From Verrucomicrobiia bacterium (GTDB lineage Bacteria > Verrucomicrobiota > Verrucomicrobiia > Limisphaerales > Pedosphaeraceae): a stretch of DNA of 64,000 bases. A model generated the notes under the pieces. That model saw only the letters and a program-made list of their open reading frames with translations, was not told where the DNA came from and ran no database searches. Position numbers and translations under genes: made by a program. Positions 1 to 64,000 of the stretch are shown here, in pieces (positions within the stretch are counted from its first letter, which is position 1; every line of letters begins with the position of its first letter). The stretch covers positions 1 through 64,000 of the forward strand of contig DATAUW010000034.1 in NCBI GenBank assembly GCA_036268055.1, written 5' to 3'.

Positions 1-899
1 CTGAACAAAAGCTTCGACCAGGCTCTCGCCGCGCCCGCTCCGTTGTCGCGGCTGGATTTACTCTTATTGAACTGCTGGTGGTCATCGCGATCATTGCGAT
101 TTTGGCGGCTCTGCTCTTGCCGGCGCTGGCTTCCGCCAAAGCAAAGGCCACCGCTGCGGCTTGTTTGAACAACCAAAAGCAATTAGCTTTGGCCTGGACC
201 ATGTATGCGGATGATAATAATGACCAGTTGGTTTACTTCAGCACCTATACACAAACCGGCAGTCTTTCGTCAGCGCCTCACGGCGTCCCTTGGCGCACTG
301 ATATTTACCATAATGAAATGGTCATCCCCGGATTGACACTTCCCCCAACGACTACACAGAACTGGATAATCGCCATTCAGAGGGGCTTCCAACAACCGAC
401 CCCCACCGTCGCCGGGCCGCTCTATAAGTATGCCTCGAACCCAGCCATCGTGCATTGCCCCGGCGACCTTCGCTACAAGAAACCCCTCGGCCAAGGCTTT
501 GCCTGGGATAGTTACTCTGGCATGAACGGTTTGAATGGTGAATCGGGCGATTCCAGCACTCTATACAAACGAACCGAACTCCAGCACGGCAGCCAGCGAA
601 TTCTCTGGGCTGAGGGAAACGATAGCCGCGGAGAAAATGTGGGTTCGTGGGAAATGAATCCAGGGATCGCTCCCACTTTTGCCGGGGCTACCTTCGTGGA
701 TACGCCCGCCGCGTTCCATGTGAACAGCGCCACCTTCAGCTTTGCCGACGGGCATACCGAGAATCACAGATGGCTGGACGGACGAACGGTTGCCTTTGCG
801 CGCGGCGGCGGGGACGCCACCGGCGCTGGCCTGCCTCCCGTGGGTGATGTGGACGCCAACTGGGTCGCCCTGCGTTATCCCAATACTGCAAACCCCTAA
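1..899 (+). CDS. Type II secretion pseudopilin-like protein (5' end outside window)
   Basis: The frame is open from base 3, so the true start lies upstream of the window. The first residues are basic and run into the leader [17 protein letters not shown], the prepilin peptidase and N-methylation site followed by the membrane helix. A GTG at base 78 lies inside that leader and cannot be the start. The C-terminal part holds SFADGH, matching the FADG-type motif of the large planctomycete/verrucomicrobial pseudopilin family (H-X9-DG type). Such proteins sit in the inner membrane and are thought to act with type II secretion machinery, although no secretion genes are visible here. The family assignment is firm. 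The substrate and the assembly partner are unknown. Confidence 0.88.
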
Positions 900-989
900 A
901 GCAGAATACACGTTTAGACCCTGTTTATCTCATGCTAAATGATTTTTTTGCTTTGACTGGCCCGCCGCGTCAGAATATCCTTTTTGCAC

Positions 990-1958
990 ATGAAACATAC
1001 GCGCCGCGAATTTGTTCGCGTTCTTTTTGTAGCGGGCCAGGCCGCCGTAGCTGCCAATTTTCTACCGGTTAATTTGCTGGCGGCGGTTTCTCCGCCGGAA
1101 ATGGCATCAACGGGCCTGAATTTTCTTGTGTTCGGCGATTGGGGGCGCGGGGCGGAGCTGGATCAAGTCCAGGTGGCGGCACAAATGGCCAGCGCTGCCG
1201 AGCAACTGAAAGCGAAATTTGTCATTTCTGTCGGAGATAATTTCTACGAAAACGGCGTGGCTTCGGTCGAAGACCCGCAATGGCGCAAAACCTTTGAAGA
1301 GGTTTATCACGCCCCTTCACTGCAAGTCCCGTGGCATGTCATTCTTGGCAACCACGATTATCACGGCAACTGCGAAGCACAACTCGCCTACGGTAAAATC
1401 AATCCGCGCTGGAACATGCCCGCGCGATATTTTGTCCAGACTCACCGGATTGACGCCGTCACAACAGCGGACCTTTTTTACATTGATACGACGCCGATGA
1501 TAAAAGGCTATTATCAAGACCCACGGCATAACACTCGCGCCAATGTGCTCACACAGGATGTTCCCGCGCAACTCGCCTGGTTGAAACAGGCGCTCTCAGC
1601 ATCCCAGGCACAATGGAAAATCGTCATCGGCCATCATCCCATCTATTCCGGCAGCGGCTCTGGTGAGACGCCGGAACTGGTCGAGAGCGTGCTGCCGCTT
1701 CTGCACGAATACAAGGTCCAGGCATACTTCAATGGGCACGACCACAACCTGCAACATCTAATGGCTGGCGAGGTGAATCTTTTTGATTCAGGCGCTGGTT
1801 CGGCGGTGTCCCCGACCATTTTCAAAACCGGGCGGGCGAAATTCGCTCAGGCCTCCTCCGGCTTCATCGCCGCCACGTTGCAGTCCGACAAATTGATCGT
1901 GCGCATGATTGATAATGAGGGAAAAGCTCTTTATGTTACGGCAGTTGGCCGCGCTTAA
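990..1958 (+). CDS. Secreted purple acid phosphatase-like metallophosphatase
   Basis: This is a calcineurin-like phosphoesterase of the tartrate-resistant (type 5) acid phosphatase kind. The metal-binding blocks appear in order: GDWG near residue 45, GDNFYENG near 80, GNHDYHG near 115, GHHPIYS near 215 and GHDHN near 250. The N-terminus (MKHTRREF followed by a hydrophobic stretch) looks like a Tat signal, which suits export of a folded di-metal enzyme. I chose the ATG at 990 over a TTG two codons upstream. A second secreted phosphatase gene follows 38 bases later on the same strand. The pair probably recovers phosphate from organic esters outside the cytoplasm. Confidence 0.87.
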   Translation: MKHTRREFVRVLFVAGQAAVAANFLPVNLLAAVSPPEMASTGLNFLVFGDWGRGAELDQVQVAAQMASAAEQLKAKFVISVGDNFYENGVASVEDPQWRKTFEEVYHAPSLQVPWHVILGNHDYHGNCEAQLAYGKINPRWNMPARYFVQTHRIDAVTTADLFYIDTTPMIKGYYQDPRHNTRANVLTQDVPAQLAWLKQALSASQAQWKIVIGHHPIYSGSGSGETPELVESVLPLLHEYKVQAYFNGHDHNLQHLMAGEVNLFDSGAGSAVSPTIFKTGRAKFAQASSGFIAATLQSDKLIVRMIDNEGKALYVTAVGRA

Positions 1959-1996
1959 CCGCGGCACCGTGTAAATTTGCCGGACGGTCCGTAATT

Positions 1997-3103
1997 ATGA
2001 AAAACTATTTGTGGTCGTCTCTGATTCTTCTGTTCTTTTTAATCGTGGTGGCGGGAGAAATGCGCGTTATTGGAGCACCGGCCACGGATGCGCAAACGGT
2101 CCAACAAATTGGCTCTGTATTCGTGATCGCGCTGGAAAACCATAACTTTACCCAGCCTCATCCCACTAAGGAACCGCAACAACTTCGGGGCAATCCGGCC
2201 GCGCCTTACATCAACAGCCTCATCACTCCGGGCAATTCCAATGCGGCGGAAGTTTCCTACGCCATGAGATATTACAATGCGGGCAAAGGCGTCCATCCCT
2301 CGGAATGCAGCTACGTATGGAGCGAGGCCGGTTCTGATTTTAACATCCATACCGATGCCGACCCCAATCCGGTGGACAATAATGTTTTTAATGTGCCGCA
2401 TCTCACGAGGCTTATGAATGCCGCGCACATTCTCTGGAAAAGTTATCAGGAAGATTTCGAATTTGCCCGCCTGCCCACCAGCAGCGTCTCCGGCAAAACC
2501 ATGATTCCAAATCTCTACAATCACGTGGCGAGGTATGCCTACGCGGTGAAACACAATCCAATGGCTTTCTTCAACGACACACGTTATCAAAATATGTATT
2601 CGCTGACCAATTTGGCACAGGATTTGGCCAATAACATGGTCGGACGTTATAACTGGATTACTCCGAATGTTTGGAATGACATGCACAGCGCCTTGAGCGA
2701 AGGCTTCGATTATCACGGCGCGCATTACACCAAGCAACAGGCAGAGGTCGCTCAAGGCGATAATTTTCTTTCCATCCTCATTCCACAAATCATGGCGTCC
2801 CGCGCTTACAAGTATAATGGCGCCATCATCATCTGGACGGATGAAACCGAAGGCGGAGACGATACCAACTACGCGCTTCCGGAAATCGTCATCTCGCCGC
2901 TGGCCAAAGGCAACGCCTATGCCAGCAGCAAAGTGATGAGCCATTCGTCCGATTTGAAAACAATGCTGGAAATCTTCGATCTGACTTTTACTTCAAATGC
3001 GGTTCCCGCAGCGGAAACCAATGCTCTTGGCGGATACAATAACGTGGCGACGGTGAACGACCTAAGCGATCTGTTTGTGAGACCTTCACCACAGGGCGAA
3101 TAA
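1997..3103 (+). CDS. Secreted phosphoesterase of the AcpA/phospholipase C superfamily
   Basis: An N-terminal signal peptide is followed by VFVIALENHNF, the metal-binding N-terminal block of the PF04185 phosphoesterase family (acid phosphatases and phospholipases C with an alkaline-phosphatase-like fold). Further blocks include APYINSLITPGNSNA near residue 70, a WTDETEGGDD metal site near residue 280 and SHSSDLKTMLEIF near 315. The likely reaction is hydrolysis of phosphate mono- or diesters in the periplasm or outside the cell. It probably shares a transcript with the upstream metallophosphatase. A clear paralogue lies near the other end of the window (58583-59941). The exact substrate cannot be told from sequence. 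Confidence 0.85.
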   Translation: MKNYLWSSLILLFFLIVVAGEMRVIGAPATDAQTVQQIGSVFVIALENHNFTQPHPTKEPQQLRGNPAAPYINSLITPGNSNAAEVSYAMRYYNAGKGVHPSECSYVWSEAGSDFNIHTDADPNPVDNNVFNVPHLTRLMNAAHILWKSYQEDFEFARLPTSSVSGKTMIPNLYNHVARYAYAVKHNPMAFFNDTRYQNMYSLTNLAQDLANNMVGRYNWITPNVWNDMHSALSEGFDYHGAHYTKQQAEVAQGDNFLSILIPQIMASRAYKYNGAIIIWTDETEGGDDTNYALPEIVISPLAKGNAYASSKVMSHSSDLKTMLEIFDLTFTSNAVPAAETNALGGYNNVATVNDLSDLFVRPSPQGE

Positions 3104-3117
3104 AATCTGCGGTCGGT

Positions 3118-3145
3118 CTCGCCCCTGCCCTTTGGCGAGTTAAGT
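3118..3145 (+). terminator. Possible terminator between convergent genes
   Basis: CTCGCC at 3118-3123 pairs with GGCGAG at 3134-3139, and TTAAGTTTT follows on the plus strand. It lies just after the plus-strand phosphoesterase and touches the stop of the convergent epimerase. The stem is only 6 bp and the T run is interrupted, so the call is tentative. Confidence 0.35.
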
Positions 3146-4057
3146 TTTCCGTTGAAAAAACTCGATCGTGCTCCGCAAATGATTTTCGAAATCTTCCGGG
3201 GCCGTGAAGCCGGCGGCTGAAAGTTTTTCCGTGGCCGCCAGGGAATGTTTCACATCTCCCAGGCGCTCGGGCCCGTGTTGGATGACGGATTGGGACCCGG
3301 CCAGCCGGCAGATTGCAGAAGCCAGGAGATTGATTGTGATTTTTTGGCCGCAGCCCACATTGAAAACTCCGTTCGTCCGGGATTGCGTGCCCATAAACAT
3401 ATTCGCGGCGGCAATGTCTTTTACATAAATAAAATCACGGGTCTGTTCGCCGTCGCCGTGGATCACGATGGGTTTATTTTTGAGCGCACGCTCGATGAAA
3501 ATTGGCACAGCCGCCGCGTAGGCACTTTGGGGATTCTGGCGCGGGCCGAAGACGTTGAAGTAGCGGAGGCAGGCGGTTGCCAGGCGTCCTTCGGTGGTAA
3601 ACATTTTACAATAATATTCGCCGTCCAGTTTGGTGATTGCGTACGGACTTTTTGGTTCTGGAATCATGGTCTCCACTTTTGGAGTCACCGGATTGTCTCC
3701 GTAAATCGCGGCGGAACTGCTGAAGACCAGCTTCTCAACTTTCGCGCGCGCCGCTTCCTCCAGAACGATCAATGTGCCGGCGGTATTGATCTCGTTGCAT
3801 TCGATCGGACTCAACATGGATTCCGGAACGCTGATCATCGCGGCCAGATGAAAAACATAATCCACATTCTTCATGGCTTCGCGAACTGCGCTGCGGTCGC
3901 AAATCGAACCTTCGATGAATTCATGCTTGAGCCCGGCCAAATTGTCCTTAAAACCGGAACGTAAATTGTCCAGCACGCGCACTTCGGCGATGTCCTGCAA
4001 ACATTCGACGATATGACTACCGATAAAACCCGCGCCCCCCGTGACCAACGCCCTCAC
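3140..4057 (-). CDS. NAD-dependent nucleotide-sugar 4-epimerase (UDP-GlcNAc/GalE-like)
   Basis: This is an extended short-chain dehydrogenase of 305 residues. The Rossmann motif TGGAGFIGSH is at residues 7-16, the SSSAAIYG strand is near 112, and the catalytic Y-x3-K occurs in YAITK near residue 136. The block RYFNVFGPRQNP followed by YAAAVP resembles UDP-N-acetylglucosamine 4-epimerases of the WbpP/Gne type more than classical GalE. The GTG start overlaps the stop of the upstream kinase gene (GTGA), so the two are translationally coupled. As last gene of the hydrolase-nucleotidyltransferase-NahK operon it would interconvert UDP-GlcNAc and UDP-GalNAc, or the unsubstituted sugars. Substrate choice is inferred. 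Confidence 0.85.
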   Translation of the reverse strand: MRALVTGGAGFIGSHIVECLQDIAEVRVLDNLRSGFKDNLAGLKHEFIEGSICDRSAVREAMKNVDYVFHLAAMISVPESMLSPIECNEINTAGTLIVLEEAARAKVEKLVFSSSAAIYGDNPVTPKVETMIPEPKSPYAITKLDGEYYCKMFTTEGRLATACLRYFNVFGPRQNPQSAYAAAVPIFIERALKNKPIVIHGDGEQTRDFIYVKDIAAANMFMGTQSRTNGVFNVGCGQKITINLLASAICRLAGSQSVIQHGPERLGDVKHSLAATEKLSAAGFTAPEDFENHLRSTIEFFQRKT

Positions 4058-5142
4058 AGCAGATCCTCTACCAGTTTGTTCATCTCCGATTCCTGCTTTT
4101 CAATGGATTCCACCAGCTTGAATTGAGTGCGGCAGCGGTCCAGGTTGTGGCCGTTATGGTGTATCTTGAAATAGGTATCGCCACCCAGGAAATCCACGAG
4201 GAAGCGAATACCAATCTCAAAGGTGATCAACTTTCCGGCAAAGGCCAGGAGACGCTTCTCATCCGCAGTGAGAAAATCCGCGGCCGACGCTAGATACCCG
4301 CGCACGAGAGCTTCAAACATGGGAAAGTGCATTTTGACCTTGATCAGATCGAGTTCATCCTCTTTGGTTGGGCTGGTGGTCGTGCGCACCATATCGCCGA
4401 AATCGTAAAGCGCGAGTCCGGGCATCAAGGTGTCCAGGTCCACCACGCAAATACCTTCGCCGGTCTTGTCATCGAGCATGATGTTGTTGAATTTGGTGTC
4501 GTTATGAGTGACGCGTTCCGGCAGGTTCGCCTCAATCAAACCACCCACGATGGCAGCCCTTTGCAATGCGAAATCAATTTCGCGCTTCGCCGATGCGGCG
4601 CGGTTCATCGTGTCCGCTTCTATCGCCTTTACGAGTGCGGCAAACCGCTTGGGCGTGTGATGAAAATCGGGAATGGTATCGTGCAGGCGCGGGGCGGGCA
4701 AATCCGCCAGGAGCCGTTGAAATTGCCCGTAGGCTTTGGCAGCTTCATAGGCTTGCTTGGGGGATTCCACGGCGTCATACGAGCGCGCTTTCTCAATGAA
4801 AAGATAGGCGCGCCAATAATTGCCGAGTTCGTCGTGAAAATACGCGGCTCCGTTTCGCGCACGAACCAAGGTCAGCACGCGCCGGCTGAAGTCCCGCTGG
4901 CTGGCGAGCTTCGCGGCCAGGTGCGCCGTAACTCTTTGGATGTTTTCCATCAGCAAAACCGGATTTTTAAAAATGCCGTGATTGATGCGCTGGAAAATAT
5001 AACGGGTGCTGGTTCCCGCTTGGTCAAACGTCACGCAATAGGTGTCATTGATATGGCCGCTCCCGTACGGTTCGGCGGCGCGAAATTCACCGGCGATCTG
5101 AAATTGCGCGGCGACCGCGCGAACATTGTGCTTCAAATTCAT
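4054..5142 (-). CDS. nahK: N-acetylhexosamine 1-kinase
   Basis: The 362-residue protein matches the aminoglycoside-phosphotransferase-fold sugar kinase NahK along its whole length. Recognisable blocks are EPYGSGHINDTY near residue 20, ERVTHNDTKFNNIML (catalytic HNDTKxNN) near 215, and VVDLDTLMPG (metal-binding DLD) near 240. NahK phosphorylates the anomeric carbon of GlcNAc or GalNAc using ATP. The ATG at 5142 gives an ATGA overlap with the upstream nucleotidyltransferase. A longer frame upstream would lie entirely inside that gene and is rejected. The 3' end overlaps the epimerase start. Tight coupling supports a kinase, then uridylyltransferase, then epimerase pathway. Confidence 0.88.
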   Translation of the reverse strand: MNLKHNVRAVAAQFQIAGEFRAAEPYGSGHINDTYCVTFDQAGTSTRYIFQRINHGIFKNPVLLMENIQRVTAHLAAKLASQRDFSRRVLTLVRARNGAAYFHDELGNYWRAYLFIEKARSYDAVESPKQAYEAAKAYGQFQRLLADLPAPRLHDTIPDFHHTPKRFAALVKAIEADTMNRAASAKREIDFALQRAAIVGGLIEANLPERVTHNDTKFNNIMLDDKTGEGICVVDLDTLMPGLALYDFGDMVRTTTSPTKEDELDLIKVKMHFPMFEALVRGYLASAADFLTADEKRLLAFAGKLITFEIGIRFLVDFLGGDTYFKIHHNGHNLDRCRTQFKLVESIEKQESEMNKLVEDLL

Positions 5143-6035
5143 GCCCACATTCTTTCCGGATATTCGCCCTGGCGGATCAGCCGCCGGATGCCTTCGACTA
5201 CGAAGGGACGATCCTCCCGGTAAGTCACGCCGAACCACGCGGAATTGGTCGGCAATACTTTTACCCGCTTTTCTCCGCTGCGAATCAAATGGTTTATGAC
5301 ACTGGGGATATAAAATTCCGCCGCTGCATCCGTGCCGCGCGCTTCCAGAAACGCCACAAATTGTTGGCGCAATGCTTCAAAAACATCGGGGTTAAAACCC
5401 CACATGTTCATCGAGACCATCTCGCTGCCGGTTAAAACCTGAAATTCTCCGCTCCCATCTTTATAACGAATGGTCAAATCATGTTTCTCGATGCCCGTGA
5501 TCTCCCGCACACTTTCGATGTGACCATCGTCCAACTGGCACACGCCGCGCGCGACGCTGCCAAATTCGGAAAGCGTGTTGCGCAAAACGAAACCGGCCAT
5601 CGCGTAGTCGGGGTTGCCCGGCTGGAGATGTTCCGCCAACAAGCGGAACGATTGCGCGCCATAGAAGTCATCAGCATTGATCACGCCAAACGGTTCCTGG
5701 ATCGCGGAAGCGGCCGTCAAAATGGCGTGGCCGGTGCCCCAGGGTTTTTGCCGCCCGGGCGGAGCCGTCATGCCCGAGGGCAAATCGTTCAATTCCTGGA
5801 AAACATATTTTACCGCGACGCTTTTCTCGAAACGGCCGCCCACCTTTTCCCGAAATGCTTTTTCAATGTCGCGCCGAATCACAAATACCAGTTGATCAAA
5901 GCCGGCACGAATCGCGTCGTGCACCGAATAGTCAATGATCGTCTCGCCACCGGGTCCGATGGGATCCATCTGCTTGAGGCCGCCGTAACGGTTGCCCATG
6001 CCTGCCGCCAAAATAAGTAAGGTTCGTTTAGTCAT
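5139..6035 (-). CDS. NTP-dependent sugar-1-phosphate nucleotidyltransferase
   Basis: The N-terminus LILAAGMGNRYGGLKQM is the nucleotide-binding signature of the NTP_transferase family (GlmU/RmlA/UGPase fold). A second block, INADDFYG near residue 122, supplies the metal-binding acidic pair. The length of 298 residues is typical of a single-domain enzyme, and no left-handed beta-helix acetyltransferase domain is present. It sits 9 bases downstream of the glycoside hydrolase and overlaps nahK by 4 bases. The most economical role is to convert the hexosamine 1-phosphate made by NahK into a UDP-sugar. The nucleotide and the sugar are inferred from context. Confidence 0.82.
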   Translation of the reverse strand: MTKRTLLILAAGMGNRYGGLKQMDPIGPGGETIIDYSVHDAIRAGFDQLVFVIRRDIEKAFREKVGGRFEKSVAVKYVFQELNDLPSGMTAPPGRQKPWGTGHAILTAASAIQEPFGVINADDFYGAQSFRLLAEHLQPGNPDYAMAGFVLRNTLSEFGSVARGVCQLDDGHIESVREITGIEKHDLTIRYKDGSGEFQVLTGSEMVSMNMWGFNPDVFEALRQQFVAFLEARGTDAAAEFYIPSVINHLIRSGEKRVKVLPTNSAWFGVTYREDRPFVVEGIRRLIRQGEYPERMWA

Positions 6036-6044
6036 CTATCAAGG

Positions 6045-8006
6045 TCACTTGGTTTCCAACACCAGAACTTCAAACGGTTTCAACTGGAAGGTGTGAACGG
6101 AACCAGCACCGGCTTCAATCACGGGCTCGCTTCGCTCGTTTTTCCACGGCCGGGTGAAGCGAAAGCTTTTTGGCGCTTTTGCTGGGAGTTCAAAAATGGC
6201 GCTCAGATCAGCGTTGAAACTGGCGGGTTGATCGCTGGGATTGCGCAGAACCAAAATGCCCTTGCGATGGTTCCACGAAGCCCAACCATAAACTTCATTT
6301 TGGGCGGGATCGCCGCCGATCCAATGAGTGTCCACCAGCACATCCGCATTGGCGCGTGCCCACTTCGCGGCTTCAGCAAGATCATCCCAATTCTGCGCGT
6401 TCATCAAACGCGGTGTGATGTACATCTCCTGCAACTGCGTGCCGGTGCCGAAAAATTCCCGGACTTCATCGGCAAAATCCGCGTCACTGGTCGTGGTTAA
6501 TTTGTTCGCGTTCGTCGCATAAATAATCCCGTGCAGCATGATCGAATTCAGCGGATACAACGGCCCGCGCTGGACGACGTTCTTATAGGTTTGAGTATCG
6601 CGATACGTTATCCATTGTTGACGATCCGACCCCTTGCCGGCGAAACTGTGATCGGCACCTGCCCGCCACGTCGAATCCACATACAACAGCCAAAAAGGCG
6701 ACGGCCAGGTTCCGACGGTTTGACTGATGTAAATCTCGGGCCGGGCGGCGCGCAAATCCCCGATGAGTCGCAGCATTGCGTCGCCGTCGCGAGTAAGTCC
6801 ATTGGCAGCGGCTTTTCCACCTGCGGACAAACCGTCGAACTTGAACTGGTTGACGCCGTACTTCTCTGCCATCTCCAAAACGATTTCATGAAAGCGCTGA
6901 TAATATTTTGGCCCGGCGAGCGAGAAACCGTTGGCGTTGGTTTCGTATCCAAACTGAGTGGCAAATTTCACCCGCTGCCGCTTGGCCTCGTCATAACCGC
7001 CAAAAGGAGAGATCCAAACGCCAATGCCGGCATCGTATTTTGCCGCCTCCGCCTTCAACGGAGTAAAGCCGTCGGAAAAACCGCTGTGAAATTTCCAGAG
7101 CGATTTATTGTCGTCCCAACCGTCATCAAACAGAAACGAATTCATGCGCACATGCCGTTGCTGCACGAGTTGATGGCCGAACTGATCAATTGCGTCCAAG
7201 GCTTCGGCCTGGTCGTATTTGCGCTTGTCCCAGGCAATGTCGTACCAGGAATTATAATGAAGAAATGGGCGGTAGGGATGAGCGCGTTCCCGCTCGACGT
7301 ATTGCAGGAAGCCCCGGCGAAGCTGGCCGGCTGGAACCACACCCGCGACGCAGCTTTGGGTGAGAGTCTCGCCTGCTTTTAAAACGGCGTTGCGCAGAAA
7401 AGCACAACGGACCGAGGCATTTGTCCCGACCGTGTTCCGCGCCATCGGGTGTTCATAGCCGAAGAAGAAATTATCAGCTACAACCGGCGAGCCATCCACC
7501 GTGCCGGTTACTTTTGCACCCAGAACGGTGGCATCGAACAACACGATTTCTTTCACGAGCACGTCCTTGTCCACGGCATGAAGCGATAATTCCTGGCGGA
7601 CGTACGTGGAACCATCGCGCAAAATGACCCGCCACTCGGCGGAAAGATTTTTTTCGGGATCGGCAAATTTTGCGAGCAGTTGTCGGCCGCCTTCATGTTT
7701 CGCCAAGGCGGGCGATCCTGGTTCTGGTTTCAGCGATTCAATCACCGGAGGCGTGATCAGGCGGAAATCGGCGGACTTCAAAATTGTTCCGTCCCCCAGT
7801 TCAATTTCAAAACATTGATCGCCGAGCGCGAGCGATTTTCCGTTTAATTTATCGTCGAGCCGCGTGGGGCGCAGGTTTTCGTTTGCAACCGTCCCATGCC
7901 ACGCGATGGATTTGTTTTCCAAATGAACTTCGCCGCCGCGCAGCCAGCCCGTGCTGATAAGCATTATGGCAAAAATGGGAGCAAATTTTTTCATGTTCTG
8001 TGTCAT
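6045..8006 (-). CDS. Secreted clan GH-D glycoside hydrolase (alpha-galactosidase-like)
   Basis: A signal peptide (MTQNMKKFAPIFAIMLISTG) precedes a beta-rich N-terminal domain and a TIM-barrel. The barrel contains FLFDDGWDD near residue 300, QFKFDGL near 390 (candidate nucleophile Asp) and STWRAGAD near 450 (candidate acid/base Asp). This arrangement resembles GH36 and related clan-D enzymes, which act on alpha-galactosides or alpha-N-acetylgalactosaminides. I chose the ATG at 8006. A TTG twelve codons upstream and an ATG at 7994 are alternatives. It is the first gene of the nucleotidyltransferase-nahK-epimerase operon, which makes alpha-linked GalNAc an attractive substrate, but that is inference. 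Confidence 0.75.
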   Translation of the reverse strand: MTQNMKKFAPIFAIMLISTGWLRGGEVHLENKSIAWHGTVANENLRPTRLDDKLNGKSLALGDQCFEIELGDGTILKSADFRLITPPVIESLKPEPGSPALAKHEGGRQLLAKFADPEKNLSAEWRVILRDGSTYVRQELSLHAVDKDVLVKEIVLFDATVLGAKVTGTVDGSPVVADNFFFGYEHPMARNTVGTNASVRCAFLRNAVLKAGETLTQSCVAGVVPAGQLRRGFLQYVERERAHPYRPFLHYNSWYDIAWDKRKYDQAEALDAIDQFGHQLVQQRHVRMNSFLFDDGWDDNKSLWKFHSGFSDGFTPLKAEAAKYDAGIGVWISPFGGYDEAKRQRVKFATQFGYETNANGFSLAGPKYYQRFHEIVLEMAEKYGVNQFKFDGLSAGGKAAANGLTRDGDAMLRLIGDLRAARPEIYISQTVGTWPSPFWLLYVDSTWRAGADHSFAGKGSDRQQWITYRDTQTYKNVVQRGPLYPLNSIMLHGIIYATNANKLTTTSDADFADEVREFFGTGTQLQEMYITPRLMNAQNWDDLAEAAKWARANADVLVDTHWIGGDPAQNEVYGWASWNHRKGILVLRNPSDQPASFNADLSAIFELPAKAPKSFRFTRPWKNERSEPVIEAGAGSVHTFQLKPFEVLVLETK

Positions 8007-8145
8007 TGAAATAATGTCCCTGGCCACGGGAAATAGACCCAACGCCAGTGCGGAATTAATTTTGTTCGCGGAATTTTATCCAGGTCGCGACCGGCGGAAA
8101 GGAACGGCTTGGCCATTGCGATTTATTGCTAAAGACTTTGACGGG

Positions 8146-8979
8146 CTATTTCGGGTTCGGAATGGTTCCCGGAGTTACCCAGTTCGCATGCCAGGTCAGC
8201 GTCCATAAATTCTGCAACTTTACGGAACTGGCGTGGCCATCTACAAAAGCCACGTTGATGCCTCCGGGCAAACCCACACTGGACGTGATGGCGCGCGGCG
8301 CGCTCAAGGGCGCAATGCCGCCATGGCGCGCAATGGTGAACCGCCCCATGTCCGTGCTGCCATTACCGTTGTAGAGATCTTTTGACGGCCCCTCGGTTTC
8401 TTTCGGCCAGCCGTCAATCCACATGGCGTCGGCAAACAACGGCGTATTGGACACGTCGGGCACCCCGGATTCTCCACCGCCGAATTTCCAGCTTGAAGGC
8501 GTTCCCAAAAGATCTGCGGTTGAATAAGTGCCGGTGTATAACCAGCCATTGAAGGCGTAGCTTCCCTGATAATTGGTGGTGCTGGGAGCCCAGTGCCACA
8601 TCTGATTCGCGGTGCCGTAGGTATAGGTCAGGCTCGAATCGGTGCGCGTGGTGGGAGTGGCGGCATCCGGGCACGTTCTGACGGCATCCACTTGCGAATG
8701 GTAAGCCAGTAATTCCGCCATCCACAGATTATAATTAGCGCTGTAATCGAATTGGTTCGAAAAATCTCCGACATACATGATATCGGCTAGAGACATCTGC
8801 TTGATGTTGCTGATACACTGGATGTCCTTGGCCTTCATTTTCGCGCGTGCCAACGCCGGCAAGAGCAACCCCGCCAAAATAGCGATGATGGCGATGACCA
8901 CGAGAAGTTCAATCAAGGTGAAGCCATGGACACCACAACCGCGCCGCTGCCGCAAAGGGTTTTTTTTATTTTGTTTCAT
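8146..8979 (-). CDS. Type II secretion pseudopilin-like protein
   Basis: MKQNKKN and a basic stretch lead into [19 protein letters not shown], the prepilin cleavage/methylation site and transmembrane helix, followed by the coiled segment typical of pseudopilins. The C-terminal block [15 protein letters not shown] is the H-X9-DG-type signature of the large PVC pseudopilins, and the last residues again carry Trp-rich text. I chose the ATG at 8979 because upstream in-frame residues would precede the usual short basic leader. It lies 75 bases after the multidomain surface protein gene on the same strand and may share its transcript. No secretin or ATPase gene is nearby. Confidence 0.88.
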
Positions 8980-9054
8980 AGCGGAAAAAAGTGGCCGTAA
9001 TTTCCGGGCCGGAAAGCGCCATCCGCGCCTCCCGGCCCCGGGAAAAGAAACCAT

Positions 9055-11712
9055 TTATCGTTTAAGCCGGAAGAATTGGCTGCCACCAGACGATGGAATG
9101 ATGTACGGGCTGGTGGCGACCACGTCCGCCCAGGATCCGCCCGAGGGTGAGGAGCTGGATTGCAACGTCGCCGCCGTATCCCAAATCAAGGCTGATTTTC
9201 CGCCCGGCACAGTCTGGATGGTCAGTTGACCCAAAGGCAAAGCCGCGACCACTACGGGCGTGGCATTGGTGTAAGTGATCACGCTGCCGTCAGCGGACGC
9301 GGTGTTGAGCGCCACAAATCCGGGAGTCTGGCCTTGCCAGAAAAAGGTGATCACATCGTTCGTGGTCGGAAAGACCGGCGTGCCGTCCGTGGGATTGAGC
9401 ACGTTCTTCGAGAAGCTGAATTCGAAGTCATCTCCCGGCGCGGCTGGCGCACTCAGGAAATTGAGCGTGGCCGACAGCGAACCTTCATTGAACCCGCCGT
9501 TCTTTTCCTGATAACCGAAACCGCTTTGAATCAGCATTTCGGAACCGAGGGCCGAATAACCGGTGCTGGGGTCGTTATCGGTGTTGAAGAACATGTTGAC
9601 GTAAGCCGGGAAATATCCGTTGGCGGGCGGAATGTCATGATAGAGCATGACGCGAAAGTAATAATTGTCCGCGTCGTCATACACGTAAATGTTCTGAAAA
9701 TCCGCGGCGCCATCCTGGCCGCTGGGGCCACTGTAAACGGGCGTCATGCCGGACCAATCGTCGAAATTACCGTCAATGATAATTTTCGGCGACAGCGAAA
9801 TCGAGCTATGCGTGGCGTTGGCGAAAAGATCATTCACCCCGTTGATCGCCAGCGAATAATTGGTGCCGATGGTCAAGGGCGCGCTCGTCGTCAGTGTAAT
9901 TTGATTTGCGCCCGTGATGGCCGCGCTCGTCACACTGACTCCACCGCTCAACGCATAATTGGAAGCCACGCCCGCCGTGGTGGCATCCACCGGCTCCGAG
10001 AATTGAAGCACGATTTCTGATCCACCGGCGGTGACGTTGGTCACGGCAGCGGCAATCGTATCGCGCAAGACCGTCAGCACTGCCGTGCGGCTGTTGGTCG
10101 AGCTTGCGGGATTGCTTACGGCGACATAATAGCCGCCCGCATCCGTGAGCGAGGCGTTGGAAATGGAATAATTATCGTTGGTGGCGTCGGGAATCATGCC
10201 CGCTCCATTGTACCATTGAAACAATATCGGCGCAGAACCGGTGGCCGCCACGCTGAAAGTGACCGGGCGGCCTTGAACAATATATTGGTCGGCAGGTTGC
10301 GTCGTGTCCGTAATGCTCACCGGCGTGCTGACGACCGTCAACACCGCGGCGCGCGTGATATTCGTGCCCTCCGCATTCGACACCGTTAGCGCGTAATCGC
10401 CCGCATCCGTCCCCAGCACCAGAGGAATAGTGAAGCTCGCATTGGTGGCATTGGTGATCGCATCTCCGTCCTTCACCCATTGATAACTCAACGAACTGCC
10501 AAGCACGTCGGAAGTGAACGTCACCATTTGTCCGGCCACCACGCTTTGATCCGCCGGAAGACTGTTGTCCACAATCACGGGCGCGTATTGCGCAGCTGCC
10601 GTGAGCGACAACCCAAAAACCATGTCCGCGCTGCTGCCCGGCGCCTGATGAGTTTCCACTTCGAGAATGTTATCGCCAATCTGCAAATTGCCGGTGGAAA
10701 AACCCAGCACGGTCACGCCACCTTGGGGTGAATTGGTTCCCGTAGCCGCCGTGCCGTAAGCAACCGCCCCTGCGGGCATCCGAATCCGGCGTGTCTCAAC
10801 GCCATTCACATAATAGACCGCTCCGTCACTGATATAATTCGAAGCAACCAGCGCAATATTTGCCGTTTCATAATTCCAATTAAAATGCGTGCGGAAATAA
10901 TAAGTGGTGGGGCCGGAAGTCAGCGGAGTCTGAATAGCTGGATAGGAGCCCGGTGAAGAAGTATAGCCAAACAGGCCCGAGCCAGCAGCCCAGGGCGATT
11001 GGCTGTCGTCATAAGCCTGATCCAGCCAGTTCGTGCCAAGATCAGTTCCCGACGCATTTACTTGCCACGGCGTATTCTCCAAATCAACCAGCGTAAGATT
11101 ATTCGTCAATTCCGCCGGCTCCGTGGCAAAAGTATAAGTGAAACCACCGGCCGGCGAAGGCAGCCATTGGTTTCCCGAGGTTTCGCCGGTTTCCAAAACC
11201 AGCGCAATGGGATTGGTGACAAACACCGAAGCGCCATTGGCCGCATAAACCGCCGAGCGGGAAATCCGCACTTCAAATTCCGTTGCCGCGACAGTGGGAG
11301 CCGCTTCCCAATCCAACCCCGTGATGGCACCCGCATTGAAAGTGCTGTTGGTTTCGCGATAAGCATTGCCGCTTTGGATCAGCATTTCCGAACCGATGCC
11401 GTTGGCACCGTAACCGATCGCAGCGTTGTCATCGGCATCAATAAAGATGTTTTGCTTGGACGTGAATGGATTGGCGGCCCGATAAAGGCTGAAACGGATA
11501 TACAGATAATCATTATCGTTGGCGATGGACAGGTCCTTGAAGGAAACCACCGAATTGGTCAGGTCAACTTCAGTGTCCACCACCGGAACTCCAGTCCAGT
11601 CGCCGAAGCTGCCATCAATGGTGATATGCTTGAACGTGCCGGCAACAGCCCCGCTGCCAAACACGCAAAATGCGGACAGCATCGCGAGCGCGTAAAATGT
11701 TTTCTTTATCAT
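9055..11712 (-). CDS. Secreted multidomain Ig and carbohydrate-binding-like protein
   Basis: The 885-residue product begins with a signal peptide (MIKKTFYALAML). It holds two copies of a beta-sandwich opening with IDGSFGDWTG (near residue 30) and IDGNFDDWSG (near 650), which resemble the CBM9/DOMON-like modules of secreted sugar-binding proteins. Between them are two Ig-like domains (YQWVKDGD..., FQWYNGAG...) and a Big_5/SbsA-like Ig domain (FSEPVDATTAG). The C-terminus ends in SQFFRLKR, a tail seen on many verrucomicrobial secreted proteins. No catalytic domain is recognisable, so adhesion or polysaccharide binding is the best guess. The ATG at 11712 is preferred over a start 28 codons upstream because it begins the signal peptide. 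Confidence 0.8.
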   Translation of the reverse strand: MIKKTFYALAMLSAFCVFGSGAVAGTFKHITIDGSFGDWTGVPVVDTEVDLTNSVVSFKDLSIANDNDYLYIRFSLYRAANPFTSKQNIFIDADDNAAIGYGANGIGSEMLIQSGNAYRETNSTFNAGAITGLDWEAAPTVAATEFEVRISRSAVYAANGASVFVTNPIALVLETGETSGNQWLPSPAGGFTYTFATEPAELTNNLTLVDLENTPWQVNASGTDLGTNWLDQAYDDSQSPWAAGSGLFGYTSSPGSYPAIQTPLTSGPTTYYFRTHFNWNYETANIALVASNYISDGAVYYVNGVETRRIRMPAGAVAYGTAATGTNSPQGGVTVLGFSTGNLQIGDNILEVETHQAPGSSADMVFGLSLTAAAQYAPVIVDNSLPADQSVVAGQMVTFTSDVLGSSLSYQWVKDGDAITNATNASFTIPLVLGTDAGDYALTVSNAEGTNITRAAVLTVVSTPVSITDTTQPADQYIVQGRPVTFSVAATGSAPILFQWYNGAGMIPDATNDNYSISNASLTDAGGYYVAVSNPASSTNSRTAVLTVLRDTIAAAVTNVTAGGSEIVLQFSEPVDATTAGVASNYALSGGVSVTSAAITGANQITLTTSAPLTIGTNYSLAINGVNDLFANATHSSISLSPKIIIDGNFDDWSGMTPVYSGPSGQDGAADFQNIYVYDDADNYYFRVMLYHDIPPANGYFPAYVNMFFNTDNDPSTGYSALGSEMLIQSGFGYQEKNGGFNEGSLSATLNFLSAPAAPGDDFEFSFSKNVLNPTDGTPVFPTTNDVITFFWQGQTPGFVALNTASADGSVITYTNATPVVVAALPLGQLTIQTVPGGKSALIWDTAATLQSSSSPSGGSWADVVATSPYIIPSSGGSQFFRLKR

Positions 11713-11810
11713 AGAATTTTTTCCGGTTGGGATCGTAGCGGTTAAGGATTGGCTAATTATTTTGCAACTATGGAGCGACTCTAAGGTCGTCAACAAGTCG
11801 CGTCAAGTAT

Positions 11811-11830
11811 AATTTATCACATGATAAATT
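11811..11830. promoter_or_regulatory. Perfect palindrome upstream of the surface-protein gene (operator candidate)
   Basis: AATTTATCA at 11811-11819 and TGATAAATT at 11822-11830 form a perfect 9-bp inverted repeat around a 2-base centre. It lies about 100 bases upstream of the Ig/CBM-like gene start. The size and symmetry suit a dimeric transcription factor site. The surrounding 11713-12091 stretch is AT-rich and otherwise holds no gene that I can support. Confidence 0.45.
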
Positions 11831-12091
11831 GAGCTTTTTAACACAATCCAAGGGGTTAAATTCGCGGGAAAATGCTGCCAAACCTCGTGTCCTGTAAAGT
11901 GTTCTGACGGTTTTTTGAATTTTTATGCTTGCGCAAGCAGCGCGTGAGACAGTGCGCTTTTTAAAAAAAGTGAAAAATATTTAAGAAAATTTTTTGGAAA
12001 TATCACGCCTTGTTTTGCAGCTTAAGGAAATCCTGCGCCGAGTGAAAACTTCCCCCCAAGGACGATGCCCGAACTTTCCAAATCATTCTGG

Positions 12092-12123
12092 AAAAAAAGC
12101 CCGGCCATTATAAGTGGCCGGGC
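12092..12123 (-). terminator. Rho-independent terminator of the cytochrome/dehydrogenase-domain gene
   Basis: GCCCGGCCA at 12099-12107 pairs perfectly with TGGCCGGGC at 12115-12123 around a 7-base loop. Read on the minus strand the stem is followed by seven T residues (A at 12092-12098). It lies 49 bases past the stop of the upstream minus-strand gene. This is a textbook intrinsic terminator. Confidence 0.85.
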
Positions 12124-12172
12124 TGCGTATCGCTCTGCGAATTCGAGAATCGTTCAGTAGCGCGCGTTCTGT

Positions 12173-14821
12173 CTAGTCGTACTTATTCGCCGGAGTGGGC
12201 GTTGCTGTTCCCGCTTTGATCGGCGCACCCGGTTTGTAAAGCGTCAACTCGTGAATAGACCATGAAAGGCCATCCACGGAACCGGTTTGCGTGATGCGAA
12301 TGAACTTGGCTTCAGCCGGTTTGAAACCGATTTCAGTCGTGGCGCGAGTGCCGCGTCCTTCGGAAACCGGTTCGCCCCAGCTTTTTCCGTCATTCGATAA
12401 TTGAACTTTGTAGTCGCGAGGATAATCGTTGCTTGAACTTCCCGCCGTGAGACGCATTCCGGTTATCAAGGTTGTTTGCGGCAATTCGATTTGATACCAC
12501 ATACCGGGCTTTTGCGGCGCATCCGTGGTGAATCGGGTGTTGATGTCCCCATCCAATGCCAGCGGCGCACTCGCGGAATGATCGCTCGCCGTCGCCTTCC
12601 AACCCGTGTGGCTGGTTATCACCTGGGGCACGCAGGCATCCAATTCTTCCTCTGTCCAGGGCTCCTTGTGCTCTTTGATGGCGTTGCGCACGCGATAAAC
12701 ATCGCTTGGCCTGACGATCGGCGCGGAATTGCCGAAGCTATTGCGCACATAGGACGCGACCGACGCCACCCACTCATCGTCGTTATTTTCCATGGGAACC
12801 ATCAGCGCATCGTAAGTCTTGCCGTTCACCGGTCCCTTCAACCCTTTTAGGATCACGCTGATGATGCCATCGCTCATGTCGGTGGCGAACTTGTTTCGGG
12901 CAAAAGGCGGAGCAATCGTGGCGCCGGGCTTGCCGCCTTGCAACGGAGCGCCTTCGCCATTTTGGCCGTGGCACGCGAAGCAAAGCTCCTTGTAAATCAC
13001 TTCTCCGCGCTCCAGGACTCTCCGCTCACCCGTTGACGTGACGCGATTGAACGTACGCCGGGGCTCATGGATTTGGGGACCGAGTTCCTTGACGCCTTCG
13101 GAGGGATTCGAGGCGATGATGGCCTGAATCATATTGGTCGAGTCCGGCCATTTAAGATAATTGGCCGTCAACATGACCTGAATGACGACGCTGGGATCGG
13201 GATCGTTAGTCAGCGATTTTACATCCGGCACCAGCGATTGATCGCCGCGCTTGTAAAGTGATTCACTGACGCGAATGGCCGCCGCGCGAACGTGGCCATC
13301 GGCATCCTTGAGCGCACCGCGAACCAAATCCGGTTGGGCCGCGTTCATGCCTTCCAAAGTCCAAAGCGCATCCAGTCGCGCGAGTGGATTGGAATTCTTC
13401 TGGACCATGCTAACCAATGCCGGCACGGCGCTTTTGTTATCGCGCAGAACGAGTAATTTTTGAGCGGTATCACGCCACCAGCCGTTGGGATGAGTCAGAT
13501 AGGTTACCAATTTAGCCGGAGAAGCATCCAGCATGTGCGGCTGCGGACCGGGTTTGAAATCCTTGTGCCGCAACCGCCAGATGCGTCCACGTCCAACATT
13601 ATTTTCGAGCCCATATTTCTGGATCTTGGGACGCAGGAAGGAACCGGGTTTGGTCCATTCCGACTCCTGAATGATGCCATGATACATGTCCACGATATAA
13701 AGAGTGCCATCGGGCGCCGTAACCACGTTGACCGGACGGAAATTGGCATCCGTCGAACGGATGAATTCCGATTTGTCATACGGGTTGATTAAATGGGTGA
13801 TGCCATCTTTGACTTCAATCTTCGCGCGTCGTACCAGACGGCCTACCGGTTCGCCGAAAATCATATTACCCTTCAAATCCTCCGGCAGCCGATCTCCGCG
13901 ATAGATTTCAACTCCCGCGCAGGAGGTGATATGATTCAACGTGTTATCTTCTGAACGAAAACGCGAGACGCCCCCTTGCACATCCGCCAGGCCAACCAGC
14001 GGCCACACTTGCATAAAACTTTGCGTGGGTTCGCTCGGCACTTTCAACCCGCCGTAGATGACCGGCACTTGAAAATCCTTTGGCCCCTGTTCATCACTCG
14101 CATTCACCACGAACAGCTTGCCGTAATCATCCTGCGTAATGCCCCATTGGCCGCCATTAGCCGGGGTGGTTTCTTTGAGGACATTGGTTCCATTGGCGCG
14201 AAGGCGGTAGGCATTGACGGTCTGGTAAATCCAGTTGTCCCGATCCCAAATCAAGCCGCTTTGTTGATGCTCCAGATTGCCGCCCCGTTTTCCACCGGCG
14301 TAAAAAAGTTCTTTTTTGTCCGCGACGCCAGTTCCTTTAGTATCGCGGTACAGCCAAATATCCTCGGAATCCGTTTCGTTGACCAAAACGCCGTCGTCCA
14401 ATGGCAAAACCATGCGCGGCAGCAAAAGATTATCTACAAAGACCGTGTGCTTGTCGTAAACCCCGTTGTGTTTGCTGGACCAATGCATCGAAATCCGGCT
14501 GCTCTTCGCATGCTCATTGGTGCCATTGATGTCCAGCATGTAGCTTCGCATCTCCGCCACATACATGCGCCCGTTTCCGTCGAATGCCGCCGCCACTGGT
14601 TCCTGGATAATGGGATCACCGACAACCAATTCCATGCTATAGCCATCCTGCATCTTGAACGTCTTCGCTTCGTCCACGGCAGAAAGATAAGGCAGTTTGA
14701 TGACCGTCGGCGTGGTGTTGGTATCCGGCGCGTCAGCCGCATGGCTGGGCTGGGCCATCAATCCGCCCAGAACTAAAATTCCCAGGGCGAACATTAACTG
14801 GCGGGGGTTTGTCACGGACAT
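12173..14821 (-). CDS. PVC-type secreted dehydrogenase-domain protein with cytochrome c and discoidin domains
   Basis: The 882-residue protein starts with a signal peptide (MSVTNPRQLMFALGILVLGG). It continues as the putative membrane-bound dehydrogenase N-terminal domain common in Planctomycetes and Verrucomicrobia (TIGR02604-type beta-propeller, with FDGNGRMYVAEMRSY near residue 80 and APDGTLYIVDMYHG near 380). HEAT-like repeats follow, then a c-type haem site CFACHG near 613. The C-terminus is an F5/8 type C (discoidin) domain (ALDGDINTRFT... YKVQLSNDGKSW). It probably oxidises a sugar or related substrate outside the cytoplasm and passes electrons through the haem. The discoidin domain may bind polysaccharide. 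The substrate is unknown. The start codon was chosen to begin the signal peptide. Confidence 0.82.
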   Translation of the reverse strand: MSVTNPRQLMFALGILVLGGLMAQPSHAADAPDTNTTPTVIKLPYLSAVDEAKTFKMQDGYSMELVVGDPIIQEPVAAAFDGNGRMYVAEMRSYMLDINGTNEHAKSSRISMHWSSKHNGVYDKHTVFVDNLLLPRMVLPLDDGVLVNETDSEDIWLYRDTKGTGVADKKELFYAGGKRGGNLEHQQSGLIWDRDNWIYQTVNAYRLRANGTNVLKETTPANGGQWGITQDDYGKLFVVNASDEQGPKDFQVPVIYGGLKVPSEPTQSFMQVWPLVGLADVQGGVSRFRSEDNTLNHITSCAGVEIYRGDRLPEDLKGNMIFGEPVGRLVRRAKIEVKDGITHLINPYDKSEFIRSTDANFRPVNVVTAPDGTLYIVDMYHGIIQESEWTKPGSFLRPKIQKYGLENNVGRGRIWRLRHKDFKPGPQPHMLDASPAKLVTYLTHPNGWWRDTAQKLLVLRDNKSAVPALVSMVQKNSNPLARLDALWTLEGMNAAQPDLVRGALKDADGHVRAAAIRVSESLYKRGDQSLVPDVKSLTNDPDPSVVIQVMLTANYLKWPDSTNMIQAIIASNPSEGVKELGPQIHEPRRTFNRVTSTGERRVLERGEVIYKELCFACHGQNGEGAPLQGGKPGATIAPPFARNKFATDMSDGIISVILKGLKGPVNGKTYDALMVPMENNDDEWVASVASYVRNSFGNSAPIVRPSDVYRVRNAIKEHKEPWTEEELDACVPQVITSHTGWKATASDHSASAPLALDGDINTRFTTDAPQKPGMWYQIELPQTTLITGMRLTAGSSSNDYPRDYKVQLSNDGKSWGEPVSEGRGTRATTEIGFKPAEAKFIRITQTGSVDGLSWSIHELTLYKPGAPIKAGTATPTPANKYD

Positions 14822-14997
14822 AGAGTGCTTTCTATAAAAAGCATTGCGAATGCGCAATGCGGTATCATTTTTTGGTTTATTCACAAATTTGCTTTGATTG
14901 CGTTTTATCGTGTACATGGAAAATTCGTAAAAAATTGCGAATCGTCGCATGGGCTTAAAGCTCTCTTTATTTATGAGTTCAACCGCTAAAGTTCAAT

Positions 14998-15011
14998 CCC
15001 CGTTAACGGGG
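14998..15011. repeat. Perfect 14-bp palindrome in a gene-free gap
   Basis: CCCCGTTAACGGGG reads the same on both strands. It lies in the gap 14822-15222, between the dehydrogenase-domain gene and the helical-repeat gene, both on the minus strand. No T run follows on either strand, so a protein-binding site or an mRNA hairpin is more likely than a terminator. I see no gene in the rest of this gap. Confidence 0.4.
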
Positions 15012-15222
15012 ATGGCGATATGCCAAAAAATCGCAGATGCGTTTCGCCCGATTAGAAATTGAAACTGTAAATCGGAAGTGCTCCGGAGAAAACATGGAGT
15101 TCTTAATTCATTCGGGAGTGAGACTGAAGTGGTTTTGGTGAGCGCACGCGTTTCCAATACGAGGGGCAACCACGCTTCCCTCAATATCGGCTTTGCACTT
15201 AACAAAATTCAACGAATAGAAA

Positions 15223-16125
15223 TCAGTCGCTTCCCTTTCGATGCGCAATCGTTTCAGCCAAGGCTGCCTGAGCCCGATCGTGCAGATCGCCCGACGGAAA
15301 AGCATTGACCCACTCCGTCGCAGATGAACTGTCATTCCACGCCCATTGTTTCACCACATTTACCGCGGCTTCGTCCTGGGCCGCTCCAGGAGCGATTTCG
15401 GTGCTCACAATGGCTGCGGCTTTTTGCGGATCCGACCTCGCTTCGGCATTGGCCACGCGGGCGAAGTAATCATCCCGTTCGGAACCGGCGGGCAAAGTTG
15501 CGACCCAATTTTCCAGTGGCTGCAAATCGCTATCCGCCCATTGCTGGGCCAAATTTTCCACCATGATCTGAAGCCGGGGAGCGTTGATGGGGCATTGCTC
15601 GAGAACCTGAACAGCACGAGGCGCATCCGTGGTGGCGATTGAGAAACAAACATAACTGACCATGGTGTCACGTTCCAGCGGATCGCCGGGCGCGGGCGGC
15701 AAATGGGAAGCCCACGATTGCGCATCATCCGGGCTCAGAGTAGCCCATGTCTGCGCCACGACCATCATCATGTCGGAACGCCATTGGGGCACATTCAGCG
15801 ACTGCGCAAAAGCCGCCGCCGCTTTGGGGTCCATGCGCACCAGTGCCGGTACTAAATCATTGTAAACCTTGTTTTGATCGTAGGGATTGCCGGATGAAAG
15901 CAATGCCATTATCTGGTCTCGCAGCCGCTGTGGGGTAAGCTCGGTGAAATCGCCGGAAACGGCCGCCGGTTTGGCTGAGGCACTCTGGCTGTTTTCGCCC
16001 TGCATTGCCGGGCTAGTCATGGCGGAAATAACGTCTCTCTTATGCGAAGAGGAAAGCTTGAAAGACAAAAATAGCACGATGCACAAACCCAATCCGCCTG
16101 CGAGCAGAAGCTTATTTATTTTCAT
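15223..16125 (-). CDS. Membrane-anchored helical-repeat protein of unknown function
   Basis: The 300-residue product has an N-terminal signal anchor (KLLLAGGLGLCIVLFLSF). After a Ser/Ala-rich linker it consists of degenerate alpha-helical repeats with a recurring pattern of an Asp-Pro or Asp-Ala turn, AxxxAxxW and LPxGxxR (for example WASHLPPAPGDPLERD and WVATLPAGSERDDY). Proteins of this build are frequent in Verrucomicrobia and probably act as periplasmic scaffolds, but no function is established that I know of. It is flanked by hairpins and seems to be transcribed alone. No catalytic motif is visible. Confidence 0.7.
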   Translation of the reverse strand: MKINKLLLAGGLGLCIVLFLSFKLSSSHKRDVISAMTSPAMQGENSQSASAKPAAVSGDFTELTPQRLRDQIMALLSSGNPYDQNKVYNDLVPALVRMDPKAAAAFAQSLNVPQWRSDMMMVVAQTWATLSPDDAQSWASHLPPAPGDPLERDTMVSYVCFSIATTDAPRAVQVLEQCPINAPRLQIMVENLAQQWADSDLQPLENWVATLPAGSERDDYFARVANAEARSDPQKAAAIVSTEIAPGAAQDEAAVNVVKQWAWNDSSSATEWVNAFPSGDLHDRAQAALAETIAHRKGSD

Positions 16126-16154
16126 AATCTAAAAACATGTTTTCGCATTTCAGA

Positions 16155-16183
16155 CTGCCCGGCCTTTTAAAGAGGCCGGGCAG
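16155..16183 (-). terminator. Strong hairpin after the beta-helix gene
   Basis: CTGCCCGGCCT at 16155-16165 pairs perfectly over 11 bp with AGGCCGGGCAG at 16173-16183. It lies just beyond the stop of the beta-helix gene on the minus strand. The following minus-strand sequence has only short T runs, so termination may be weak or factor-assisted. The stem core matches that of the terminator at 12099-12123. Confidence 0.6.
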
Positions 16184-16197
16184 CTATTCACGTTAAT

Positions 16198-17670
16198 TTA
16201 TTGAACTTTGCACGACGACACCGTGTCATTCGCATTAGGAGACAAGGTCGTAAAGTTCGGCGTATCCGAGGTCAACGTCCACGACGTCCCACTAAAGTTG
16301 TCGTCGGAATACATAATGAGAGTCCGCCCGCTGGGCACTCTCACTGACGAAGCCGAATCATTCGCACAGCCCAACGCCGCAAGTTGGGAAAGCGTGTACG
16401 TTCCCACTCCTAAAGTCTGGCTGGCGGTTCCGCCGTAGTTGATATCGGAGAAGAACATGACTCCCGTTCCAGTCTGCCAGCTGTTCCCACTCAGCGTGGT
16501 GGTAAAAGTGCCGGTCGCGCTGTTCAAGAATGCAACCTGGCCGCTGTTCAAACTCTGGACGGTGTTGGTTTTGATTGTTGCCGAACCGCGGGCGCCGGAT
16601 TCGATCCAAAGCCCCGTCAATCCGGGATGATTAATGGTATTATTGTTAAAGGTATAGGTGCCATCAGACATGGTGACGCCATACTTTAACGTGCTTTTTA
16701 TCGTATTTCCCGTGACGGTCGCAGTTGAGTTATCCTGAAGCCGGATGCCCGCCTCATTGTCATTATTGGTGCCACCGCCCACACAGGTGTTCCCACTGAT
16801 CACCGCGTTTTGAACGATCCCGCCAATGCTCCCTTCACCGCCGAAAATGCCGCAGATGATGTCGCTTTGATAGGCATTGGTGATGAAATTGTTTTGCACG
16901 GTGGAGTTGGTGCCGCCGGCAATGCGCACGCCGTTGGCCGCATATGCTCCGGATGAGACGCAATTCAGGACTTTGGCGTTGACCATGTTTACCCGGCCAC
17001 TGCCGGTGGGAATCTGGGAATTGATCGCGAATTCATCGTCGCCCGCATGATACCCCTTGCAACTCTGAATGGTCAGGTTGGCCCCCAAGCCATTGGGCCC
17101 GTCGCTGTTGTTGATGTTCAAGCCGTCGGCAAACGTATTTGTCACCACGCAATTCTGAATAGTTCCACTGGATCCGGTGGCCCACATCCCGGCGTCGGAA
17201 TGTTGGATTTGAACACGCTGCATTAACCAGCCGACACCGTTCACACTAAAACCGTAGTCAGCATTCACACCTCTGGCCGTGCCGTTGCCGTCAACTCCAA
17301 GGTCTTGCACCGTGCATCGCGTCACGTGAATGGTGGTGTCGGTCGAGCCGGACTTTTGGCGATAAATGACACTGGACGTCATTCCCGCTCCGGCGATGAG
17401 AATTCCCGTCGCACTTAAAGAACCGGTGACTTTATAAGTCCCCGATGGAATCCAGACCCCCTTTCCCTGAGTTTGGGCGGCGTTGATGCAACTCTGAATG
17501 GCGGATGTGTTATCACTCGACCCCGTGCTCGCTCCATAAGTAATGATCGAGAGAGTATTCGCCGGCTGGCTTTGGGCGCTAACATTGGCGGTAGAGAGAT
17601 TAAAAACGATAATTCCCGATAACAACGAAGACACACATAAACGGCTAATAATGGCTTTAATGGTTTTCAT
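16198..17670 (-). CDS. Secreted right-handed beta-helix protein with C-terminal beta-gamma-crystallin domain
   Basis: The 490-residue protein opens with a signal peptide, then YGASTGSSDNTSAIQSCINAA, the typical entry of pectate-lyase-3/GH28-like beta-helices. Many parallel-beta repeats follow with Asn ladders (TVQNNFITNAY, VISGNTCVGG, TVTGNTIKSTL). The last 90 residues form a beta/gamma-crystallin unit: VMFFSDINYGG, then NDSASSVRVPSG, then MYSDDNFSG and NDTVSSCKV. The two N-D-x-x-S-S loops are the usual calcium sites of microbial beta-gamma-crystallins. A polysaccharide lyase or hydrolase, or a surface-binding protein, is plausible. I cannot point to catalytic residues. A hairpin (AGGCACG/CGTGCCT, 17706-17727) lies in the presumed leader. 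Confidence 0.75.
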   Translation of the reverse strand: MKTIKAIISRLCVSSLLSGIIVFNLSTANVSAQSQPANTLSIITYGASTGSSDNTSAIQSCINAAQTQGKGVWIPSGTYKVTGSLSATGILIAGAGMTSSVIYRQKSGSTDTTIHVTRCTVQDLGVDGNGTARGVNADYGFSVNGVGWLMQRVQIQHSDAGMWATGSSGTIQNCVVTNTFADGLNINNSDGPNGLGANLTIQSCKGYHAGDDEFAINSQIPTGSGRVNMVNAKVLNCVSSGAYAANGVRIAGGTNSTVQNNFITNAYQSDIICGIFGGEGSIGGIVQNAVISGNTCVGGGTNNDNEAGIRLQDNSTATVTGNTIKSTLKYGVTMSDGTYTFNNNTINHPGLTGLWIESGARGSATIKTNTVQSLNSGQVAFLNSATGTFTTTLSGNSWQTGTGVMFFSDINYGGTASQTLGVGTYTLSQLAALGCANDSASSVRVPSGRTLIMYSDDNFSGTSWTLTSDTPNFTTLSPNANDTVSSCKVQ

Positions 17671-18446
17671 ATTTATTTCGAGTAACTTGTCGGTAACATG
17701 ATGACAGGCACGATTTGCAGCGTGCCTAACGATTTTGTTTAGAATTGTTGATTTAGACGGAATATTTTTGCAGCTTTATTTCTTATAGAGTTAGCTTCTT
17801 GAAGCACTTAACGGCAAAAACATTGATAGACAAAATGCTTGTGGCAATTTGAGTGATACGCAGACACGAGCTTTTTTATTGTTATACACAAACCAAAGCT
17901 GGAGGCGCTTTTGTAGAAATCTGAAGGGGACAGATTATAAGATTAGCAAGGATCTTTTGTAGTTTTCATTTTTTTGGTAGCTATTTGTTTAGAGGCATTG
18001 ATGAAACGTGTTGTCTGGCACTAATTCGGAAGCTGAGAAATAAAGCGCATCGGCAGCCTGATTGCCTGGGCGTTGATGATTTCTTGGGCTTGCTGGAAGC
18101 CTAGACTATCCAACCGTTCTTGCCTACTTCCGAAAGCGGGTATTGCCCTTGCCGAAATCGGGTATACTATTTAGGCTTCCGGTCCCAGCTAACTGGCTAT
18201 TGCGTTGCCTGCATTAACCCCTTTGAAGGTTCGTCTTTCTGGCTCTGTTATAGCCTTTCTGCGATACGGTCATCCCGCCAAAGCCATGCCCCGCTTATAG
18301 GTATCGTGCCCAGCCCTCAAGCCTCCGACGGCAAAATCCACCATGGGAGGCTCTTGCCTTAGTGCAACCAATGGCCGCGGTGGGGCATTGGCGGAAGCCA
18401 GTTGGTGAAAAGCGCCCCTATGAAAACTGGACATCGCCAGTGAAAT
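17671..18446. other. Gene-free, AT-rich stretch
   Basis: No credible coding region is visible on either strand. The stretch holds a 7-bp-stem hairpin at 17706-17727 upstream of the beta-helix gene and a pair of direct repeats at 18130-18166, listed separately. Base composition is visibly more AT-rich than in the neighbouring genes. Confidence 0.6.
18130..18166. repeat. Direct repeat pair CCGAAAnCGGGTAT, 22 bases apart
   Basis: CCGAAAGCGGGTATT at 18130-18144 and CCGAAATCGGGTATA at 18152-18166 match at 13 of 15 positions. The 22-base period is about two helical turns, so both copies face the same side of DNA. Each half contains a CCGA...TCGG-like dyad (perfect in the second copy). A regulator-binding site is plausible, and the LuxR-type gene lies about 280 bases away. 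Confidence 0.4.
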
Positions 18447-18845
18447 TCAGTCTTTCTCCAGCTGATTCGATCGCAGACTGATGGCGGCAAGCTTTGACGC
18501 TTGCCAGTAGTTGGCAATTGCCTCGATGCGGTTGCTGACATCTAATTTCTTACAAATTTGCTTTACGTAACTTCGCACAGTTTCTTCACTGATGTTCAGC
18601 TTGACGGCAATGTTTCTGTAAACAAGGCCCGTAGCCAACAGATCAAACACCTGCTGTTCTCTAGGCGATAGATCCTCTATTCTTTTGGACAAGACGTCCA
18701 AATCGCGGCACTGTTGCAATAATGTACGGACGGCGGAAGTTTTCATGGGCGCGTCACCGTCATCGGCCTTGGAGATTGCCTGCGTTGGAAAATTATGTCC
18801 GCAAACGTCGAGTGAATTGAAAAAGCGCCGCCGCGAATGCGGCAT
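18447..18845 (-). CDS. Small LuxR/GerE-type DNA-binding regulator
   Basis: The C-terminal half is a clear GerE helix-turn-helix: LSPREQQVFDLLATGLVYRNIAVKL followed by NISEETVRSYVKQICKKLDVSNR. There is no receiver or ligand domain, so this is a stand-alone DNA-binding protein of at most 132 residues. An alternative ATG at 18746 would give 99 residues and is preceded by a GGTGA that could act as ribosome binding site. Both starts keep the whole domain. It is followed on the same strand by an unrelated gap, and upstream lie an XRE regulator and an ECF sigma factor, forming a regulator-rich stretch. Its targets are unknown. Confidence 0.8.
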   Translation of the reverse strand: MPHSRRRFFNSLDVCGHNFPTQAISKADDGDAPMKTSAVRTLLQQCRDLDVLSKRIEDLSPREQQVFDLLATGLVYRNIAVKLNISEETVRSYVKQICKKLDVSNRIEAIANYWQASKLAAISLRSNQLEKD

Positions 18846-19383
18846 TCACAACCAAGCTGCGCCGTCAGGCGCGCCGATTTGCCGTCTCACATGTTATTAT
18901 GAGGAATTCGCTTCGGGTCGTTTGCTTCCGAAAATTTTCGGGCTAACCCACTGAGAAAGTTTAACGACACAAAGATTTTTTACTTTGGTAGGAGTGGCGG
19001 CTGGTTTTGCAATCATGAATCAGGATTCTCAAATCATCATTGGTGAACGTCACGGATGGGGTGATCCCCAGCCCTTTAGCATAACCGGGCTGCCCGGCCA
19101 AATCCGACAGCAGAGTCTCGCGCGTTTGAGCGCCATGCTGCCTGATGGATAGTTTGTTCTTATGTGCCGAGAAACCTGGTCGTCACAACAGGCAAGCTGG
19201 CTGATTCCTATAAGATTATTGAAGTGGTGAAAACCCTTCGCTTTGATGCACTGCCATTTAAACAGCAGATCCTTCTTGTTTTTTATATTTTCAGTATGGA
19301 TCCAGTAAAATTCGCTCATTCATTTCAAATGCGCGAAGGGGGATCATTTTTGAAAACAAGCGCGGTACAAATTTAGCGTCCAT
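18846..19383. other. Gap between LuxR and XRE regulator genes
   Basis: I see no supported gene. A 45-codon frame at 19015-19152 (plus) and frames at 19050-19319 (minus) and 19164-19376 (plus) overlap each other, lack recognisable domains and have no convincing ribosome binding site. Confidence 0.5.
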
Positions 19384-19683
19384 TCAATTCACATTATTCA
19401 ATCTTGCGGTTGGCTCTGGCAAATTCTCTAACGATTGGAAAAGCATGTACAACGGAAGCTTCAATGCTTTGGCCAAATTTTGAATGCTGCGTAATGAAAT
19501 ATTTCTCGTTCCGCGTTCAACATCGGATATGTATGTTCGATGCAGCCCGGATCGAAAAGCCAATTCCTCCTGCGAGACCCCCTGCGTTTTTCGAAAACTC
19601 CTAATCGCGAGTCCAAATTGTTTCGTTACGTCACTATCATTGACGATGGGGTTGATTAAATTATTGAAATTGTTCGTTTCCAT
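19384..19683 (-). CDS. XRE-family helix-turn-helix regulator
   Basis: The 99-residue protein contains one lambda-repressor-like domain: FGLAIRSFRKTQGVSQEELA, then the recognition helix region SGLHRTYISDVERGTRNISL and a closing helix LAKALKLPLYMLF. The text is close to controller (C) proteins of restriction-modification systems and SinR-like repressors. No methylase or nuclease gene is adjacent, so a C-protein role is not supported. I chose the ATG at 19683. Extension to 19767 is possible, but the extra 28 residues are low in structure. It is divergent from the ECF sigma gene and may control it. Confidence 0.78.
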   Translation of the reverse strand: METNNFNNLINPIVNDSDVTKQFGLAIRSFRKTQGVSQEELAFRSGLHRTYISDVERGTRNISLRSIQNLAKALKLPLYMLFQSLENLPEPTARLNNVN

Positions 19684-19859
19684 TTGAGTATAAAAATTGG
19701 AATTCGAATTACATAACTCTCTACGCTGGGAAATGTGGCCATCTTTCAAAAAAACATCCTGATCCAATATTTTTTCGGATCGCGAAGTTCAAATTGTCCG
19801 TCAAATCCCGCATAGCGCAGAAATTTTTATGTGATAAGGTCACCGCAATCCATTAAGAT

Positions 19860-19891
19860 AACCAAGTCGGCCCCGGAAGACCGACTTGGTT
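19860..19891. promoter_or_regulatory. Perfect 11-bp-stem hairpin between divergent regulators
   Basis: AACCAAGTCGG at 19860-19870 pairs perfectly with CCGACTTGGTT at 19881-19891 around a 10-base loop. It lies in the 19768-20123 gap, upstream of both the XRE gene (minus) and the sigma gene (plus). Only a short T run follows, so it could be a weak terminator or leader attenuator, or simply a dyad. The rest of the gap shows no gene. Confidence 0.5.
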
Positions 19892-20123
19892 TAACCATCC
19901 CTCACCCTTTTTCCCCGTCCCCAAAAGATGATACGTATCAAAAAAACAAATCTTTCATTTGAATTAAAAAATTTGCCGAACCGGTCGCCCACCCAGCTGT
20001 TCAGCGTTCACCTTATGGTTGCCTACGTGACTTTTCGTCATTTTGCGCTCTAAACGCTTAAATTCTTTTGATTCTCGGGGATTATTTTGAAAGAATCCTG
20101 AATGTAGCCCGTATCCTTAATAT

Positions 20124-20774
20124 GTGCCGGATGACAAATTTAAAATGAAAGCTGTCGAGAGGATCATCCCGACGCGCAAATCCTTGTTGAGCCGGCTGCG
20201 AAAGGGGCAGGACAATGAAAGCTGGAAGGCATTTTTCGATACTTATTGGAAATTGATTTACACGACTTCACTTCGAGCGGGACTCAACGACGCCGAAGCA
20301 CAGGATGTCGTGCAGGAAACTGTTTTGTCGGTATTCAAGAGCATGCCGAACTTTCATTACGATCCAGAGAAAGGCTTATTTCGCGCATGGCTTCTTAAAC
20401 TGACTCGCTGGCGGATTACCGACCAACTCCGAAAGAGGCAAAGGTTCATCCAGGCTACCGACTCCGACACGCGAACCACCGGCATGGGCGCTTCAGGAAT
20501 TGATCAAATCGCGGACCCTGCGAGCGCCACGCTGGAAGCTGTATGGAGTGAAGAATGGGAACAAACCTTAATGGATGCGGCGATTGATCGTGTGAAAAAG
20601 AAGGTGGATCCGGAGCATTTTCAAGTTTTCGATCTTTATGTTGTAAAAAAATGGCCTGTGTTGAAGGTCGCCCGGACGCTGAAGATAAATCCAGGGAAGG
20701 TTTACCTGATCAAACATCGAATTGGTAATGCGATTAAAATTGAAATAAAAAAATTAGAATTCAGTCCAATTTAA
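20124..20774 (+). CDS. ECF-type RNA polymerase sigma factor
   Basis: Region 2 is clear: WKAFFDTYWKLIYTTSLRAGL, then DAEAQDVVQETVLSVFKSMPNF and FRAWLLKLTRWRITDQLRKR (2.3/2.4). Region 4 (EHFQVFDLYVVKKWPVLKVARTLKINPGKVYLIKHRIG) is the promoter -35 recognition part. The sequence is of the ECF type abundant in Planctomycetes and Verrucomicrobia, which is often encoded near Ser/Thr kinases, and a kinase-WD40 gene indeed lies 3 kb downstream. The start is GTG at 20124, or ATG at 20145. No anti-sigma factor with a membrane segment follows directly; the next small gene starts 7 bases later. It probably directs transcription of its own cassette. Confidence 0.9.
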   Translation: MPDDKFKMKAVERIIPTRKSLLSRLRKGQDNESWKAFFDTYWKLIYTTSLRAGLNDAEAQDVVQETVLSVFKSMPNFHYDPEKGLFRAWLLKLTRWRITDQLRKRQRFIQATDSDTRTTGMGASGIDQIADPASATLEAVWSEEWEQTLMDAAIDRVKKKVDPEHFQVFDLYVVKKWPVLKVARTLKINPGKVYLIKHRIGNAIKIEIKKLEFSPI

Positions 20775-20780
20775 GTAATT

Positions 20781-20990
20781 ATGAAAAATGTCGCAGCACC
20801 GCTGAAGCACCGGGATCAGTGGGTCAATTCAAATCGAAACCGATTGGATGACTCTGACCGTGTGCCGCAAGGATATGAACGTACTGCCCGGCAGTTGCAT
20901 GAAGTGAAGCGGCACATGCTGAAACGGCTTTCTTTTCTATTTAAAGAACAAGCCCAGCCTTGCTTTCCCAAGGATCTCCACAAACAATAA
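20781..20990 (+). CDS. Small basic protein of unknown function, coupled to sigma gene
   Basis: The frame encodes 69 residues, starts 7 bases after the sigma stop and runs in the same direction. The predicted product is soluble, hydrophilic and mostly helical, with ERTARQLHEVKRHMLKRL as the best-defined helix. I do not recognise a family. Its position suggests a sigma-associated regulator or a small cassette component. Absence of a strong ribosome binding site and of known relatives keeps the call tentative. Confidence 0.45.
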   Translation: MKNVAAPLKHRDQWVNSNRNRLDDSDRVPQGYERTARQLHEVKRHMLKRLSFLFKEQAQPCFPKDLHKQ

Positions 20991-21006
20991 TAAAGCCTAA
21001 ACAATA

Positions 21007-21204
21007 ATGAACACCCTCACAAAGCCCGCTATCAAAAGCCCTGAACTCTTGACTCCAGGTTTTAGCCCTCGGCCAAAGCCGGCGGCCAGAAAAAAAATGG
21101 GCCCTCAAGCAGATGATGATTCCTCTCCTTCGCCCGATCACAGCCCAATGCCTTATACTCCCAGTCCCAGCCCCAGTCCCGACAATAAATTACGCGGCAA
21201 GTAA
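21007..21204 (+). CDS. Small Ser/Pro-rich peptide
   Basis: The 65-residue product has a basic, Pro-rich first half (PGFSPRPKPAARKKMGPQ). The acidic to Ser/Pro-rich second half contains SPSPDHSPMPYTPSPSPSPD and ends LRGK. Low complexity of this sort is typical of disordered linkers and of O-glycosylated or phosphorylated acceptor peptides. It lies 72 bases upstream of a triple-domain glycosyltransferase and not far from a Ser/Thr kinase, so it could be a substrate of either. That is inference, and the frame could also be spurious. No signal peptide or Cys residue is present. Confidence 0.42.
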   Translation: MNTLTKPAIKSPELLTPGFSPRPKPAARKKMGPQADDDSSPSPDHSPMPYTPSPSPSPDNKLRGK

Positions 21205-21275
21205 GACGTTAAATTCGTCATAGTCATCGGTGGCTTCCTAACTTTAACTCGTTAGGGTCAGGTATTCTTTCGATC

Positions 21276-23858
21276 ATGCAAAAGCGCAAGCTGCTTCTCA
21301 AATGCGGCCTTTCTTTGGGTGATATTGTGATGTTGACAGCGGCGGTGCGCGATCTGCACATCGCTTATCCCGGCAGCTTTTTAACTGATGTAAAAACGCC
21401 TTTTCCAACCATTTGGGAAAATAATCCTCACATCACGCCTCTTTCAACCGATGATCCCGAAGTAGAGATAATCGATTGTTCGTACCCGCTTATAAATCGG
21501 TGCAACAATACTCCGTATCATTGCCTTCACGGATTTATAGAGTTTCTTAATGAACGCTTGAATCTGGCAATCAGACCCAGCGTATTCAAGGGTGATATTT
21601 ACCTTTCGGGCTTGGAAAAAAGCTGGTTTTCGCAAGTTTATGAACTGACCAACGCTAACATTCCATTTTGGATCGTTGCGGCAGGCGGAAAATATGATGT
21701 CACGATCAAATGGTGGGAGTCGGGGCGATATCAGGCTGTTGTTGACCATTTCAAGGATAAGATTCAGTTCGTCCAGGTCGGTGACCGTGGACATCATCAT
21801 CCCAAATTGAGCGGCACGATTGATTTGCGCGGAAAAACCGATCTCCGACAGCTAATCCGTCTGGTTCATCATGCTCAAGGAATTCTTTGTTCCGTCACGG
21901 GGCTGATGCACTTATGTTCTGCAGTTGAAACGAAATCAAACGGAATTACAAACCGCCCTTGTGTCGTAGTCGCAGGAGGTCGTGAACCCGCGCACTGGGA
22001 GGCTTATCCTGACCACCAATTTATCCATACCAATGGCGCGCTGGCCTGCTGCCAAAATGGCGGGTGTTGGAAAGACAGGACCGTCCGGCTGAATGACGGA
22101 GACGAAAGAGATCAAAAGAACCGTTTATGTGTGGATGTCGCGGAGGGCATCGCGCGCTGCATGTCCATGATCACTCCCGCGCATGTGATCAGTCGAATTA
22201 AAACGTATTTTGATGGAGGCGTCCTGCGATATTTGAATGCCACGGAGGGTCGTGCGGCAGACGGCGGCGTTCGTGCAAGCTCCAAAAACTCCTATGACGA
22301 ACAATCCTTAAATTTATCAAGTGCCGGGTTAGCTTGTGATGCTTTTATTAAACAAATACCACCCTATCCTGACATTTTCAAAGGACGCGGCATCGTGATT
22401 TGCGGAGGCGGGGCAAGGTATTTCACTAACGCTTGGGTTTGCATCAACATGCTCCGGCGCCACGGGTGCCACCTTCCGATCGAGTTGTGGTATTTAGGCG
22501 AGCGGGAATTGGATGACGAAATGAAGGCCGTCATAGAGCCCTTGAATGTTAAATGCGTTGATGCCTTTGAAATGCGAAAGAAATTTCCGATTCGACGGCT
22601 GGGCGGCTGGGAGTCGAAGGCTTACGCGATTCTCCATTCAAAATTTCAGGAGGTGATTTTTCTCGACGCGGATAACGTGCCAGTTGCCAATCCAGAATAT
22701 TTATTTGATTCAAAAGAATATCAAAAGACGGGCGCAATATTCTGGCCAGACTATGACCGGCCGGCCGGCCATCAGCCAACGGTCTGGAAAAGCTGTGGCA
22801 TAAGACGGCCAAAAGAACCGGAGTTTGAATCAGGACAGATCGTCGTGGACAAAAAACGCTGCTGGGAAGCTCTGTCTTTAGCCGTATGGTTCAACGCCAA
22901 TTCTGATTTCTATTATCAATATATTCATGGCGATAAAGAGACGTTTCATCTCGCGTTTAGAAAATTAAAAACTCCCTATTCTCTAGTTCACATCCCGATT
23001 CACACTCTTGAAGCAACGATGTGCCAGCATGATTTTGACGGGCGACGCATCTTCCAACATCGGAACATGGATAAATGGGACTACCTGCTGATGAATCGCA
23101 AAGTTGAGGACTTCTGGTTGGAACAGGAGTGTCACGATTACATTGTCCAGCTAAGGCGCGTTTGGGATGGCGGCTGTAAGAAACTGCGTAAAATATTTCC
23201 GCGACGATCTTTTTCCATCAAGCCAAGAAAGACCGCGAGCATCGCCGCCGTGATGACCTCCTTTGGCGAAAGAAAACGTCTTAGGAAACAAACGATCAAG
23301 AATCTCCAACAAACCGATTGGGGCGATCGACCAATTCATATTCAAATTGACACCGAACGGGACCTTGATGATGCCGAGCGATACCTGCGTTGCGCTTACC
23401 TAGCATTGAAAAAAGGACTCAATTTCAAAACCGATTTCATTCTGTTGATCGCCGATGATTTGGAGTTTAACCAGCAGATCGGCTTCAATCTGGATGCGTG
23501 GGAACCACTTCAACGCCGGGAGGGCACAGTCGCCACCCTATATAATTTTCACGCGCGCGAATTAGCATTTGACGTTGCCAGGCACACGAGAATCATTGAC
23601 CCCGGCGCTTTTACTCGCAGCCGCGCCTATTTGTTTTCCCGCGAGAGTGTTCGTCTTCTCCTGAACCGTTGGAAAGGTATTGAAGGAAGTATTGAAACGA
23701 AAATTTGGCACCTGACCCGCAGATTAAATCAACCGGTTTATTCTTATGCGCCTTCGCTGGCTCAACACGTGGGAACCAAAAGTATTTGCGGAAACCATTT
23801 TCACAGAGCACCGGATTTCGACGCGAATTGGGTACATCCAGATCACGGACCGGCCTAG
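21276..23858 (+). CDS. Three-domain glycosyltransferase fusion
   Basis: The 860-residue protein appears to join three modules. Residues 1 to about 290 resemble GT9 heptosyltransferases: LKCGLSLGDIVMLTAAVRDL at the start and LRQLIRLVHHAQGILCSVTGLMHL near 190. Residues from about 368 to 620 resemble MNN1/GT71-type or GT8-like enzymes, with VICGGGARYF and a metal-binding D-x-D in IFLDADNVP near 462. Residues from about 653 carry a third transferase-like segment, with LIADDLEFN near 724. No signal peptide or membrane helix is visible, so it is probably cytoplasmic. The neighbours are a Ser/Pro-rich peptide and a kinase. The acceptor could be a peptide or a surface glycan precursor. The third domain is the least certain. 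Confidence 0.68.
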   Translation: MQKRKLLLKCGLSLGDIVMLTAAVRDLHIAYPGSFLTDVKTPFPTIWENNPHITPLSTDDPEVEIIDCSYPLINRCNNTPYHCLHGFIEFLNERLNLAIRPSVFKGDIYLSGLEKSWFSQVYELTNANIPFWIVAAGGKYDVTIKWWESGRYQAVVDHFKDKIQFVQVGDRGHHHPKLSGTIDLRGKTDLRQLIRLVHHAQGILCSVTGLMHLCSAVETKSNGITNRPCVVVAGGREPAHWEAYPDHQFIHTNGALACCQNGGCWKDRTVRLNDGDERDQKNRLCVDVAEGIARCMSMITPAHVISRIKTYFDGGVLRYLNATEGRAADGGVRASSKNSYDEQSLNLSSAGLACDAFIKQIPPYPDIFKGRGIVICGGGARYFTNAWVCINMLRRHGCHLPIELWYLGERELDDEMKAVIEPLNVKCVDAFEMRKKFPIRRLGGWESKAYAILHSKFQEVIFLDADNVPVANPEYLFDSKEYQKTGAIFWPDYDRPAGHQPTVWKSCGIRRPKEPEFESGQIVVDKKRCWEALSLAVWFNANSDFYYQYIHGDKETFHLAFRKLKTPYSLVHIPIHTLEATMCQHDFDGRRIFQHRNMDKWDYLLMNRKVEDFWLEQECHDYIVQLRRVWDGGCKKLRKIFPRRSFSIKPRKTASIAAVMTSFGERKRLRKQTIKNLQQTDWGDRPIHIQIDTERDLDDAERYLRCAYLALKKGLNFKTDFILLIADDLEFNQQIGFNLDAWEPLQRREGTVATLYNFHARELAFDVARHTRIIDPGAFTRSRAYLFSRESVRLLLNRWKGIEGSIETKIWHLTRRLNQPVYSYAPSLAQHVGTKSICGNHFHRAPDFDANWVHPDHGPA

Positions 23859-23893
23859 CCGTCCGTATCACCTGCTCCAATTTTGCATTGATT

Positions 23894-23918
23894 GGAGGTG
23901 CTGGCTTGCTTCACCTCC
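23894..23918 (+). promoter_or_regulatory. Hairpin burying a Shine-Dalgarno sequence ahead of the kinase gene
   Basis: GGAGGTG at 23894-23900 pairs with CACCTCC at 23912-23918. GGAGGTG is an excellent ribosome binding site and lies 5 bases before an in-frame TTG (23906) that would extend the kinase by 12 codons. Folding of the hairpin would hide both. This may limit kinase translation or decide between two starts. Confidence 0.4.
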
Positions 23919-23941
23919 ACAGGTCTGGTATCCGATGGCCA

Positions 23942-26900
23942 ATGGACACAAAAATGGCCTCGCAGCATCGGCCACCGACATCGTCGGGCGGTGGCCAATC
24001 GTCTGTCCATAAAACAAGCCACCCTCCCCCCAAAATTCCCGACCACAAATTATTGCGGTGCATTGGCCAAGGCAGCTACGGGGAGGTCTGGCTTGCCTGC
24101 AATACAATGGGCACTTTTCGAGCCGTCAAAATCGTTTACCGCGATTCCTTTAAAGACGACCGCCCATTCAAACGCGAACTCGCAGGCATAAAAAAATTCG
24201 AGCCTATATCCCGTTCTCATGAAGGGTTCGTGCATGTCCTTCATGTCGGAATGAATTCCGACGAAGGGTATTTTTATTACGTGATGGAATTAGGAGACGA
24301 TCAGAAGTCCGATCAGGTGATCAATCCCGAGTTGTATTCCCCAAAAACTCTGGGAACCGTCATTTCTCAAAAAGGGAAATTACCGGCGCAGGAATGTCTT
24401 CAACTTGGAATAGCCCTCAGCTTGGCTTTGGCCGAATTACATAAGCGAGGACTTGTTCACCGCGACGTAAAGCCTTCAAACATTATTTTTGTCAACGGTG
24501 TTCCGAAATTGGCGGACATCGGATTGGTGGCGGATGCAAACGAAGCCCAGTCGTATGTTGGAACGGAAGGTTTTATTCCTCCCGAAGGCCCGGGATCGGC
24601 GCAAGCGGACGTTTTCAGCCTTGGAAAGGTTCTTTATGAAGCCTCTACCGGAAAAGATCGGCAGGACTTTCCAGAATTGCCCACGCTGTTGGAAGGTTTT
24701 GAAGATCGCGCTAAATTGCTGGAACTTAACGAAGTCATATTAACGGCCTGCAAAAACGATCTCGCCAGGCGTTATCACTCCGCATGGGACATGCACGCCG
24801 ACCTGTTGGTTTTGGCAAACGGAAAATCAGTGAGACGGCTGAAAGCTTTGGAACAGCGGCTGTCTCAAATTAAACGTACGGGGATTTTTTTAGCCGTGAT
24901 CGTGGCGGTCGCAGGTCTATTTTGGCTCCAAATCTCACGGACGCAAAAGATCAAAGCCGAAATGCGCCAGAAACAAATCGGCGAAAACATGGCTTACGGA
25001 AATCGCGCCGTAGAATCCGCCGACTTGCTCGGAGCCCTCCCCTATTTTGCCCAAGTCCTGCATTTAAGTGCTGGTGACCCGGAAGATGAAGCAAATCATC
25101 GACTGTTGTTCGACACGACTCTGGCGCAATGTCCTAAGCTCAATCAAATGTGGTTTCTCGGCACCGACACTCGCGACGCAGAATTCAATAAAGATGGGAC
25201 CAAGGCGCTGATTTGCAGATATGCTGATGAAGACAATGATTCCGGGGGATTAAGGATTTATGATCTGCGCACCGCAGCCTTGGAGGAAAAGGAATTTAAT
25301 GAAGGAGACTGGCCATCGTCCAGCTCGTGGAGCATGGACGGGAAATTCGGCGCGACGGCGTGTGAAGATAAACGTGCTTACATTTGGGATCGAAATACTC
25401 TCAAGCCGTTACAAACGCTTGTTCACCCGGGCGCTGTCATGTGCGTACGTTTCAGTCCCGACGGGTCACTGGTCGTCACCGCTTGTCAGGACGGTATCGT
25501 AAGAATATGGCAGCGTGATACCGGACGTTTGATTCGCCAACTAATTGGACATAAAGGTGTTGTGCGCTTCGCAAATTTTAGCCATGACGGACACCTGATC
25601 GTAAGTGCGGGTGAAGATCACACAGCGCACCTGTGGGACGCTACCACAGGGAGAAGTCTTGGCGAGTCGTTACCGCACGACAGTTGGGTAAATTATGCCG
25701 CGTTCAATCCGGACGATACCATCTTGATCACCGCATCTTCTGATCGTAAGGCCCGATTGTGGGACGTAGCCACCGGACGGCGGATACTCGTTGATCTAAA
25801 TCATCAGGATTCAGTCGAATGTGCAGGATTTAGTCCGGACGGCCGCCTCGTGTTAACAGCAGGCCTCGACGCCACGGCCTGTATATGGCGCATGGACAGT
25901 CTGCAATCCATTACCCTGATCGCCACGTTGCGACATAGTGCCGGCATCACTCACGCGACATTCAGCCCCGATGGACATCATGTGCTCACGACCTGCACCG
26001 ATGGCACCGTGCGTTTGTGGGATTTGGCCGGTAGCGCGCCGACGCCTCCTCAGACACATTTTTATCCTAGCGAGAATGGAAAATTTCTTTTTTCCGTTAC
26101 AAGCAACAACGTCCAAATCTTTAATTTGGTTTCCAATCAAATTTCAACCATAGCAAACCCGTCCTCGCTACCCATAAAAAAACTCATCCCAAGCCGGGAT
26201 GGGTCCGCGCTGTTAGCTTTAGCGATCGCAGAAAAAGGCGACACAAATCACAATCTGACCGTGACGGTTTACGATCCCGCGAGCGGAAGAATAATCTTTA
26301 ATCACGCCTCCGAATCGGCCGCTTTCCAAGATGCTTCGACAAGCAGTGACGGTAAAACTTTCGCTCTCTTCGGAAATGAAACCTATGAAATATGGCATCA
26401 TGCAACCGGCACAAATGCCGGATATTCCTCGTTTAGAGGATTGGCGACCTCCGTGGTCATAAGTCCGAATGGAGAATTGATCGCAACTCGAACCAACAAG
26501 GAATTCCGCGTATTAAATCTATCGGGGAAAATAATTTTACAGTCTCCCAGATTTCCAAGTCCAATTGATTACCTGGCCTTTAGCCCCGATAATCACTGGC
26601 TGTTGGTTTGTTGCGAAGACGGTCTAATTCATAAATGCTTCGCGCAAGTTTGGAATCTGGCATCAGGCAAGCACGGGCCAGAATTATGGCACAGCGATGG
26701 CGTTTTGTCCGGCGCATTTAGTCCTGATAGCCGGCAAGTCGCGACGGCGGGTGAAGATGGATACGCCAAGGTTTGGGACACGGTCACCGGCGTTCAAATT
26801 GCTTCCACCTTGAAACAATCGAAATCCATACAAAATGTGATTTTTAGCGAAGACGGCCGGATTATTCTCACGACTTGTGCGGATCGAAGCTTTAGATTGT

Positions 26901-27361
26901 GGAGCGCAAAAACGGGCGACCCACTGACCCCACCGATCTTTCAATTTCGTTTTTTGGCAAAAGCATATCTTTTGGCCCACGGCTTGAAGATTTTGACCAC
27001 CGACAATTTCACCAACTCCTGGATCTGGGAGTTAGATCAAGATAAAGACTCTGTCGCAAACACAACTGACATTGCGGAACTCCTGTCAGGCGTGGGTCCT
27101 CCTCTGGGAGATGAAACGGGCTCGTCTCGCCCGTCGCTAGAGCGTTTATGGTATCAGGCTACTGCAAAATATCCAGCGATCTTCCTAACACCATTCCAAA
27201 ATGTCACCGCATGGCAAAAACATCAGGCTGAAGAATGCGAAAAAAAACGGCAATGGCCCGCAGCGGCTTTTTACCTTCGACGACTGGCCTCAAACGAACC
27301 AGGGGATGTTAGCATCCAGTCACGTCTGACAATCGCGGAAACCCATCTCAACACCAAATAG
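23942..27361 (+). CDS. Membrane-spanning Ser/Thr protein kinase with C-terminal WD40 propellers
   Basis: The 1139-residue protein has a Hanks-type kinase domain: glycine loop GQGSYGEVW near residue 43, AVKIV lysine, catalytic HRDVKPSN near 173, and DIG in place of the usual DFG, followed by a GTEGFIPPE activation-segment end. One membrane helix (IFLAVIVAVAGLFWLQI) lies near 315. The rest (about 400-1035) is a long series of WD40 repeats, such as VRFSPDGSLVVTACQDGIVRIW, which probably form two propellers for protein binding outside the membrane. I used ATG 23942. TTG 23906 with a good ribosome binding site is an alternative. It likely senses or scaffolds within the sigma-factor cassette. Its substrates are unknown. 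Confidence 0.85.
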   Translation: MDTKMASQHRPPTSSGGGQSSVHKTSHPPPKIPDHKLLRCIGQGSYGEVWLACNTMGTFRAVKIVYRDSFKDDRPFKRELAGIKKFEPISRSHEGFVHVLHVGMNSDEGYFYYVMELGDDQKSDQVINPELYSPKTLGTVISQKGKLPAQECLQLGIALSLALAELHKRGLVHRDVKPSNIIFVNGVPKLADIGLVADANEAQSYVGTEGFIPPEGPGSAQADVFSLGKVLYEASTGKDRQDFPELPTLLEGFEDRAKLLELNEVILTACKNDLARRYHSAWDMHADLLVLANGKSVRRLKALEQRLSQIKRTGIFLAVIVAVAGLFWLQISRTQKIKAEMRQKQIGENMAYGNRAVESADLLGALPYFAQVLHLSAGDPEDEANHRLLFDTTLAQCPKLNQMWFLGTDTRDAEFNKDGTKALICRYADEDNDSGGLRIYDLRTAALEEKEFNEGDWPSSSSWSMDGKFGATACEDKRAYIWDRNTLKPLQTLVHPGAVMCVRFSPDGSLVVTACQDGIVRIWQRDTGRLIRQLIGHKGVVRFANFSHDGHLIVSAGEDHTAHLWDATTGRSLGESLPHDSWVNYAAFNPDDTILITASSDRKARLWDVATGRRILVDLNHQDSVECAGFSPDGRLVLTAGLDATACIWRMDSLQSITLIATLRHSAGITHATFSPDGHHVLTTCTDGTVRLWDLAGSAPTPPQTHFYPSENGKFLFSVTSNNVQIFNLVSNQISTIANPSSLPIKKLIPSRDGSALLALAIAEKGDTNHNLTVTVYDPASGRIIFNHASESAAFQDASTSSDGKTFALFGNETYEIWHHATGTNAGYSSFRGLATSVVISPNGELIATRTNKEFRVLNLSGKIILQSPRFPSPIDYLAFSPDNHWLLVCCEDGLIHKCFAQVWNLASGKHGPELWHSDGVLSGAFSPDSRQVATAGEDGYAKVWDTVTGVQIASTLKQSKSIQNVIFSEDGRIILTTCADRSFRLWSAKTGDPLTPPIFQFRFLAKAYLLAHGLKILTTDNFTNSWIWELDQDKDSVANTTDIAELLSGVGPPLGDETGSSRPSLERLWYQATAKYPAIFLTPFQNVTAWQKHQAEECEKKRQWPAAAFYLRRLASNEPGDVSIQSRLTIAETHLNTK

Positions 27362-27381
27362 CGAGCAGCAATGCCAGGCCG

Positions 27382-27768
27382 ATGGCGTCTGCTGATCTCG
27401 GAGTTTATTTGAAAGATTTGTGTTGGCTCGCCCGTATCTATCAAATGATGGCCAAAGCGGATCGCACGAAATCAATAGAACCGAGCGCGAGGGATATCGA
27501 AAGGAATATTTCTTTGCAACCACAAGGAGGGTTGGACAGCGCAATTTCCTCAAGTTCACAACTTTTTCGAGTCATTCTTCAGAATAGAACCTCTTTGCAC
27601 TATTTTCGATCAGGGAACGACTGGACAGAAAACTTTTATGATGCCTACGATTTTGGGCAACTCATTATTGCTTTGGATTTTGCCCGGACTGCAAAACTCT
27701 CCAACTTGGATATTTTGTTATGTTTTGATAATCCAAAATACGATCTCCGCTTTTGTGCATCGTTATGA
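27382..27768 (+). CDS. Hypothetical protein, 128 residues
   Basis: The frame begins 20 bases after the kinase stop and runs in the same direction. The product is soluble, with a protein-like second half (SGNDWTENFYDAYDFGQLII) but no family that I recognise. Its TGA overlaps the ATG of a further 30-codon frame (ATGA at 27765-27768) that has no visible relatives. It may be the last gene of the kinase cassette or a remnant. The 245 bases after it hold nothing else I can support. Confidence 0.42.
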   Translation: MASADLGVYLKDLCWLARIYQMMAKADRTKSIEPSARDIERNISLQPQGGLDSAISSSSQLFRVILQNRTSLHYFRSGNDWTENFYDAYDFGQLIIALDFARTAKLSNLDILLCFDNPKYDLRFCASL

Positions 27769-28013
27769 AAAGCTTCGGCGTCAGAAGTACTCATTCACAA
27801 GAAATGATTAATTATGTTCCGCGGTGCCGCTTTGAATGCCTGAAAAATGTTGTGTGAGTGGACAGACATTCGACAGGCAATATGGTGGGTCTTTATGTTG
27901 CACCCAATATTAAAATGTTTCATCATTTCTAACTCAAAAAATTTCAATTTTCGCCGCTTCTCCGATCATCTCTGTGTCGCCCAGGCTCGTAATACGTTGA
28001 CGCCGAATCTCAT

Positions 28014-28484
28014 ATGGCCGCTGAAGTCGTTCGGCAACATGTGCAACAATTGAGCCATCCGGCCGCTTGTACAACCTTGTTGCGAGCAATGGACCAACAA
28101 ATCTTCCGGGATGCAAACGCGGGCGAGACGACTTGCGCGCTCGCGGTTGTCGCCAACAATCAGATTTTTGGTGCCAGTGTCGGCGATTCGGGAGTCTGGA
28201 TAATTGATTCAACAACTGTTGTTGACCTGACCCACCGGCAGGCTCGAAAGCCATTTATCGGCTCTGGAAATGCTTGGCCGTTGGAGTACATCCACCACCG
28301 TGTCAAAGGAGAAAAGCTGCTTCTGGCCACGGATGGACTCCTTAAATACTCCTCGGCGGAACGCATCGCCACGGTTTGTCGCGAGGGTGATAATGAAACC
28401 TGTGCAGTTCGATTGATCGAACTCGTACGGTATGCATCCGGCGCATTGCCAGACGACGTAACAGTCATTCTTGCCACGCTTTGA
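28014..28484 (+). pseudogene. 5'-truncated PP2C-type protein phosphatase
   Basis: The 156 residues correspond to the second half of a PP2C phosphatase. AAEVVRQHVQQL is the helix that normally follows the first catalytic block. Next come GETTCALAVV, GASVGDSGVW, LLLATDGLLKYSS and the final LPDDVTVILATL. The usual N-terminal metal site (a D-G-x-G-G block) is missing. In-frame reading upstream gives only seven more codons before a TAA. I found no N-terminal half in the other frames of the preceding 250 bases. The product is probably inactive unless a partner supplies the missing part. The gene lies 24 bases before an intact ADP-ribosylglycohydrolase gene. Confidence 0.7.
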
Positions 28485-28508
28485 AGGACGTAATAACGGC
28501 GAGTTAAA

Positions 28509-29582
28509 ATGACAACATCCGTCCGCATCTCTGATTTGCAAGAACGTTTCACCGGCTTGTTGCTGGGCACTGCGGTTGGCGATGCTTTGGGGTTGCCTGC
28601 GGAAAATCTTTCTGCGGAGCAAGCACGCAGGCGATGGAATGGTGAGTGGAAAATGCGTTTTGTTTTCGGCAAGGGAATGGTCAGCGATGACACCGAACAC
28701 ACATTGGCGGTTGCACAAGCTTTGCTTGCCCATTCCGATGACTCCGCCGCATTTCAACGCGCACTAGCTTGGAAACTTCGTTGGTGGTTTGCTGGTCTGC
28801 CGGGCGGTGTTGGCCTGGCTACCGCAAGAGCCTGCATCAAATTATGGGTTGGATTTCCAACTAGCAGAAGCGCTGTTGTCTCGGCTGGCAGTGGCCCGGC
28901 AATGCGCAGTGCTATCATTGGGGCATACTTCGCTGGAAACCCGGAAAAGCGGAAGAAATTCGTGCTGGCTTCATCACGATTGACTCACCGAAGCTGGCAG
29001 GCGGAAACCGCAGCACTGGCGGTCGCTGAATCCGTTGCGTTGGCAATTACCAATTCTGAACAAGACACCTCACAAATTCTCACCACTCTTGGCGCGCTTT
29101 CCTTGGAATCGGAATGGCAGAAAATCATGCTCACAATCAAAAATTCGCTTGCCGCTGGTCATTCCGTGCCAGATTTTGTGGACAGTCTGAAACTGAAACG
29201 CGGTGTGACGGGTTATTCACTGCACGTTGTCCCCGTCGCGCTCTACGCGTGGTTACACCAACCAAATAATTTCCGCGCAGCGCTGACCTCTGCTTTAGAC
29301 TGTGGCGGAGATACAGACACCGTTGGTGCGATTTTGGGGGCACTGTCCGGCATTGCGGTTGGTAAATCAGGAATCCCCGTTGAATGGATTGACAATATTT
29401 GGGAATGGCCGCGATCAGTGCTGTTCATGGAAAAGGTTGCCGCAAGGTTGGCCACGCAAAATCTTACGGATCATCCGGCCGGCTCCGTGAGTTATTTCTG
29501 GCCAGCGGTCATTTTCCGCAACATTTTTTTTCTTGGTGTCGTGCTGGTTCACGGATTTAGGCGGCTTGCCCCGCCATATTAA
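28509..29582 (+). CDS. ADP-ribosylglycohydrolase family protein
   Basis: The 357-residue protein starts with FTGLLLGTAVGDALGLPAE, the family's entry helix. It carries the di-magnesium ligands in GMVSDDTEHT near residue 58 and CGGDTDTVGAILGALSGI near 260, followed by GIPVEWI. Such enzymes remove ADP-ribose from proteins (DraG), nucleic acids or small molecules. The fold looks complete and the metal residues are all present, in contrast to its truncated neighbours. It appears co-transcribed with the PP2C remnant and faces the RtcB gene. The target cannot be read from sequence. A role in reversing modification during stress or conflict is inference. Confidence 0.88.
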   Translation: MTTSVRISDLQERFTGLLLGTAVGDALGLPAENLSAEQARRRWNGEWKMRFVFGKGMVSDDTEHTLAVAQALLAHSDDSAAFQRALAWKLRWWFAGLPGGVGLATARACIKLWVGFPTSRSAVVSAGSGPAMRSAIIGAYFAGNPEKRKKFVLASSRLTHRSWQAETAALAVAESVALAITNSEQDTSQILTTLGALSLESEWQKIMLTIKNSLAAGHSVPDFVDSLKLKRGVTGYSLHVVPVALYAWLHQPNNFRAALTSALDCGGDTDTVGAILGALSGIAVGKSGIPVEWIDNIWEWPRSVLFMEKVAARLATQNLTDHPAGSVSYFWPAVIFRNIFFLGVVLVHGFRRLAPPY

Positions 29583-30222
29583 CAAATCCGGTGTTTTGAC
29601 TGCGTGCCAAGGCTCAGACTCGATGCGTGGGAACGCTGAACATATTCTTAAAGAGAGCTACGCGTTTTTGCGGTCACTGAGACGAGCGTGTCTCGCCCTC
29701 TGATTGGATTGCTTACATCTGCCGACCGATTTGCCAGAATTTCCCCGCCGCGACACCAAAACGCCTTCACTATGCGTTTCAGCGTTCTCGTGTCGCGCCC
29801 CCGGTGCGCCCCGACCAGCCCGAATTCCGCGCAGGCTCCCCGCCACCCCTCGTCCTTCGCTGCATTCGGGCTGGTCCGCGCTTTCATCCGTGCAAACGCA
29901 CGAGTTCGCTATACGCTGCGAATCTTGGGGCCGAGTGACAGCCCCGGTTCGCCAATGCGAACAAATGGCCTGTCGGCTTCGTGAAATGGCCGCTGCCATT
30001 GTACCGCTCCGCTGCGCTTGTCAACGTATTGCTCGAACGGCTCCGCCGCGCCATTGCGCCCTGCGGGTTCTGCGCTCCACCTTGACAATGCTCGCTACGC
30101 AGGGAGCGGCGCTTAGGATTTCACGAAGCACACCTTAAGCCTTCGGCTTGCGGGCCGGGTGAAAGACAATGGTTCGATAGGGACAAACAATAGCCACCGA
30201 GCGCACCGTCAGTAATCCTTGG
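29583..30222. other. GC-rich gene-free stretch with inverted repeats
   Basis: No credible gene is visible. The stretch contains a 12-base inverted repeat, GCTTCGTGAAAT at 29976-29987 and ATTTCACGAAGC at 30118-30129, and a GGGGC/GCCCC hairpin near 29926-29945. It lies between the converging ADP-ribosylglycohydrolase and RtcB genes. A structured RNA or a decayed mobile segment are both possible. Confidence 0.4.
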
Positions 30223-31560
30223 TCATGCGGCCCCTTTCAAACTGTCATCGGAATCCTTGATGACAAAGCGGGCGCGCAGCCGGGCGACTTCGCTGGCCAG
30301 GCCGGCGAGCTTCACCGATTTCAACACTTCGTTAAAATCCTTGTAGGCCGCCGGGGCCTCGTCCTTGGGATAGCTGCGGCAGTTGGTGAGGATGTCGTTC
30401 GCCACGAATTCATCATCAACGGTCTTTTGGTCGAGTTCACGGATGGCAGCTTTCCGACCTTTGGCGCGGCCCGCGCCGTGGTTCACGCTGTAACAGCTTT
30501 TGTCGGCTCCAACATCGGCCACCATCACGCTTGAACCAGCGGTCGGATTTCCGGGCAGCAAAATCGGATGGCCTGTCTCGTAATACGGCGTGCCTTTGAG
30601 CGAGAAATGATTGGCCGGGAATGCGCGGGTTGCCCCCTTGCGATGCACCCAGCATTCCTGATTATTCACGATCTCGCGACGCGCGATGTTTTGGCTGATG
30701 AAATAAACGAGCGAGCCGCGCGTACCAGGAATCACTTCCTGAAACGCCTCCAACACCAGCGCATTGATCAGCATGTGGTTCACGGTCGCAAAATTCGCGC
30801 CCAGGGACATGTCATCGATATAATCGTTGGCCTCCTGTGTGCCAAGCGGTGCATAGACGAGTTCACGGTCCTCGCCCGGCAAAGGAATGCTCCATGCGGC
30901 AAACTTGTTTTGCAGCGTGTGGAACTGATCATTTGCGAGTTGATAACCAAAACCGCGCGAGCCGCAGTGTGAAAGAAACGCAACACAACCATCGCGCAAA
31001 CCGAAGACTTCGGCTGCACGGCGGGCGCGGTCGTTGTCACCAATCTGAACGGCTTCACATTCACCGAAGTGATTGCCACCACCATAAGAACCGAGTTGGC
31101 GGATCTTGTCCTCGAACTTTGGGAATCGGCCCGCACTGATCAACAAATCGAGTCGCGTAGCGAGGTCGTCGCGCTGGTTGCTGTGCCCGAGATGAAAAGC
31201 GTCTTCGCAGCGTTGCGCCCATTCCGGTGGAATGCCGAGGTCGCGACAGACGCCTTCCGAAGCGCCTTCGACGGCCACGCGACGGCCCACTTCACCGTTC
31301 ACACTGCGGCTTTTCTTGACGTTACGTTGACCTTTGCCGGCGCCGGTTGGGGTGCGTTCGACAATTGCATTGATGAGGGCGCGACGGACAGTTTTGTCCG
31401 CTACTGCGTCGACAGGCAAATCGAGTTGGAGCAGACTCATGGAGCATTTGATGTCCACCCCGACCGGGCCAGGATAAATATGGCTAGGCGAAACCAAAAC
31501 GCAGCCCACGGGCGCACCGTAACCCGCGTGCGCGTCGGGATTGAGCACGAGATCCGTCAC
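30223..31560 (-). CDS. rtcB: RtcB-type RNA ligase, N-terminally truncated
   Basis: The 445-residue frame contains the RtcB core: PDAHAGYGAPVG at the start, VGVDIKCSM (metal-binding Cys), GGGNHFGE, SHCGSRGFG, WVHRKGATRAF and NHGAGR, the guanylated His. RtcB joins RNA 2',3'-cyclic phosphate or 3'-phosphate ends to 5'-OH ends using GTP and Mn. The frame begins only a few residues before PDAH, whereas intact enzymes have about 70 residues there. In-frame sequence upstream (AAIRDAFDAKCIEQALNSRG) still looks coding but has no ATG, GTG or TTG before a stop near 31684. The gene therefore seems damaged at its 5' end. It lies between a decayed integrase and an ADP-ribosylglycohydrolase gene. Confidence 0.82.
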   Translation of the reverse strand: MTDLVLNPDAHAGYGAPVGCVLVSPSHIYPGPVGVDIKCSMSLLQLDLPVDAVADKTVRRALINAIVERTPTGAGKGQRNVKKSRSVNGEVGRRVAVEGASEGVCRDLGIPPEWAQRCEDAFHLGHSNQRDDLATRLDLLISAGRFPKFEDKIRQLGSYGGGNHFGECEAVQIGDNDRARRAAEVFGLRDGCVAFLSHCGSRGFGYQLANDQFHTLQNKFAAWSIPLPGEDRELVYAPLGTQEANDYIDDMSLGANFATVNHMLINALVLEAFQEVIPGTRGSLVYFISQNIARREIVNNQECWVHRKGATRAFPANHFSLKGTPYYETGHPILLPGNPTAGSSVMVADVGADKSCYSVNHGAGRAKGRKAAIRELDQKTVDDEFVANDILTNCRSYPKDEAPAAYKDFNEVLKSVKLAGLASEVARLRARFVIKDSDDSLKGAA

Positions 31561-31761
31561 TCCTGGACCGCCTCGTGAATTGAGCGCCTGCTCGATGCAC
31601 TTGGCATCAAATGCGTCACGAATCGCCGCCGTGCCGGGCGATTTTTTTAGGGACGCACCAGGCGAGGATCGTCTCTTGCGCTCTTATCCGTTACGAATTC
31701 AGGCACATTTTTTCAGAGGGAATCCCTGACCCTGCCCTCTGTTCTCCGTCACCCGATTTTT

Positions 31762-32788
31762 TTAAGCAACCGCTGCCGTAAGCGGGACAATTTTCTGTTG
31801 ATACTCTTCCAATGTTGGTACGATCACATGCGCGTTCTTAGCGTAAGCGCGATGAACTGCTTTGGTATGACCAAGTGCGGCTTGTGCAAACCGTTCCGGC
31901 ATTCCGGCAACCCGCGCTCGTTCGGCCCAAGCATAACGGTATGAGTGCAACGTCACTCCTTCAATTTTAACAAGCTTACAACGGCGGTAAAATTCGGCTG
32001 ACCGGTCATTGTTGCTCGTCACTGAGATTTTCGGAAGAGCGGGCCACTTGACGGAAGCTGTTTGAGGATAGTTGCAAGCGTTTTACTTATTGCAAGCTGA
32101 GCCTGTTCGCCCGTTTTCATCCGAAAATAGGTCAGAACGCGAGTCTGCCAGTCAATATTTCTGCCGTGAGGACTGCGGCATCGCTTTGCGCCGAACCAAT
32201 TTCCCAAAGTAATTGGTAATACAAATTCCGTTCGGGATTTTTTTCGGCGTTCAAAATGTTCTGGTGCTCTGCCAATGTGATACCGCGCTTGGATTTAAAA
32301 CGCAGCTTGGGCCACAACTTCGGTGCCAAAATCGGATGCGAAAGCCATCCAAGGCCAACAGCGAGATTGTGCAACCGCTTTAGATAGTGAGCAACCGACA
32401 CTTTGCCGACATTCAGGATGGTCAGAAAATCCTCGGCGGTGGTGTCTATCAATTTGACGCGCCGAAGCTGATTGAATGCCTGGCACTTCATCGCGCGAGC
32501 GCAACGGCGTCGCGTTGAGTCCTTGCCGTGTGCTTGCATTTGTTCCATGACAGTTTGCCATGTGCGGACGGTTAGCAACGAGTCCTGCACCGTCAGACAG
32601 GTCTTGAGCATGATCTGATTGAAACTGACATCCGCCGTGCTCTGGCGTTTGACCTCAAGCAGTCGCAATGCGACCTGCTCGTCTTTGGTTTTCAAAGATT
32701 GCTGTTTGCCAGTGCGGGAGTCTTGGATGCAATAAACCTCCCCGCGCAAATAAAGGTAGAACCGTTGCTTCATAGTTTTATGATGCAA
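31762..32788 (-). pseudogene. Tyrosine recombinase (integrase) broken by two frameshifts
   Basis: Three consecutive frames together spell one site-specific integrase. The N-terminal part (FYLYLRGEVYCIQDSRTGKQ to GSAQSDAAVLTAE) ends near 32160. The middle part (NIDWQTRVLTYFRMKTGEQ to SSGPLF) is in the next frame, and the C-terminal part begins near 32040. The last part holds the catalytic HSYRYAW (H-x-x-R), LGHT and the nucleophile context HRAYAK. Each junction is repaired by adding one base, so two single-base deletions explain the damage. It lies about 170 bases from tRNA-Asn, a usual attachment site. The product should be inactive unless the shifts are sequencing errors. Confidence 0.85.
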
Positions 32789-32875
32789 GGGGAACGAAGA
32801 ATACCGTTAGGGTATTGCGGGCGCGTACTGTCAAGATTCTGCCGGAATTGTGCGGGATGCTGAATGTGCCCGCGA

Positions 32876-32898
32876 TTCTTCTGACAGTTCTTCTGACA
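32876..32898. repeat. Tandem 11-bp direct repeat upstream of the integrase
   Basis: TTCTTCTGACA occurs at 32876-32886 and again at 32888-32898, a 12-base period. It lies between the integrase start and tRNA-Asn, where arm-type or excisionase sites are usually found. A perfect hairpin (GCTGTTGA/TCAACAGC, 32932-32950) lies between it and the tRNA. Confidence 0.45.
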
Positions 32899-32958
32899 AA
32901 AAGCGCTTTTTTGCACCTGCCTTGTGGAACCGCTGTTGAAAATCAACAGCTTAGTGGA

Positions 32959-33033
32959 TGGCTCCAAAGGTAGGACTCGAACCTACAACCGATCGGTTAA
33001 CAGCCGATTGCTCTACCATTGAGCTACTTTGGA
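32959..33033 (-). tRNA. tRNA-Asn (anticodon GTT)
   Basis: Read on the minus strand, TCCAAAG and CTTTGGA form the 7-bp acceptor stem. The D arm contains AGCTCAATGGTAGAGC. The anticodon stem ATCGG/CCGAT encloses CTGTTAA (anticodon GTT), and the T arm contains GGTTCGAGTCC. The CCA end is encoded (32959-32961). No second copy of its 3' end is visible in this window. Confidence 0.96.
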
Positions 33034-33094
33034 TCCCAAACGGACATGAACTTTACGTTTGCCCCGCCTGAACGTCAACAGATTTTAGCCCATC

Positions 33095-33949
33095 TCATCC
33101 GCGCTGGCAATCGGGACAATAAAACGTGCTCCGCGCGGCTTGTACGATTCGCCGGATCGGAGTGGCGCATTTCACGCACGGTTGATTGTGACGGTCATAT
33201 ACCAAAAGCCGTTCAGTCGAAAATTCCGAGTCGGCTGCCGCGCGTCCGTAATAAAAAACACCGTCCCGTCCTTCGGTGCCGGAAAAATCCAACGGCAACG
33301 TGCTACCGTAACGAATCGCTTTTTGCAGGACGGCGCGAATGGATTGGCGAAGTTTTTTAATTTGCGCCGTTGTCAATTTTTTTACGGGCAATTTCGGAGA
33401 AATGCCGGCGCGAAAAAGCGCTTCGCTCGCGTAGATATTCCCGACACCCGCCACGACGCTTTGGTCCAGCAATTTTACCTTGATCGCCTGAGTGGAATTT
33501 TTTAACGCGTCCGCAAAATATTTATCGGTGAAATAACGGTCGAGTGGTTCGGGGCCAAGTTTTGCCGGGCCGCTTTGATCCAGGGTGAGTCGGCCAAAGT
33601 AACGGGTGTCTTCGTAAATAAATTGGTGCGGCCCGAGGCCGAGCACGACGGCGGCGTGTTTGGGTGGCGTCACGCCCTTGGGCAAAAGATAAAAGCGTCC
33701 GGTCATGCCGAAGTGGCCGACCAGTGTGAGCGGGGATTTGTGGCCACGCTGGCGAAGGGTGAATAGAATATATTTTCCGCGCCGCGCGAGTTTTAAAAAT
33801 GTGGCGCCGATCAATGCATGGGCCAATTCCTTTTCCGTCGTCGGCGCGATCACCCTTGGACGGCGCACCTGCACGCCGCGAATTTTTTTGCCCTCTAGGA
33901 GCGGAGCGAGGTAGCGGACCAACGTCTCGACTTCAGGAAGTTCTGGCAT
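33095..33949 (-). CDS. mutM: Formamidopyrimidine-DNA glycosylase
   Basis: The 284-residue enzyme excises oxidised purines such as 8-oxoguanine and cuts the abasic site. The N-terminus is MPELPEVETLVRYL, where Pro2 is the Schiff-base nucleophile and Glu3 is catalytic. A lysine in LARRGKYILF lies in the conserved beta-hairpin. The helix-two-turns-helix reads DQSVVAGVGNIYASEALF. The C-terminal zinc finger has CVKCATPIRR and FYCPDC, with all four Cys present. It lies downstream of pyrH on the same strand, separated by 77 bases, and upstream of tRNA-Asn. All catalytic elements look intact. Confidence 0.96.
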   Translation of the reverse strand: MPELPEVETLVRYLAPLLEGKKIRGVQVRRPRVIAPTTEKELAHALIGATFLKLARRGKYILFTLRQRGHKSPLTLVGHFGMTGRFYLLPKGVTPPKHAAVVLGLGPHQFIYEDTRYFGRLTLDQSGPAKLGPEPLDRYFTDKYFADALKNSTQAIKVKLLDQSVVAGVGNIYASEALFRAGISPKLPVKKLTTAQIKKLRQSIRAVLQKAIRYGSTLPLDFSGTEGRDGVFYYGRAAADSEFSTERLLVYDRHNQPCVKCATPIRRIVQAARSTFYCPDCQRG

Positions 33950-34026
33950 GGAAATATTCTCGGCGGACGATGGCGTCTCGGCAAATTATTTTCTTACAAC
34001 AGCCGCTTGCACATCGCGCTCGAATT

Positions 34027-34767
<741 letters not shown>

Positions 34768-34931
34768 TCAACAATTCACCGTGGTTGTACCAACCGGCGG
34801 CGGGCGCGTCAACTGCGGCAACCGCTTCGCTCGAAAGCAACCGTTATAATCCACCGCGTTCGATTCGTTATTGCAACCGGCGCGGCATTCCGAAATATTT
34901 TTATAGATTGAACCGATTTAGACCACGAAAC

Positions 34932-36290
34932 ATGAGGCACACCCCCGCCATTTTTTTATCGTTCGCTTTGTCGCTCTTCGTGACGACGACCGCGTTCGCC
35001 AATGACGCAGACAAACTTATGGCGGACGGAAGCGCTAAATTCGCGCACGGCGATTTCACAAACGCGATCGCGGATTTTTCTGAAGCCATTAAACTCGAGC
35101 CTAAAAACGCCAACGCCCATCTTGATCGCGCTATTGCTCGGCAAAACATTGGCGACATCAAAGGCGCTATCGCGGACTATTCCACGGTAATTGAATTCAA
35201 ACCGAAGAACGCCGATGTCTATTTCAATCGCGGCCAGTTGCACGCGCATGCGGGCGAGCACAACGAAGCGATTGCCGATTTTTCCCGGGTAATTGAACTC
35301 AGTCCCAAAATGCTGGACGCCTATCGCAATCGCGCGCTGGAAGAGACACAACAACACGACTGGACCGGAGCCCTCGCCGACGAGACAAAACTTATCCAAC
35401 TTCAACCCCACGAAGCCGCGGCTTTCTACGGCCGCGCCGCCGTCTATGAATTGCAAGGCGCGATGGACGATGCCATCGCCGACTACACGCGCGCGATCAA
35501 TCTGCAACCCACAGCGATGACCTATCAACTGCGCGCGAACGCCAAACAGATCAAAGGAGATTTTGACGGTGCGCTGGCTGATTTAGATGAGGCCATAAAA
35601 AAGGAACCCATCAACCCCGCCGCCTTCGTTGCTCGCGGCCATTTGAAAGAAACGCGTAACGACTGGAAAGGCGCCATCGCAGATTTCAAAACCGCGATTG
35701 ATTTGAAACCCGATTACGCGCCCGCGTATGGCGATCTTGGCCTCATGCTTCACGCCGTCGGCGATCTTCAAGCTGCGCTGAATTGCTTGAACAAGGCCAT
35801 TCAAATTAATCCGCGAAACACACTCGCGTATGCCCGCCGTGGCTGCGTTTACTACAGCGGCCATGCATTCACAAATGCGCTCACGGATTTCCGAATCGTC
35901 GCACAGTTGCAGCCCAACTGGGATTTCGGCCATTTTTATATCTGGATGGCGCGCACCCGCCTCGGCGAAGGAAAAGCCGCCCAACTCGAACTCAATACCT
36001 ATTTCAAATATCGCAAAGGCGACACCAACGATTGGAATTCCAAGATCGGCGGCTTCCTCGTCGGTCGCATCAGTGAATCCGATTTCCTTCAAGCCGCGAA
36101 AAATCCGGATTCCAAGACTCAATCCTGGCAAATGTGTTCCGCCAATTTTTTTGCCGGTTGCAAACGCCTTTATACGAAAGACCAAATGCTCGCGCTGACT
36201 TACTTCAAAAAGGCCAGCGCCGCGACCACGGAACCCGATCCCGAACGCGCTATGTCCATGACCGAAATCAAGTTTCTGGAAGCGCCGTAA
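34932..36290 (+). CDS. Secreted TPR-repeat protein
   Basis: After a signal peptide (MRHTPAIFLSFALSLFVTTTAFA) the 452-residue protein is built of about nine tetratricopeptide repeats of the type GDFTNAIADFSEAIKLEPKN. A C-terminal domain follows that is shared with the next gene (the region around FLVGRISESDFLQAAKNPD). TPR arrays bind other proteins, and a periplasmic scaffold is likely. The ATG at 34932 is chosen because it opens the signal peptide. It lies 3 bases upstream of a paralogous TPR gene. The pair is inserted on the plus strand between pyrH and tsf. Confidence 0.85.
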   Translation: MRHTPAIFLSFALSLFVTTTAFANDADKLMADGSAKFAHGDFTNAIADFSEAIKLEPKNANAHLDRAIARQNIGDIKGAIADYSTVIEFKPKNADVYFNRGQLHAHAGEHNEAIADFSRVIELSPKMLDAYRNRALEETQQHDWTGALADETKLIQLQPHEAAAFYGRAAVYELQGAMDDAIADYTRAINLQPTAMTYQLRANAKQIKGDFDGALADLDEAIKKEPINPAAFVARGHLKETRNDWKGAIADFKTAIDLKPDYAPAYGDLGLMLHAVGDLQAALNCLNKAIQINPRNTLAYARRGCVYYSGHAFTNALTDFRIVAQLQPNWDFGHFYIWMARTRLGEGKAAQLELNTYFKYRKGDTNDWNSKIGGFLVGRISESDFLQAAKNPDSKTQSWQMCSANFFAGCKRLYTKDQMLALTYFKKASAATTEPDPERAMSMTEIKFLEAP

Positions 36291-36293
36291 ATT

Positions 36294-38297
36294 ATGACGA
36301 AACATTTCCTGCTCTATCTGGTGTTCGCAATCACACTAGCCACGACGCGTCCCGGCCTTTGCGATTCGGCGGATGACTACGCGCGCGATGCTCATTTGAA
36401 AACCAAAGCGGGCGACTGGAAAGGGAGCATTGGCGATTACGATAAAGCCATTGAACTAAAACCCAATTCAGCGCAGTTCTACAACCTTCGCGGTTTGTCC
36501 AAACAAACGGTAAATGACTATCCCGGCGCGATGGCTGATTTCAACAAAGCCATTGAGCTTAAACCCAATTATGCTGATGCGTTTGCCAATCGCGCGTCGC
36601 TCAAAGACCGCAATGGCGACTACCCGGGCGCGATGAATGACCTTGATGAAGCTATAAAGATAGATCCAACTTTTTATTATTCGTATATCGTCCGAGGCAG
36701 GTTGAAAAGCGATAAGAAAGATTACGATGGAGCCATCGCTGACGAAACCAAAGTGCTTGAAATCCGAACAAATTATTATGGCGCATATTCGGCGCGCGGT
36801 TATGCGAAAATGAAAAAAAACGATTTGATCGGGGCGATTTCGGATTTTAATCAAAGCCTCGAATACCAGCCCAACTCGCCGAATGTTTATAATCTTTTGG
36901 GCCTGACAAAAACGAAAATGCGGGACTTTGACGGAGCGATTGCGGACTTTACCGAAGCGATCCAACTCAAGCCCGAATCTGAACTTGGTTATGTGGATCG
37001 TGGCATCGCCGAAGCTGCCAAAGATGATTGGGACAGCGCTATAACGGACTACAATCAGGCAATCGAACTCAACCCCACCTCCCCTTTCGTATCCGGGACT
37101 TATGAATTGCTCGGACGGGCAAAGCTAGCCAAGCAGGATTTTCAAGGCGCACTTGAAGCTCTTAATAAATCCATCGAACTGAATTCAACAAACCTGATTG
37201 CCCGCGCAGAGGCTTTGTATTATCGAGCCAATGCCCGCATTGCCTTGCACGACACCAATAACGCGATGGAAGATTTCAACCTGGCCATTTCACTCGACCC
37301 AACCAATCCTGCACTCTACGTCAATCGCGGCGTGGCAAAGAAGAAGCAAAGGGATTGGAATGGAGCTATCGAAGACGAAAACAAAGCCATCGCTCTCAAT
37401 CCGAAAGATCACTTTGCTTACTATAACCGTGCGGATGCGAAGTACGGCAAAAGAGATTGGGACGGAGCGATAAAAGACCTGGATAAAACGCTCGAACTTT
37501 CGCCAACCAATTTCACCGCTTACGGCTCACGCGCAATAGCGAAACAATATAAACGGGATTGGGATGGCGCCCTTTCCGATTATAATAAAGCGATTGAACT
37601 CTATCCAAAACAAGCCACGTATTTCGTCAATCGCGGATTGGTCAAATACCGGCTCAAAGACCTTGAAGGCGCGCTCGAAGATGAGAATGAAGCCATTCAA
37701 CTCGGTGCCAGCAATGGCTCACCGTATAGAATCCGCGGTTCCATCAAGAAGGCTGCGGGAAATCCCATCGGCGCTATCAATGATTATAACAAGGCGATCG
37801 AAGTCAATCCCACAAACTCGTTTTTGTGGCACTACCTCGGCTGCGTCTATTACGATCAGCATGATTTCACCAATGCGTTAAGCGCCTTTAAAAAAGAAAT
37901 CGAACTCAAACCCGATTCAAGCTATCCGCGCTTTCGCGTGTGGCTCATTCGCACGCGCACAGGTGAAGGCGATGCAGCCACGATAGAACTAAAAACGGCG
38001 CTCGCTGATGGCCTGGTCGGCAAAACCAATGTATGGGAAAAGAAAGTTGGCAATTTCCTGGCCGGGCAACTGAGCGAAGATGACCTGCTCGCCGCGACAA
38101 AAGATGCAGACGCAAAAATAGAAAGCGAGCGACTCGGTGAAGCTTATTTTTACGCCGGTTCAAAGCATTTACTCGCCGGCGAAAAAAGCACCGCTATCGA
38201 AGAATTCCAAAAATGCCTTGCCACCAAACGGGACGACATTCTGGAATACCCCAGCGCCGAAGCCGAACTAAAATTTATCAAAGAACCTTCGCAATAA
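36294..38297 (+). CDS. Secreted TPR-repeat protein, larger paralogue
   Basis: The 667-residue protein has a signal peptide (MTKHFLLYLVFAITLATTRPG), about sixteen TPR units with the consensus RDWDGAIxDYNKAIELxP, and the same C-terminal domain as the preceding gene (FLAGQLSEDDLLAATKDAD). Only three bases separate it from that gene, so the two form an operon and arose by duplication. The repeats have nearly identical spacing and share DNA-level similarity, so copy number may vary by recombination. The partner protein is unknown. It ends against a bidirectional terminator facing tsf. Confidence 0.86.
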   Translation: MTKHFLLYLVFAITLATTRPGLCDSADDYARDAHLKTKAGDWKGSIGDYDKAIELKPNSAQFYNLRGLSKQTVNDYPGAMADFNKAIELKPNYADAFANRASLKDRNGDYPGAMNDLDEAIKIDPTFYYSYIVRGRLKSDKKDYDGAIADETKVLEIRTNYYGAYSARGYAKMKKNDLIGAISDFNQSLEYQPNSPNVYNLLGLTKTKMRDFDGAIADFTEAIQLKPESELGYVDRGIAEAAKDDWDSAITDYNQAIELNPTSPFVSGTYELLGRAKLAKQDFQGALEALNKSIELNSTNLIARAEALYYRANARIALHDTNNAMEDFNLAISLDPTNPALYVNRGVAKKKQRDWNGAIEDENKAIALNPKDHFAYYNRADAKYGKRDWDGAIKDLDKTLELSPTNFTAYGSRAIAKQYKRDWDGALSDYNKAIELYPKQATYFVNRGLVKYRLKDLEGALEDENEAIQLGASNGSPYRIRGSIKKAAGNPIGAINDYNKAIEVNPTNSFLWHYLGCVYYDQHDFTNALSAFKKEIELKPDSSYPRFRVWLIRTRTGEGDAATIELKTALADGLVGKTNVWEKKVGNFLAGQLSEDDLLAATKDADAKIESERLGEAYFYAGSKHLLAGEKSTAIEEFQKCLATKRDDILEYPSAEAELKFIKEPSQ

Positions 38298-38325
38298 AAA
38301 AGCGTCCCTCACAGGACGCCTTTTC
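38296..38325. terminator. Bidirectional terminator between TPR operon and tsf
   Basis: GCGTCC at 38302-38307 pairs with GGACGC at 38314-38319. An A run lies on the left (38296-38301) and CTTTT on the right, so T tracts follow the stem on both strands. It sits between the stops of convergent genes. Confidence 0.75.
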
Positions 38326-38345
38326 ATAAAAAATTACCGGACGCC

Positions 38346-39224
38346 TTACGCCGCCGGAGCAACCGCTTCCGCTTCCGATTCACCAATTTGAAAACGCACG
38401 AAACGGCGGATCGTTATCTCGTCACCCAACTGCTTGGCCACCGAGCCGAGATGTTCCTTCACCGTCACTTCGGAATTGCGTTTCACGAAGCCCTGATCGA
38501 GCAGGCAGTAACCCTGGAAAAATTTCTTGTCCAGCTTGCCTTCAACAATCTTGGCGATCGCCTGCGCCGGCTTGCCCTCCAGTTTCTTCATGTCATCGCT
38601 CGCCAGGATGATTTCTTTTTCCTTCGCGATCACCGCCGGGTCCACTTCCTCGCGTGAAACCACGTACGGATGCCCCGCCGCGATCTGCAAAGTGATGTCG
38701 CGAACCAACTGCTTGAAATCCTCGCTGCCGGTCGTCGCTTCCTTGCCCGCGCCGACTTCCACCAGCACGCCGACTTTCGCGCCCGGATGAATGTAAGCCG
38801 CGACCAATCCGTTGCCGCTCACTTCGAGGCGATGGAAACGCGAGATCTGGATGTTCTCACCGATCTTGGCGACCTGCGCCGTGCGCATCGCTTCGAGGTC
38901 CGCCTTCGGATTCGCGAGCAGCGTGCTCGCAACCTCATTACAAAACGCGACGAAGCCTTCATTGCGCGCCACAAAATCCGTTTCGCAATTCACTTCGACC
39001 AGGATGCCCGCTTTCGCGCCCGGCTGAATCGTCGTGGCGATCACGCCTTCGTTCGCCGCGCGCGACGCCTTCTTCGCCGCTGATGCCGCGCCTTTTTTGC
39101 GCAGAATATCCACGGCCTTGTCCATGTCGCCGGCGGCTTCGGTCAAAGCCTTCTTGCAATCCATCAAACCGGCATTCGTCATTTCGCGTAACTTGCCGAC
39201 AGCAGCGGCGGTAATCTCAGCCAT
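38346..39224 (-). CDS. tsf: Translation elongation factor Ts
   Basis: The 292-residue protein exchanges GDP for GTP on EF-Tu. The N-terminal UBA-like domain reads VGKLREMTNAGLMDCKKAL, with the TDFVARNEGF motif (EF-Tu contact) near residue 83. The coiled and dimerisation regions follow, ending with FVRFQIGESEA. It lies downstream of rpsB on the same strand with a hairpin in the 88-base spacer, the classical arrangement. The sequence is complete and unremarkable for the family. Confidence 0.97.
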   Translation of the reverse strand: MAEITAAAVGKLREMTNAGLMDCKKALTEAAGDMDKAVDILRKKGAASAAKKASRAANEGVIATTIQPGAKAGILVEVNCETDFVARNEGFVAFCNEVASTLLANPKADLEAMRTAQVAKIGENIQISRFHRLEVSGNGLVAAYIHPGAKVGVLVEVGAGKEATTGSEDFKQLVRDITLQIAAGHPYVVSREEVDPAVIAKEKEIILASDDMKKLEGKPAQAIAKIVEGKLDKKFFQGYCLLDQGFVKRNSEVTVKEHLGSVAKQLGDEITIRRFVRFQIGESEAEAVAPAA

Positions 39225-39269
39225 ATATTATAAGTAGGTTAACGAGTTGAAAATTGGGGGTGAAAAGCA

Positions 39270-39303
39270 GAACGCGGCGCGCCATTTCGGGCCCGCCGCG
39301 TTC
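39270..39303 (-). promoter_or_regulatory. Hairpin in the rpsB-tsf spacer (attenuator candidate)
   Basis: GAACGCGGCG at 39270-39279 pairs perfectly with CGCCGCGTTC at 39294-39303. On the minus strand a short TTTT follows. Partial terminators between rpsB and tsf are known in other bacteria and let ribosomal protein S2 and EF-Ts be made in different amounts. Confidence 0.6.
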
Positions 39304-39312
39304 CGTTGGAAA

Positions 39313-40116
39313 TTAAGCCTGGAGCGTGGCGATCTGCTCGGCGGTCGCGGGCGCGGCTTCCGGTGCGGGAGCGGCCGGCGCTGCCGGGGCTTCCACTTCT
39401 TCAGCCGTCTTGCGGCGCGCGTACTTCGCTTCGTATTCCGCGTGCGCCTGCGTGATCACCTGGCCAACCGTGCTCAGGATGACGCGCACCGAACGGATCG
39501 CGTCGTCGTTGCCTGCGATTGGGAAAGTCACCAAGTCCGGATCACAATTCGTGTCCACGATCGCGACGACCGGGATGTTCAAACGGCGCGCTTCGGCGAC
39601 CGCGTTGTGTTCGCGCTTGATGTCCACCACGAACATGAACGCCGGATACTTGTCCATCGCGCGAATGCCGTCAAAATACTTGAACTGGCGCGCGGCCTCG
39701 CGGCGCAACATGGATTGCTCCTGCTTGACATAATTATTGATCGAGCCGTCCGTCTCCATCTTCTCGATTTGCTTGAGCCGGGCGATGGAGCGCTTGACCG
39801 TCTGAAAATTCGTGAGCGTGCCGCCGAGCCAGCGTTCCGTCACATAAAATTGTCCGCATTCCTTTGCGGTTTCCTTCACCGCCTGCTGGGCCTGCTTCTT
39901 GGTGCCGACGAACAGGACGCGGCCGCCTTTGCTGACCGTGCTCTGCATGAAATCACACGCCGCCTGCAAACCCGCGAGGGTCTTGCTCAAGTCAATGATG
40001 TGAATGCCATTGCGCGCGTCGAAGATGAAAGGCTTCATCTTGGGGTTCCAACGCTTCGTCTGATGTCCGAAATGGACGCCTGATTCCAACAATTCTTTTA
40101 CGCCGATACTAATCAT
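39313..40116 (-). CDS. rpsB: 30S ribosomal protein S2
   Basis: The 267-residue protein contains the S2 signatures: LLESGVHFGHQTKRWNPKM at the start, VLFVGTKKQAQQAV near residue 65, RWLGGTLTNFQTV near 93, and DAIRSVRVIL near 200. The C-terminal extension is rich in Ala, Pro and Glu, as in many Verrucomicrobia. S2 binds the 30S head-platform junction late in assembly. It is the first gene of the rpsB-tsf pair. The 510-base region upstream (40117-40626) should hold its promoter and leader. Confidence 0.97.
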   Translation of the reverse strand: MISIGVKELLESGVHFGHQTKRWNPKMKPFIFDARNGIHIIDLSKTLAGLQAACDFMQSTVSKGGRVLFVGTKKQAQQAVKETAKECGQFYVTERWLGGTLTNFQTVKRSIARLKQIEKMETDGSINNYVKQEQSMLRREAARQFKYFDGIRAMDKYPAFMFVVDIKREHNAVAEARRLNIPVVAIVDTNCDPDLVTFPIAGNDDAIRSVRVILSTVGQVITQAHAEYEAKYARRKTAEEVEAPAAPAAPAPEAAPATAEQIATLQA

Positions 40117-40626
40117 TTTTCCTTTGGTTAAAAGCCCGCCAACTGGCGAACCATTCCGCGGAACACGGAATTATCTTTAGTGTTATTTTGGCCACCCGCA
40201 CCCACAAGGCACAGGCAATTTAAGGCCGTTTCCTCCCGCAAAACCAGCTAAACGCCAATCCCACGTGAAGGGCCGAGAAATCTAGCAAAACCTCCACTAG
40301 TAGCAACCTTTATTTTCGCGGGATTTGCCCGCAACCTCTTTCAATAAATTTTTACCTCATTTAAGCGAACCTATCCGGGCTGAGGCGAGCTTATCCGAAC
40401 TTATCCGAACCATCGTCCGCTTCCGCCCGCTTTTAACCCGCCCAAATGGCGTTTTTTATCCACTTTGCAATCTGTCCTATCCGTCCTATTGAAAAGAACT
40501 ATCCCCACCATGCCACGTTCTCCCAGTACAGTCCACCCTTCCATAGGTTACAAATGCTCCCCCAAACGGGAGGGCGAGCGTACTCGCGAGCCCCATTCAA
40601 ACTCCAACCACTTCATCCCAAACCCT
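40117..40626. other. rpsB upstream region with short repeats
   Basis: This gap holds no supported gene. A tandem pair CTTATCCGAA lies at 40390-40399 and 40400-40409, with a related CTATCCGGG just upstream. A GC-rich inverted region (CTCCC/GGGAG, then GCGAG/CTCGC) lies near 40557-40588, close to the end of the response-regulator gene. The rpsB promoter and leader must lie at the low-coordinate end. Confidence 0.45.
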
Positions 40627-41052
40627 TTACAACCGCGCCAGCAGCGACGGAATACGGTTGGCATTAAACCAATATTGATCGGCCATTTTGAGCAGATGCA
40701 CCAACTCTTCAGTTTTGCTCGGCTTCACCAAATAAGAGTTCGCGCCCCCTTCGTAGCAAGCCCGAATATCTTTATCCGCCTCGGAAGAAGTCAGAATCAC
40801 GATAACCATCGTCGCCAGCGCGCGTTGGGAACGAACCCATTGCAAGACCTCCACTCCGCTCATCTTGGGCAATTTCAAATCCAGAAACACCAGGCTCGGA
40901 CGTTGATTCACCTCGCCAGCCTCCAGGCAGCTTTTCGCCTGCAAGCCGTCGCCCGCAATGATTATCGGACGCTCAATGCCCGCTTTTTTTGCCGCCAGTT
41001 TAAAAAAGAAAACATCGTTCTCATCGTCCTCGACCAAAAGAATGGGACTCAT
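40627..41052 (-). CDS. Single-domain response regulator
   Basis: The 141-residue receiver domain has the acidic pair in LLVEDDENDVFFF, the phosphorylated Asp in LVFLDLKLPKMSG near residue 57, the switch Thr in VILTSSEADKD and the invariant Lys in YLVKPSKTEE. There is no output domain. The text resembles the Rcp1/phytochrome-type receivers that pair with hybrid kinases. Its ATG overlaps the stop of the CheB-CheR-kinase gene (ATGA), so it is almost certainly that kinase's partner. It may act through protein contacts, since no DNA-binding or enzymatic part is present. Confidence 0.92.
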   Translation of the reverse strand: MSPILLVEDDENDVFFFKLAAKKAGIERPIIIAGDGLQAKSCLEAGEVNQRPSLVFLDLKLPKMSGVEVLQWVRSQRALATMVIVILTSSEADKDIRACYEGGANSYLVKPSKTEELVHLLKMADQYWFNANRIPSLLARL

Positions 41053-44000
41053 ACAGGTTTGTCACCAGGCTTTTTAGCAGCTTTAAGCTGTATCCAAAAA
41101 CGGCTCCCCTGACCGGGCACGGATTCCAATCCGACCTGCCCCCCCATTTTTTCCGCCGCTTTGCGCACAATGGCCAGCCCAATGCCCGACCCCTCGTAAA
41201 GTCCTGGACGGTTCAAATACTGAAACATTCTAAAAATCTTTTCGTAATTCGCTGGCTCGATGCCGATGCCGTTGTCTTCAATCCAAAAACGGACGGAATC
41301 GCCAATCTTGACCGCCTCTGCGTAAATCCGAATCTTCGCCTTGACTCCCGTACGGACAAATTTGACCGCGTTCCCCAGCAGGTTCGCAAATATTTGCGTG
41401 AGCGCCACGTCGTTGCCGATCACCACCGGGAGAGGCTGCTCCACCTGCACTTCCACATCGGGCTTTTGCAGGTTCGGATACGAATTCAAAATCTCCGGAA
41501 CCAGCGCCGCCAGGTCCACCGGTTCCAGCAGCAGTTCCTGTCTCGCCATGCGATTATAATTCAACACCTCGCGGATCAGGCGGTCCAGCCGGTCGGACGA
41601 TGTCTGGATACGGCCCAAATACTTCCGGGCGTCTTCGTCCAACTGCGCCGCATGCTCTTCCAAAATCAACGCCGCAAAACCCTGCATCGCCCGCAGCGGC
41701 GCCCGCATGTCGTGGGCTACCGTGTACGAAAACGCCTCCAACTCCTCCACGCTGTCCGTCAATTCCACCGTGCGTTCCGAAATTTTTTCCTCCAGCGTCC
41801 GGTTCGCCAGTTCCAATTTGTCTTTCGTCTCCAGCAGCGTTTTTTCATTCGCCTTGCGCTCGGTGATATTGACGAATGTCAGCACAATTCCCCCGATGCG
41901 ATCTTCCGCCGTCCGATACGGCAGCAACCGCGCCAGAAACCAGTTGCCCCCCTGTTCTTTCACTTCCCGCTCGATCGGCACCAGCCGCGCCAGCACCTGC
42001 TTCGCGTCTTCGGAAAGCGCCGGATAATCCAGCCGATGCGTCAGATCGGTCAACGGACGCCCGGCATCCGTCGGGATCAATTTAAAAATATCCACCGCCG
42101 CGGGAGTAAAACGGGTGATATGCAAGTCGCGATCCAGAAAAATCGTCGCAATCGCCGTCGAGGCCATCAGGTTATTGAGATCGCTGTTCGCATGGGCCAG
42201 ATCCTCCACGCTGCTTTTCATTTCCTGGTTCACCGTGATCAATTCTTCATTCACGGACTCCAGCTCTTCCCGGCTCGTCTCCAATTCCTCCGTCGCCGAG
42301 TGCAATTCTTCGTTCATCGCCTGCAGTTCTTCATTGCTGGCCTTGAGTTCCTCGGTGGACGCTTCGTACTGCTCGACGGTGTCCCGCAAATGCGTCTTCA
42401 TCTCTTCCAATTCCCGTTCCAGCGCACTGGCAATGGAATCACCCGGGTAGCCCGAAGCTTCCTTCCGCGTCTGCGGTTGCGCCGGTTCGCGGCTTTCAAA
42501 CACCACGAGCAAAAATTCTGGCGCGATATGCTGCGCCATTGAGACGCGGATGGTGACCAGCCAGGAATGGCCCCCCACCTCCAGTGGAACATCGAGCGCT
42601 TCCGCAGTGTCTTTGGATTGCATCGCCCGATACAAAGCCGCCCGCAATTCAATCCGCAACATCGGATGGATCACTTGTAGCAGATTGCGGCTCGGCTCTC
42701 CGCCCGTAAATTGCAGAAACCGGTTCGCATGCTCGGAGAGATGCCTGATTTCATATTCCTGATTGACGATCAGCGAAGGGGGCGCCAGGTTTTCCAGCAG
42801 TTTATAATGCAGCTCACTCCACGAATGCGTGCGCTTTTCTCCTGCGGGCCCTTCCGATTCGGAAGCCGGCTTTTCCGCCATGGCGCCGCCCGTCACGATT
42901 TGCGGCACGACCGGGCGTTCGCGCGAGCGTTTCAACGGCGCAATCAAAAAAGAGGGCGCGCCATTTCCCACTTTTCGCGGCAAATTCCGCGGCGCATACA
43001 ACCGCGCCTTCTTGTCGAGCACGTCGAATAATTCGCTGCCCTCCATCGTTTCGGACGCGCCCAGAAAAAGCAGTCCGTCCGGCCGCAGAGAAAAATGGAA
43101 GATCTCGAAGATTCGCCGCTGCGCCCCGCGATTGAGGTAAATCAAAAGATTGCGGCAGGAGATCAAATCAATCCGCGAGAACGGCGAGTCCTTCAAAAGA
43201 TCATGCAGCGCGAACAAAACCGTTTCCCGCAATTCGCGCCGCACCCGGTAGCACCCGTGTTCCTTGGCAAAAAATCGGCGCAGCCGTTCTTCTGAAACAT
43301 CCGCCGCAATCGCCTCGGGATAAATCCCTTCGCGGGCGGCTTGAATGGCTTCCTCTCCCAGGTCGCTGGCGAAAATTTGGATGGACGGCGGCGCTTCCAG
43401 TTTGCTCGCATATTCCGTCAGCAGCATCGCAATGGAATAAGCTTCCTCGCCGGTCGCACAGGCCGCCACCCACACGCGCACCATATCTCCCGTGCCTTTT
43501 CCCTGAAACAATTCGGGAATATGCTTTTCCAGTTTTTGAAAACTTTCCCGGTCGCGGAAGAAATTCGTGACCGGAATCAACAGGTCCTGCAGCAGCGCGC
43601 CCGACTCGCCCGGATGCGTTCTCAGGTACGTCAAATAACCCGGCAGATCCTCGATGCCGTTGACCTGCATGCGCCGTCCGATGCGCCGCAGAATGGTCGC
43701 CCGTTTATAATACGAAAAATCCCGCGCGGTGCGCGTCTGCAAATAGGCCAGCACATCCCGGAGCGCGACCTCGCGTTCCTCCGAGCTTTCACGAGCGGCC
43801 TGCGCTGGCTGCGGCCCCTCCTCGGGCGGTAGTTTCAAGGACTGTTCGCGGCGATTGTATTCCAGCAGCCGCGCGGGCATTTCTTCCACCCGCAACACCC
43901 AGTCCACCATGCCGGTCGCAATCGCCGCGCGCGGCATGTCCCCATGCTCCGCTTCCTCCGGGTCCTGCGCGATAGTGAGGCCGCCGCGTTCTTTGATGCG

Positions 44001-44537
44001 CTTGATGCCAATCGAGCCATCTCCATCGCTGCCCGAAAAAATAATCGCCGCCGAATGCGACCCATGCGTGTCCGCCATCGTGCGAAAAAAAAGATCAATC
44101 GTCACCCGCCGTCCGCGCTCGGGCACCAGGTTCGTCAACTGCAACCGTCCGTCCACCGAACTCAAAAATTTCCCCGGTGGGATGACATAGACAGTATTCG
44201 CTTCGACTTTCTGCCCGTCTTCCGCGCTGAAAACTCGCATCGGCGTGCAACGCTGCAACAACTCCGGCAGGGTGCTTTGGTGTTCCGGCGCGAGATGCAG
44301 TATGACCACAAAAACCATTCCCGAATCCGGCGCCATGGCTTTGAAAAATTGTTGCAGCGGCCCGATGCTCCCCGCGGAACCGCCCAGTCCCACCATCGGC
44401 AAAGTCTGATACCCGCGCGTGGGAACGATATTATCAATCTCCTCACCCAATTCCTCCTCGGCCTCATCGGGATTAAGCAACGGCAACCCCTCAACGGGCT
44501 TGCGCAATTCTTCTTTATCTGTGACCGGGTCAGACAT
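41049..44537 (-). CDS. CheB-CheR-PAS-histidine kinase fusion
   Basis: The 1162-residue protein has domains in this order. A CheB methylesterase comes first (GGSAGS near residue 52, HLAPEH, FSGSDGDGS). A CheR methyltransferase follows from about 260 to 520 (YYKRATILRRIGRRM, VWVAACATGEEAYS, ISCRNLLIYL). Next come a long coiled coil rich in EELxxxNEEL, a PAS domain, and a histidine kinase with FSYTVAHDMRAPLRAMQGF (phosphorylated His), NLLGNAVKF, IEDNGIGI and GSGIGLAIVRK. Fusions of this kind link protein methylation state to phosphorelay signalling outside classical chemotaxis. The start at 44537 gives a normal CheB N-terminus. The receiver gene overlaps its stop. No chemoreceptor gene is nearby. 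Confidence 0.93.
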   Translation of the reverse strand: MSDPVTDKEELRKPVEGLPLLNPDEAEEELGEEIDNIVPTRGYQTLPMVGLGGSAGSIGPLQQFFKAMAPDSGMVFVVILHLAPEHQSTLPELLQRCTPMRVFSAEDGQKVEANTVYVIPPGKFLSSVDGRLQLTNLVPERGRRVTIDLFFRTMADTHGSHSAAIIFSGSDGDGSIGIKRIKERGGLTIAQDPEEAEHGDMPRAAIATGMVDWVLRVEEMPARLLEYNRREQSLKLPPEEGPQPAQAARESSEEREVALRDVLAYLQTRTARDFSYYKRATILRRIGRRMQVNGIEDLPGYLTYLRTHPGESGALLQDLLIPVTNFFRDRESFQKLEKHIPELFQGKGTGDMVRVWVAACATGEEAYSIAMLLTEYASKLEAPPSIQIFASDLGEEAIQAAREGIYPEAIAADVSEERLRRFFAKEHGCYRVRRELRETVLFALHDLLKDSPFSRIDLISCRNLLIYLNRGAQRRIFEIFHFSLRPDGLLFLGASETMEGSELFDVLDKKARLYAPRNLPRKVGNGAPSFLIAPLKRSRERPVVPQIVTGGAMAEKPASESEGPAGEKRTHSWSELHYKLLENLAPPSLIVNQEYEIRHLSEHANRFLQFTGGEPSRNLLQVIHPMLRIELRAALYRAMQSKDTAEALDVPLEVGGHSWLVTIRVSMAQHIAPEFLLVVFESREPAQPQTRKEASGYPGDSIASALERELEEMKTHLRDTVEQYEASTEELKASNEELQAMNEELHSATEELETSREELESVNEELITVNQEMKSSVEDLAHANSDLNNLMASTAIATIFLDRDLHITRFTPAAVDIFKLIPTDAGRPLTDLTHRLDYPALSEDAKQVLARLVPIEREVKEQGGNWFLARLLPYRTAEDRIGGIVLTFVNITERKANEKTLLETKDKLELANRTLEEKISERTVELTDSVEELEAFSYTVAHDMRAPLRAMQGFAALILEEHAAQLDEDARKYLGRIQTSSDRLDRLIREVLNYNRMARQELLLEPVDLAALVPEILNSYPNLQKPDVEVQVEQPLPVVIGNDVALTQIFANLLGNAVKFVRTGVKAKIRIYAEAVKIGDSVRFWIEDNGIGIEPANYEKIFRMFQYLNRPGLYEGSGIGLAIVRKAAEKMGGQVGLESVPGQGSRFWIQLKAAKKPGDKPV

Positions 44538-44722
44538 GATGGAAAAGCCGACCCGCCCAAAATGGAAATCACACTGGCGGAGGCCCTTTGAATGGAGACT
44601 AGCATCGTAACCCGAATAGGCAAATTTAATTCCCCTCACCTCATTCCTTAGGACGCACCTTGACATCACCCCAAGTTGGCTAAAGCGGCGCCGCCGTCCG
44701 ACCGAGACCATAGATCGTCACT

Positions 44723-44832
44723 GTAGGGCGGAACTGCCGCTCCGCCGTCCAAAGTCCCGCAGGGACGACAGATCTTAGCCCAGCAATTTATTGCTGGGTT
44801 CACGTCCGTTGCAAATCAAGTCCCGCAGGGAC
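44723..44832. repeat. Cluster of small palindromic intergenic repeats
   Basis: GTCCCGCAGGGAC occurs at 44754-44766 and 44820-44832, each as AAGTCCCGCAGGGACGA or nearly so. Between them CCCAGCAA/TTGCTGGG (44779-44798) forms a perfect hairpin, and GGCGGA/TCCGCC lies at about 44727-44746. The 44538-45096 gap otherwise has no gene. Such units are likely dispersed in the genome. Confidence 0.6.
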
Positions 44833-45096
44833 GAAAGAAATTTACCGCCACCCAAACACCATCTTTCGTCAACCCGCAATCGTCAACCGAACACATTCCG
44901 CCTCTTTCTCCCCTCGATCGCGTAGGAGAAAGCCGGCGAAGATGGCCGCATTCGTTCGGCGGCTCGATGTGGCGGGATCTCCGCATTTATACTTCGCGCC
45001 TTTCCAAAATTCCTACACCATTTCCGCTCCAAGTTCCTACAACCCGTTATCACTCCCACACTTGTTTTTTTTAATTTTACCTTATAGACTAGTGGT

Positions 45097-45549
45097 ATGA
45101 AGAATGATGTCGTGCCGGTGCAGATTCGCGGAATTTTACCTGCAAATAGCGGATGCGCCCTCTTCGTCGGCAACGATTCCAAAGTTTTCGTCATCAACGT
45201 CGAGCCGGCCATGGGTCAGGTCATCGGCATGTTCCTCCGTGAAACTCCCAAGGAACGTCCCCTCACCCACGACCTCATCGCCAACATTCTTAAAGGCTTC
45301 AGCATTTCCGTCGAACGCGTCGTCATCACCGAACTGAAAAATTCCACCTACTTCGCCCGCCTGATTTTGCACCAGCAAAATGAACTCGCGCGCAAAATCG
45401 TTGAAATTGACGCCCGCCCCAGCGATTGTCTCGCGATGGCCACCGCCCAGAAACGTCCGATTTACGTCTCCGCCGCTCTTTTCGAGCAGGTCGAGGACAT
45501 GACCGAAGTCCTTGACCGCATCAACGAAAACGGCGGCGAGTTGGAATAA
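45097..45549 (+). CDS. Bifunctional nuclease family protein (DUF151)
   Basis: The 150-residue protein matches the DUF151 fold throughout. It has FVINVEPAMGQVIGMFL near residue 36, RPLTHDLIANILKGFSISVERVVI near 55, TYFARLILHQQN and the conserved IDARPSDCLAMATAQKRPIYVS near 103. Some members degrade RNA and DNA and are linked to stress responses, but most are uncharacterised. It lies 10 bases upstream of holA on the same strand. A weak AT-rich promoter region precedes it. The family call is firm and the role is not. Confidence 0.9.
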   Translation: MKNDVVPVQIRGILPANSGCALFVGNDSKVFVINVEPAMGQVIGMFLRETPKERPLTHDLIANILKGFSISVERVVITELKNSTYFARLILHQQNELARKIVEIDARPSDCLAMATAQKRPIYVSAALFEQVEDMTEVLDRINENGGELE

Positions 45550-45559
45550 TTTTATCACC

Positions 45560-46708
45560 ATGCCTTCGTCCGCCAAGTCGTCCGCGCCACTCGTGCTGGT
45601 TTGTGGCGATGACGATTTCGCCGTCAAACAGCGCGCCAAGGAACTCTTCAACCAATGGTCCGAGGAACTCGGTGGCATGGACCATGAAATCATTGATGCC
45701 TCCGCCGCCAACAGCGGCGAAGCCTTGAAGGCGCTCGCGAAATTGCGCGAAGCCTTGCAAACCCTTCCCTTCTTCGGCAGCGGCAAAGCCGTCTGGCTTC
45801 GCGATTGCAATTTTCTCGGCGACGAACGCGCTGCCAGCGCCGCCGCCGTCACCGAATCGCTCGGCGAACTCGCGCAAGAACTAAAAGATTTTGCCTGGCA
45901 AAGCGTCCGCCTCATCATCAGCGCCGGCAAGGTGGACAAACGAAAAGTTTTTTACAAAACGCTCGACAAGCTCGGCACCGTGGAAAGTTTCGCCGGCTGG
46001 AGCATTGATGACCGCGATTGGGCGCAGCAGGCCGAGACGTGGGCGCGCCAGGCCTTGCGCGAACGCAAAAAAGAAATCTCCGATGAAGCCCTCGCCGAAC
46101 TCGTCAACAACGTCGGCCCCAACGCCCGCCTGCTCGCCGGCGAAGTCGAAAAGCTTTCCCTTTTTCTCGCTGACCGTCCCGAAGCCGAGGTCGCCGACAT
46201 CACCACTATATGCACCCGCAACAAATCCGCGCGCGCCTTCGCCCTCGGCGATGCCCTTGGCGACCGTGATCTTCCCCGCCTCTTGCGGACGCTCGACGAG
46301 GAGTTGTGGGAAATGAAATTCGACAAGGACAAATCGGAAATCGGTTTGCTCTACGGTCTCATCGGCAAAGTCCGCGCCATGATCCTGCTCAAGGAAATGT
46401 TGCGCGAAGGCTGGATCAAACCCGATGCCGATTACAATCGCTTCAAATCCCAACTCGAACGCGTCCCCGCCGCGCAACTGCCCGAAGACAAGCGTTACAA
46501 TCCCCTTTCGCTCAATCCGTATGTGCTTTACAAAGCCTTGCCACAAGCCCGCCGCTACAGCCAGGCCGAATTGATCCAGGCGATGGATCTGCTTTTGAAA
46601 TGCAATCAGCGCCTGGTTTCCAGCGGCCTTGATGATTCACTCATTCTCCAGCAAACACTTGTGCAAATCGTGGAAATCCCGCGCGCCAAAACCGCCGCCA
46701 GCCGTTAA
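45560..46708 (+). CDS. holA: DNA polymerase III subunit delta
   Basis: The 382-residue protein is the clamp-loader delta subunit, which opens the beta clamp. It opens with LVLVCGDDDFAVKQRAKELF. The central region reads VRLIISAGKVDKRKVFYKTL, and the collar-domain part includes NARLLAGEVEKLSLFL, FALGDALGDRDLPRLLRTL and LLYGLIGKVRAMILLKEML. I chose the ATG at 45560 because a longer frame would overlap the DUF151 gene. The family varies strongly, but the order of blocks fits. Downstream 144 bases are empty before the STAS gene. Confidence 0.9.
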   Translation: MPSSAKSSAPLVLVCGDDDFAVKQRAKELFNQWSEELGGMDHEIIDASAANSGEALKALAKLREALQTLPFFGSGKAVWLRDCNFLGDERAASAAAVTESLGELAQELKDFAWQSVRLIISAGKVDKRKVFYKTLDKLGTVESFAGWSIDDRDWAQQAETWARQALRERKKEISDEALAELVNNVGPNARLLAGEVEKLSLFLADRPEAEVADITTICTRNKSARAFALGDALGDRDLPRLLRTLDEELWEMKFDKDKSEIGLLYGLIGKVRAMILLKEMLREGWIKPDADYNRFKSQLERVPAAQLPEDKRYNPLSLNPYVLYKALPQARRYSQAELIQAMDLLLKCNQRLVSSGLDDSLILQQTLVQIVEIPRAKTAASR

Positions 46709-46852
46709 ACCCAAGCCCGCAAACATCCGATATGACTTTAAGTGCAAACACGCGGCGCACAAAAATATCAAACCGAAAAATCGAAATAAAAAAACTCATC
46801 CTTTCCACGCCTTATTCATTTTGATATATATTAGACCGGCGTCGCGCCATGT

Positions 46853-47404
46853 ATGACAACATCTCCCGTTCAACTTCTGGTCTTTGTTTCCGACCAACTG
46901 GCCTGCATCAAGATCAAGGGCCGCGCCAATTTCACGTCCAGCATTGATTTCAAAACCGTCATCGAGGAACTCGTGGCTCGCGGCTTCACCTGCTTCGTGA
47001 TTGACCTCACCGACTGCGTGCTGATGGACAGCACCTTTCTGGGCGTCCTCGCCGGCCTCGGTCTGAAAACGGCCGCCGCGAAAAATCTCGATACCCAGGC
47101 GCACACCATCGAGCTGATGAACCCGAATCCCCGCATCGCCGAACTTCTCGAGAATCTCGGCGTGCTGCATCTCTTCACCATCATCAGCGGCCCCACGCCC
47201 CAAACCCTCGCCGACGCCACCGAGCAAACCATCGTTCCGCCCGCCTCGGCCACCCGCGAGGAAGTCATCACCAACTGCCTCGAAGCCCATCGCGTCTTGA
47301 TGTCCATTGATCCGGGAAATGTTCCCAAGTTCAAGGAGGTCACCCAATTTCTCGCCGAAGATTTGAAACGCCTCCGCGGCAACGGCGGCGAAGCTCAACC
47401 GTAA
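46853..47404 (+). CDS. STAS-domain protein (anti-sigma factor antagonist-like)
   Basis: The first 110 residues form a STAS domain: ACIKIKGRANFTSSIDFKTVI, then FVIDLTDCVLMDSTFLGVLAGLGL. The position usually holding the phosphorylated Ser appears in MDSTFLG. The remaining 70 residues form an added helical tail with no family that I recognise. STAS proteins of this kind bind anti-sigma kinases in partner-switching cascades. No such kinase or phosphatase is adjacent. The 3' end overlaps the end of the convergent helicase gene by 10 bases. Confidence 0.85.
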   Translation: MTTSPVQLLVFVSDQLACIKIKGRANFTSSIDFKTVIEELVARGFTCFVIDLTDCVLMDSTFLGVLAGLGLKTAAAKNLDTQAHTIELMNPNPRIAELLENLGVLHLFTIISGPTPQTLADATEQTIVPPASATREEVITNCLEAHRVLMSIDPGNVPKFKEVTQFLAEDLKRLRGNGGEAQP

Positions 47405-49416
47405 GGGCTGGCCATTTTCAAGTTCCATTCGTCCAGCAGTTCCTTCGGTATCTCGCTCAAAAATCGTGACGGCTGTTGCATCGCGTCGCCGCTTCCGCCG
47501 GGCAGCATGCGTATCAACGGATAGCTGAGGTAAATTTCATTCCGCGCGCGCGTCACCGCCACATAGAGCAGCCGCCGCTCCTCTTCTTCACCTTCCGGGG
47601 AATCCAGCGAACGCGCCGATGGAAATAACCCGTCGCAAAGCATGATCAAAAACACCACGTCGAACTCAAGTCCCTTCGCCTGATGAATTGTCGAAAGCCG
47701 GATCATCTCATCATCGTTGCTCGCAGGTTCGCTCGCTTCGGCTTCGAGGTTCGTTAGCAACGCCAGTTGCGCCAAAAAATCTTCCGTCGTTTTGAATTGT
47801 TGCGCAAACACCGACAACTGCTCCAGGTCATCCAGCCGGTTCCGATAATTCGCATACTTCTCCTGCAAATAATCTTCATAGCCCGCTTCCACCACGAGCA
47901 TCAGCATCTTTGATGGCTTTCCCCGCGCCGGTTCCGTTTCCAGCTGCGACATCGTCGCCACTAATTGCGCCCATGCCACCGCCGCTTTCTTCGGCACTGA
48001 CGCCGCGCATGCCTGCATTGCCAGCGCCAGCGGCGTTCGCTGTCCCTCCGACGGCTTGAACTCAACGGAAAATTTCTGCCACAATTTGTCCGCGCCCTTC
48101 GCGCCGATTCCCGGTTGCAACTGCACGATCCGCTTGAACGCCAATTCATCGCGCGGATTGCTCACCAGCTTCAAATACGCCGTCACATCCTTGATGTGCG
48201 CCTGTTCAAAAAACCGTATCCCGCTGGTGATGCTGAAGGGAATGTTGTGCCGCGTCAGTTCCAGTTGCAATTCCAGCGCGTGAAAATGCGACCGGTACAA
48301 CACCGCCATGTCGTTCATGCTCGTGCCTTCTTCGCGCAATTCCAAAACCCGTTGCGCCACGAACGCCGCCTGTTCGGACGCGCTCATGCACGTCACCAGC
48401 ACCGGCTTCGCGCCCGATTTGCGCGCCGGCGTCAATTCTTTCGCGAACTGATGCACGTTCGCCGCGATCACCGAATTCGCCACGTTCAAAATCTCCGGCG
48501 TGCTCCGATAATTCGTCTCGATCTTGTAAACTTTCGCCTCGGGATAACGCTCAGGAAATTTCAAAATATTTTTGAAGTTCGCCCCGCGCCACGCATAGAT
48601 ACTCTGCGCATCGTCGCCAACCACCATCACATTGCGATGCCGCGCCGCCAGCAAATCTATCAGGTCGCTTTGAAGCTGGTTGGTGTCCTGATATTCGTCC
48701 ACCAGGATGAATTGAAACCGCCGCTGGTATTGCTCGCACACCTGTGGATGCTCCCGCATCAACTTCAACCACAACGCCAGCAGATCGTCGAAATCCATCG
48801 CGTTCGTCGCCTGCTTGCGCGCCGTGTAACGCTTCTCCAAATCCACAATCTGCGGCGCAAGGCTCTCGAAATAATCGTAATCGTCCGCCAGCACTTTTTC
48901 GATCGTGCGGCCCGTGTTCAATGCGAGTGAAAAAATATCCGCCAGCACTTCCGCCTTGGGAAAACGCGTCGCCTTCACGTCAATTTTCGCTTCACCCAGG
49001 CACGCATCAATCAAATCTTTCGCATCCTCGCGATCCATGATCGTGAAATCGCGATGATACCCGATCAAGTCCGCGTGCAGCCGCAAAACTCGGTTGCCAA
49101 TCCCATGAAAAGTTCCGCCCCAAAGCCCCGGTAATTCCTGCGACAACAATTCCCCCACGCGCCGCATCATTTCTTTCGCCGCTTTATTCGTGAAAGTAAG
49201 CAATAGAATCCGGTCGGCCGGAATCCCTTGCTCCAGCAAAAAACCCACGCGATAAGTAAGCGTCCGCGTCTTGCCCGAACCCGCGCCCGCGATCACCAGC
49301 GATGGCCCCGGCGGCGCCGTCACCGCCGCGTGCTGTTGCGCATTGAGTTCCTTTGCATAATCAATATGCAATTCAACCGGCGCATGAAATGGGTGCAGGA
49401 CATAGTCGCGCGACAT
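47395..49416 (-). CDS. UvrD/Rep-type superfamily 1A DNA helicase
   Basis: The 673-residue protein shows the SF1A motifs in order: LNAQQHAAV (Q motif), VIAGAGSGKTRTLTYRV (Walker A), LLTFTNKAAKEM (Ia), FILVDEYQDTNQLQ (II), VGDDAQSIYAWRGA (III), ETNYRSTPEILN (IV), IHQAKGLEFDVVFLIMLCDGLFP (V) and RRLLYVAVTRARNEIYLSYP (VI). It unwinds 3'-tailed DNA in repair or replication restart. It could be a PcrA/UvrD or a Rep-like paralogue, and I leave the symbol open. No extra nuclease domain is attached. Confidence 0.95.
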   Translation of the reverse strand: MSRDYVLHPFHAPVELHIDYAKELNAQQHAAVTAPPGPSLVIAGAGSGKTRTLTYRVGFLLEQGIPADRILLLTFTNKAAKEMMRRVGELLSQELPGLWGGTFHGIGNRVLRLHADLIGYHRDFTIMDREDAKDLIDACLGEAKIDVKATRFPKAEVLADIFSLALNTGRTIEKVLADDYDYFESLAPQIVDLEKRYTARKQATNAMDFDDLLALWLKLMREHPQVCEQYQRRFQFILVDEYQDTNQLQSDLIDLLAARHRNVMVVGDDAQSIYAWRGANFKNILKFPERYPEAKVYKIETNYRSTPEILNVANSVIAANVHQFAKELTPARKSGAKPVLVTCMSASEQAAFVAQRVLELREEGTSMNDMAVLYRSHFHALELQLELTRHNIPFSITSGIRFFEQAHIKDVTAYLKLVSNPRDELAFKRIVQLQPGIGAKGADKLWQKFSVEFKPSEGQRTPLALAMQACAASVPKKAAVAWAQLVATMSQLETEPARGKPSKMLMLVVEAGYEDYLQEKYANYRNRLDDLEQLSVFAQQFKTTEDFLAQLALLTNLEAEASEPASNDDEMIRLSTIHQAKGLEFDVVFLIMLCDGLFPSARSLDSPEGEEEERRLLYVAVTRARNEIYLSYPLIRMLPGGSGDAMQQPSRFLSEIPKELLDEWNLKMASPYG

Positions 49417-49493
49417 GCAGGAAAGTTAAGCCAAACGCGCAAACTAAAAAGGGAAAAAATATTCGGAGGGGGCAGGAAATTGGATTTGACGTG

Positions 49494-50363
49494 CTAAGCT
49501 GGCACCGGCGCGGCATCATCCGCCAGCTTGCGGCGCAACCGCGCGATGTTCGCTTCCACTTTTTCGACGTAGTAATTCGAGCCTGATGGGTAGGGATTAT
49601 TCATGTAGCGATATAACCCCTCAAAGTCCGTTTCCAATTTTTGCCGGACATATTTTTCCCAGAATGCCGGCGTCTTCTTCATCAAATCATCCTCACTGGT
49701 GAACAAGTTGACCGATGGATTTTTTCCGCCCTCGTGGCGTGACGCCTCGGCAAATTCGGAATAGAGCACCGGAAGTTTTTCCACGTAATCATCCGCCGCC
49801 ATCTGCCCAAGCAAATCCGCCGTGCCCAATGCGAAGCCAACCATCTTCTCCAGGTCCGTGCGAAAAGGAATTTTGTCCAGCGCAGCGTTGACACCCGTGC
49901 AAAGAATCATGTCCTGCACCGCATGAATGTCTTCCTTGGCATAACCTTTTCCGTGCAGCATTTCTGCCGCAAAATCCGCGCTCCGGCGCACATGCACCAC
50001 TGTATATTTGGCCCCGGTGCCGCCATGATCGCCATTCTTTTTCAGGTAGCCGGTGTCGTGCAACAGGATCGCCATGATCCCCAACTCAAACATTTTCCGC
50101 GTGATCCGCGGCTCTGCGTTCGCCCGATGACGCGCCAATAATAGCCGCGCCATGCACAACGCGCCTTGCAGCGTGTGTTCAAAATCGTGGTATTTCGCAT
50201 CAATCGCCTGATAGCCCGGATACCGCCCGGAAAAACAATCAATGACCCAGCCAAAGATTTGGGGAATGTAAAGCCGGTCGCCGTCGGGGAACATGGCGAG
50301 GTAAGCGGCTTGGACTTCAACCTCTACTTCGGTTGGGTCCTTCGTAACCACGTGCGCATACAT
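49494..50363 (-). CDS. HD-domain metal-dependent phosphohydrolase
   Basis: The 289-residue protein contains an HD domain with metal ligands in KYHDFEHTLQG and AILLHDTGYLKK (His-Asp pair), then HVRRSADFAAEML and a later GTADLLGQMAADDY acidic site. This resembles the cyclic-nucleotide phosphodiesterase branch more than HD-GYP. It has no GYP motif or sensor domain. I chose the ATG at 50363. A start at 50495 adds a very basic, poorly structured leader. The substrate is unknown. Its neighbours (helicase and DUF892 genes) say little about its role. Confidence 0.75.
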   Translation of the reverse strand: MYAHVVTKDPTEVEVEVQAAYLAMFPDGDRLYIPQIFGWVIDCFSGRYPGYQAIDAKYHDFEHTLQGALCMARLLLARHRANAEPRITRKMFELGIMAILLHDTGYLKKNGDHGGTGAKYTVVHVRRSADFAAEMLHGKGYAKEDIHAVQDMILCTGVNAALDKIPFRTDLEKMVGFALGTADLLGQMAADDYVEKLPVLYSEFAEASRHEGGKNPSVNLFTSEDDLMKKTPAFWEKYVRQKLETDFEGLYRYMNNPYPSGSNYYVEKVEANIARLRRKLADDAAPVPA

Positions 50364-50531
50364 GCTTGGCTCAATATTATCTATAGTCGAAGAAAATGCA
50401 CGCTTTTTTCTCGCCGAACGCCGATTCGGATACGCCGCCTGACGATGCTGCTTGTTTCGATTTCGGACCCGCTGATGAAGATTGGAAAGATCCATAAGCG
50501 TTATTCTTTACTCATTCAAACTGCTAATCCG

Positions 50532-51101
50532 TCAATTCGAATGAGCCAGCGCTTTTTTGAGCGAAGTTTTTTCCACCAGTTCCTTGAGCGGCCTTTTGTT
50601 TGCCAGTCCCGTCAAAAGCATGTCCGCCATTTTTTCCTGCTCGCGGATGGAAGTGAGCAACGCCAATTCATGTTTGTAATCCAACGCCTTCGCCCACGCG
50701 CACAGCGTCCCGTACGAGGCGATTTCATAATGCTCAATTTTTTGCGCGGCGGCGATCAGGGCAATATCCAATACTGATGAATTTAGTTTTTTCGCCGCCA
50801 ACTGCACGGTCTCCTTGATCATGTCCCGAATCGCGTGATTGGTTTTTGATTTCAACTTTTCGCCGAGGGAATCTCCCACCGTTTGCACGCATTCAAGATG
50901 CCCTTTCGTTTCCGTGAGATGGATTTGCAACAGAGCTTTCAAATCGTCACATTGCGTCAGCTTGATCAGCACCGGCAGGGCCAGCGTCAGTTGATGCTCG
51001 CCGCTTTCCATTTCGGCCAGTTGCTCCAAAAAAAGCGCCCGTAATGGTTCATGCAGGTTTGAAGTTTCTCGGGCCGCGCGCGTATCTGTGATTGAATTCA
51101 T
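50532..51101 (-). CDS. Ferritin-like DUF892 protein (YciE/YciF family)
   Basis: The 189-residue all-helical protein matches the DUF892 family: LFLEQLAEMESGEHQLTLALP near the start and HLTETKGHLECVQTV in helix 2. Later helices read DIALIAAAQKIEHYEIASYGTL and EQEKMADMLLTGLA. The Glu and His residues of the E-x6-Y and ExxH motifs expected for a di-iron centre are present. Members are induced by stress in enterobacteria, but no enzymatic activity is settled. The start at 51101 is preferred to one 31 codons upstream. The gene stands alone. Confidence 0.85.
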   Translation of the reverse strand: MNSITDTRAARETSNLHEPLRALFLEQLAEMESGEHQLTLALPVLIKLTQCDDLKALLQIHLTETKGHLECVQTVGDSLGEKLKSKTNHAIRDMIKETVQLAAKKLNSSVLDIALIAAAQKIEHYEIASYGTLCAWAKALDYKHELALLTSIREQEKMADMLLTGLANKRPLKELVEKTSLKKALAHSN

Positions 51102-51386
51102 AATTGAAAGTCCGTTTCGCTGTTTCGCGAAGCCGCTCAAAAAATTCGCCGCTTCGCCCGTGGTTCCTGATTTTTTCAGCACGGCGAATGCCACGAAAAT
51201 TCACGATAAAATCGCCTGATTGTTCCACCCGCTTTGCAAAATGCCCCAATAATTTTGCGATTTGCACGTTTGGCCCCAGGTACGTGATAAAATCCCTTGT
51301 ATCGAAAAACTGTCATTTAATGAAATGTGTGGTTTATTAGCGCAGGTCAAAAGCTGCCATGCACCGTCTATAAACTTTAATCCGAA

Positions 51387-53231
<1,845 letters not shown>

Positions 53232-53267
53232 TTGCGTCCTAAAACCGGACACCTAATAAATCCATCC

Positions 53268-53480
53268 GTGAACGACTTGGGAAAACTTTTAGTGATCACC
53301 GGCTTCATGCTGATCATTACCGGCGTAGCCATCTGGTCCGGCGTTGGCCGCGGCTGGTTCGGCCGCCTCCCCGGCGATATCCATTACACCCGCGGCAACT
53401 TCAGCTTCCACTTCCCCGTCATCACTTGCATCCTGCTCAGCGTCATCCTGACCATCCTCCTAAGAATCTTCCGCCGCTAA
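53268..53480 (+). CDS. Small membrane protein, DUF2905 family
   Basis: The 70-residue protein starts (as GTG) with MNDLGKLLVITGFMLIITG, continues GWFGRLPGDIHYTRGNFSFHFPVITCILLS and ends LTILLRIFRR. This pattern of two helices around GRLPGDI is the DUF2905 family. A TTG at 53232 would add 12 residues, but other members begin at the position chosen here. It is often next to unrelated genes, and its role is unknown. Co-transcription with the ABC exporter is likely. Confidence 0.88.
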   Translation: MNDLGKLLVITGFMLIITGVAIWSGVGRGWFGRLPGDIHYTRGNFSFHFPVITCILLSVILTILLRIFRR

Positions 53481-53592
53481 GCTGAACAACTCGGGCCAAA
53501 ATTTGAAAAAATTTTCGAGCGCGATCAAACCGCTCTAACATTCTGTCTTTCCCAACCAGTGTTCATTCCGTGTTCCATCCGTGGCTGATTTT

Positions 53593-53615
53593 CTCCGCGC
53601 CTCCGCGTCTCCGCG
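53593..53615. repeat. CTCCGCG triplet repeat with 8-base period
   Basis: CTCCGCG occurs at 53593-53599, 53601-53607 and 53609-53615. A related CTCTGCG pair lies at 56471-56477 and 56479-56485, also between genes. Both form part of a pyrimidine-rich phrase upstream of plus-strand genes. Confidence 0.6.
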
Positions 53616-53669
53616 TTTAACCTGTGCTTTCCCCTTGCCAATTCGCATTCACATTTCTAAATTCTCCTT

Positions 53670-54056
53670 ATGGCTGATTCGCAGTTGCAGCAATACATTC
53701 CAATCCTCATCCTCGCGGTCGTCGCGATCGCTTTCGCGTTCGGCACGCTCATCGCCTCCGCGCTCCTCGGCAAGCTCGGCCGCCGCAGCCGCATCAAGGA
53801 CAGCGCCTATGAATGCGGCATGCTTCCCGTCGGCGAAGCCAGCTCCCGCATGTCCGTGAAATTTTACCTCGTTGCGATGCTCTTCATCCTGTTCGATATC
53901 GAAGTCATCTTCCTTTATCCGTGGGCGATTGTTTACAAGGAAATGCTCGTGACCCATGCGGGTTTGATTTTCGGTTCCATGATGAGTTTCCTCGGCATCC
54001 TTTTCGTCGGCTATATCTACGCGCTGAAGAAAAAGGCGTTCGACTGGAAGCATTGA
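53670..54056 (+). CDS. nuoA: NADH-quinone oxidoreductase subunit A
   Basis: The 128-residue protein has three membrane helices. The conserved loop reads AYECGMLPVGEASSRMSVKFYLVAMLFILFDIEVIFLYPWA, with the E-C-G and F-D-x-E residues that line the quinone chamber of complex I. It belongs to the complex I membrane arm. In most genomes nuoA is followed by nuoB, but here the next genes are unrelated, so the rest of the complex must be encoded elsewhere. The 189-base upstream gap holds the CTCCGCG repeat. Length and residues are normal. Confidence 0.95.
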   Translation: MADSQLQQYIPILILAVVAIAFAFGTLIASALLGKLGRRSRIKDSAYECGMLPVGEASSRMSVKFYLVAMLFILFDIEVIFLYPWAIVYKEMLVTHAGLIFGSMMSFLGILFVGYIYALKKKAFDWKH

Positions 54057-54105
54057 AAAACGCAGTCTAAAAAACTTCCTCCGCGCGGTAAAAAATCAAC
54101 TGCAG

Positions 54106-54264
54106 TTATTTCCAGCGATGGCGGCTGCGCGCTTCCTTCTTGCTGTGGTGTGCATCGAACATGATAAACAGCGCCACCCCCACCCCCAACACAATCGCCA
54201 CAATCACAAAGGGATACTGATGGCACAACTCAGAAACAGAACTGCAGAACGTCTTGAAACTCAT
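54106..54264 (-). CDS. Small single-helix membrane protein
   Basis: The 52-residue product has one membrane helix (FVIVAIVLGVGVALFIMFD) followed by a basic tail (HHSKKEARSRHRWK). Its two early Cys residues are not in a lipobox. I do not recognise a family. The clear hydrophobic-then-basic pattern makes it a credible small inner-membrane protein. It is convergent with nuoA and divergent from the dehydrogenase-domain gene. Confidence 0.5.
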   Translation of the reverse strand: MSFKTFCSSVSELCHQYPFVIVAIVLGVGVALFIMFDAHHSKKEARSRHRWK

Positions 54265-54337
54265 AACGGATTTATAGTTTGACACAGAAACGCCAGTTCG
54301 CATTCAAGAATATCCTTGCGGCAATTTGCAAACCGCA

Positions 54338-56428
54338 ATGAAATCCGTTCTTGAACCTGCGACGCCCGTGAACATTTTCATTATCTGCGCTTTTTTATCC
54401 GCATTAACCATGCCGATTTTTGCCGCGGAGTCTCCCGGGAATCCCTTATCTCCCCAAAAAGCGCTCGCCACCTTCCAACTCGACCCCGGGCTCAAGATCG
54501 AATGCATAGCCTCCGAACCCACTGTCGTCAGTCCCGTTGCGATGGATTGGGACGAATCCGGACGGATGTATGTCGTGGAAGATCGCGGCTATCCACTCGG
54601 CCCGGCGCCCGGCGAAAAACCGCAAGGCCAAATCATCCTTCTCGAAAGCACGCATCACGACGGCCACTATGACAAACGCACTGTCTTCGCGGATGGCCTC
54701 ACCTTTCCGAACGGTGTCCTCTGCTGGCGTGGCGGCATCTTCGTTACTTGCGCGCCATATTTATATTATTTCAAAGACACCGATGGCGACGGCGTTGCTG
54801 ATTTAAAGCAAATTATTTTCCAGGGTTTCGGCGATCAATCCACCACCCAGCAACGCGTCAGCCATCCGCTTCTGAATATTGACGGCTGGATTTATCTCAC
54901 CTCGGGATTTACCAGCGCGAACCTCACCTTGCCGCTGCATCCCAATCGCCCGCCGGTCGTCTGCGACCTGACCGATTTCCGTTTTCAACCCGGCACAGGT
55001 GAGATTGAAGCCGCCGCCGGCATCGCGCAATTCGGCCAAACCTTCGACAATTTCGGTCGCAAATTCATTTGCTCAAACCGCAATCACAATCAGATCGTGA
55101 TGATCCAACTCCAATATGCCAATCGGAATCCCGATCTCACCCTCAACCGCCTCGTCGAAGACACCCCCGATCACGGCGCCGCTGCGCGTGTTTTTCCACT
55201 CAGCGCGAATATCACCACCGTTCCAGCCGAAGCCGGACATTTCACTTCGGCTTGTGGCATCCTCTATTATCGCGGCTCCGCCCTGCCCGCCGATTATCGT
55301 GACAACTCCTTCACCTGCGAACCCGCCGGCAATCTCATCCACCGCGACCTCATTCGCCCAACCAATTCCACCTTCGTCGCCAGCCGCGCGAGCGTGAACC
55401 GGGAATTCCTCGCCTCCACCGACAACTGGTTTCGCCCCGTCAATCTCGCCTGCGGTCCCGACGGCGCGCTCTACGTCTGCGACATGTATCGCGGCGCCAT
55501 TGAGCATCCCAATTTTCTTACAAACGAAAAACGCGCCGCCACCGATTTCAACGCCGGGAAAGACAAAGGCCGCATCTACCGCATCACCGGCAAGGACTTC
55601 ACGAATTTTTCGCAAGCCGATCTCTCCCACGCCAGCACCGTTGATCTCTGTGAATTATTAAATCATCCAAACGCCTGGCAGCGCACCACCGCCCAACGCC
55701 TCCTGTTGGAACGCAACGATGTCGCTTCCTTTTCTCCACTCGCCTCCCTTTGCAAAAATGCACCCGATCCCGAAACACGCGTTCTCGCATTACGAATTCT
55801 CGACAACCTCGACAATCTCCGCGACGCCCAAATCGAATTCGCGCTTGCCGACAAAAATCCCGGCGTCCGCGAAAACGCCCTGCAACTCGCCGAACCGCGC
55901 CTTAAAAATTCACCGCGCCTCTCCGCCGCCATTCTCGTTCTCGCCAACGATCCCGATCCTCGCGTTCGTTTTCAATGCGCCCTCACCCTCGGCGAACTCG
56001 ATAATTCACGCGCCCTGACCGCCCTCGCCCAAATCGCCGCCCGCGATTCCACCGACCACTGGACTCGCGCCGCCATTCTGTCCTCCGTTCGCAACCACGC
56101 CGCCGACCTGCTCGAAATTCTTTTGAACACCCAACCCCTTTCCACACCCGGCGCTTCCGCCTTGATCACCGAACTCACCCGCATGTCCGCGATGCACCTC
56201 ACGCCCGCCGCGTTGACCTCCCTCCTCGAACAACTGCTCGCCCCCGACACCCAAGCCGACGCCCTCTGGCAAAAACCCGCCCTCGCCGCCTTCGCTCAAG
56301 GCCTCGCCACCCGCCCGTCCCCACATATCGAAACCCTCGACCTCCTCACCAACCACTCCCCCATCACCACCCTCACCCGCGACCGCTTTAATTTTTTAAC
56401 GAACGCCTCCGCACCTTCCAGCAATTAA
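54338..56428 (+). CDS. PVC-type secreted dehydrogenase-domain protein with HEAT repeats
   Basis: The 696-residue protein has an N-terminal hydrophobic signal and the putative membrane-bound dehydrogenase beta-propeller (TIGR02604-type): WDESGRMYVVEDRGYP near residue 75, DTDGDGVADLKQIIFQGF near 150 and CGPDGALYVCDMYRGAIEHP near 380. Helical HEAT-like repeats follow (LADKNPGVRENALQLAEPRL). Unlike the related protein at 12173-14821 it has no CxxCH haem site and no discoidin domain, so electrons would need another acceptor. I chose ATG 54338 over a TTG four codons upstream. The substrate is unknown. Confidence 0.8.
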   Translation: MKSVLEPATPVNIFIICAFLSALTMPIFAAESPGNPLSPQKALATFQLDPGLKIECIASEPTVVSPVAMDWDESGRMYVVEDRGYPLGPAPGEKPQGQIILLESTHHDGHYDKRTVFADGLTFPNGVLCWRGGIFVTCAPYLYYFKDTDGDGVADLKQIIFQGFGDQSTTQQRVSHPLLNIDGWIYLTSGFTSANLTLPLHPNRPPVVCDLTDFRFQPGTGEIEAAAGIAQFGQTFDNFGRKFICSNRNHNQIVMIQLQYANRNPDLTLNRLVEDTPDHGAAARVFPLSANITTVPAEAGHFTSACGILYYRGSALPADYRDNSFTCEPAGNLIHRDLIRPTNSTFVASRASVNREFLASTDNWFRPVNLACGPDGALYVCDMYRGAIEHPNFLTNEKRAATDFNAGKDKGRIYRITGKDFTNFSQADLSHASTVDLCELLNHPNAWQRTTAQRLLLERNDVASFSPLASLCKNAPDPETRVLALRILDNLDNLRDAQIEFALADKNPGVRENALQLAEPRLKNSPRLSAAILVLANDPDPRVRFQCALTLGELDNSRALTALAQIAARDSTDHWTRAAILSSVRNHAADLLEILLNTQPLSTPGASALITELTRMSAMHLTPAALTSLLEQLLAPDTQADALWQKPALAAFAQGLATRPSPHIETLDLLTNHSPITTLTRDRFNFLTNASAPSSN

Positions 56429-56569
56429 TTACAGATTCCCTCTTTCCAGAATTTATTTCTCTCTCTTCCGCTCTGCGCCTCTGCGTCAAAAAAATCCAAC
56501 CCAAAATCGCCGCCTCGCCCACATTCGATTCATCCTTTATTTCACCGCATTTGCGTGCTACAAATCTCC

Positions 56570-58030
56570 ATGCCCGTCCAGAACCGCATCATCAAGATCC
56601 AGAAGCGAAATCGCGCCCTCGTCACTTTCGACCCCGACCGCATCGGCCGCGCCATTCTCCGCGCCGCCGAATCCATCGGCGGATTCCAACAGGATCTTCT
56701 TCCCGACATCAACGGCACAATTTTCGACGCATGCGACACCGACGAACAAATTGCCGCCTTCCTGAGCGACATGGTCATCGTCTGCCTCAATGCCGAGGAA
56801 CATCATCTTATCACGAATTTTCCGCCGACCATCGAGGACATCCAGGACCGCGTGCTTCACATTTTGCGCAGTTACGGTTTTCAAAACACCGCCGATGCCT
56901 ACGCATGCTATCGCTGGGGCCGCCACTGGTTCCGCGAAGGCGCGATCTCTGCCGATAAATTTGTCGGCAACGGTTTTCCGCGCGAACGCATGACGCAAAC
57001 TCTCGAATGGAACCGCCAGCATGGCTGCGATACCATCGCCGGCCTCAACGAACTCGTCGCGCGCGGCCAACTCAAACCGGTCATTGACGACTCCATCGCC
57101 CGCTACGAATCCTCCCTCGACGAAGCCGCCGCGAAAGTCATGTCCCGCATCCGTGGCGGCGATAACATCCGCATGATGTGGGTGAGCGGCCCAAGTTCCT
57201 CCGGCAAGACCACCACCACCGTCAAGCTCACCCAGCGCCTTGAGAAACAGGGCCTGCGCTTTCTCATGCTCAACCTCGACGATTATTTTTGGTCGCTCGT
57301 GGAGCATCCCACCGATTGGATCAACGACCGTAATTTTGAAACGCCCGAGGCTCTCGACATCCAATTATTGAATCAACACCTTCAGCAGTTGCTCGACGGC
57401 AAAACCATTGACAAGCCCACCTACAGTTTCAAGGAAGGTCGCCGCACCACAGCCAAGCAAGTGAAGCTCGAACCTGGCCAAATCCTGTTGCTCGATTGCC
57501 TTCACGGCCTCTACCCGCCCATCACCGAGGGCATTGATCCCAGCGCGCAATTCCGCCTTTACATCGAGGCGATGAATCCCATTTACGAAGGCGATGGCTC
57601 GACCAAACGCTGCGTGAAATTCACTGATGTCCGCATCATCCGCCGCATGCTCCGCGACGTGCAGCATCGCAATTACAGTCCCATCACCACGATGCTTCAC
57701 TGGCACTACGTTCGCGCCGGAGAATTGTTCAGCATCATCCCGCTCATGGGCCTCGCCGACCACATCGTTGACGGCGGATTTCCTTTTGACTTGCCCGCGC
57801 TCAAGCCGTTCTTCATGGGCCCCGGCGGATATTTCCCGGGCGCTGACGCGCTAAATTCTTATACCGGATTTCTCGATGCGCGCATCCGTTACGACCGCGT
57901 CCGCCAACTGCTCGAATCCGTGAACGGCCTGACCAAAGACCAGGTTATGTCGCACGACCTGATTCCCGGCGACGCCGTCATCCGCGAATTCGTCGGTGGC
58001 AGCACGATCAAGATTCCGCACAACGAGTAG
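56570..58030 (+). CDS. ATP-cone domain fused to uridine kinase/phosphoribulokinase-like ATPase
   Basis: Residues 1-90 form an ATP-cone (KIQKRNRALVTFDPDRIGRAI... PTIEDIQDRVLHILRSYGF), a regulatory nucleotide-binding fold best known from ribonucleotide reductases and NrdR. The main domain, from about residue 200, holds a P-loop GPSSSGKTTTTVKL, LNLDDYFWS and a lid region (SFKEGRRTTAKQVKLEPGQILLLDCLHGLYP) typical of the uridine kinase family. It most likely phosphorylates a nucleoside or sugar phosphate under control of the ATP/dATP level. The exact substrate is unknown. The ATG at 56570 gives the usual ATP-cone start. The gene stands alone, downstream of a CTCTGCG repeat. Confidence 0.82.
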   Translation: MPVQNRIIKIQKRNRALVTFDPDRIGRAILRAAESIGGFQQDLLPDINGTIFDACDTDEQIAAFLSDMVIVCLNAEEHHLITNFPPTIEDIQDRVLHILRSYGFQNTADAYACYRWGRHWFREGAISADKFVGNGFPRERMTQTLEWNRQHGCDTIAGLNELVARGQLKPVIDDSIARYESSLDEAAAKVMSRIRGGDNIRMMWVSGPSSSGKTTTTVKLTQRLEKQGLRFLMLNLDDYFWSLVEHPTDWINDRNFETPEALDIQLLNQHLQQLLDGKTIDKPTYSFKEGRRTTAKQVKLEPGQILLLDCLHGLYPPITEGIDPSAQFRLYIEAMNPIYEGDGSTKRCVKFTDVRIIRRMLRDVQHRNYSPITTMLHWHYVRAGELFSIIPLMGLADHIVDGGFPFDLPALKPFFMGPGGYFPGADALNSYTGFLDARIRYDRVRQLLESVNGLTKDQVMSHDLIPGDAVIREFVGGSTIKIPHNE

Positions 58031-58205
58031 TTTAGCGGCCATTCCGCTGTTCCAAACCGCCGCAATTTTTTGCGAAATCCAATCGTTATTCTTCGATCCG
58101 GATTGCATGAAAAAACTGTCACGTCTCTTTCATGCTGTTGTCATTCAGAAGCAGTTTAATCTCAGCGTCGAAGCTCTAACCAATAATCTGAATCCTCACA
58201 AAAAT

Positions 58206-58565
58206 ATGAATCCAAAACTTGCTATTGTTGCCTTGCTTGCAGTCAGTCTCATTGCCGGTTGCGAATCAGAAAGTGAAGAACGCTCCGAGCACCAATCAAA
58301 TCAGGCTGAATTGCTTTCCCAGGCGAAGATCAGCAAAGACGACGCGGTAAAAATCGCCATGAACCGCGTTCCCGACGGCTCCGTCAAGGAAGCGGAATTG
58401 GAAAAAGAACATGGCAAATTGATCTGGTCATTTGACATGGCGACTCCCGGGATGAAGGATATCACTGAGGTGAATGTGGATGCCATCACCGGAAGCGTGG
58501 TCGGCGTTCATAAGGAATCTCCTGAGTCGGAAAAGAAAGAAGCCGATGACGAAAAGGGCAAATAG
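58206..58565 (+). CDS. Lipoprotein with PepSY-like domain
   Basis: The 119-residue product begins MNPKLAIVALLAVSLIAGC, a signal peptide with lipobox LIAGC. An acidic linker follows, then a PepSY-like domain: AKISKDDAVKIAMNRVPDGS, the Glu-rich KEAELEKEHGKLIWSFDM and VNVDAITGSVVGVHKE. PepSY units are small inhibitory or binding domains in the periplasm. The ATG at 58206 is preferred over upstream frames that would put the lipobox internally. It lies 17 bases upstream of the phosphoesterase gene and may be co-transcribed. Confidence 0.82.
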   Translation: MNPKLAIVALLAVSLIAGCESESEERSEHQSNQAELLSQAKISKDDAVKIAMNRVPDGSVKEAELEKEHGKLIWSFDMATPGMKDITEVNVDAITGSVVGVHKESPESEKKEADDEKGK

Positions 58566-58582
58566 GTTTAGAGTCTGGCAAA

Positions 58583-59941
58583 ATGTTCACCGGGCACAAA
58601 CCATGGCTTTGCCAGCATGAGATGGAACTGCGGCCAATCGTTGAGCGGCCCGCTGGGAATTTTTTGGTTTCCGTAATTTGGGCGGCCTGCTTGATGATGT
58701 TATTTGGCGTTTCGCTGACGGCACAAACTCTGCCGCCCATTAAAACGGTATTCGTCATCAGCATGGAGAATCACAATCTCGTCGAACCGATTTCCGACGG
58801 GACGGATGCCATTTTTAAAAATCCCGCCGCGCCTTTCATCAACAGCCTGATTACGCCCGGCAATTCCAACGCCCTGCAAACGACGTATTGCGTTCACTAT
58901 TACAATGTGGGAGTCGGAGTCCATCCGTCGGAAGCAAATTATATTTGGTCCGAAGCCGGGACGGATTTCGGCATCCATACCGACGGCGATCCCGGCACGA
59001 ATTTCAATAACGTATTCAATGCGCCGCATCTGACCGGGCAGTTGGATGCCGCGGGCATTTCCTGGAAGAATTATCAGGAAGATTTTCAATTCGCCACGAA
59101 TCCGATCGTCAGTGCTTCCGGCGACGACACAAATTTTACCAACGCTTACAACGGAGCGAGCGATTTCGATTATGCGGTTCGCCACAATCCCATGGCGTTT
59201 TTCTCCGATACACAGGCCGAAAATATTTATCCGCTGGAACAATTATTTTCCGATTTAAGCAATCATGTCGCCGGTCGTTATAATTGGATCGGCCCAAACA
59301 CCTTCAATGACCAGCACAGCCCATTGCCCGGAGGGTTTACTTATAACGGCATCACTTACACCGGTGAGGATGCGGGCATTGCGCAGGGCGATAATTTTCT
59401 TTCGATCATCCTTCCCCGCATCATGGCTTCGGCGGAATATCAGGACAACGGCATGATTGTTATTTGGTATGATGAATCCGAATACGAGGATGATACCAAT
59501 CATCCCATTCCAGCGATTATCATTTCGCCCTGGGCGCGGGGAAATGGTTACGCGAGCCAAAAGATAATGAGCCATTCATCCGATTTGAAAACGATGGAAG
59601 AAATCTTCGGTCTGCCGCTATTGACGAATGCCATTCCTCCCGCCGAAACGTCCCTGACCGGAACCGGCTATAATACTCTCGATGCCGTGAATGACTTCAG
59701 CGATCTTTTTCGGACGACGCCATTGATCACTGACGCGCATTTACTGAATGGAGGTTTTCAATTACGCTTCAGCGGACCCACGGGAACCAATTATCAGATT
59801 TCGACCAGTGAAGTTTTAACCACACCGGCTTCAATCTGGACGGTTGTGGCCAGCGGCACATTCGGCGACACGAATATTTCCTGGATAGACACGCAAGTGA
59901 GCGACTATCCCACGCGTTTTTATCGGCTGAGTTCGCCTTAG
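58583..59941 (+). CDS. Secreted phosphoesterase of the AcpA/phospholipase C superfamily, second copy
   Basis: After a hydrophobic signal (FLVSVIWAACLMMLFG) the protein shows VFVISMENHNLVEP, APFINSLITPGNSNAL and VHPSEANYIWSEAG, then WYDESEYEDDTNHP and SHSSDLKTMEEIFGL, matching the paralogue at 1997-3103 nearly block for block. The C-terminal 80 residues are an extra module ending TRFYRLSSP, a tail seen on verrucomicrobial secreted proteins. The predicted activity is phosphate-ester hydrolysis outside the cytoplasm. The start is ATG 58583, or ATG 58622. It converges with the sulfatase gene, with two bases between the stops. Confidence 0.85.
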   Translation: MFTGHKPWLCQHEMELRPIVERPAGNFLVSVIWAACLMMLFGVSLTAQTLPPIKTVFVISMENHNLVEPISDGTDAIFKNPAAPFINSLITPGNSNALQTTYCVHYYNVGVGVHPSEANYIWSEAGTDFGIHTDGDPGTNFNNVFNAPHLTGQLDAAGISWKNYQEDFQFATNPIVSASGDDTNFTNAYNGASDFDYAVRHNPMAFFSDTQAENIYPLEQLFSDLSNHVAGRYNWIGPNTFNDQHSPLPGGFTYNGITYTGEDAGIAQGDNFLSIILPRIMASAEYQDNGMIVIWYDESEYEDDTNHPIPAIIISPWARGNGYASQKIMSHSSDLKTMEEIFGLPLLTNAIPPAETSLTGTGYNTLDAVNDFSDLFRTTPLITDAHLLNGGFQLRFSGPTGTNYQISTSEVLTTPASIWTVVASGTFGDTNISWIDTQVSDYPTRFYRLSSP

Positions 59942-59943
59942 AT

Positions 59944-61557
59944 TTAGTGTTGCGCCTTGAGTTTCGCGTAATCAATCACCCCGCAACGCGCCGCCCATTT
60001 ATCGTAGTCATCGCGCAATTCGTGAACGATGTCAGGATGAGCGTCAGCTAGATTGTGCATTTCAATGCGATCCTGCGAAATATCGTAAAGCTCCCACTCA
60101 TTGCCACTGGGGCCGAGCGTCACCAGTTTCCATTTTCCTTTGCGAATCGCCGAATTGCCTTCGTGCTCCCAGAAAAATGTTCGATCAGCAACGCCGTGCC
60201 CGCCCTTCAACATCGTCACTATGCTCTGGCCTTCCAATTTCACCGCGCCATCGCCGGGATATTTTGTGCCCGCCAACTCCAAAAATGTCGGCAGTAAATC
60301 CAGCACATGACCGGGTTCGCGAACTAATGTCCCTTCTTTGTCTTGCGGAATTCCCGCCGGCCAGCGGGCAATCAATGGCGTGCTGATGCCGCCTTCGTAA
60401 GCCGTGACCTTGTGCCGCCGCCAGGGCGTGTTACTCACCGTCGCCCAGGGACGCGCGTAGCCGCGAAAGGAATCGCGGTCGCCAATCGGCACTGATTTAT
60501 TGCCCCCGTTCGGATCTTCTGCCGCCGCGCCGTTGTCCGATAAAAAAATCACCAGCGTATTTTTTTCGACGCCAAGCTTTTTTAATTCATCCAGCAATCG
60601 CCCGATCGCCCGATCCAGATGTTCCGTCTGCGCCGCATAAACTTCCATGCGCCGCGCCCACTGCTTGCGCTGCTCGTCGGTCAATTGGTCCCACGGCTTG
60701 TTTTTTCCCCGGTCCATCGGGCACATGTCCTGCCCTTCGGGAACGATTCCAAGCTGGGTCATCCGCTTCAATCGCTCCTTGCGAATCGCCTGCCAGCCCA
60801 GGTCATATTTCCCGCGATACTTTTCTATATCCGACTCCGGCGCTTGCAATGGCCAATGCGACGCATTGTAAGGCATGTAGAGAAAAAATGGTTTGGCCGG
60901 CGAAGTCTTCGTGGACGTTTCCAAAAATTCTATCGCATGATCGGTGAAGGCGTCGGTGGAATAAAAGCCGTCGTGCGGGGGTGTATAAGTTTGGTCGTTC
61001 AAGGCCATCGGCGCGCGGGGTCCGTCGCCGGAACCGCCGCCGAAATAATTCATCGCGCCATTAATTTGGACAAAAGACAAATCGAAGCCCCGATGAACAG
61101 GCCATTCTTCCGGACGCTTTCCAAGATGCCATTTGCCGGCCATCATCGTCTCGTATCCGTCCGCGCGCAACAATTCCGCCATCGTGGGGCTGTTGGTGCT
61201 GAGATGATCCTGATAAGCCGGAGTGTTCGCCGCCTCGCGCGCTTCCGCCGCATATTCATCGATCATGTCGCCGATGCCGACCTGATGCGGATAGCGTCCG
61301 GTCAGCAACGCCGCGCGCGTCGGGCAGCACCGCGCCTGATTATAAAATTGCGTCAGCGCCACGCCGCTCTTGGCGAGGCGATCAATATTAGGCGTGGAAA
61401 TCTCCGAGCCAAAACACCCGATATCCGAGTAACCCAAGTCATCGGCCAAAATCAAAACAATATTCGGCCGCTCGGATGCCGCGTGGAGAGAAAGTCCCCC
61501 AAGCAAAATCTCCATGACAAATCCGAACGCCAGGAATTTGAATAGTGCTCGTTTCAT
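59944..61557 (-). CDS. Secreted sulfatase, formylglycine type
   Basis: The 537-residue protein has a signal peptide (MKRALFKFLAFGFVMEILLGG), the metal site RPNIVLILADDLGYSDIGC, and the activation signature CCPTRAALLTGRYPHQVG. The Cys in C-P-T-R is the residue converted to formylglycine. Later blocks are GKWHLGKRPEEW, SDNGAAAED and the C-terminal WKLVTLGPSGNEWELYDI. It removes sulfate from a carbohydrate or similar ester. Its closest text is the arylsulfatase A/S1 family. A second sulfatase of this kind is divergent from it. No formylglycine-generating enzyme is visible in the window. The start was moved to the ATG at the signal peptide. Confidence 0.92.
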   Translation of the reverse strand: MKRALFKFLAFGFVMEILLGGLSLHAASERPNIVLILADDLGYSDIGCFGSEISTPNIDRLAKSGVALTQFYNQARCCPTRAALLTGRYPHQVGIGDMIDEYAAEAREAANTPAYQDHLSTNSPTMAELLRADGYETMMAGKWHLGKRPEEWPVHRGFDLSFVQINGAMNYFGGGSGDGPRAPMALNDQTYTPPHDGFYSTDAFTDHAIEFLETSTKTSPAKPFFLYMPYNASHWPLQAPESDIEKYRGKYDLGWQAIRKERLKRMTQLGIVPEGQDMCPMDRGKNKPWDQLTDEQRKQWARRMEVYAAQTEHLDRAIGRLLDELKKLGVEKNTLVIFLSDNGAAAEDPNGGNKSVPIGDRDSFRGYARPWATVSNTPWRRHKVTAYEGGISTPLIARWPAGIPQDKEGTLVREPGHVLDLLPTFLELAGTKYPGDGAVKLEGQSIVTMLKGGHGVADRTFFWEHEGNSAIRKGKWKLVTLGPSGNEWELYDISQDRIEMHNLADAHPDIVHELRDDYDKWAARCGVIDYAKLKAQH

Positions 61558-61869
61558 CGTGCAGCAGTTGTTCACAGCGCGTGCTCGTGCCGTGGTCGTG
61601 CTATACCGCAACCAAACAATAATTGCCGCCGCACATCAATGTGTTTTTTGTCTGCGTCAGGCGTGCCTCAAAGCCGCACGTAAAATTTAATCGACCCGCG
61701 AATCTCATTCTCCCACACGCAGTCACAAGTATCGAAACGCGCAAACGGAAATTCGCCGAAATTTTAATGACCCGGTTTCACTCAAAAATGACCCGTAGCA
61801 AAGTTGTCCCACAACGGCTTCACGGTTGAATCCAGCGGCTAATAGAAATATTATAATGTCATCAGACCT
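61558..61869. other. Divergent promoter region of the two sulfatase genes
   Basis: The 312-base gap must hold promoters for both sulfatase genes. No gene, strong palindrome or repeat is obvious to me. Confidence 0.45.
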
Positions 61870-63588
61870 ATGACTATCAATCCGCCAATTCAACGACTTT
61901 TGAAACTGGCACAAGTTTTTTTCTTCGTTGCCTGCCTGCTCATAACGAGCCGCGCGACCAATGCCGCCGAGACCAACGCGCCGCGCCCGAATATTGTTTT
62001 TATCCTCGCCGATGACTTGGGCTATTCGGACCTTGGCTGTTACGGTTCGGAAATTCCCACTCCGAATCTCGACCGGCTCGCGGCGGAAGGAATGCGCCTG
62101 AGCGAATTCTATACGACGCCGCGTTGCTGCCCGACTCGCGCATCGTTGCTAACAGGATTGTATCCCCAACAAGCCGGCATTGGCGAAATGATGGAAGACC
62201 GCGGCATCATTGGCTATCGCGGCGAACTAAGCCACGACTGCATTTCGATGGCCGAGATTTTGAAACAAGCCGATTACCACACCTTGATGGTCGGCAAATG
62301 GCATGTGTGCCACATTTTTTTCGATGGCAAAAAACAGCTGGATCACGAATCCAATGTTCCTTTTTGGGAAGACAAAACCGACTGGCCGTTGCAACGAGGA
62401 TTCGAGGAATATTTTGGCACCATCCACGGCGTTTGCAGTTACTATGATCCTTTTTCGCTCGTGCGCGGCAACACCCCCATCCAGCCTGACTCCACGAATT
62501 TTTATTACACCGATGTCATCACCGAGCACGCCATTGCGGACATTGATAATTATGCGGGCAAGGACAAACCCTTTTTTATTTATGCCGCTTACACCGCGCC
62601 GCATTGGCCATTGCAGGCGCCGGAAGCGGACATCGCCAAATATCGCGAGCGTTATCTGGCGGGTTGGGATGCCATCCGCACCAATCGTTATCAACGCCAG
62701 ATCGCGCTCGGCCTGATTGACAAATCCTGGCCGCTCTCTCCGCGCGACCCGCGCGTGCCGGAGTGGGGCAAAGTCAAAGATAAAAAATGGGAGGCCAACC
62801 GCATGGCGACTTATGCGGCGATGGTTGAACATCTGGATCGCGGCGTCGGACGCATTCTTGACCAGCTCAAGCAAAAGGGCATTGAGAAAAACACGCTCGT
62901 GATTTTCATGTCTGACAATGGCGCTTGCGCCGAAATCATCCAGCCCGAGTGGTATGATATTCCCAGCAAAACGCGCGACGGCCGCATCGTCAAGGTGGGC
63001 AACGGCAATCACTCCGTTTTCGCCGGGCCCGAAGATGTCTGGCAAAGTTACGGCGTGCCGTGGGCGAATGCCAGCGACACTCCCTTCCTGCTCTACAAAC
63101 ATTTCACCCATGAAGGCGGCATCTCCACTCCGCTAATCGTTCGCTGGCCGGAAGTGATTCACGCGGGCGGCGTCATCTCACGCCAAATCGGACACGTCAC
63201 TGACATCATGCCGACGCTGATGGAAGTCGCCGGGGCAACACTTCCCGAAACCTTCAACGGCCATCCGTCGCCCGCCTTGGAGGGCCAGAGCCTGTTGCCG
63301 ATTTTTAAAGGCGAGACGCGCCCGCATCCCAAACCGATTTTCTGGGAGCACGAAGGTAATCGCGCAGTCCGGCTCGGTGAATGGAAACTCGTCGCGCGTC
63401 ACGGCGATCCGTGGGAACTTTACAACGTCGAAACCGATCGCACCGAACACAACAACCTCGCCGCCGATCAACCGGAAAAAGTGAAAGAATTATCGTCTCT
63501 TTACGCGGATTGGGCCGCGCGCTGTCATGTCGTGCCGCCCGAACAATTACCTCGCGTGCGCCGCATCGTGCCCGCGAGTAATGATTAG
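61870..63588 (+). CDS. Secreted sulfatase, formylglycine type, second copy
   Basis: The 572-residue protein has a signal peptide (LLKLAQVFFFVACLLITS), RPNIVFILADDLGYSDLGC, the modification site CCPTRASLLTGLYPQQAG, VGKWHV near residue 140, MSDNGACAE near 350 and a closing WKLVARHGDPWELYNV. It resembles its divergent neighbour throughout but differs enough to suggest another substrate. Together with the upstream hexosaminidase-like operon and phosphatases it fits a lifestyle of degrading sulfated, phosphorylated glycans. Activity needs a formylglycine-generating enzyme encoded elsewhere. Confidence 0.92.
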   Translation: MTINPPIQRLLKLAQVFFFVACLLITSRATNAAETNAPRPNIVFILADDLGYSDLGCYGSEIPTPNLDRLAAEGMRLSEFYTTPRCCPTRASLLTGLYPQQAGIGEMMEDRGIIGYRGELSHDCISMAEILKQADYHTLMVGKWHVCHIFFDGKKQLDHESNVPFWEDKTDWPLQRGFEEYFGTIHGVCSYYDPFSLVRGNTPIQPDSTNFYYTDVITEHAIADIDNYAGKDKPFFIYAAYTAPHWPLQAPEADIAKYRERYLAGWDAIRTNRYQRQIALGLIDKSWPLSPRDPRVPEWGKVKDKKWEANRMATYAAMVEHLDRGVGRILDQLKQKGIEKNTLVIFMSDNGACAEIIQPEWYDIPSKTRDGRIVKVGNGNHSVFAGPEDVWQSYGVPWANASDTPFLLYKHFTHEGGISTPLIVRWPEVIHAGGVISRQIGHVTDIMPTLMEVAGATLPETFNGHPSPALEGQSLLPIFKGETRPHPKPIFWEHEGNRAVRLGEWKLVARHGDPWELYNVETDRTEHNNLAADQPEKVKELSSLYADWAARCHVVPPEQLPRVRRIVPASND

Positions 63589-63760
63589 CCCGTCATCCGT
63601 TTTCAACGAAAGCGAGGTTGATTTTTGTACGCCGTCGCAGATAGAACTCTCTTGTTTTTCCCCGCAAAAACGCCTATCTATTTGGTTGCTTGAAACTTAA
63701 CCAACATGTTTCTGCGGGCCGCGCGTCCCGGGCCCACTTGGATTTTTGCCTTCACCCGCG

Positions 63761-64000
63761 ATGAAAAAATTGACCATCTGGCGCCGTTTAAATGCCTCAT
63801 TGGCCATTCTCATCATGCTCCTGCTCGTCGGCGCGGCCATCGCCTGGTGGGTCGAACGCCAGCGTTCTCAAGTCGTCGTCCTCAACGACCAGCTTGATAC
63901 CGAAGCCGCCAAGGTGCTTTGGAAATTGGAAAAATTGAGTTACGTGCAGATGCGCCTGCTCCTCAATCCCAGCAGCGAGAACGACAAAAAAGCCGAAGAA
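63761..64000 (+). CDS. Membrane sensor protein, N-terminal part only
   Basis: The 80 visible codons start MKKLTIWRRLNASLAILIMLLLVGAAIAWWVERQRSQ, a single membrane helix followed by an extended helical stretch (VVVLNDQLDTEAAKVLWKLEKL). This matches the four-helix-bundle sensor region of histidine kinases or methyl-accepting proteins. The frame runs off the end of the window, so its output domain is unknown. Confidence 0.65.
   Translation, partial: MKKLTIWRRLNASLAILIMLLLVGAAIAWWVERQRSQVVVLNDQLDTEAAKVLWKLEKLSYVQMRLLLNPSSENDKKAEE

Follow-up and report, generated by a model that had tools for sequence, protein, structure and literature searches.

Pairs of an ECF sigma factor and a kinase are common in PVC bacteria, and their regulons are rarely known. 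In the sections of PMC8999054 cited here, group ECF43 (EcfP-PknT) and groups ECF59, ECF61, ECF62 and ECF217 combine a sigma factor with a kinase and have no recognised anti-sigma factor, and control by phosphorylation is proposed (PMC8999054). A different line of likeness leads to TibC, a protein-modifying glycosyltransferase described in the cited part of its report as carrying an iron finger of four cysteines, Cys-339, 342, 358 and 370 (PMC4358343). In the titles and abstract openings listed by our searches of open-licence PMC papers we found no description of a locus in which a glycosyltransferase, a small peptide, a sigma factor and a kinase are combined.

In this work we analyzed such a locus in a window of 64,000 nucleotides, a stretch of contig DATAUW010000034.1 from a Verrucomicrobiia bacterium (Table 1). 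A preliminary description had placed five genes in a row on one strand; all five ORFs were found on the plus strand at those places, and the arrangement recurs in related loci. Domains of a sigma factor, a glycosyltransferase and a kinase were also matched, but the kinase start had to be moved: it is probably ATG 23942, which falls after the glycosyltransferase stop, and not TTG 23705, since the proteins of L031, L033 and L036 align from that methionine (L numbers denote related loci). Similarly, the sigma factor may start at ATG 20145, the residue from which five relatives align. The peptide stop and the glycosyltransferase start are 71 nt apart. On the whole we lean towards the view that this is a small cassette dedicated to peptide glycosylation and run by an ECF sigma factor that the kinase governs. 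Sigma-kinase pairs of this kind are already known, whereas the payload of peptide and glycosyltransferase appears to be new.

Table 1. Features of the cassette and its flanks in the window.
Feature	Coordinates	Strand	Remarks and evidence
Divergent XRE/HTH_3 regulator gene	19384..19767	-	Pfam HTH_3, E 3.9e-15
Second minus-strand promoter match, located upstream of the HTH gene's Met METNNF	19722..19748	-	Conservation not seen
Divergent promoter, same TGAAAGA/CGTA type	19932..19957	-	Divergent copies in relatives
Promoter TGAAAGA-N15-CGTA upstream of the sigma gene	20088..20113	+	Motif kept in relatives
ECF-type sigma factor	20124..20774	+	Start perhaps ATG 20145; Pfam, NCBIfam, relatives
69-aa ORF with conserved basic helix	20781..20990	+	Candidate sigma/kinase accessory; profile of 8 seed loci
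65-aa Ser-Pro peptide, motif PGFSPRP and SPSPSP tail	21007..21204	+	Candidate acceptor
Three-domain glycosyltransferase, 860 aa	21276..23858	+	Pfam, AlphaFold2 model, structure comparison
Ser/Thr kinase with WD40 repeats and a single apparent membrane helix	23942..27361	+	Pfam; start from relatives
Promoter, same TGAAAGA/CGTA type, after the kinase	27410..27436	+	Same place in some relatives
107-aa ORF downstream of the post-kinase promoter	27445..27768	+	Relatives in L067, L070

The sigma factor matched Sigma70_r2 (E 7.8e-11) in Pfam, which gave region 2 alone, and scored above the cut-off for the ECF superfamily TIGR02937 over residues 33-200, a span taken to include regions 2 and 4; an acidic DAED-like motif, LNDAEAQDVVQET, was read in its sequence. 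The kinase ORF contains a Pkinase domain and eight WD40 stretches (Pfam), and its single apparent membrane helix was likewise read from the sequence. Relatives of the sigma factor (E 1e-25 or better) were revealed in 54 of 97 related genomes, with up to nine per genome, and in at least 11 of 20 sigma-paralogue loci the sigma gene was directly followed by a related kinase gene with no glycosyltransferase. Such relatives and pairs rule out that the sigma factor is cassette-specific in general.

The 69-residue ORF had been counted as a member of the cassette. It is indeed present, but may belong to the sigma/kinase module and not to glycosylation. Its profile recovers the eight seed loci and gives a weak match in L068 (E 0.0069); in L066, L069 and the sigma-kinase locus L168, similar ORFs (E 3 to 16) were recognised only by eye. 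Because the helix ORF of L168 lies between the sigma and kinase genes, with the glycosyltransferase absent from the fetched stretch, we tentatively set the 69-residue ORF apart from the glycosylation components; L168 was the one positive among 18 paralogue loci tested, with a profile score that was not significant. Neither this ORF nor the 65-residue ORF of the window matched a Pfam or NCBIfam family above cut-off.

Relatives of the glycosyltransferase were found in 31 of the 97 related genomes, counting its own, which has a single such locus; 11 aligned relatives were 42-61% identical to the window protein. In total 80 of 109 confirmed relatives were retained, and together with the window they gave 81 scored loci. 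A sigma gene lies upstream of the glycosyltransferase gene in 19 of these, of which 17 also contain the kinase and 13 the Ser-Pro peptide, so the recurrence that the preliminary description had proposed to check was confirmed. By comparison, the 54 loci scored as lacking the sigma factor yielded one Ser-Pro peptide, five double-glycine peptides and four kinases of the cassette type. The same description had taken occurrence of the glycosyltransferase in unrelated contexts as evidence against its reading, and for the family at large this is what we observed: relatives of the first domain also stand in many other contexts without this peptide or kinase. It should be added that our two sets of relatives share contigs (e.g., those of L031 and L065) and therefore are not independent counts. 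The cassette is more than a chance assembly, since the glycosyltransferase is found in 31 of 97 genomes, the arrangement recurs and the codons of the peptide motif vary.

The Ser-Pro peptide was defined by the motif [FYW]SPxP. PGFSPKPA or a close variant is found across loci with varied synonymous codons, and on this evidence the peptide is subject to constraint at the protein level. Residues S20, P21 and P23 are invariant in 16 peptide rows, which had been selected for the motif. The strict test failed in six of the 19 sigma-bearing loci (L075, L076, L078, L085, L087 and L097), some of which carry other Ser/Pro-rich ORFs. The small ORFs might in principle be low-complexity frames that arose by chance between real genes; indeed, 8% of random 900-nt stretches hold an ORF with at least three SP dipeptides. 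However, 15 of 30 glycosyltransferase loci have such an ORF upstream, and at least five SP dipeptides occur in 8 of the 30 versus 0.8% of 4662 random stretches (the 30 loci were hand-picked, L035 coming from the other set of relatives). This enrichment, together with the retention of position and motif in spite of synonymous codon change across diverged loci, leads us to reject chance frames, to which we leave only a negligible probability. In the whole genome the peptide pattern gave 13 matches versus five for the reversed control; four read GFSP[KR]P, and the three of these outside the window sit in frames of 33-79 codons.

The association of the peptide with the sigma factor, given by the tallies above, and the adjoining kinase could also mean that the peptide serves the sigma/kinase pair as a substrate or regulator (e.g., an anti-sigma factor or a phospho-switch, its Ser-Pro sites being open to phosphorylation), with the glycosyltransferase as an unrelated payload. 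We regard this as quite improbable: the 20 sigma-paralogue loci contain no motif-bearing ORF near the sigma gene, their single match (L167) being more than 6 kb away, L092 has the peptide and the glycosyltransferase without sigma factor or kinase, and the 69-residue ORF suits the role of a regulator at least equally well.

To what extent the genes are controlled together can be judged from their promoters. A common promoter, TGAAAGA-N15/16-CGTA, is located before the sigma gene, divergently from it and after the kinase gene. Four of its seven matches in the 5.1 Mb genome fall in the cassette, while the reversed control gave five matches genome-wide and none in the window. Among 20 related sigma-bearing loci scanned, the promoter precedes the sigma gene in 12 (no exact match in the other eight), divergent copies are found in seven and the post-kinase copy is at the same place in five. 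Across 23 related loci, which were hand-picked and include L035 and L053 from the other set, there were 29 matches, five of them at other places, versus none for the control; 55 background loci gave eight versus three. Sigma-70-like and terminator-like sites in the region 19700-27900 were not clearly above shuffled sequence (12 versus 8.8 and 9 versus 10.2, respectively). The concentration of the promoter in the cassette thus supports, at the level of sequence, joint control by the cassette's own sigma factor. Of the earlier proposal that the sigma factor drives production of a glycosylated peptide or surface glycan, joint control is therefore backed by the shared promoter and the recurrence, whereas glycosylation of the peptide is reached only indirectly. 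In L065 and L070 the gene in the divergent position encodes a glycosyltransferase, as it probably does in L067; others are not evident glycosyltransferases, namely the HTH gene of the window, whose place is taken by other genes in the related loci examined, a gene without Pfam match in L084 and, as judged by eye, those of L074, L075 and L077.

The glycosyltransferase is composed of a GT9-like domain (residues 4-318), an Mnt2-like domain (343-635) and a POMGnT1/GnT-I-like domain (650-858). Pfam revealed Glyco_transf_9, above cut-off, and Mannosyl_trans3; the third domain is visible solely in the predicted structure (AlphaFold2, pLDDT 86.2). Fold matches (VIA) included Mnt2 (Z 23.6), the GT9 structure 3tov (Z 22.5) and POMGnT1 (Z 16.6), with few rows of the comparison covering domain 3. 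Domain 1 was aligned, with Z about 16.5, to some unrelated-looking chains as well, which come from photosynthetic NDH complexes. Searches of solved structures gave weak Mnt2 and glycogenin matches with the single sequence (E 0.038 and above) and, with a profile, Mnt2 at 2e-6 and two more matches at 0.075 and 0.6; NCBIfam heptosyltransferase equivalogs matched far below their cut-offs. The third domain is swapped in some relatives. In L087 an FkbM-like third domain was read by eye, with no Pfam confirmation. Domain 1 aligned with TibC (4rb4) at Z 19.0 (rmsd 3.0, 265 residues), and four cysteines towards its end (258, 264, 285 and 295), spaced CX5CX20CX9C, are invariant in 80 of 80 rows. The cysteine count and the domain-1 tree are based on the window and 79 of the 80 loci, since a length/stop filter removed one row; L103 is missing from the tree.

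Domain 1 is at least as similar to LPS heptosyltransferases (WaaF Z 19.8, WaaC 18.9) as to TibC. This shared fold, the additional glycosyltransferases of some divergent units and the lack of a peptide exporter in the cassette all fit another explanation, namely that the enzyme makes a portion of an LPS core or surface polysaccharide, or that a different protein is what it modifies, the sigma factor controlling an envelope glycan and the peptide being a minor regulator or chaperone. A nearby gene fits it as well: at 16198-17670, 2.4 kb upstream of the sigma gene, lies a gene for a secreted-looking beta-helix protein, which could be an alternative acceptor. We nonetheless consider this explanation rather unlikely. 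By eye, no flippase, polymerase or lipid-carrier gene is present among the cassette ORFs, the peptide accompanies the glycosyltransferase in L092 where sigma factor and kinase are missing, and domain 1 has four invariant cysteines, as does TibC, which is reported in the cited part of PMC4358343 to modify protein. Moreover, the same GT9 family pairs with Ser-Pro peptides beside exporters.

These last pairs were found in six loci of another context, which the domain-1 tree assigns to a different clade: a peptide with a double-glycine leader and a Ser-Pro core directly precedes the domain-1 relative, and in five of the six (L115, L117, L121, L122 and L125) a C39 peptidase-ABC exporter and HlyD are encoded upstream. 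Two of the peptides matched no NCBIfam family above cut-off. The sister GT9 in L109 lies near an autotransporter match (PF03797). Since Ser-Pro peptides thus recur before domain-1 relatives, by analogy the Ser-Pro peptide of the window is probably the acceptor of its glycosyltransferase.

Under the peptide-glycosylation reading, the kinase would sense a signal through its WD40 part in the periplasm, and the kinase would free or activate the sigma factor, directly or via the 69-residue helical protein. The sigma factor would then transcribe its own operon, creating a positive feedback loop, and two flanking units from the TGAAAGA-N15/16-CGTA sites found in the sequence. In the cytoplasm, the three-domain enzyme would glycosylate serines of the 65-residue peptide, as neighbourhood and fold suggest: domain 1, with four invariant cysteines reminiscent of the TibC finger, may place the first sugar, the Mnt2-like domain 2 may extend the glycan and the POMGnT1-like domain 3 may cap it. 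In relatives, the swapping of domain 3 would change the glycan, as would the extra divergent glycosyltransferase genes of two or three loci. More tentatively, it can be hypothesized that these loci represent a new bacterial class of O-glycopeptides, in which ribosomal Ser-Pro peptides, recognised via [FY]SPxP or a DLKxKK-GG leader, are elaborated by a modular GT9-centred assembly enzyme with a third domain that lineages exchange; in a Pedosphaera-like branch, a self-amplifying kinase-gated ECF sigma factor would have a regulon that is essentially the glycosylation locus. If the peptide is glycosylated, the cassette would be a system dedicated to O-glycosylation in the cytoplasm, its domains resembling in fold the enzymes that assemble O-mannosyl glycans in eukaryotes, and its product would belong to a group of ribosomal peptides that is new among the glycosylated ones and has sister forms that are apparently exported.

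Comparison with known systems revealed that: (i) the enzyme shares with the protein-heptosylating BAHT family (bacterial autotransporter heptosyltransferases, TibC/AAH) a GT9-type fold, four conserved cysteines late in the domain and an apparent dedication to a neighbouring acceptor, but its cysteine spacing differs from the TibC positions given above (PMC4358343, cited part), it lacks the beta-barrel of about 97 residues with which TibC begins (the alignment pairs residue 1 of the model with TibC residue 92, and the chain has no stretch ahead of it), it is fused to two further glycosyltransferase domains, and its candidate acceptor is a 65-residue peptide; Autotransporter (PF03797) had no match in its own genome, and the control was positive in 2 of 14; (ii) as in glycocins and other glycosylated RiPPs, a small ribosomal peptide lies beside its glycosyltransferase, and the sister loci add the double-glycine leader, C39 peptidase-ABC and HlyD, whereas for the window peptide no leader, signal or exporter was seen in the cassette (the one Peptidase_C39 match of the genome, E 2.6e-7, is on another contig), and the GT9, Mnt2-like and POMGnT1-like composition differs from the glycocin glycosyltransferase; (iii) yeast Mnt2/Mnn1 and human POMGnT1, which act on protein O-mannosyl glycans, are the closest solved folds among those listed for domains 2 and 3, a likeness of fold and not of specificity, the window enzyme being bacterial, apparently cytoplasmic and a single chain; (iv) as in the ECF-kinase groups, sigma and kinase genes form one unit with no recognised anti-sigma factor. 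ECF43 is described in the cited sections as lacking the DAED motif in region 2.2, while the window sigma factor keeps a DAED-like motif (PMC8999054). For the pair in the cassette, the promoter can be read, the regulon is compact and a candidate product can be named; the pair differs from these groups in that the peptide and the glycosyltransferase stand between sigma factor and kinase.

Five genes follow one another on the forward strand of the window, which lies on contig 34 of a 5.1 Mb draft genome. The gaps between them (6, 16, 71 and 83 nt) would suit an operon; the last value assumes that the kinase begins at ATG 23942, its likely start since three relatives align from that Met. The ordinary part of this cassette is the pairing of an ECF sigma factor with a WD40 kinase. 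The unusual part lies between them: a peptide that is conserved and a glycosyltransferase (GT) of modular, three-domain build, which have a promoter of their own.

Features of the cassette, its surroundings and related loci
Feature	Location	Strand	Remarks
Beta-helix protein (right-handed), secreted-looking	16198-17670	-	Beta_helix E 5.9e-14; 2.4 kb upstream of sigma factor
XRE-type HTH regulator, divergent	19384-19767		Two sigma-promoter matches upstream
TGAAAGA-N14-17-CGTA matches	20088; 19957; 19748; 27410	+; -; -; +	4 of the 7 in the genome
Sigma factor (ECF-type)	20124-20774	+	ORF reading
69-aa ORF	20781-20990	+	ORF reading
65-aa ORF (Ser-Pro peptide)	21007-21204	+	ORF reading
860-aa GT	21276-23858	+	ORF reading
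Kinase with WD40	23942 (likely) to 27361	+	Start from relatives
Small ORF after kinase	27445-27768		Starts 9 nt past promoter match 27410-27436; relatives MRVILQNR...KYDVR
PP2C-like ORF, short, 156 aa	28014-28484		Profile match begins only at position 83
ADP-ribosylglycohydrolase	28509-29582		After PP2C-like ORF
L070, second GT fusion	3117-5693	-	Mannosyl_trans3 + GT4; behind own promoter copy
Double-glycine-leader Ser-Pro peptides	L115:6712-6867; L117:6535-6762; L121:8803-8955; L122:5545-5757; L123:859-999; L125:8667-8921		Directly before GT9 gene

Relatives of the GT were present in 31 of 97 related genomes, the window's own counted; those named are mostly from Verrucomicrobia, the first listed being Pedosphaera sp. 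(61% identity), and a Pedosphaera-like verrucomicrobium is therefore the probable host. A search of genome contigs gave 126 candidate stretches, 109 of which encode a relative, and 80 of these plus the window (81 loci) were scored. The sigma factor, counted if upstream of the GT, at most 4.5 kb away and in the same orientation, was found in 19 of the 81, eight loci being too short for this scoring. Among these 19, domain 2 of the GT is present in 17, and the kinase also in 17 (L076 cannot be scored for it, and in L086 none was found). Under strict criteria (an [FYW]SPxP motif, two or more SP dipeptides and a position no further than 1.3 kb upstream of the GT), 13 of the 19 have a Ser-Pro (SP) peptide. 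No peptide qualified at L075, L076, L078, L085, L087 and L097; in L097 a YSPRP ORF follows the sigma factor but is distant from the GT. The 54 scored loci without the sigma factor contained domain 2 in 12 cases, the kinase in four, an SP peptide in one (L092) and a double-glycine (GG) peptide in five.

Three sigma-less GT-kinase loci (L080, L081, L082) have an upstream ORF of 96-121 aa with a Pro-rich start and a helix, perhaps another type of acceptor. In L101, L102, L104, L106 and L113 a protein kinase of 275 aa (identified by Pfam in L101) comes after a GT9 relative; these MAGs are labelled Gemmatimonadetes, Bryobacterales and Gammaproteobacteria, and some of the labels may be wrong because closely similar GT9s carry different ones.

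The SP-peptide motif is PGFSPKPA in five cassettes and nearly the same in the rest, and its codons (CCN GGN TTY AGY CCN ...) differ synonymously between cassettes. L083 has a variant form, PQYSPQP. S20, P21 and P23, besides M1, are invariant in an alignment of 16 peptides selected for carrying the motif (A3). Upstream small ORFs with at least three SP dipeptides occur in 15 of 30 GT loci versus 8.0% of random stretches, and those with at least five in 8 of 30 versus 0.8% (window included among the loci and excluded from the control, 4662 stretches from the same loci; the length limit left out the L068 peptide). A motif pattern search of the window's own genome revealed no evident second copy.

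Six loci (L115, L117, L121, L122, L123 and L125) have, directly before a GT9 relative, a peptide composed of a leader (e.g., KLKDLKARKAVKGG) and a Ser-Pro core (SGPQSSPMSSPMSSPSPSPSSGF in L121). A cNMP-Peptidase_C39-ABC exporter and HlyD lie upstream in five of them (by Pfam for L125, by relatives for the others); L123, with no exporter in view, is a 3.6 kb contig. No NCBIfam family was found for the two GG peptides tested. In a domain-1 tree of 80 rows, 59 of them without an SP- or GG-peptide label, the six loci form one group (support 100/99), and the 15 rows with an SP peptide belong without exception to one 31-row branch (99/90) that excludes these six. Therefore, two clades of this GT9 family are associated with Ser-Pro peptides, and their genomic surroundings differ; this is the best support for the peptide as putative acceptor of the GT. 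We infer, as a testable proposal, that the GT puts a sugar on the Ser-Pro peptide.

The GT matches the Pfam families Glyco_transf_9 and Mannosyl_trans3. Its AlphaFold2 model, built from 22 sequences (A2; mean pLDDT 86.2), was compared with solved structures by VIA-align 2 (50 rows). In this predicted model, domain 1 aligns with GT9 enzymes (3tov, Z 22.5; WaaF, Z 19.8; TibC, Z 19.0, rmsd 3.0, 265 aligned), residues 343-625 with yeast Mnt2 (Z 23.6, rmsd 2.8, 270 aligned), the domain-2 region with glycogenin (Z near 17.9) and residues 650-858 with POMGnT1 (Z 16.6) and GnT-I (Z 16.5), few rows spanning domain 3. Photosynthetic NDH complex chains also align to domain 1 at Z about 16.5, and fold matches that high therefore do not prove kinship. 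In both alignments of GT relatives (A1 and A2), every row keeps D464 and D466, which belong to the DAD motif of domain 2; in domain 3 the window has ADD where several relatives have EDD. Some relatives have another domain in place of domain 3: L091 has Glyco_transf_34 (E 2e-17, Pfam), L089 a GT4 domain and, by eye, L047 and L103 a GT34-like, L088 a GT4-like and L046/L087 an FkbM-like domain, the last without confirmation by Pfam.

The promoter pattern TGAAAGA-N14-17-CGTA has seven matches in the window's genome (reversed control, five). Sites of this type number 29 in 23 related loci (354 kb; control 0) and eight in 55 background loci (774 kb; control 3). Twenty of the 23 have the sigma factor; a site lies before it in 12, is divergent in seven and follows the kinase in five, the remaining five sites being at other places. 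The extended consensus, read by eye, is near aGATTTTTGAAAGAt-N15/16-CGTAttA. The small protein after the kinase is common to the window, L067 and L070, and its ORF in the window is perhaps leaderless. At the place of the window's HTH regulator, the related loci examined carry GTs or other genes: GT4, then a GT2/MGAT2-like gene in L065, a second GT fusion and GT2 in L070, and in L067 a gene that is probably a GT (MGAT2 match below cut-off). The L070 fusion with its promoter copy suggests a duplication. The divergent gene of L084 had no Pfam match, and those of L074, L075 and L077 showed no GT by eye.

Relatives of the sigma factor occur in 54 of 97 genomes. At paralogue loci a related kinase directly follows it in at least 11 (11 of the 18 listed); none of these 18 had a GT match, and none of 20 had an SP motif near the sigma factor, the lone match (L167) being more than 6 kb away. 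The 69-aa type ORF contains a basic helix near RRxILKKL. Its profile recovers the eight seed loci and, weakly, L068, and ORFs of L066, L069 and the sigma-kinase locus L168 resemble it by eye, with scores that are not significant. Since the L168 ORF sits between sigma factor and kinase, the 69-aa ORF can be weakly assigned to the sigma/kinase module. The window's own genome has 10 Pkinase and 41 Sigma70_r2 matches, and the PP2C-like ORF is a possible phosphatase partner of the kinase.

Kinase control was proposed for six ECF groups, and the passages of PMC8999054 on these groups describe the acidic residues of region 2.2 as kept in those other than ECF43; the window's sigma factor keeps them likewise. 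In planctomycete kinases, according to PMC11032199, the WD40 parts are for the most part predicted to lie in the periplasm. The iron finger of TibC, in the description of it in PMC4358343, comprises Cys-339, 342, 358 and 370. Domain 1 of the window's GT has four cysteines (258, 264, 285 and 295), invariant in 80 of 80 rows. The acceptor of TibC also has a beta-helix, and by this analogy the beta-helix protein encoded near the cassette is a possible alternative acceptor to the Ser-Pro peptide.
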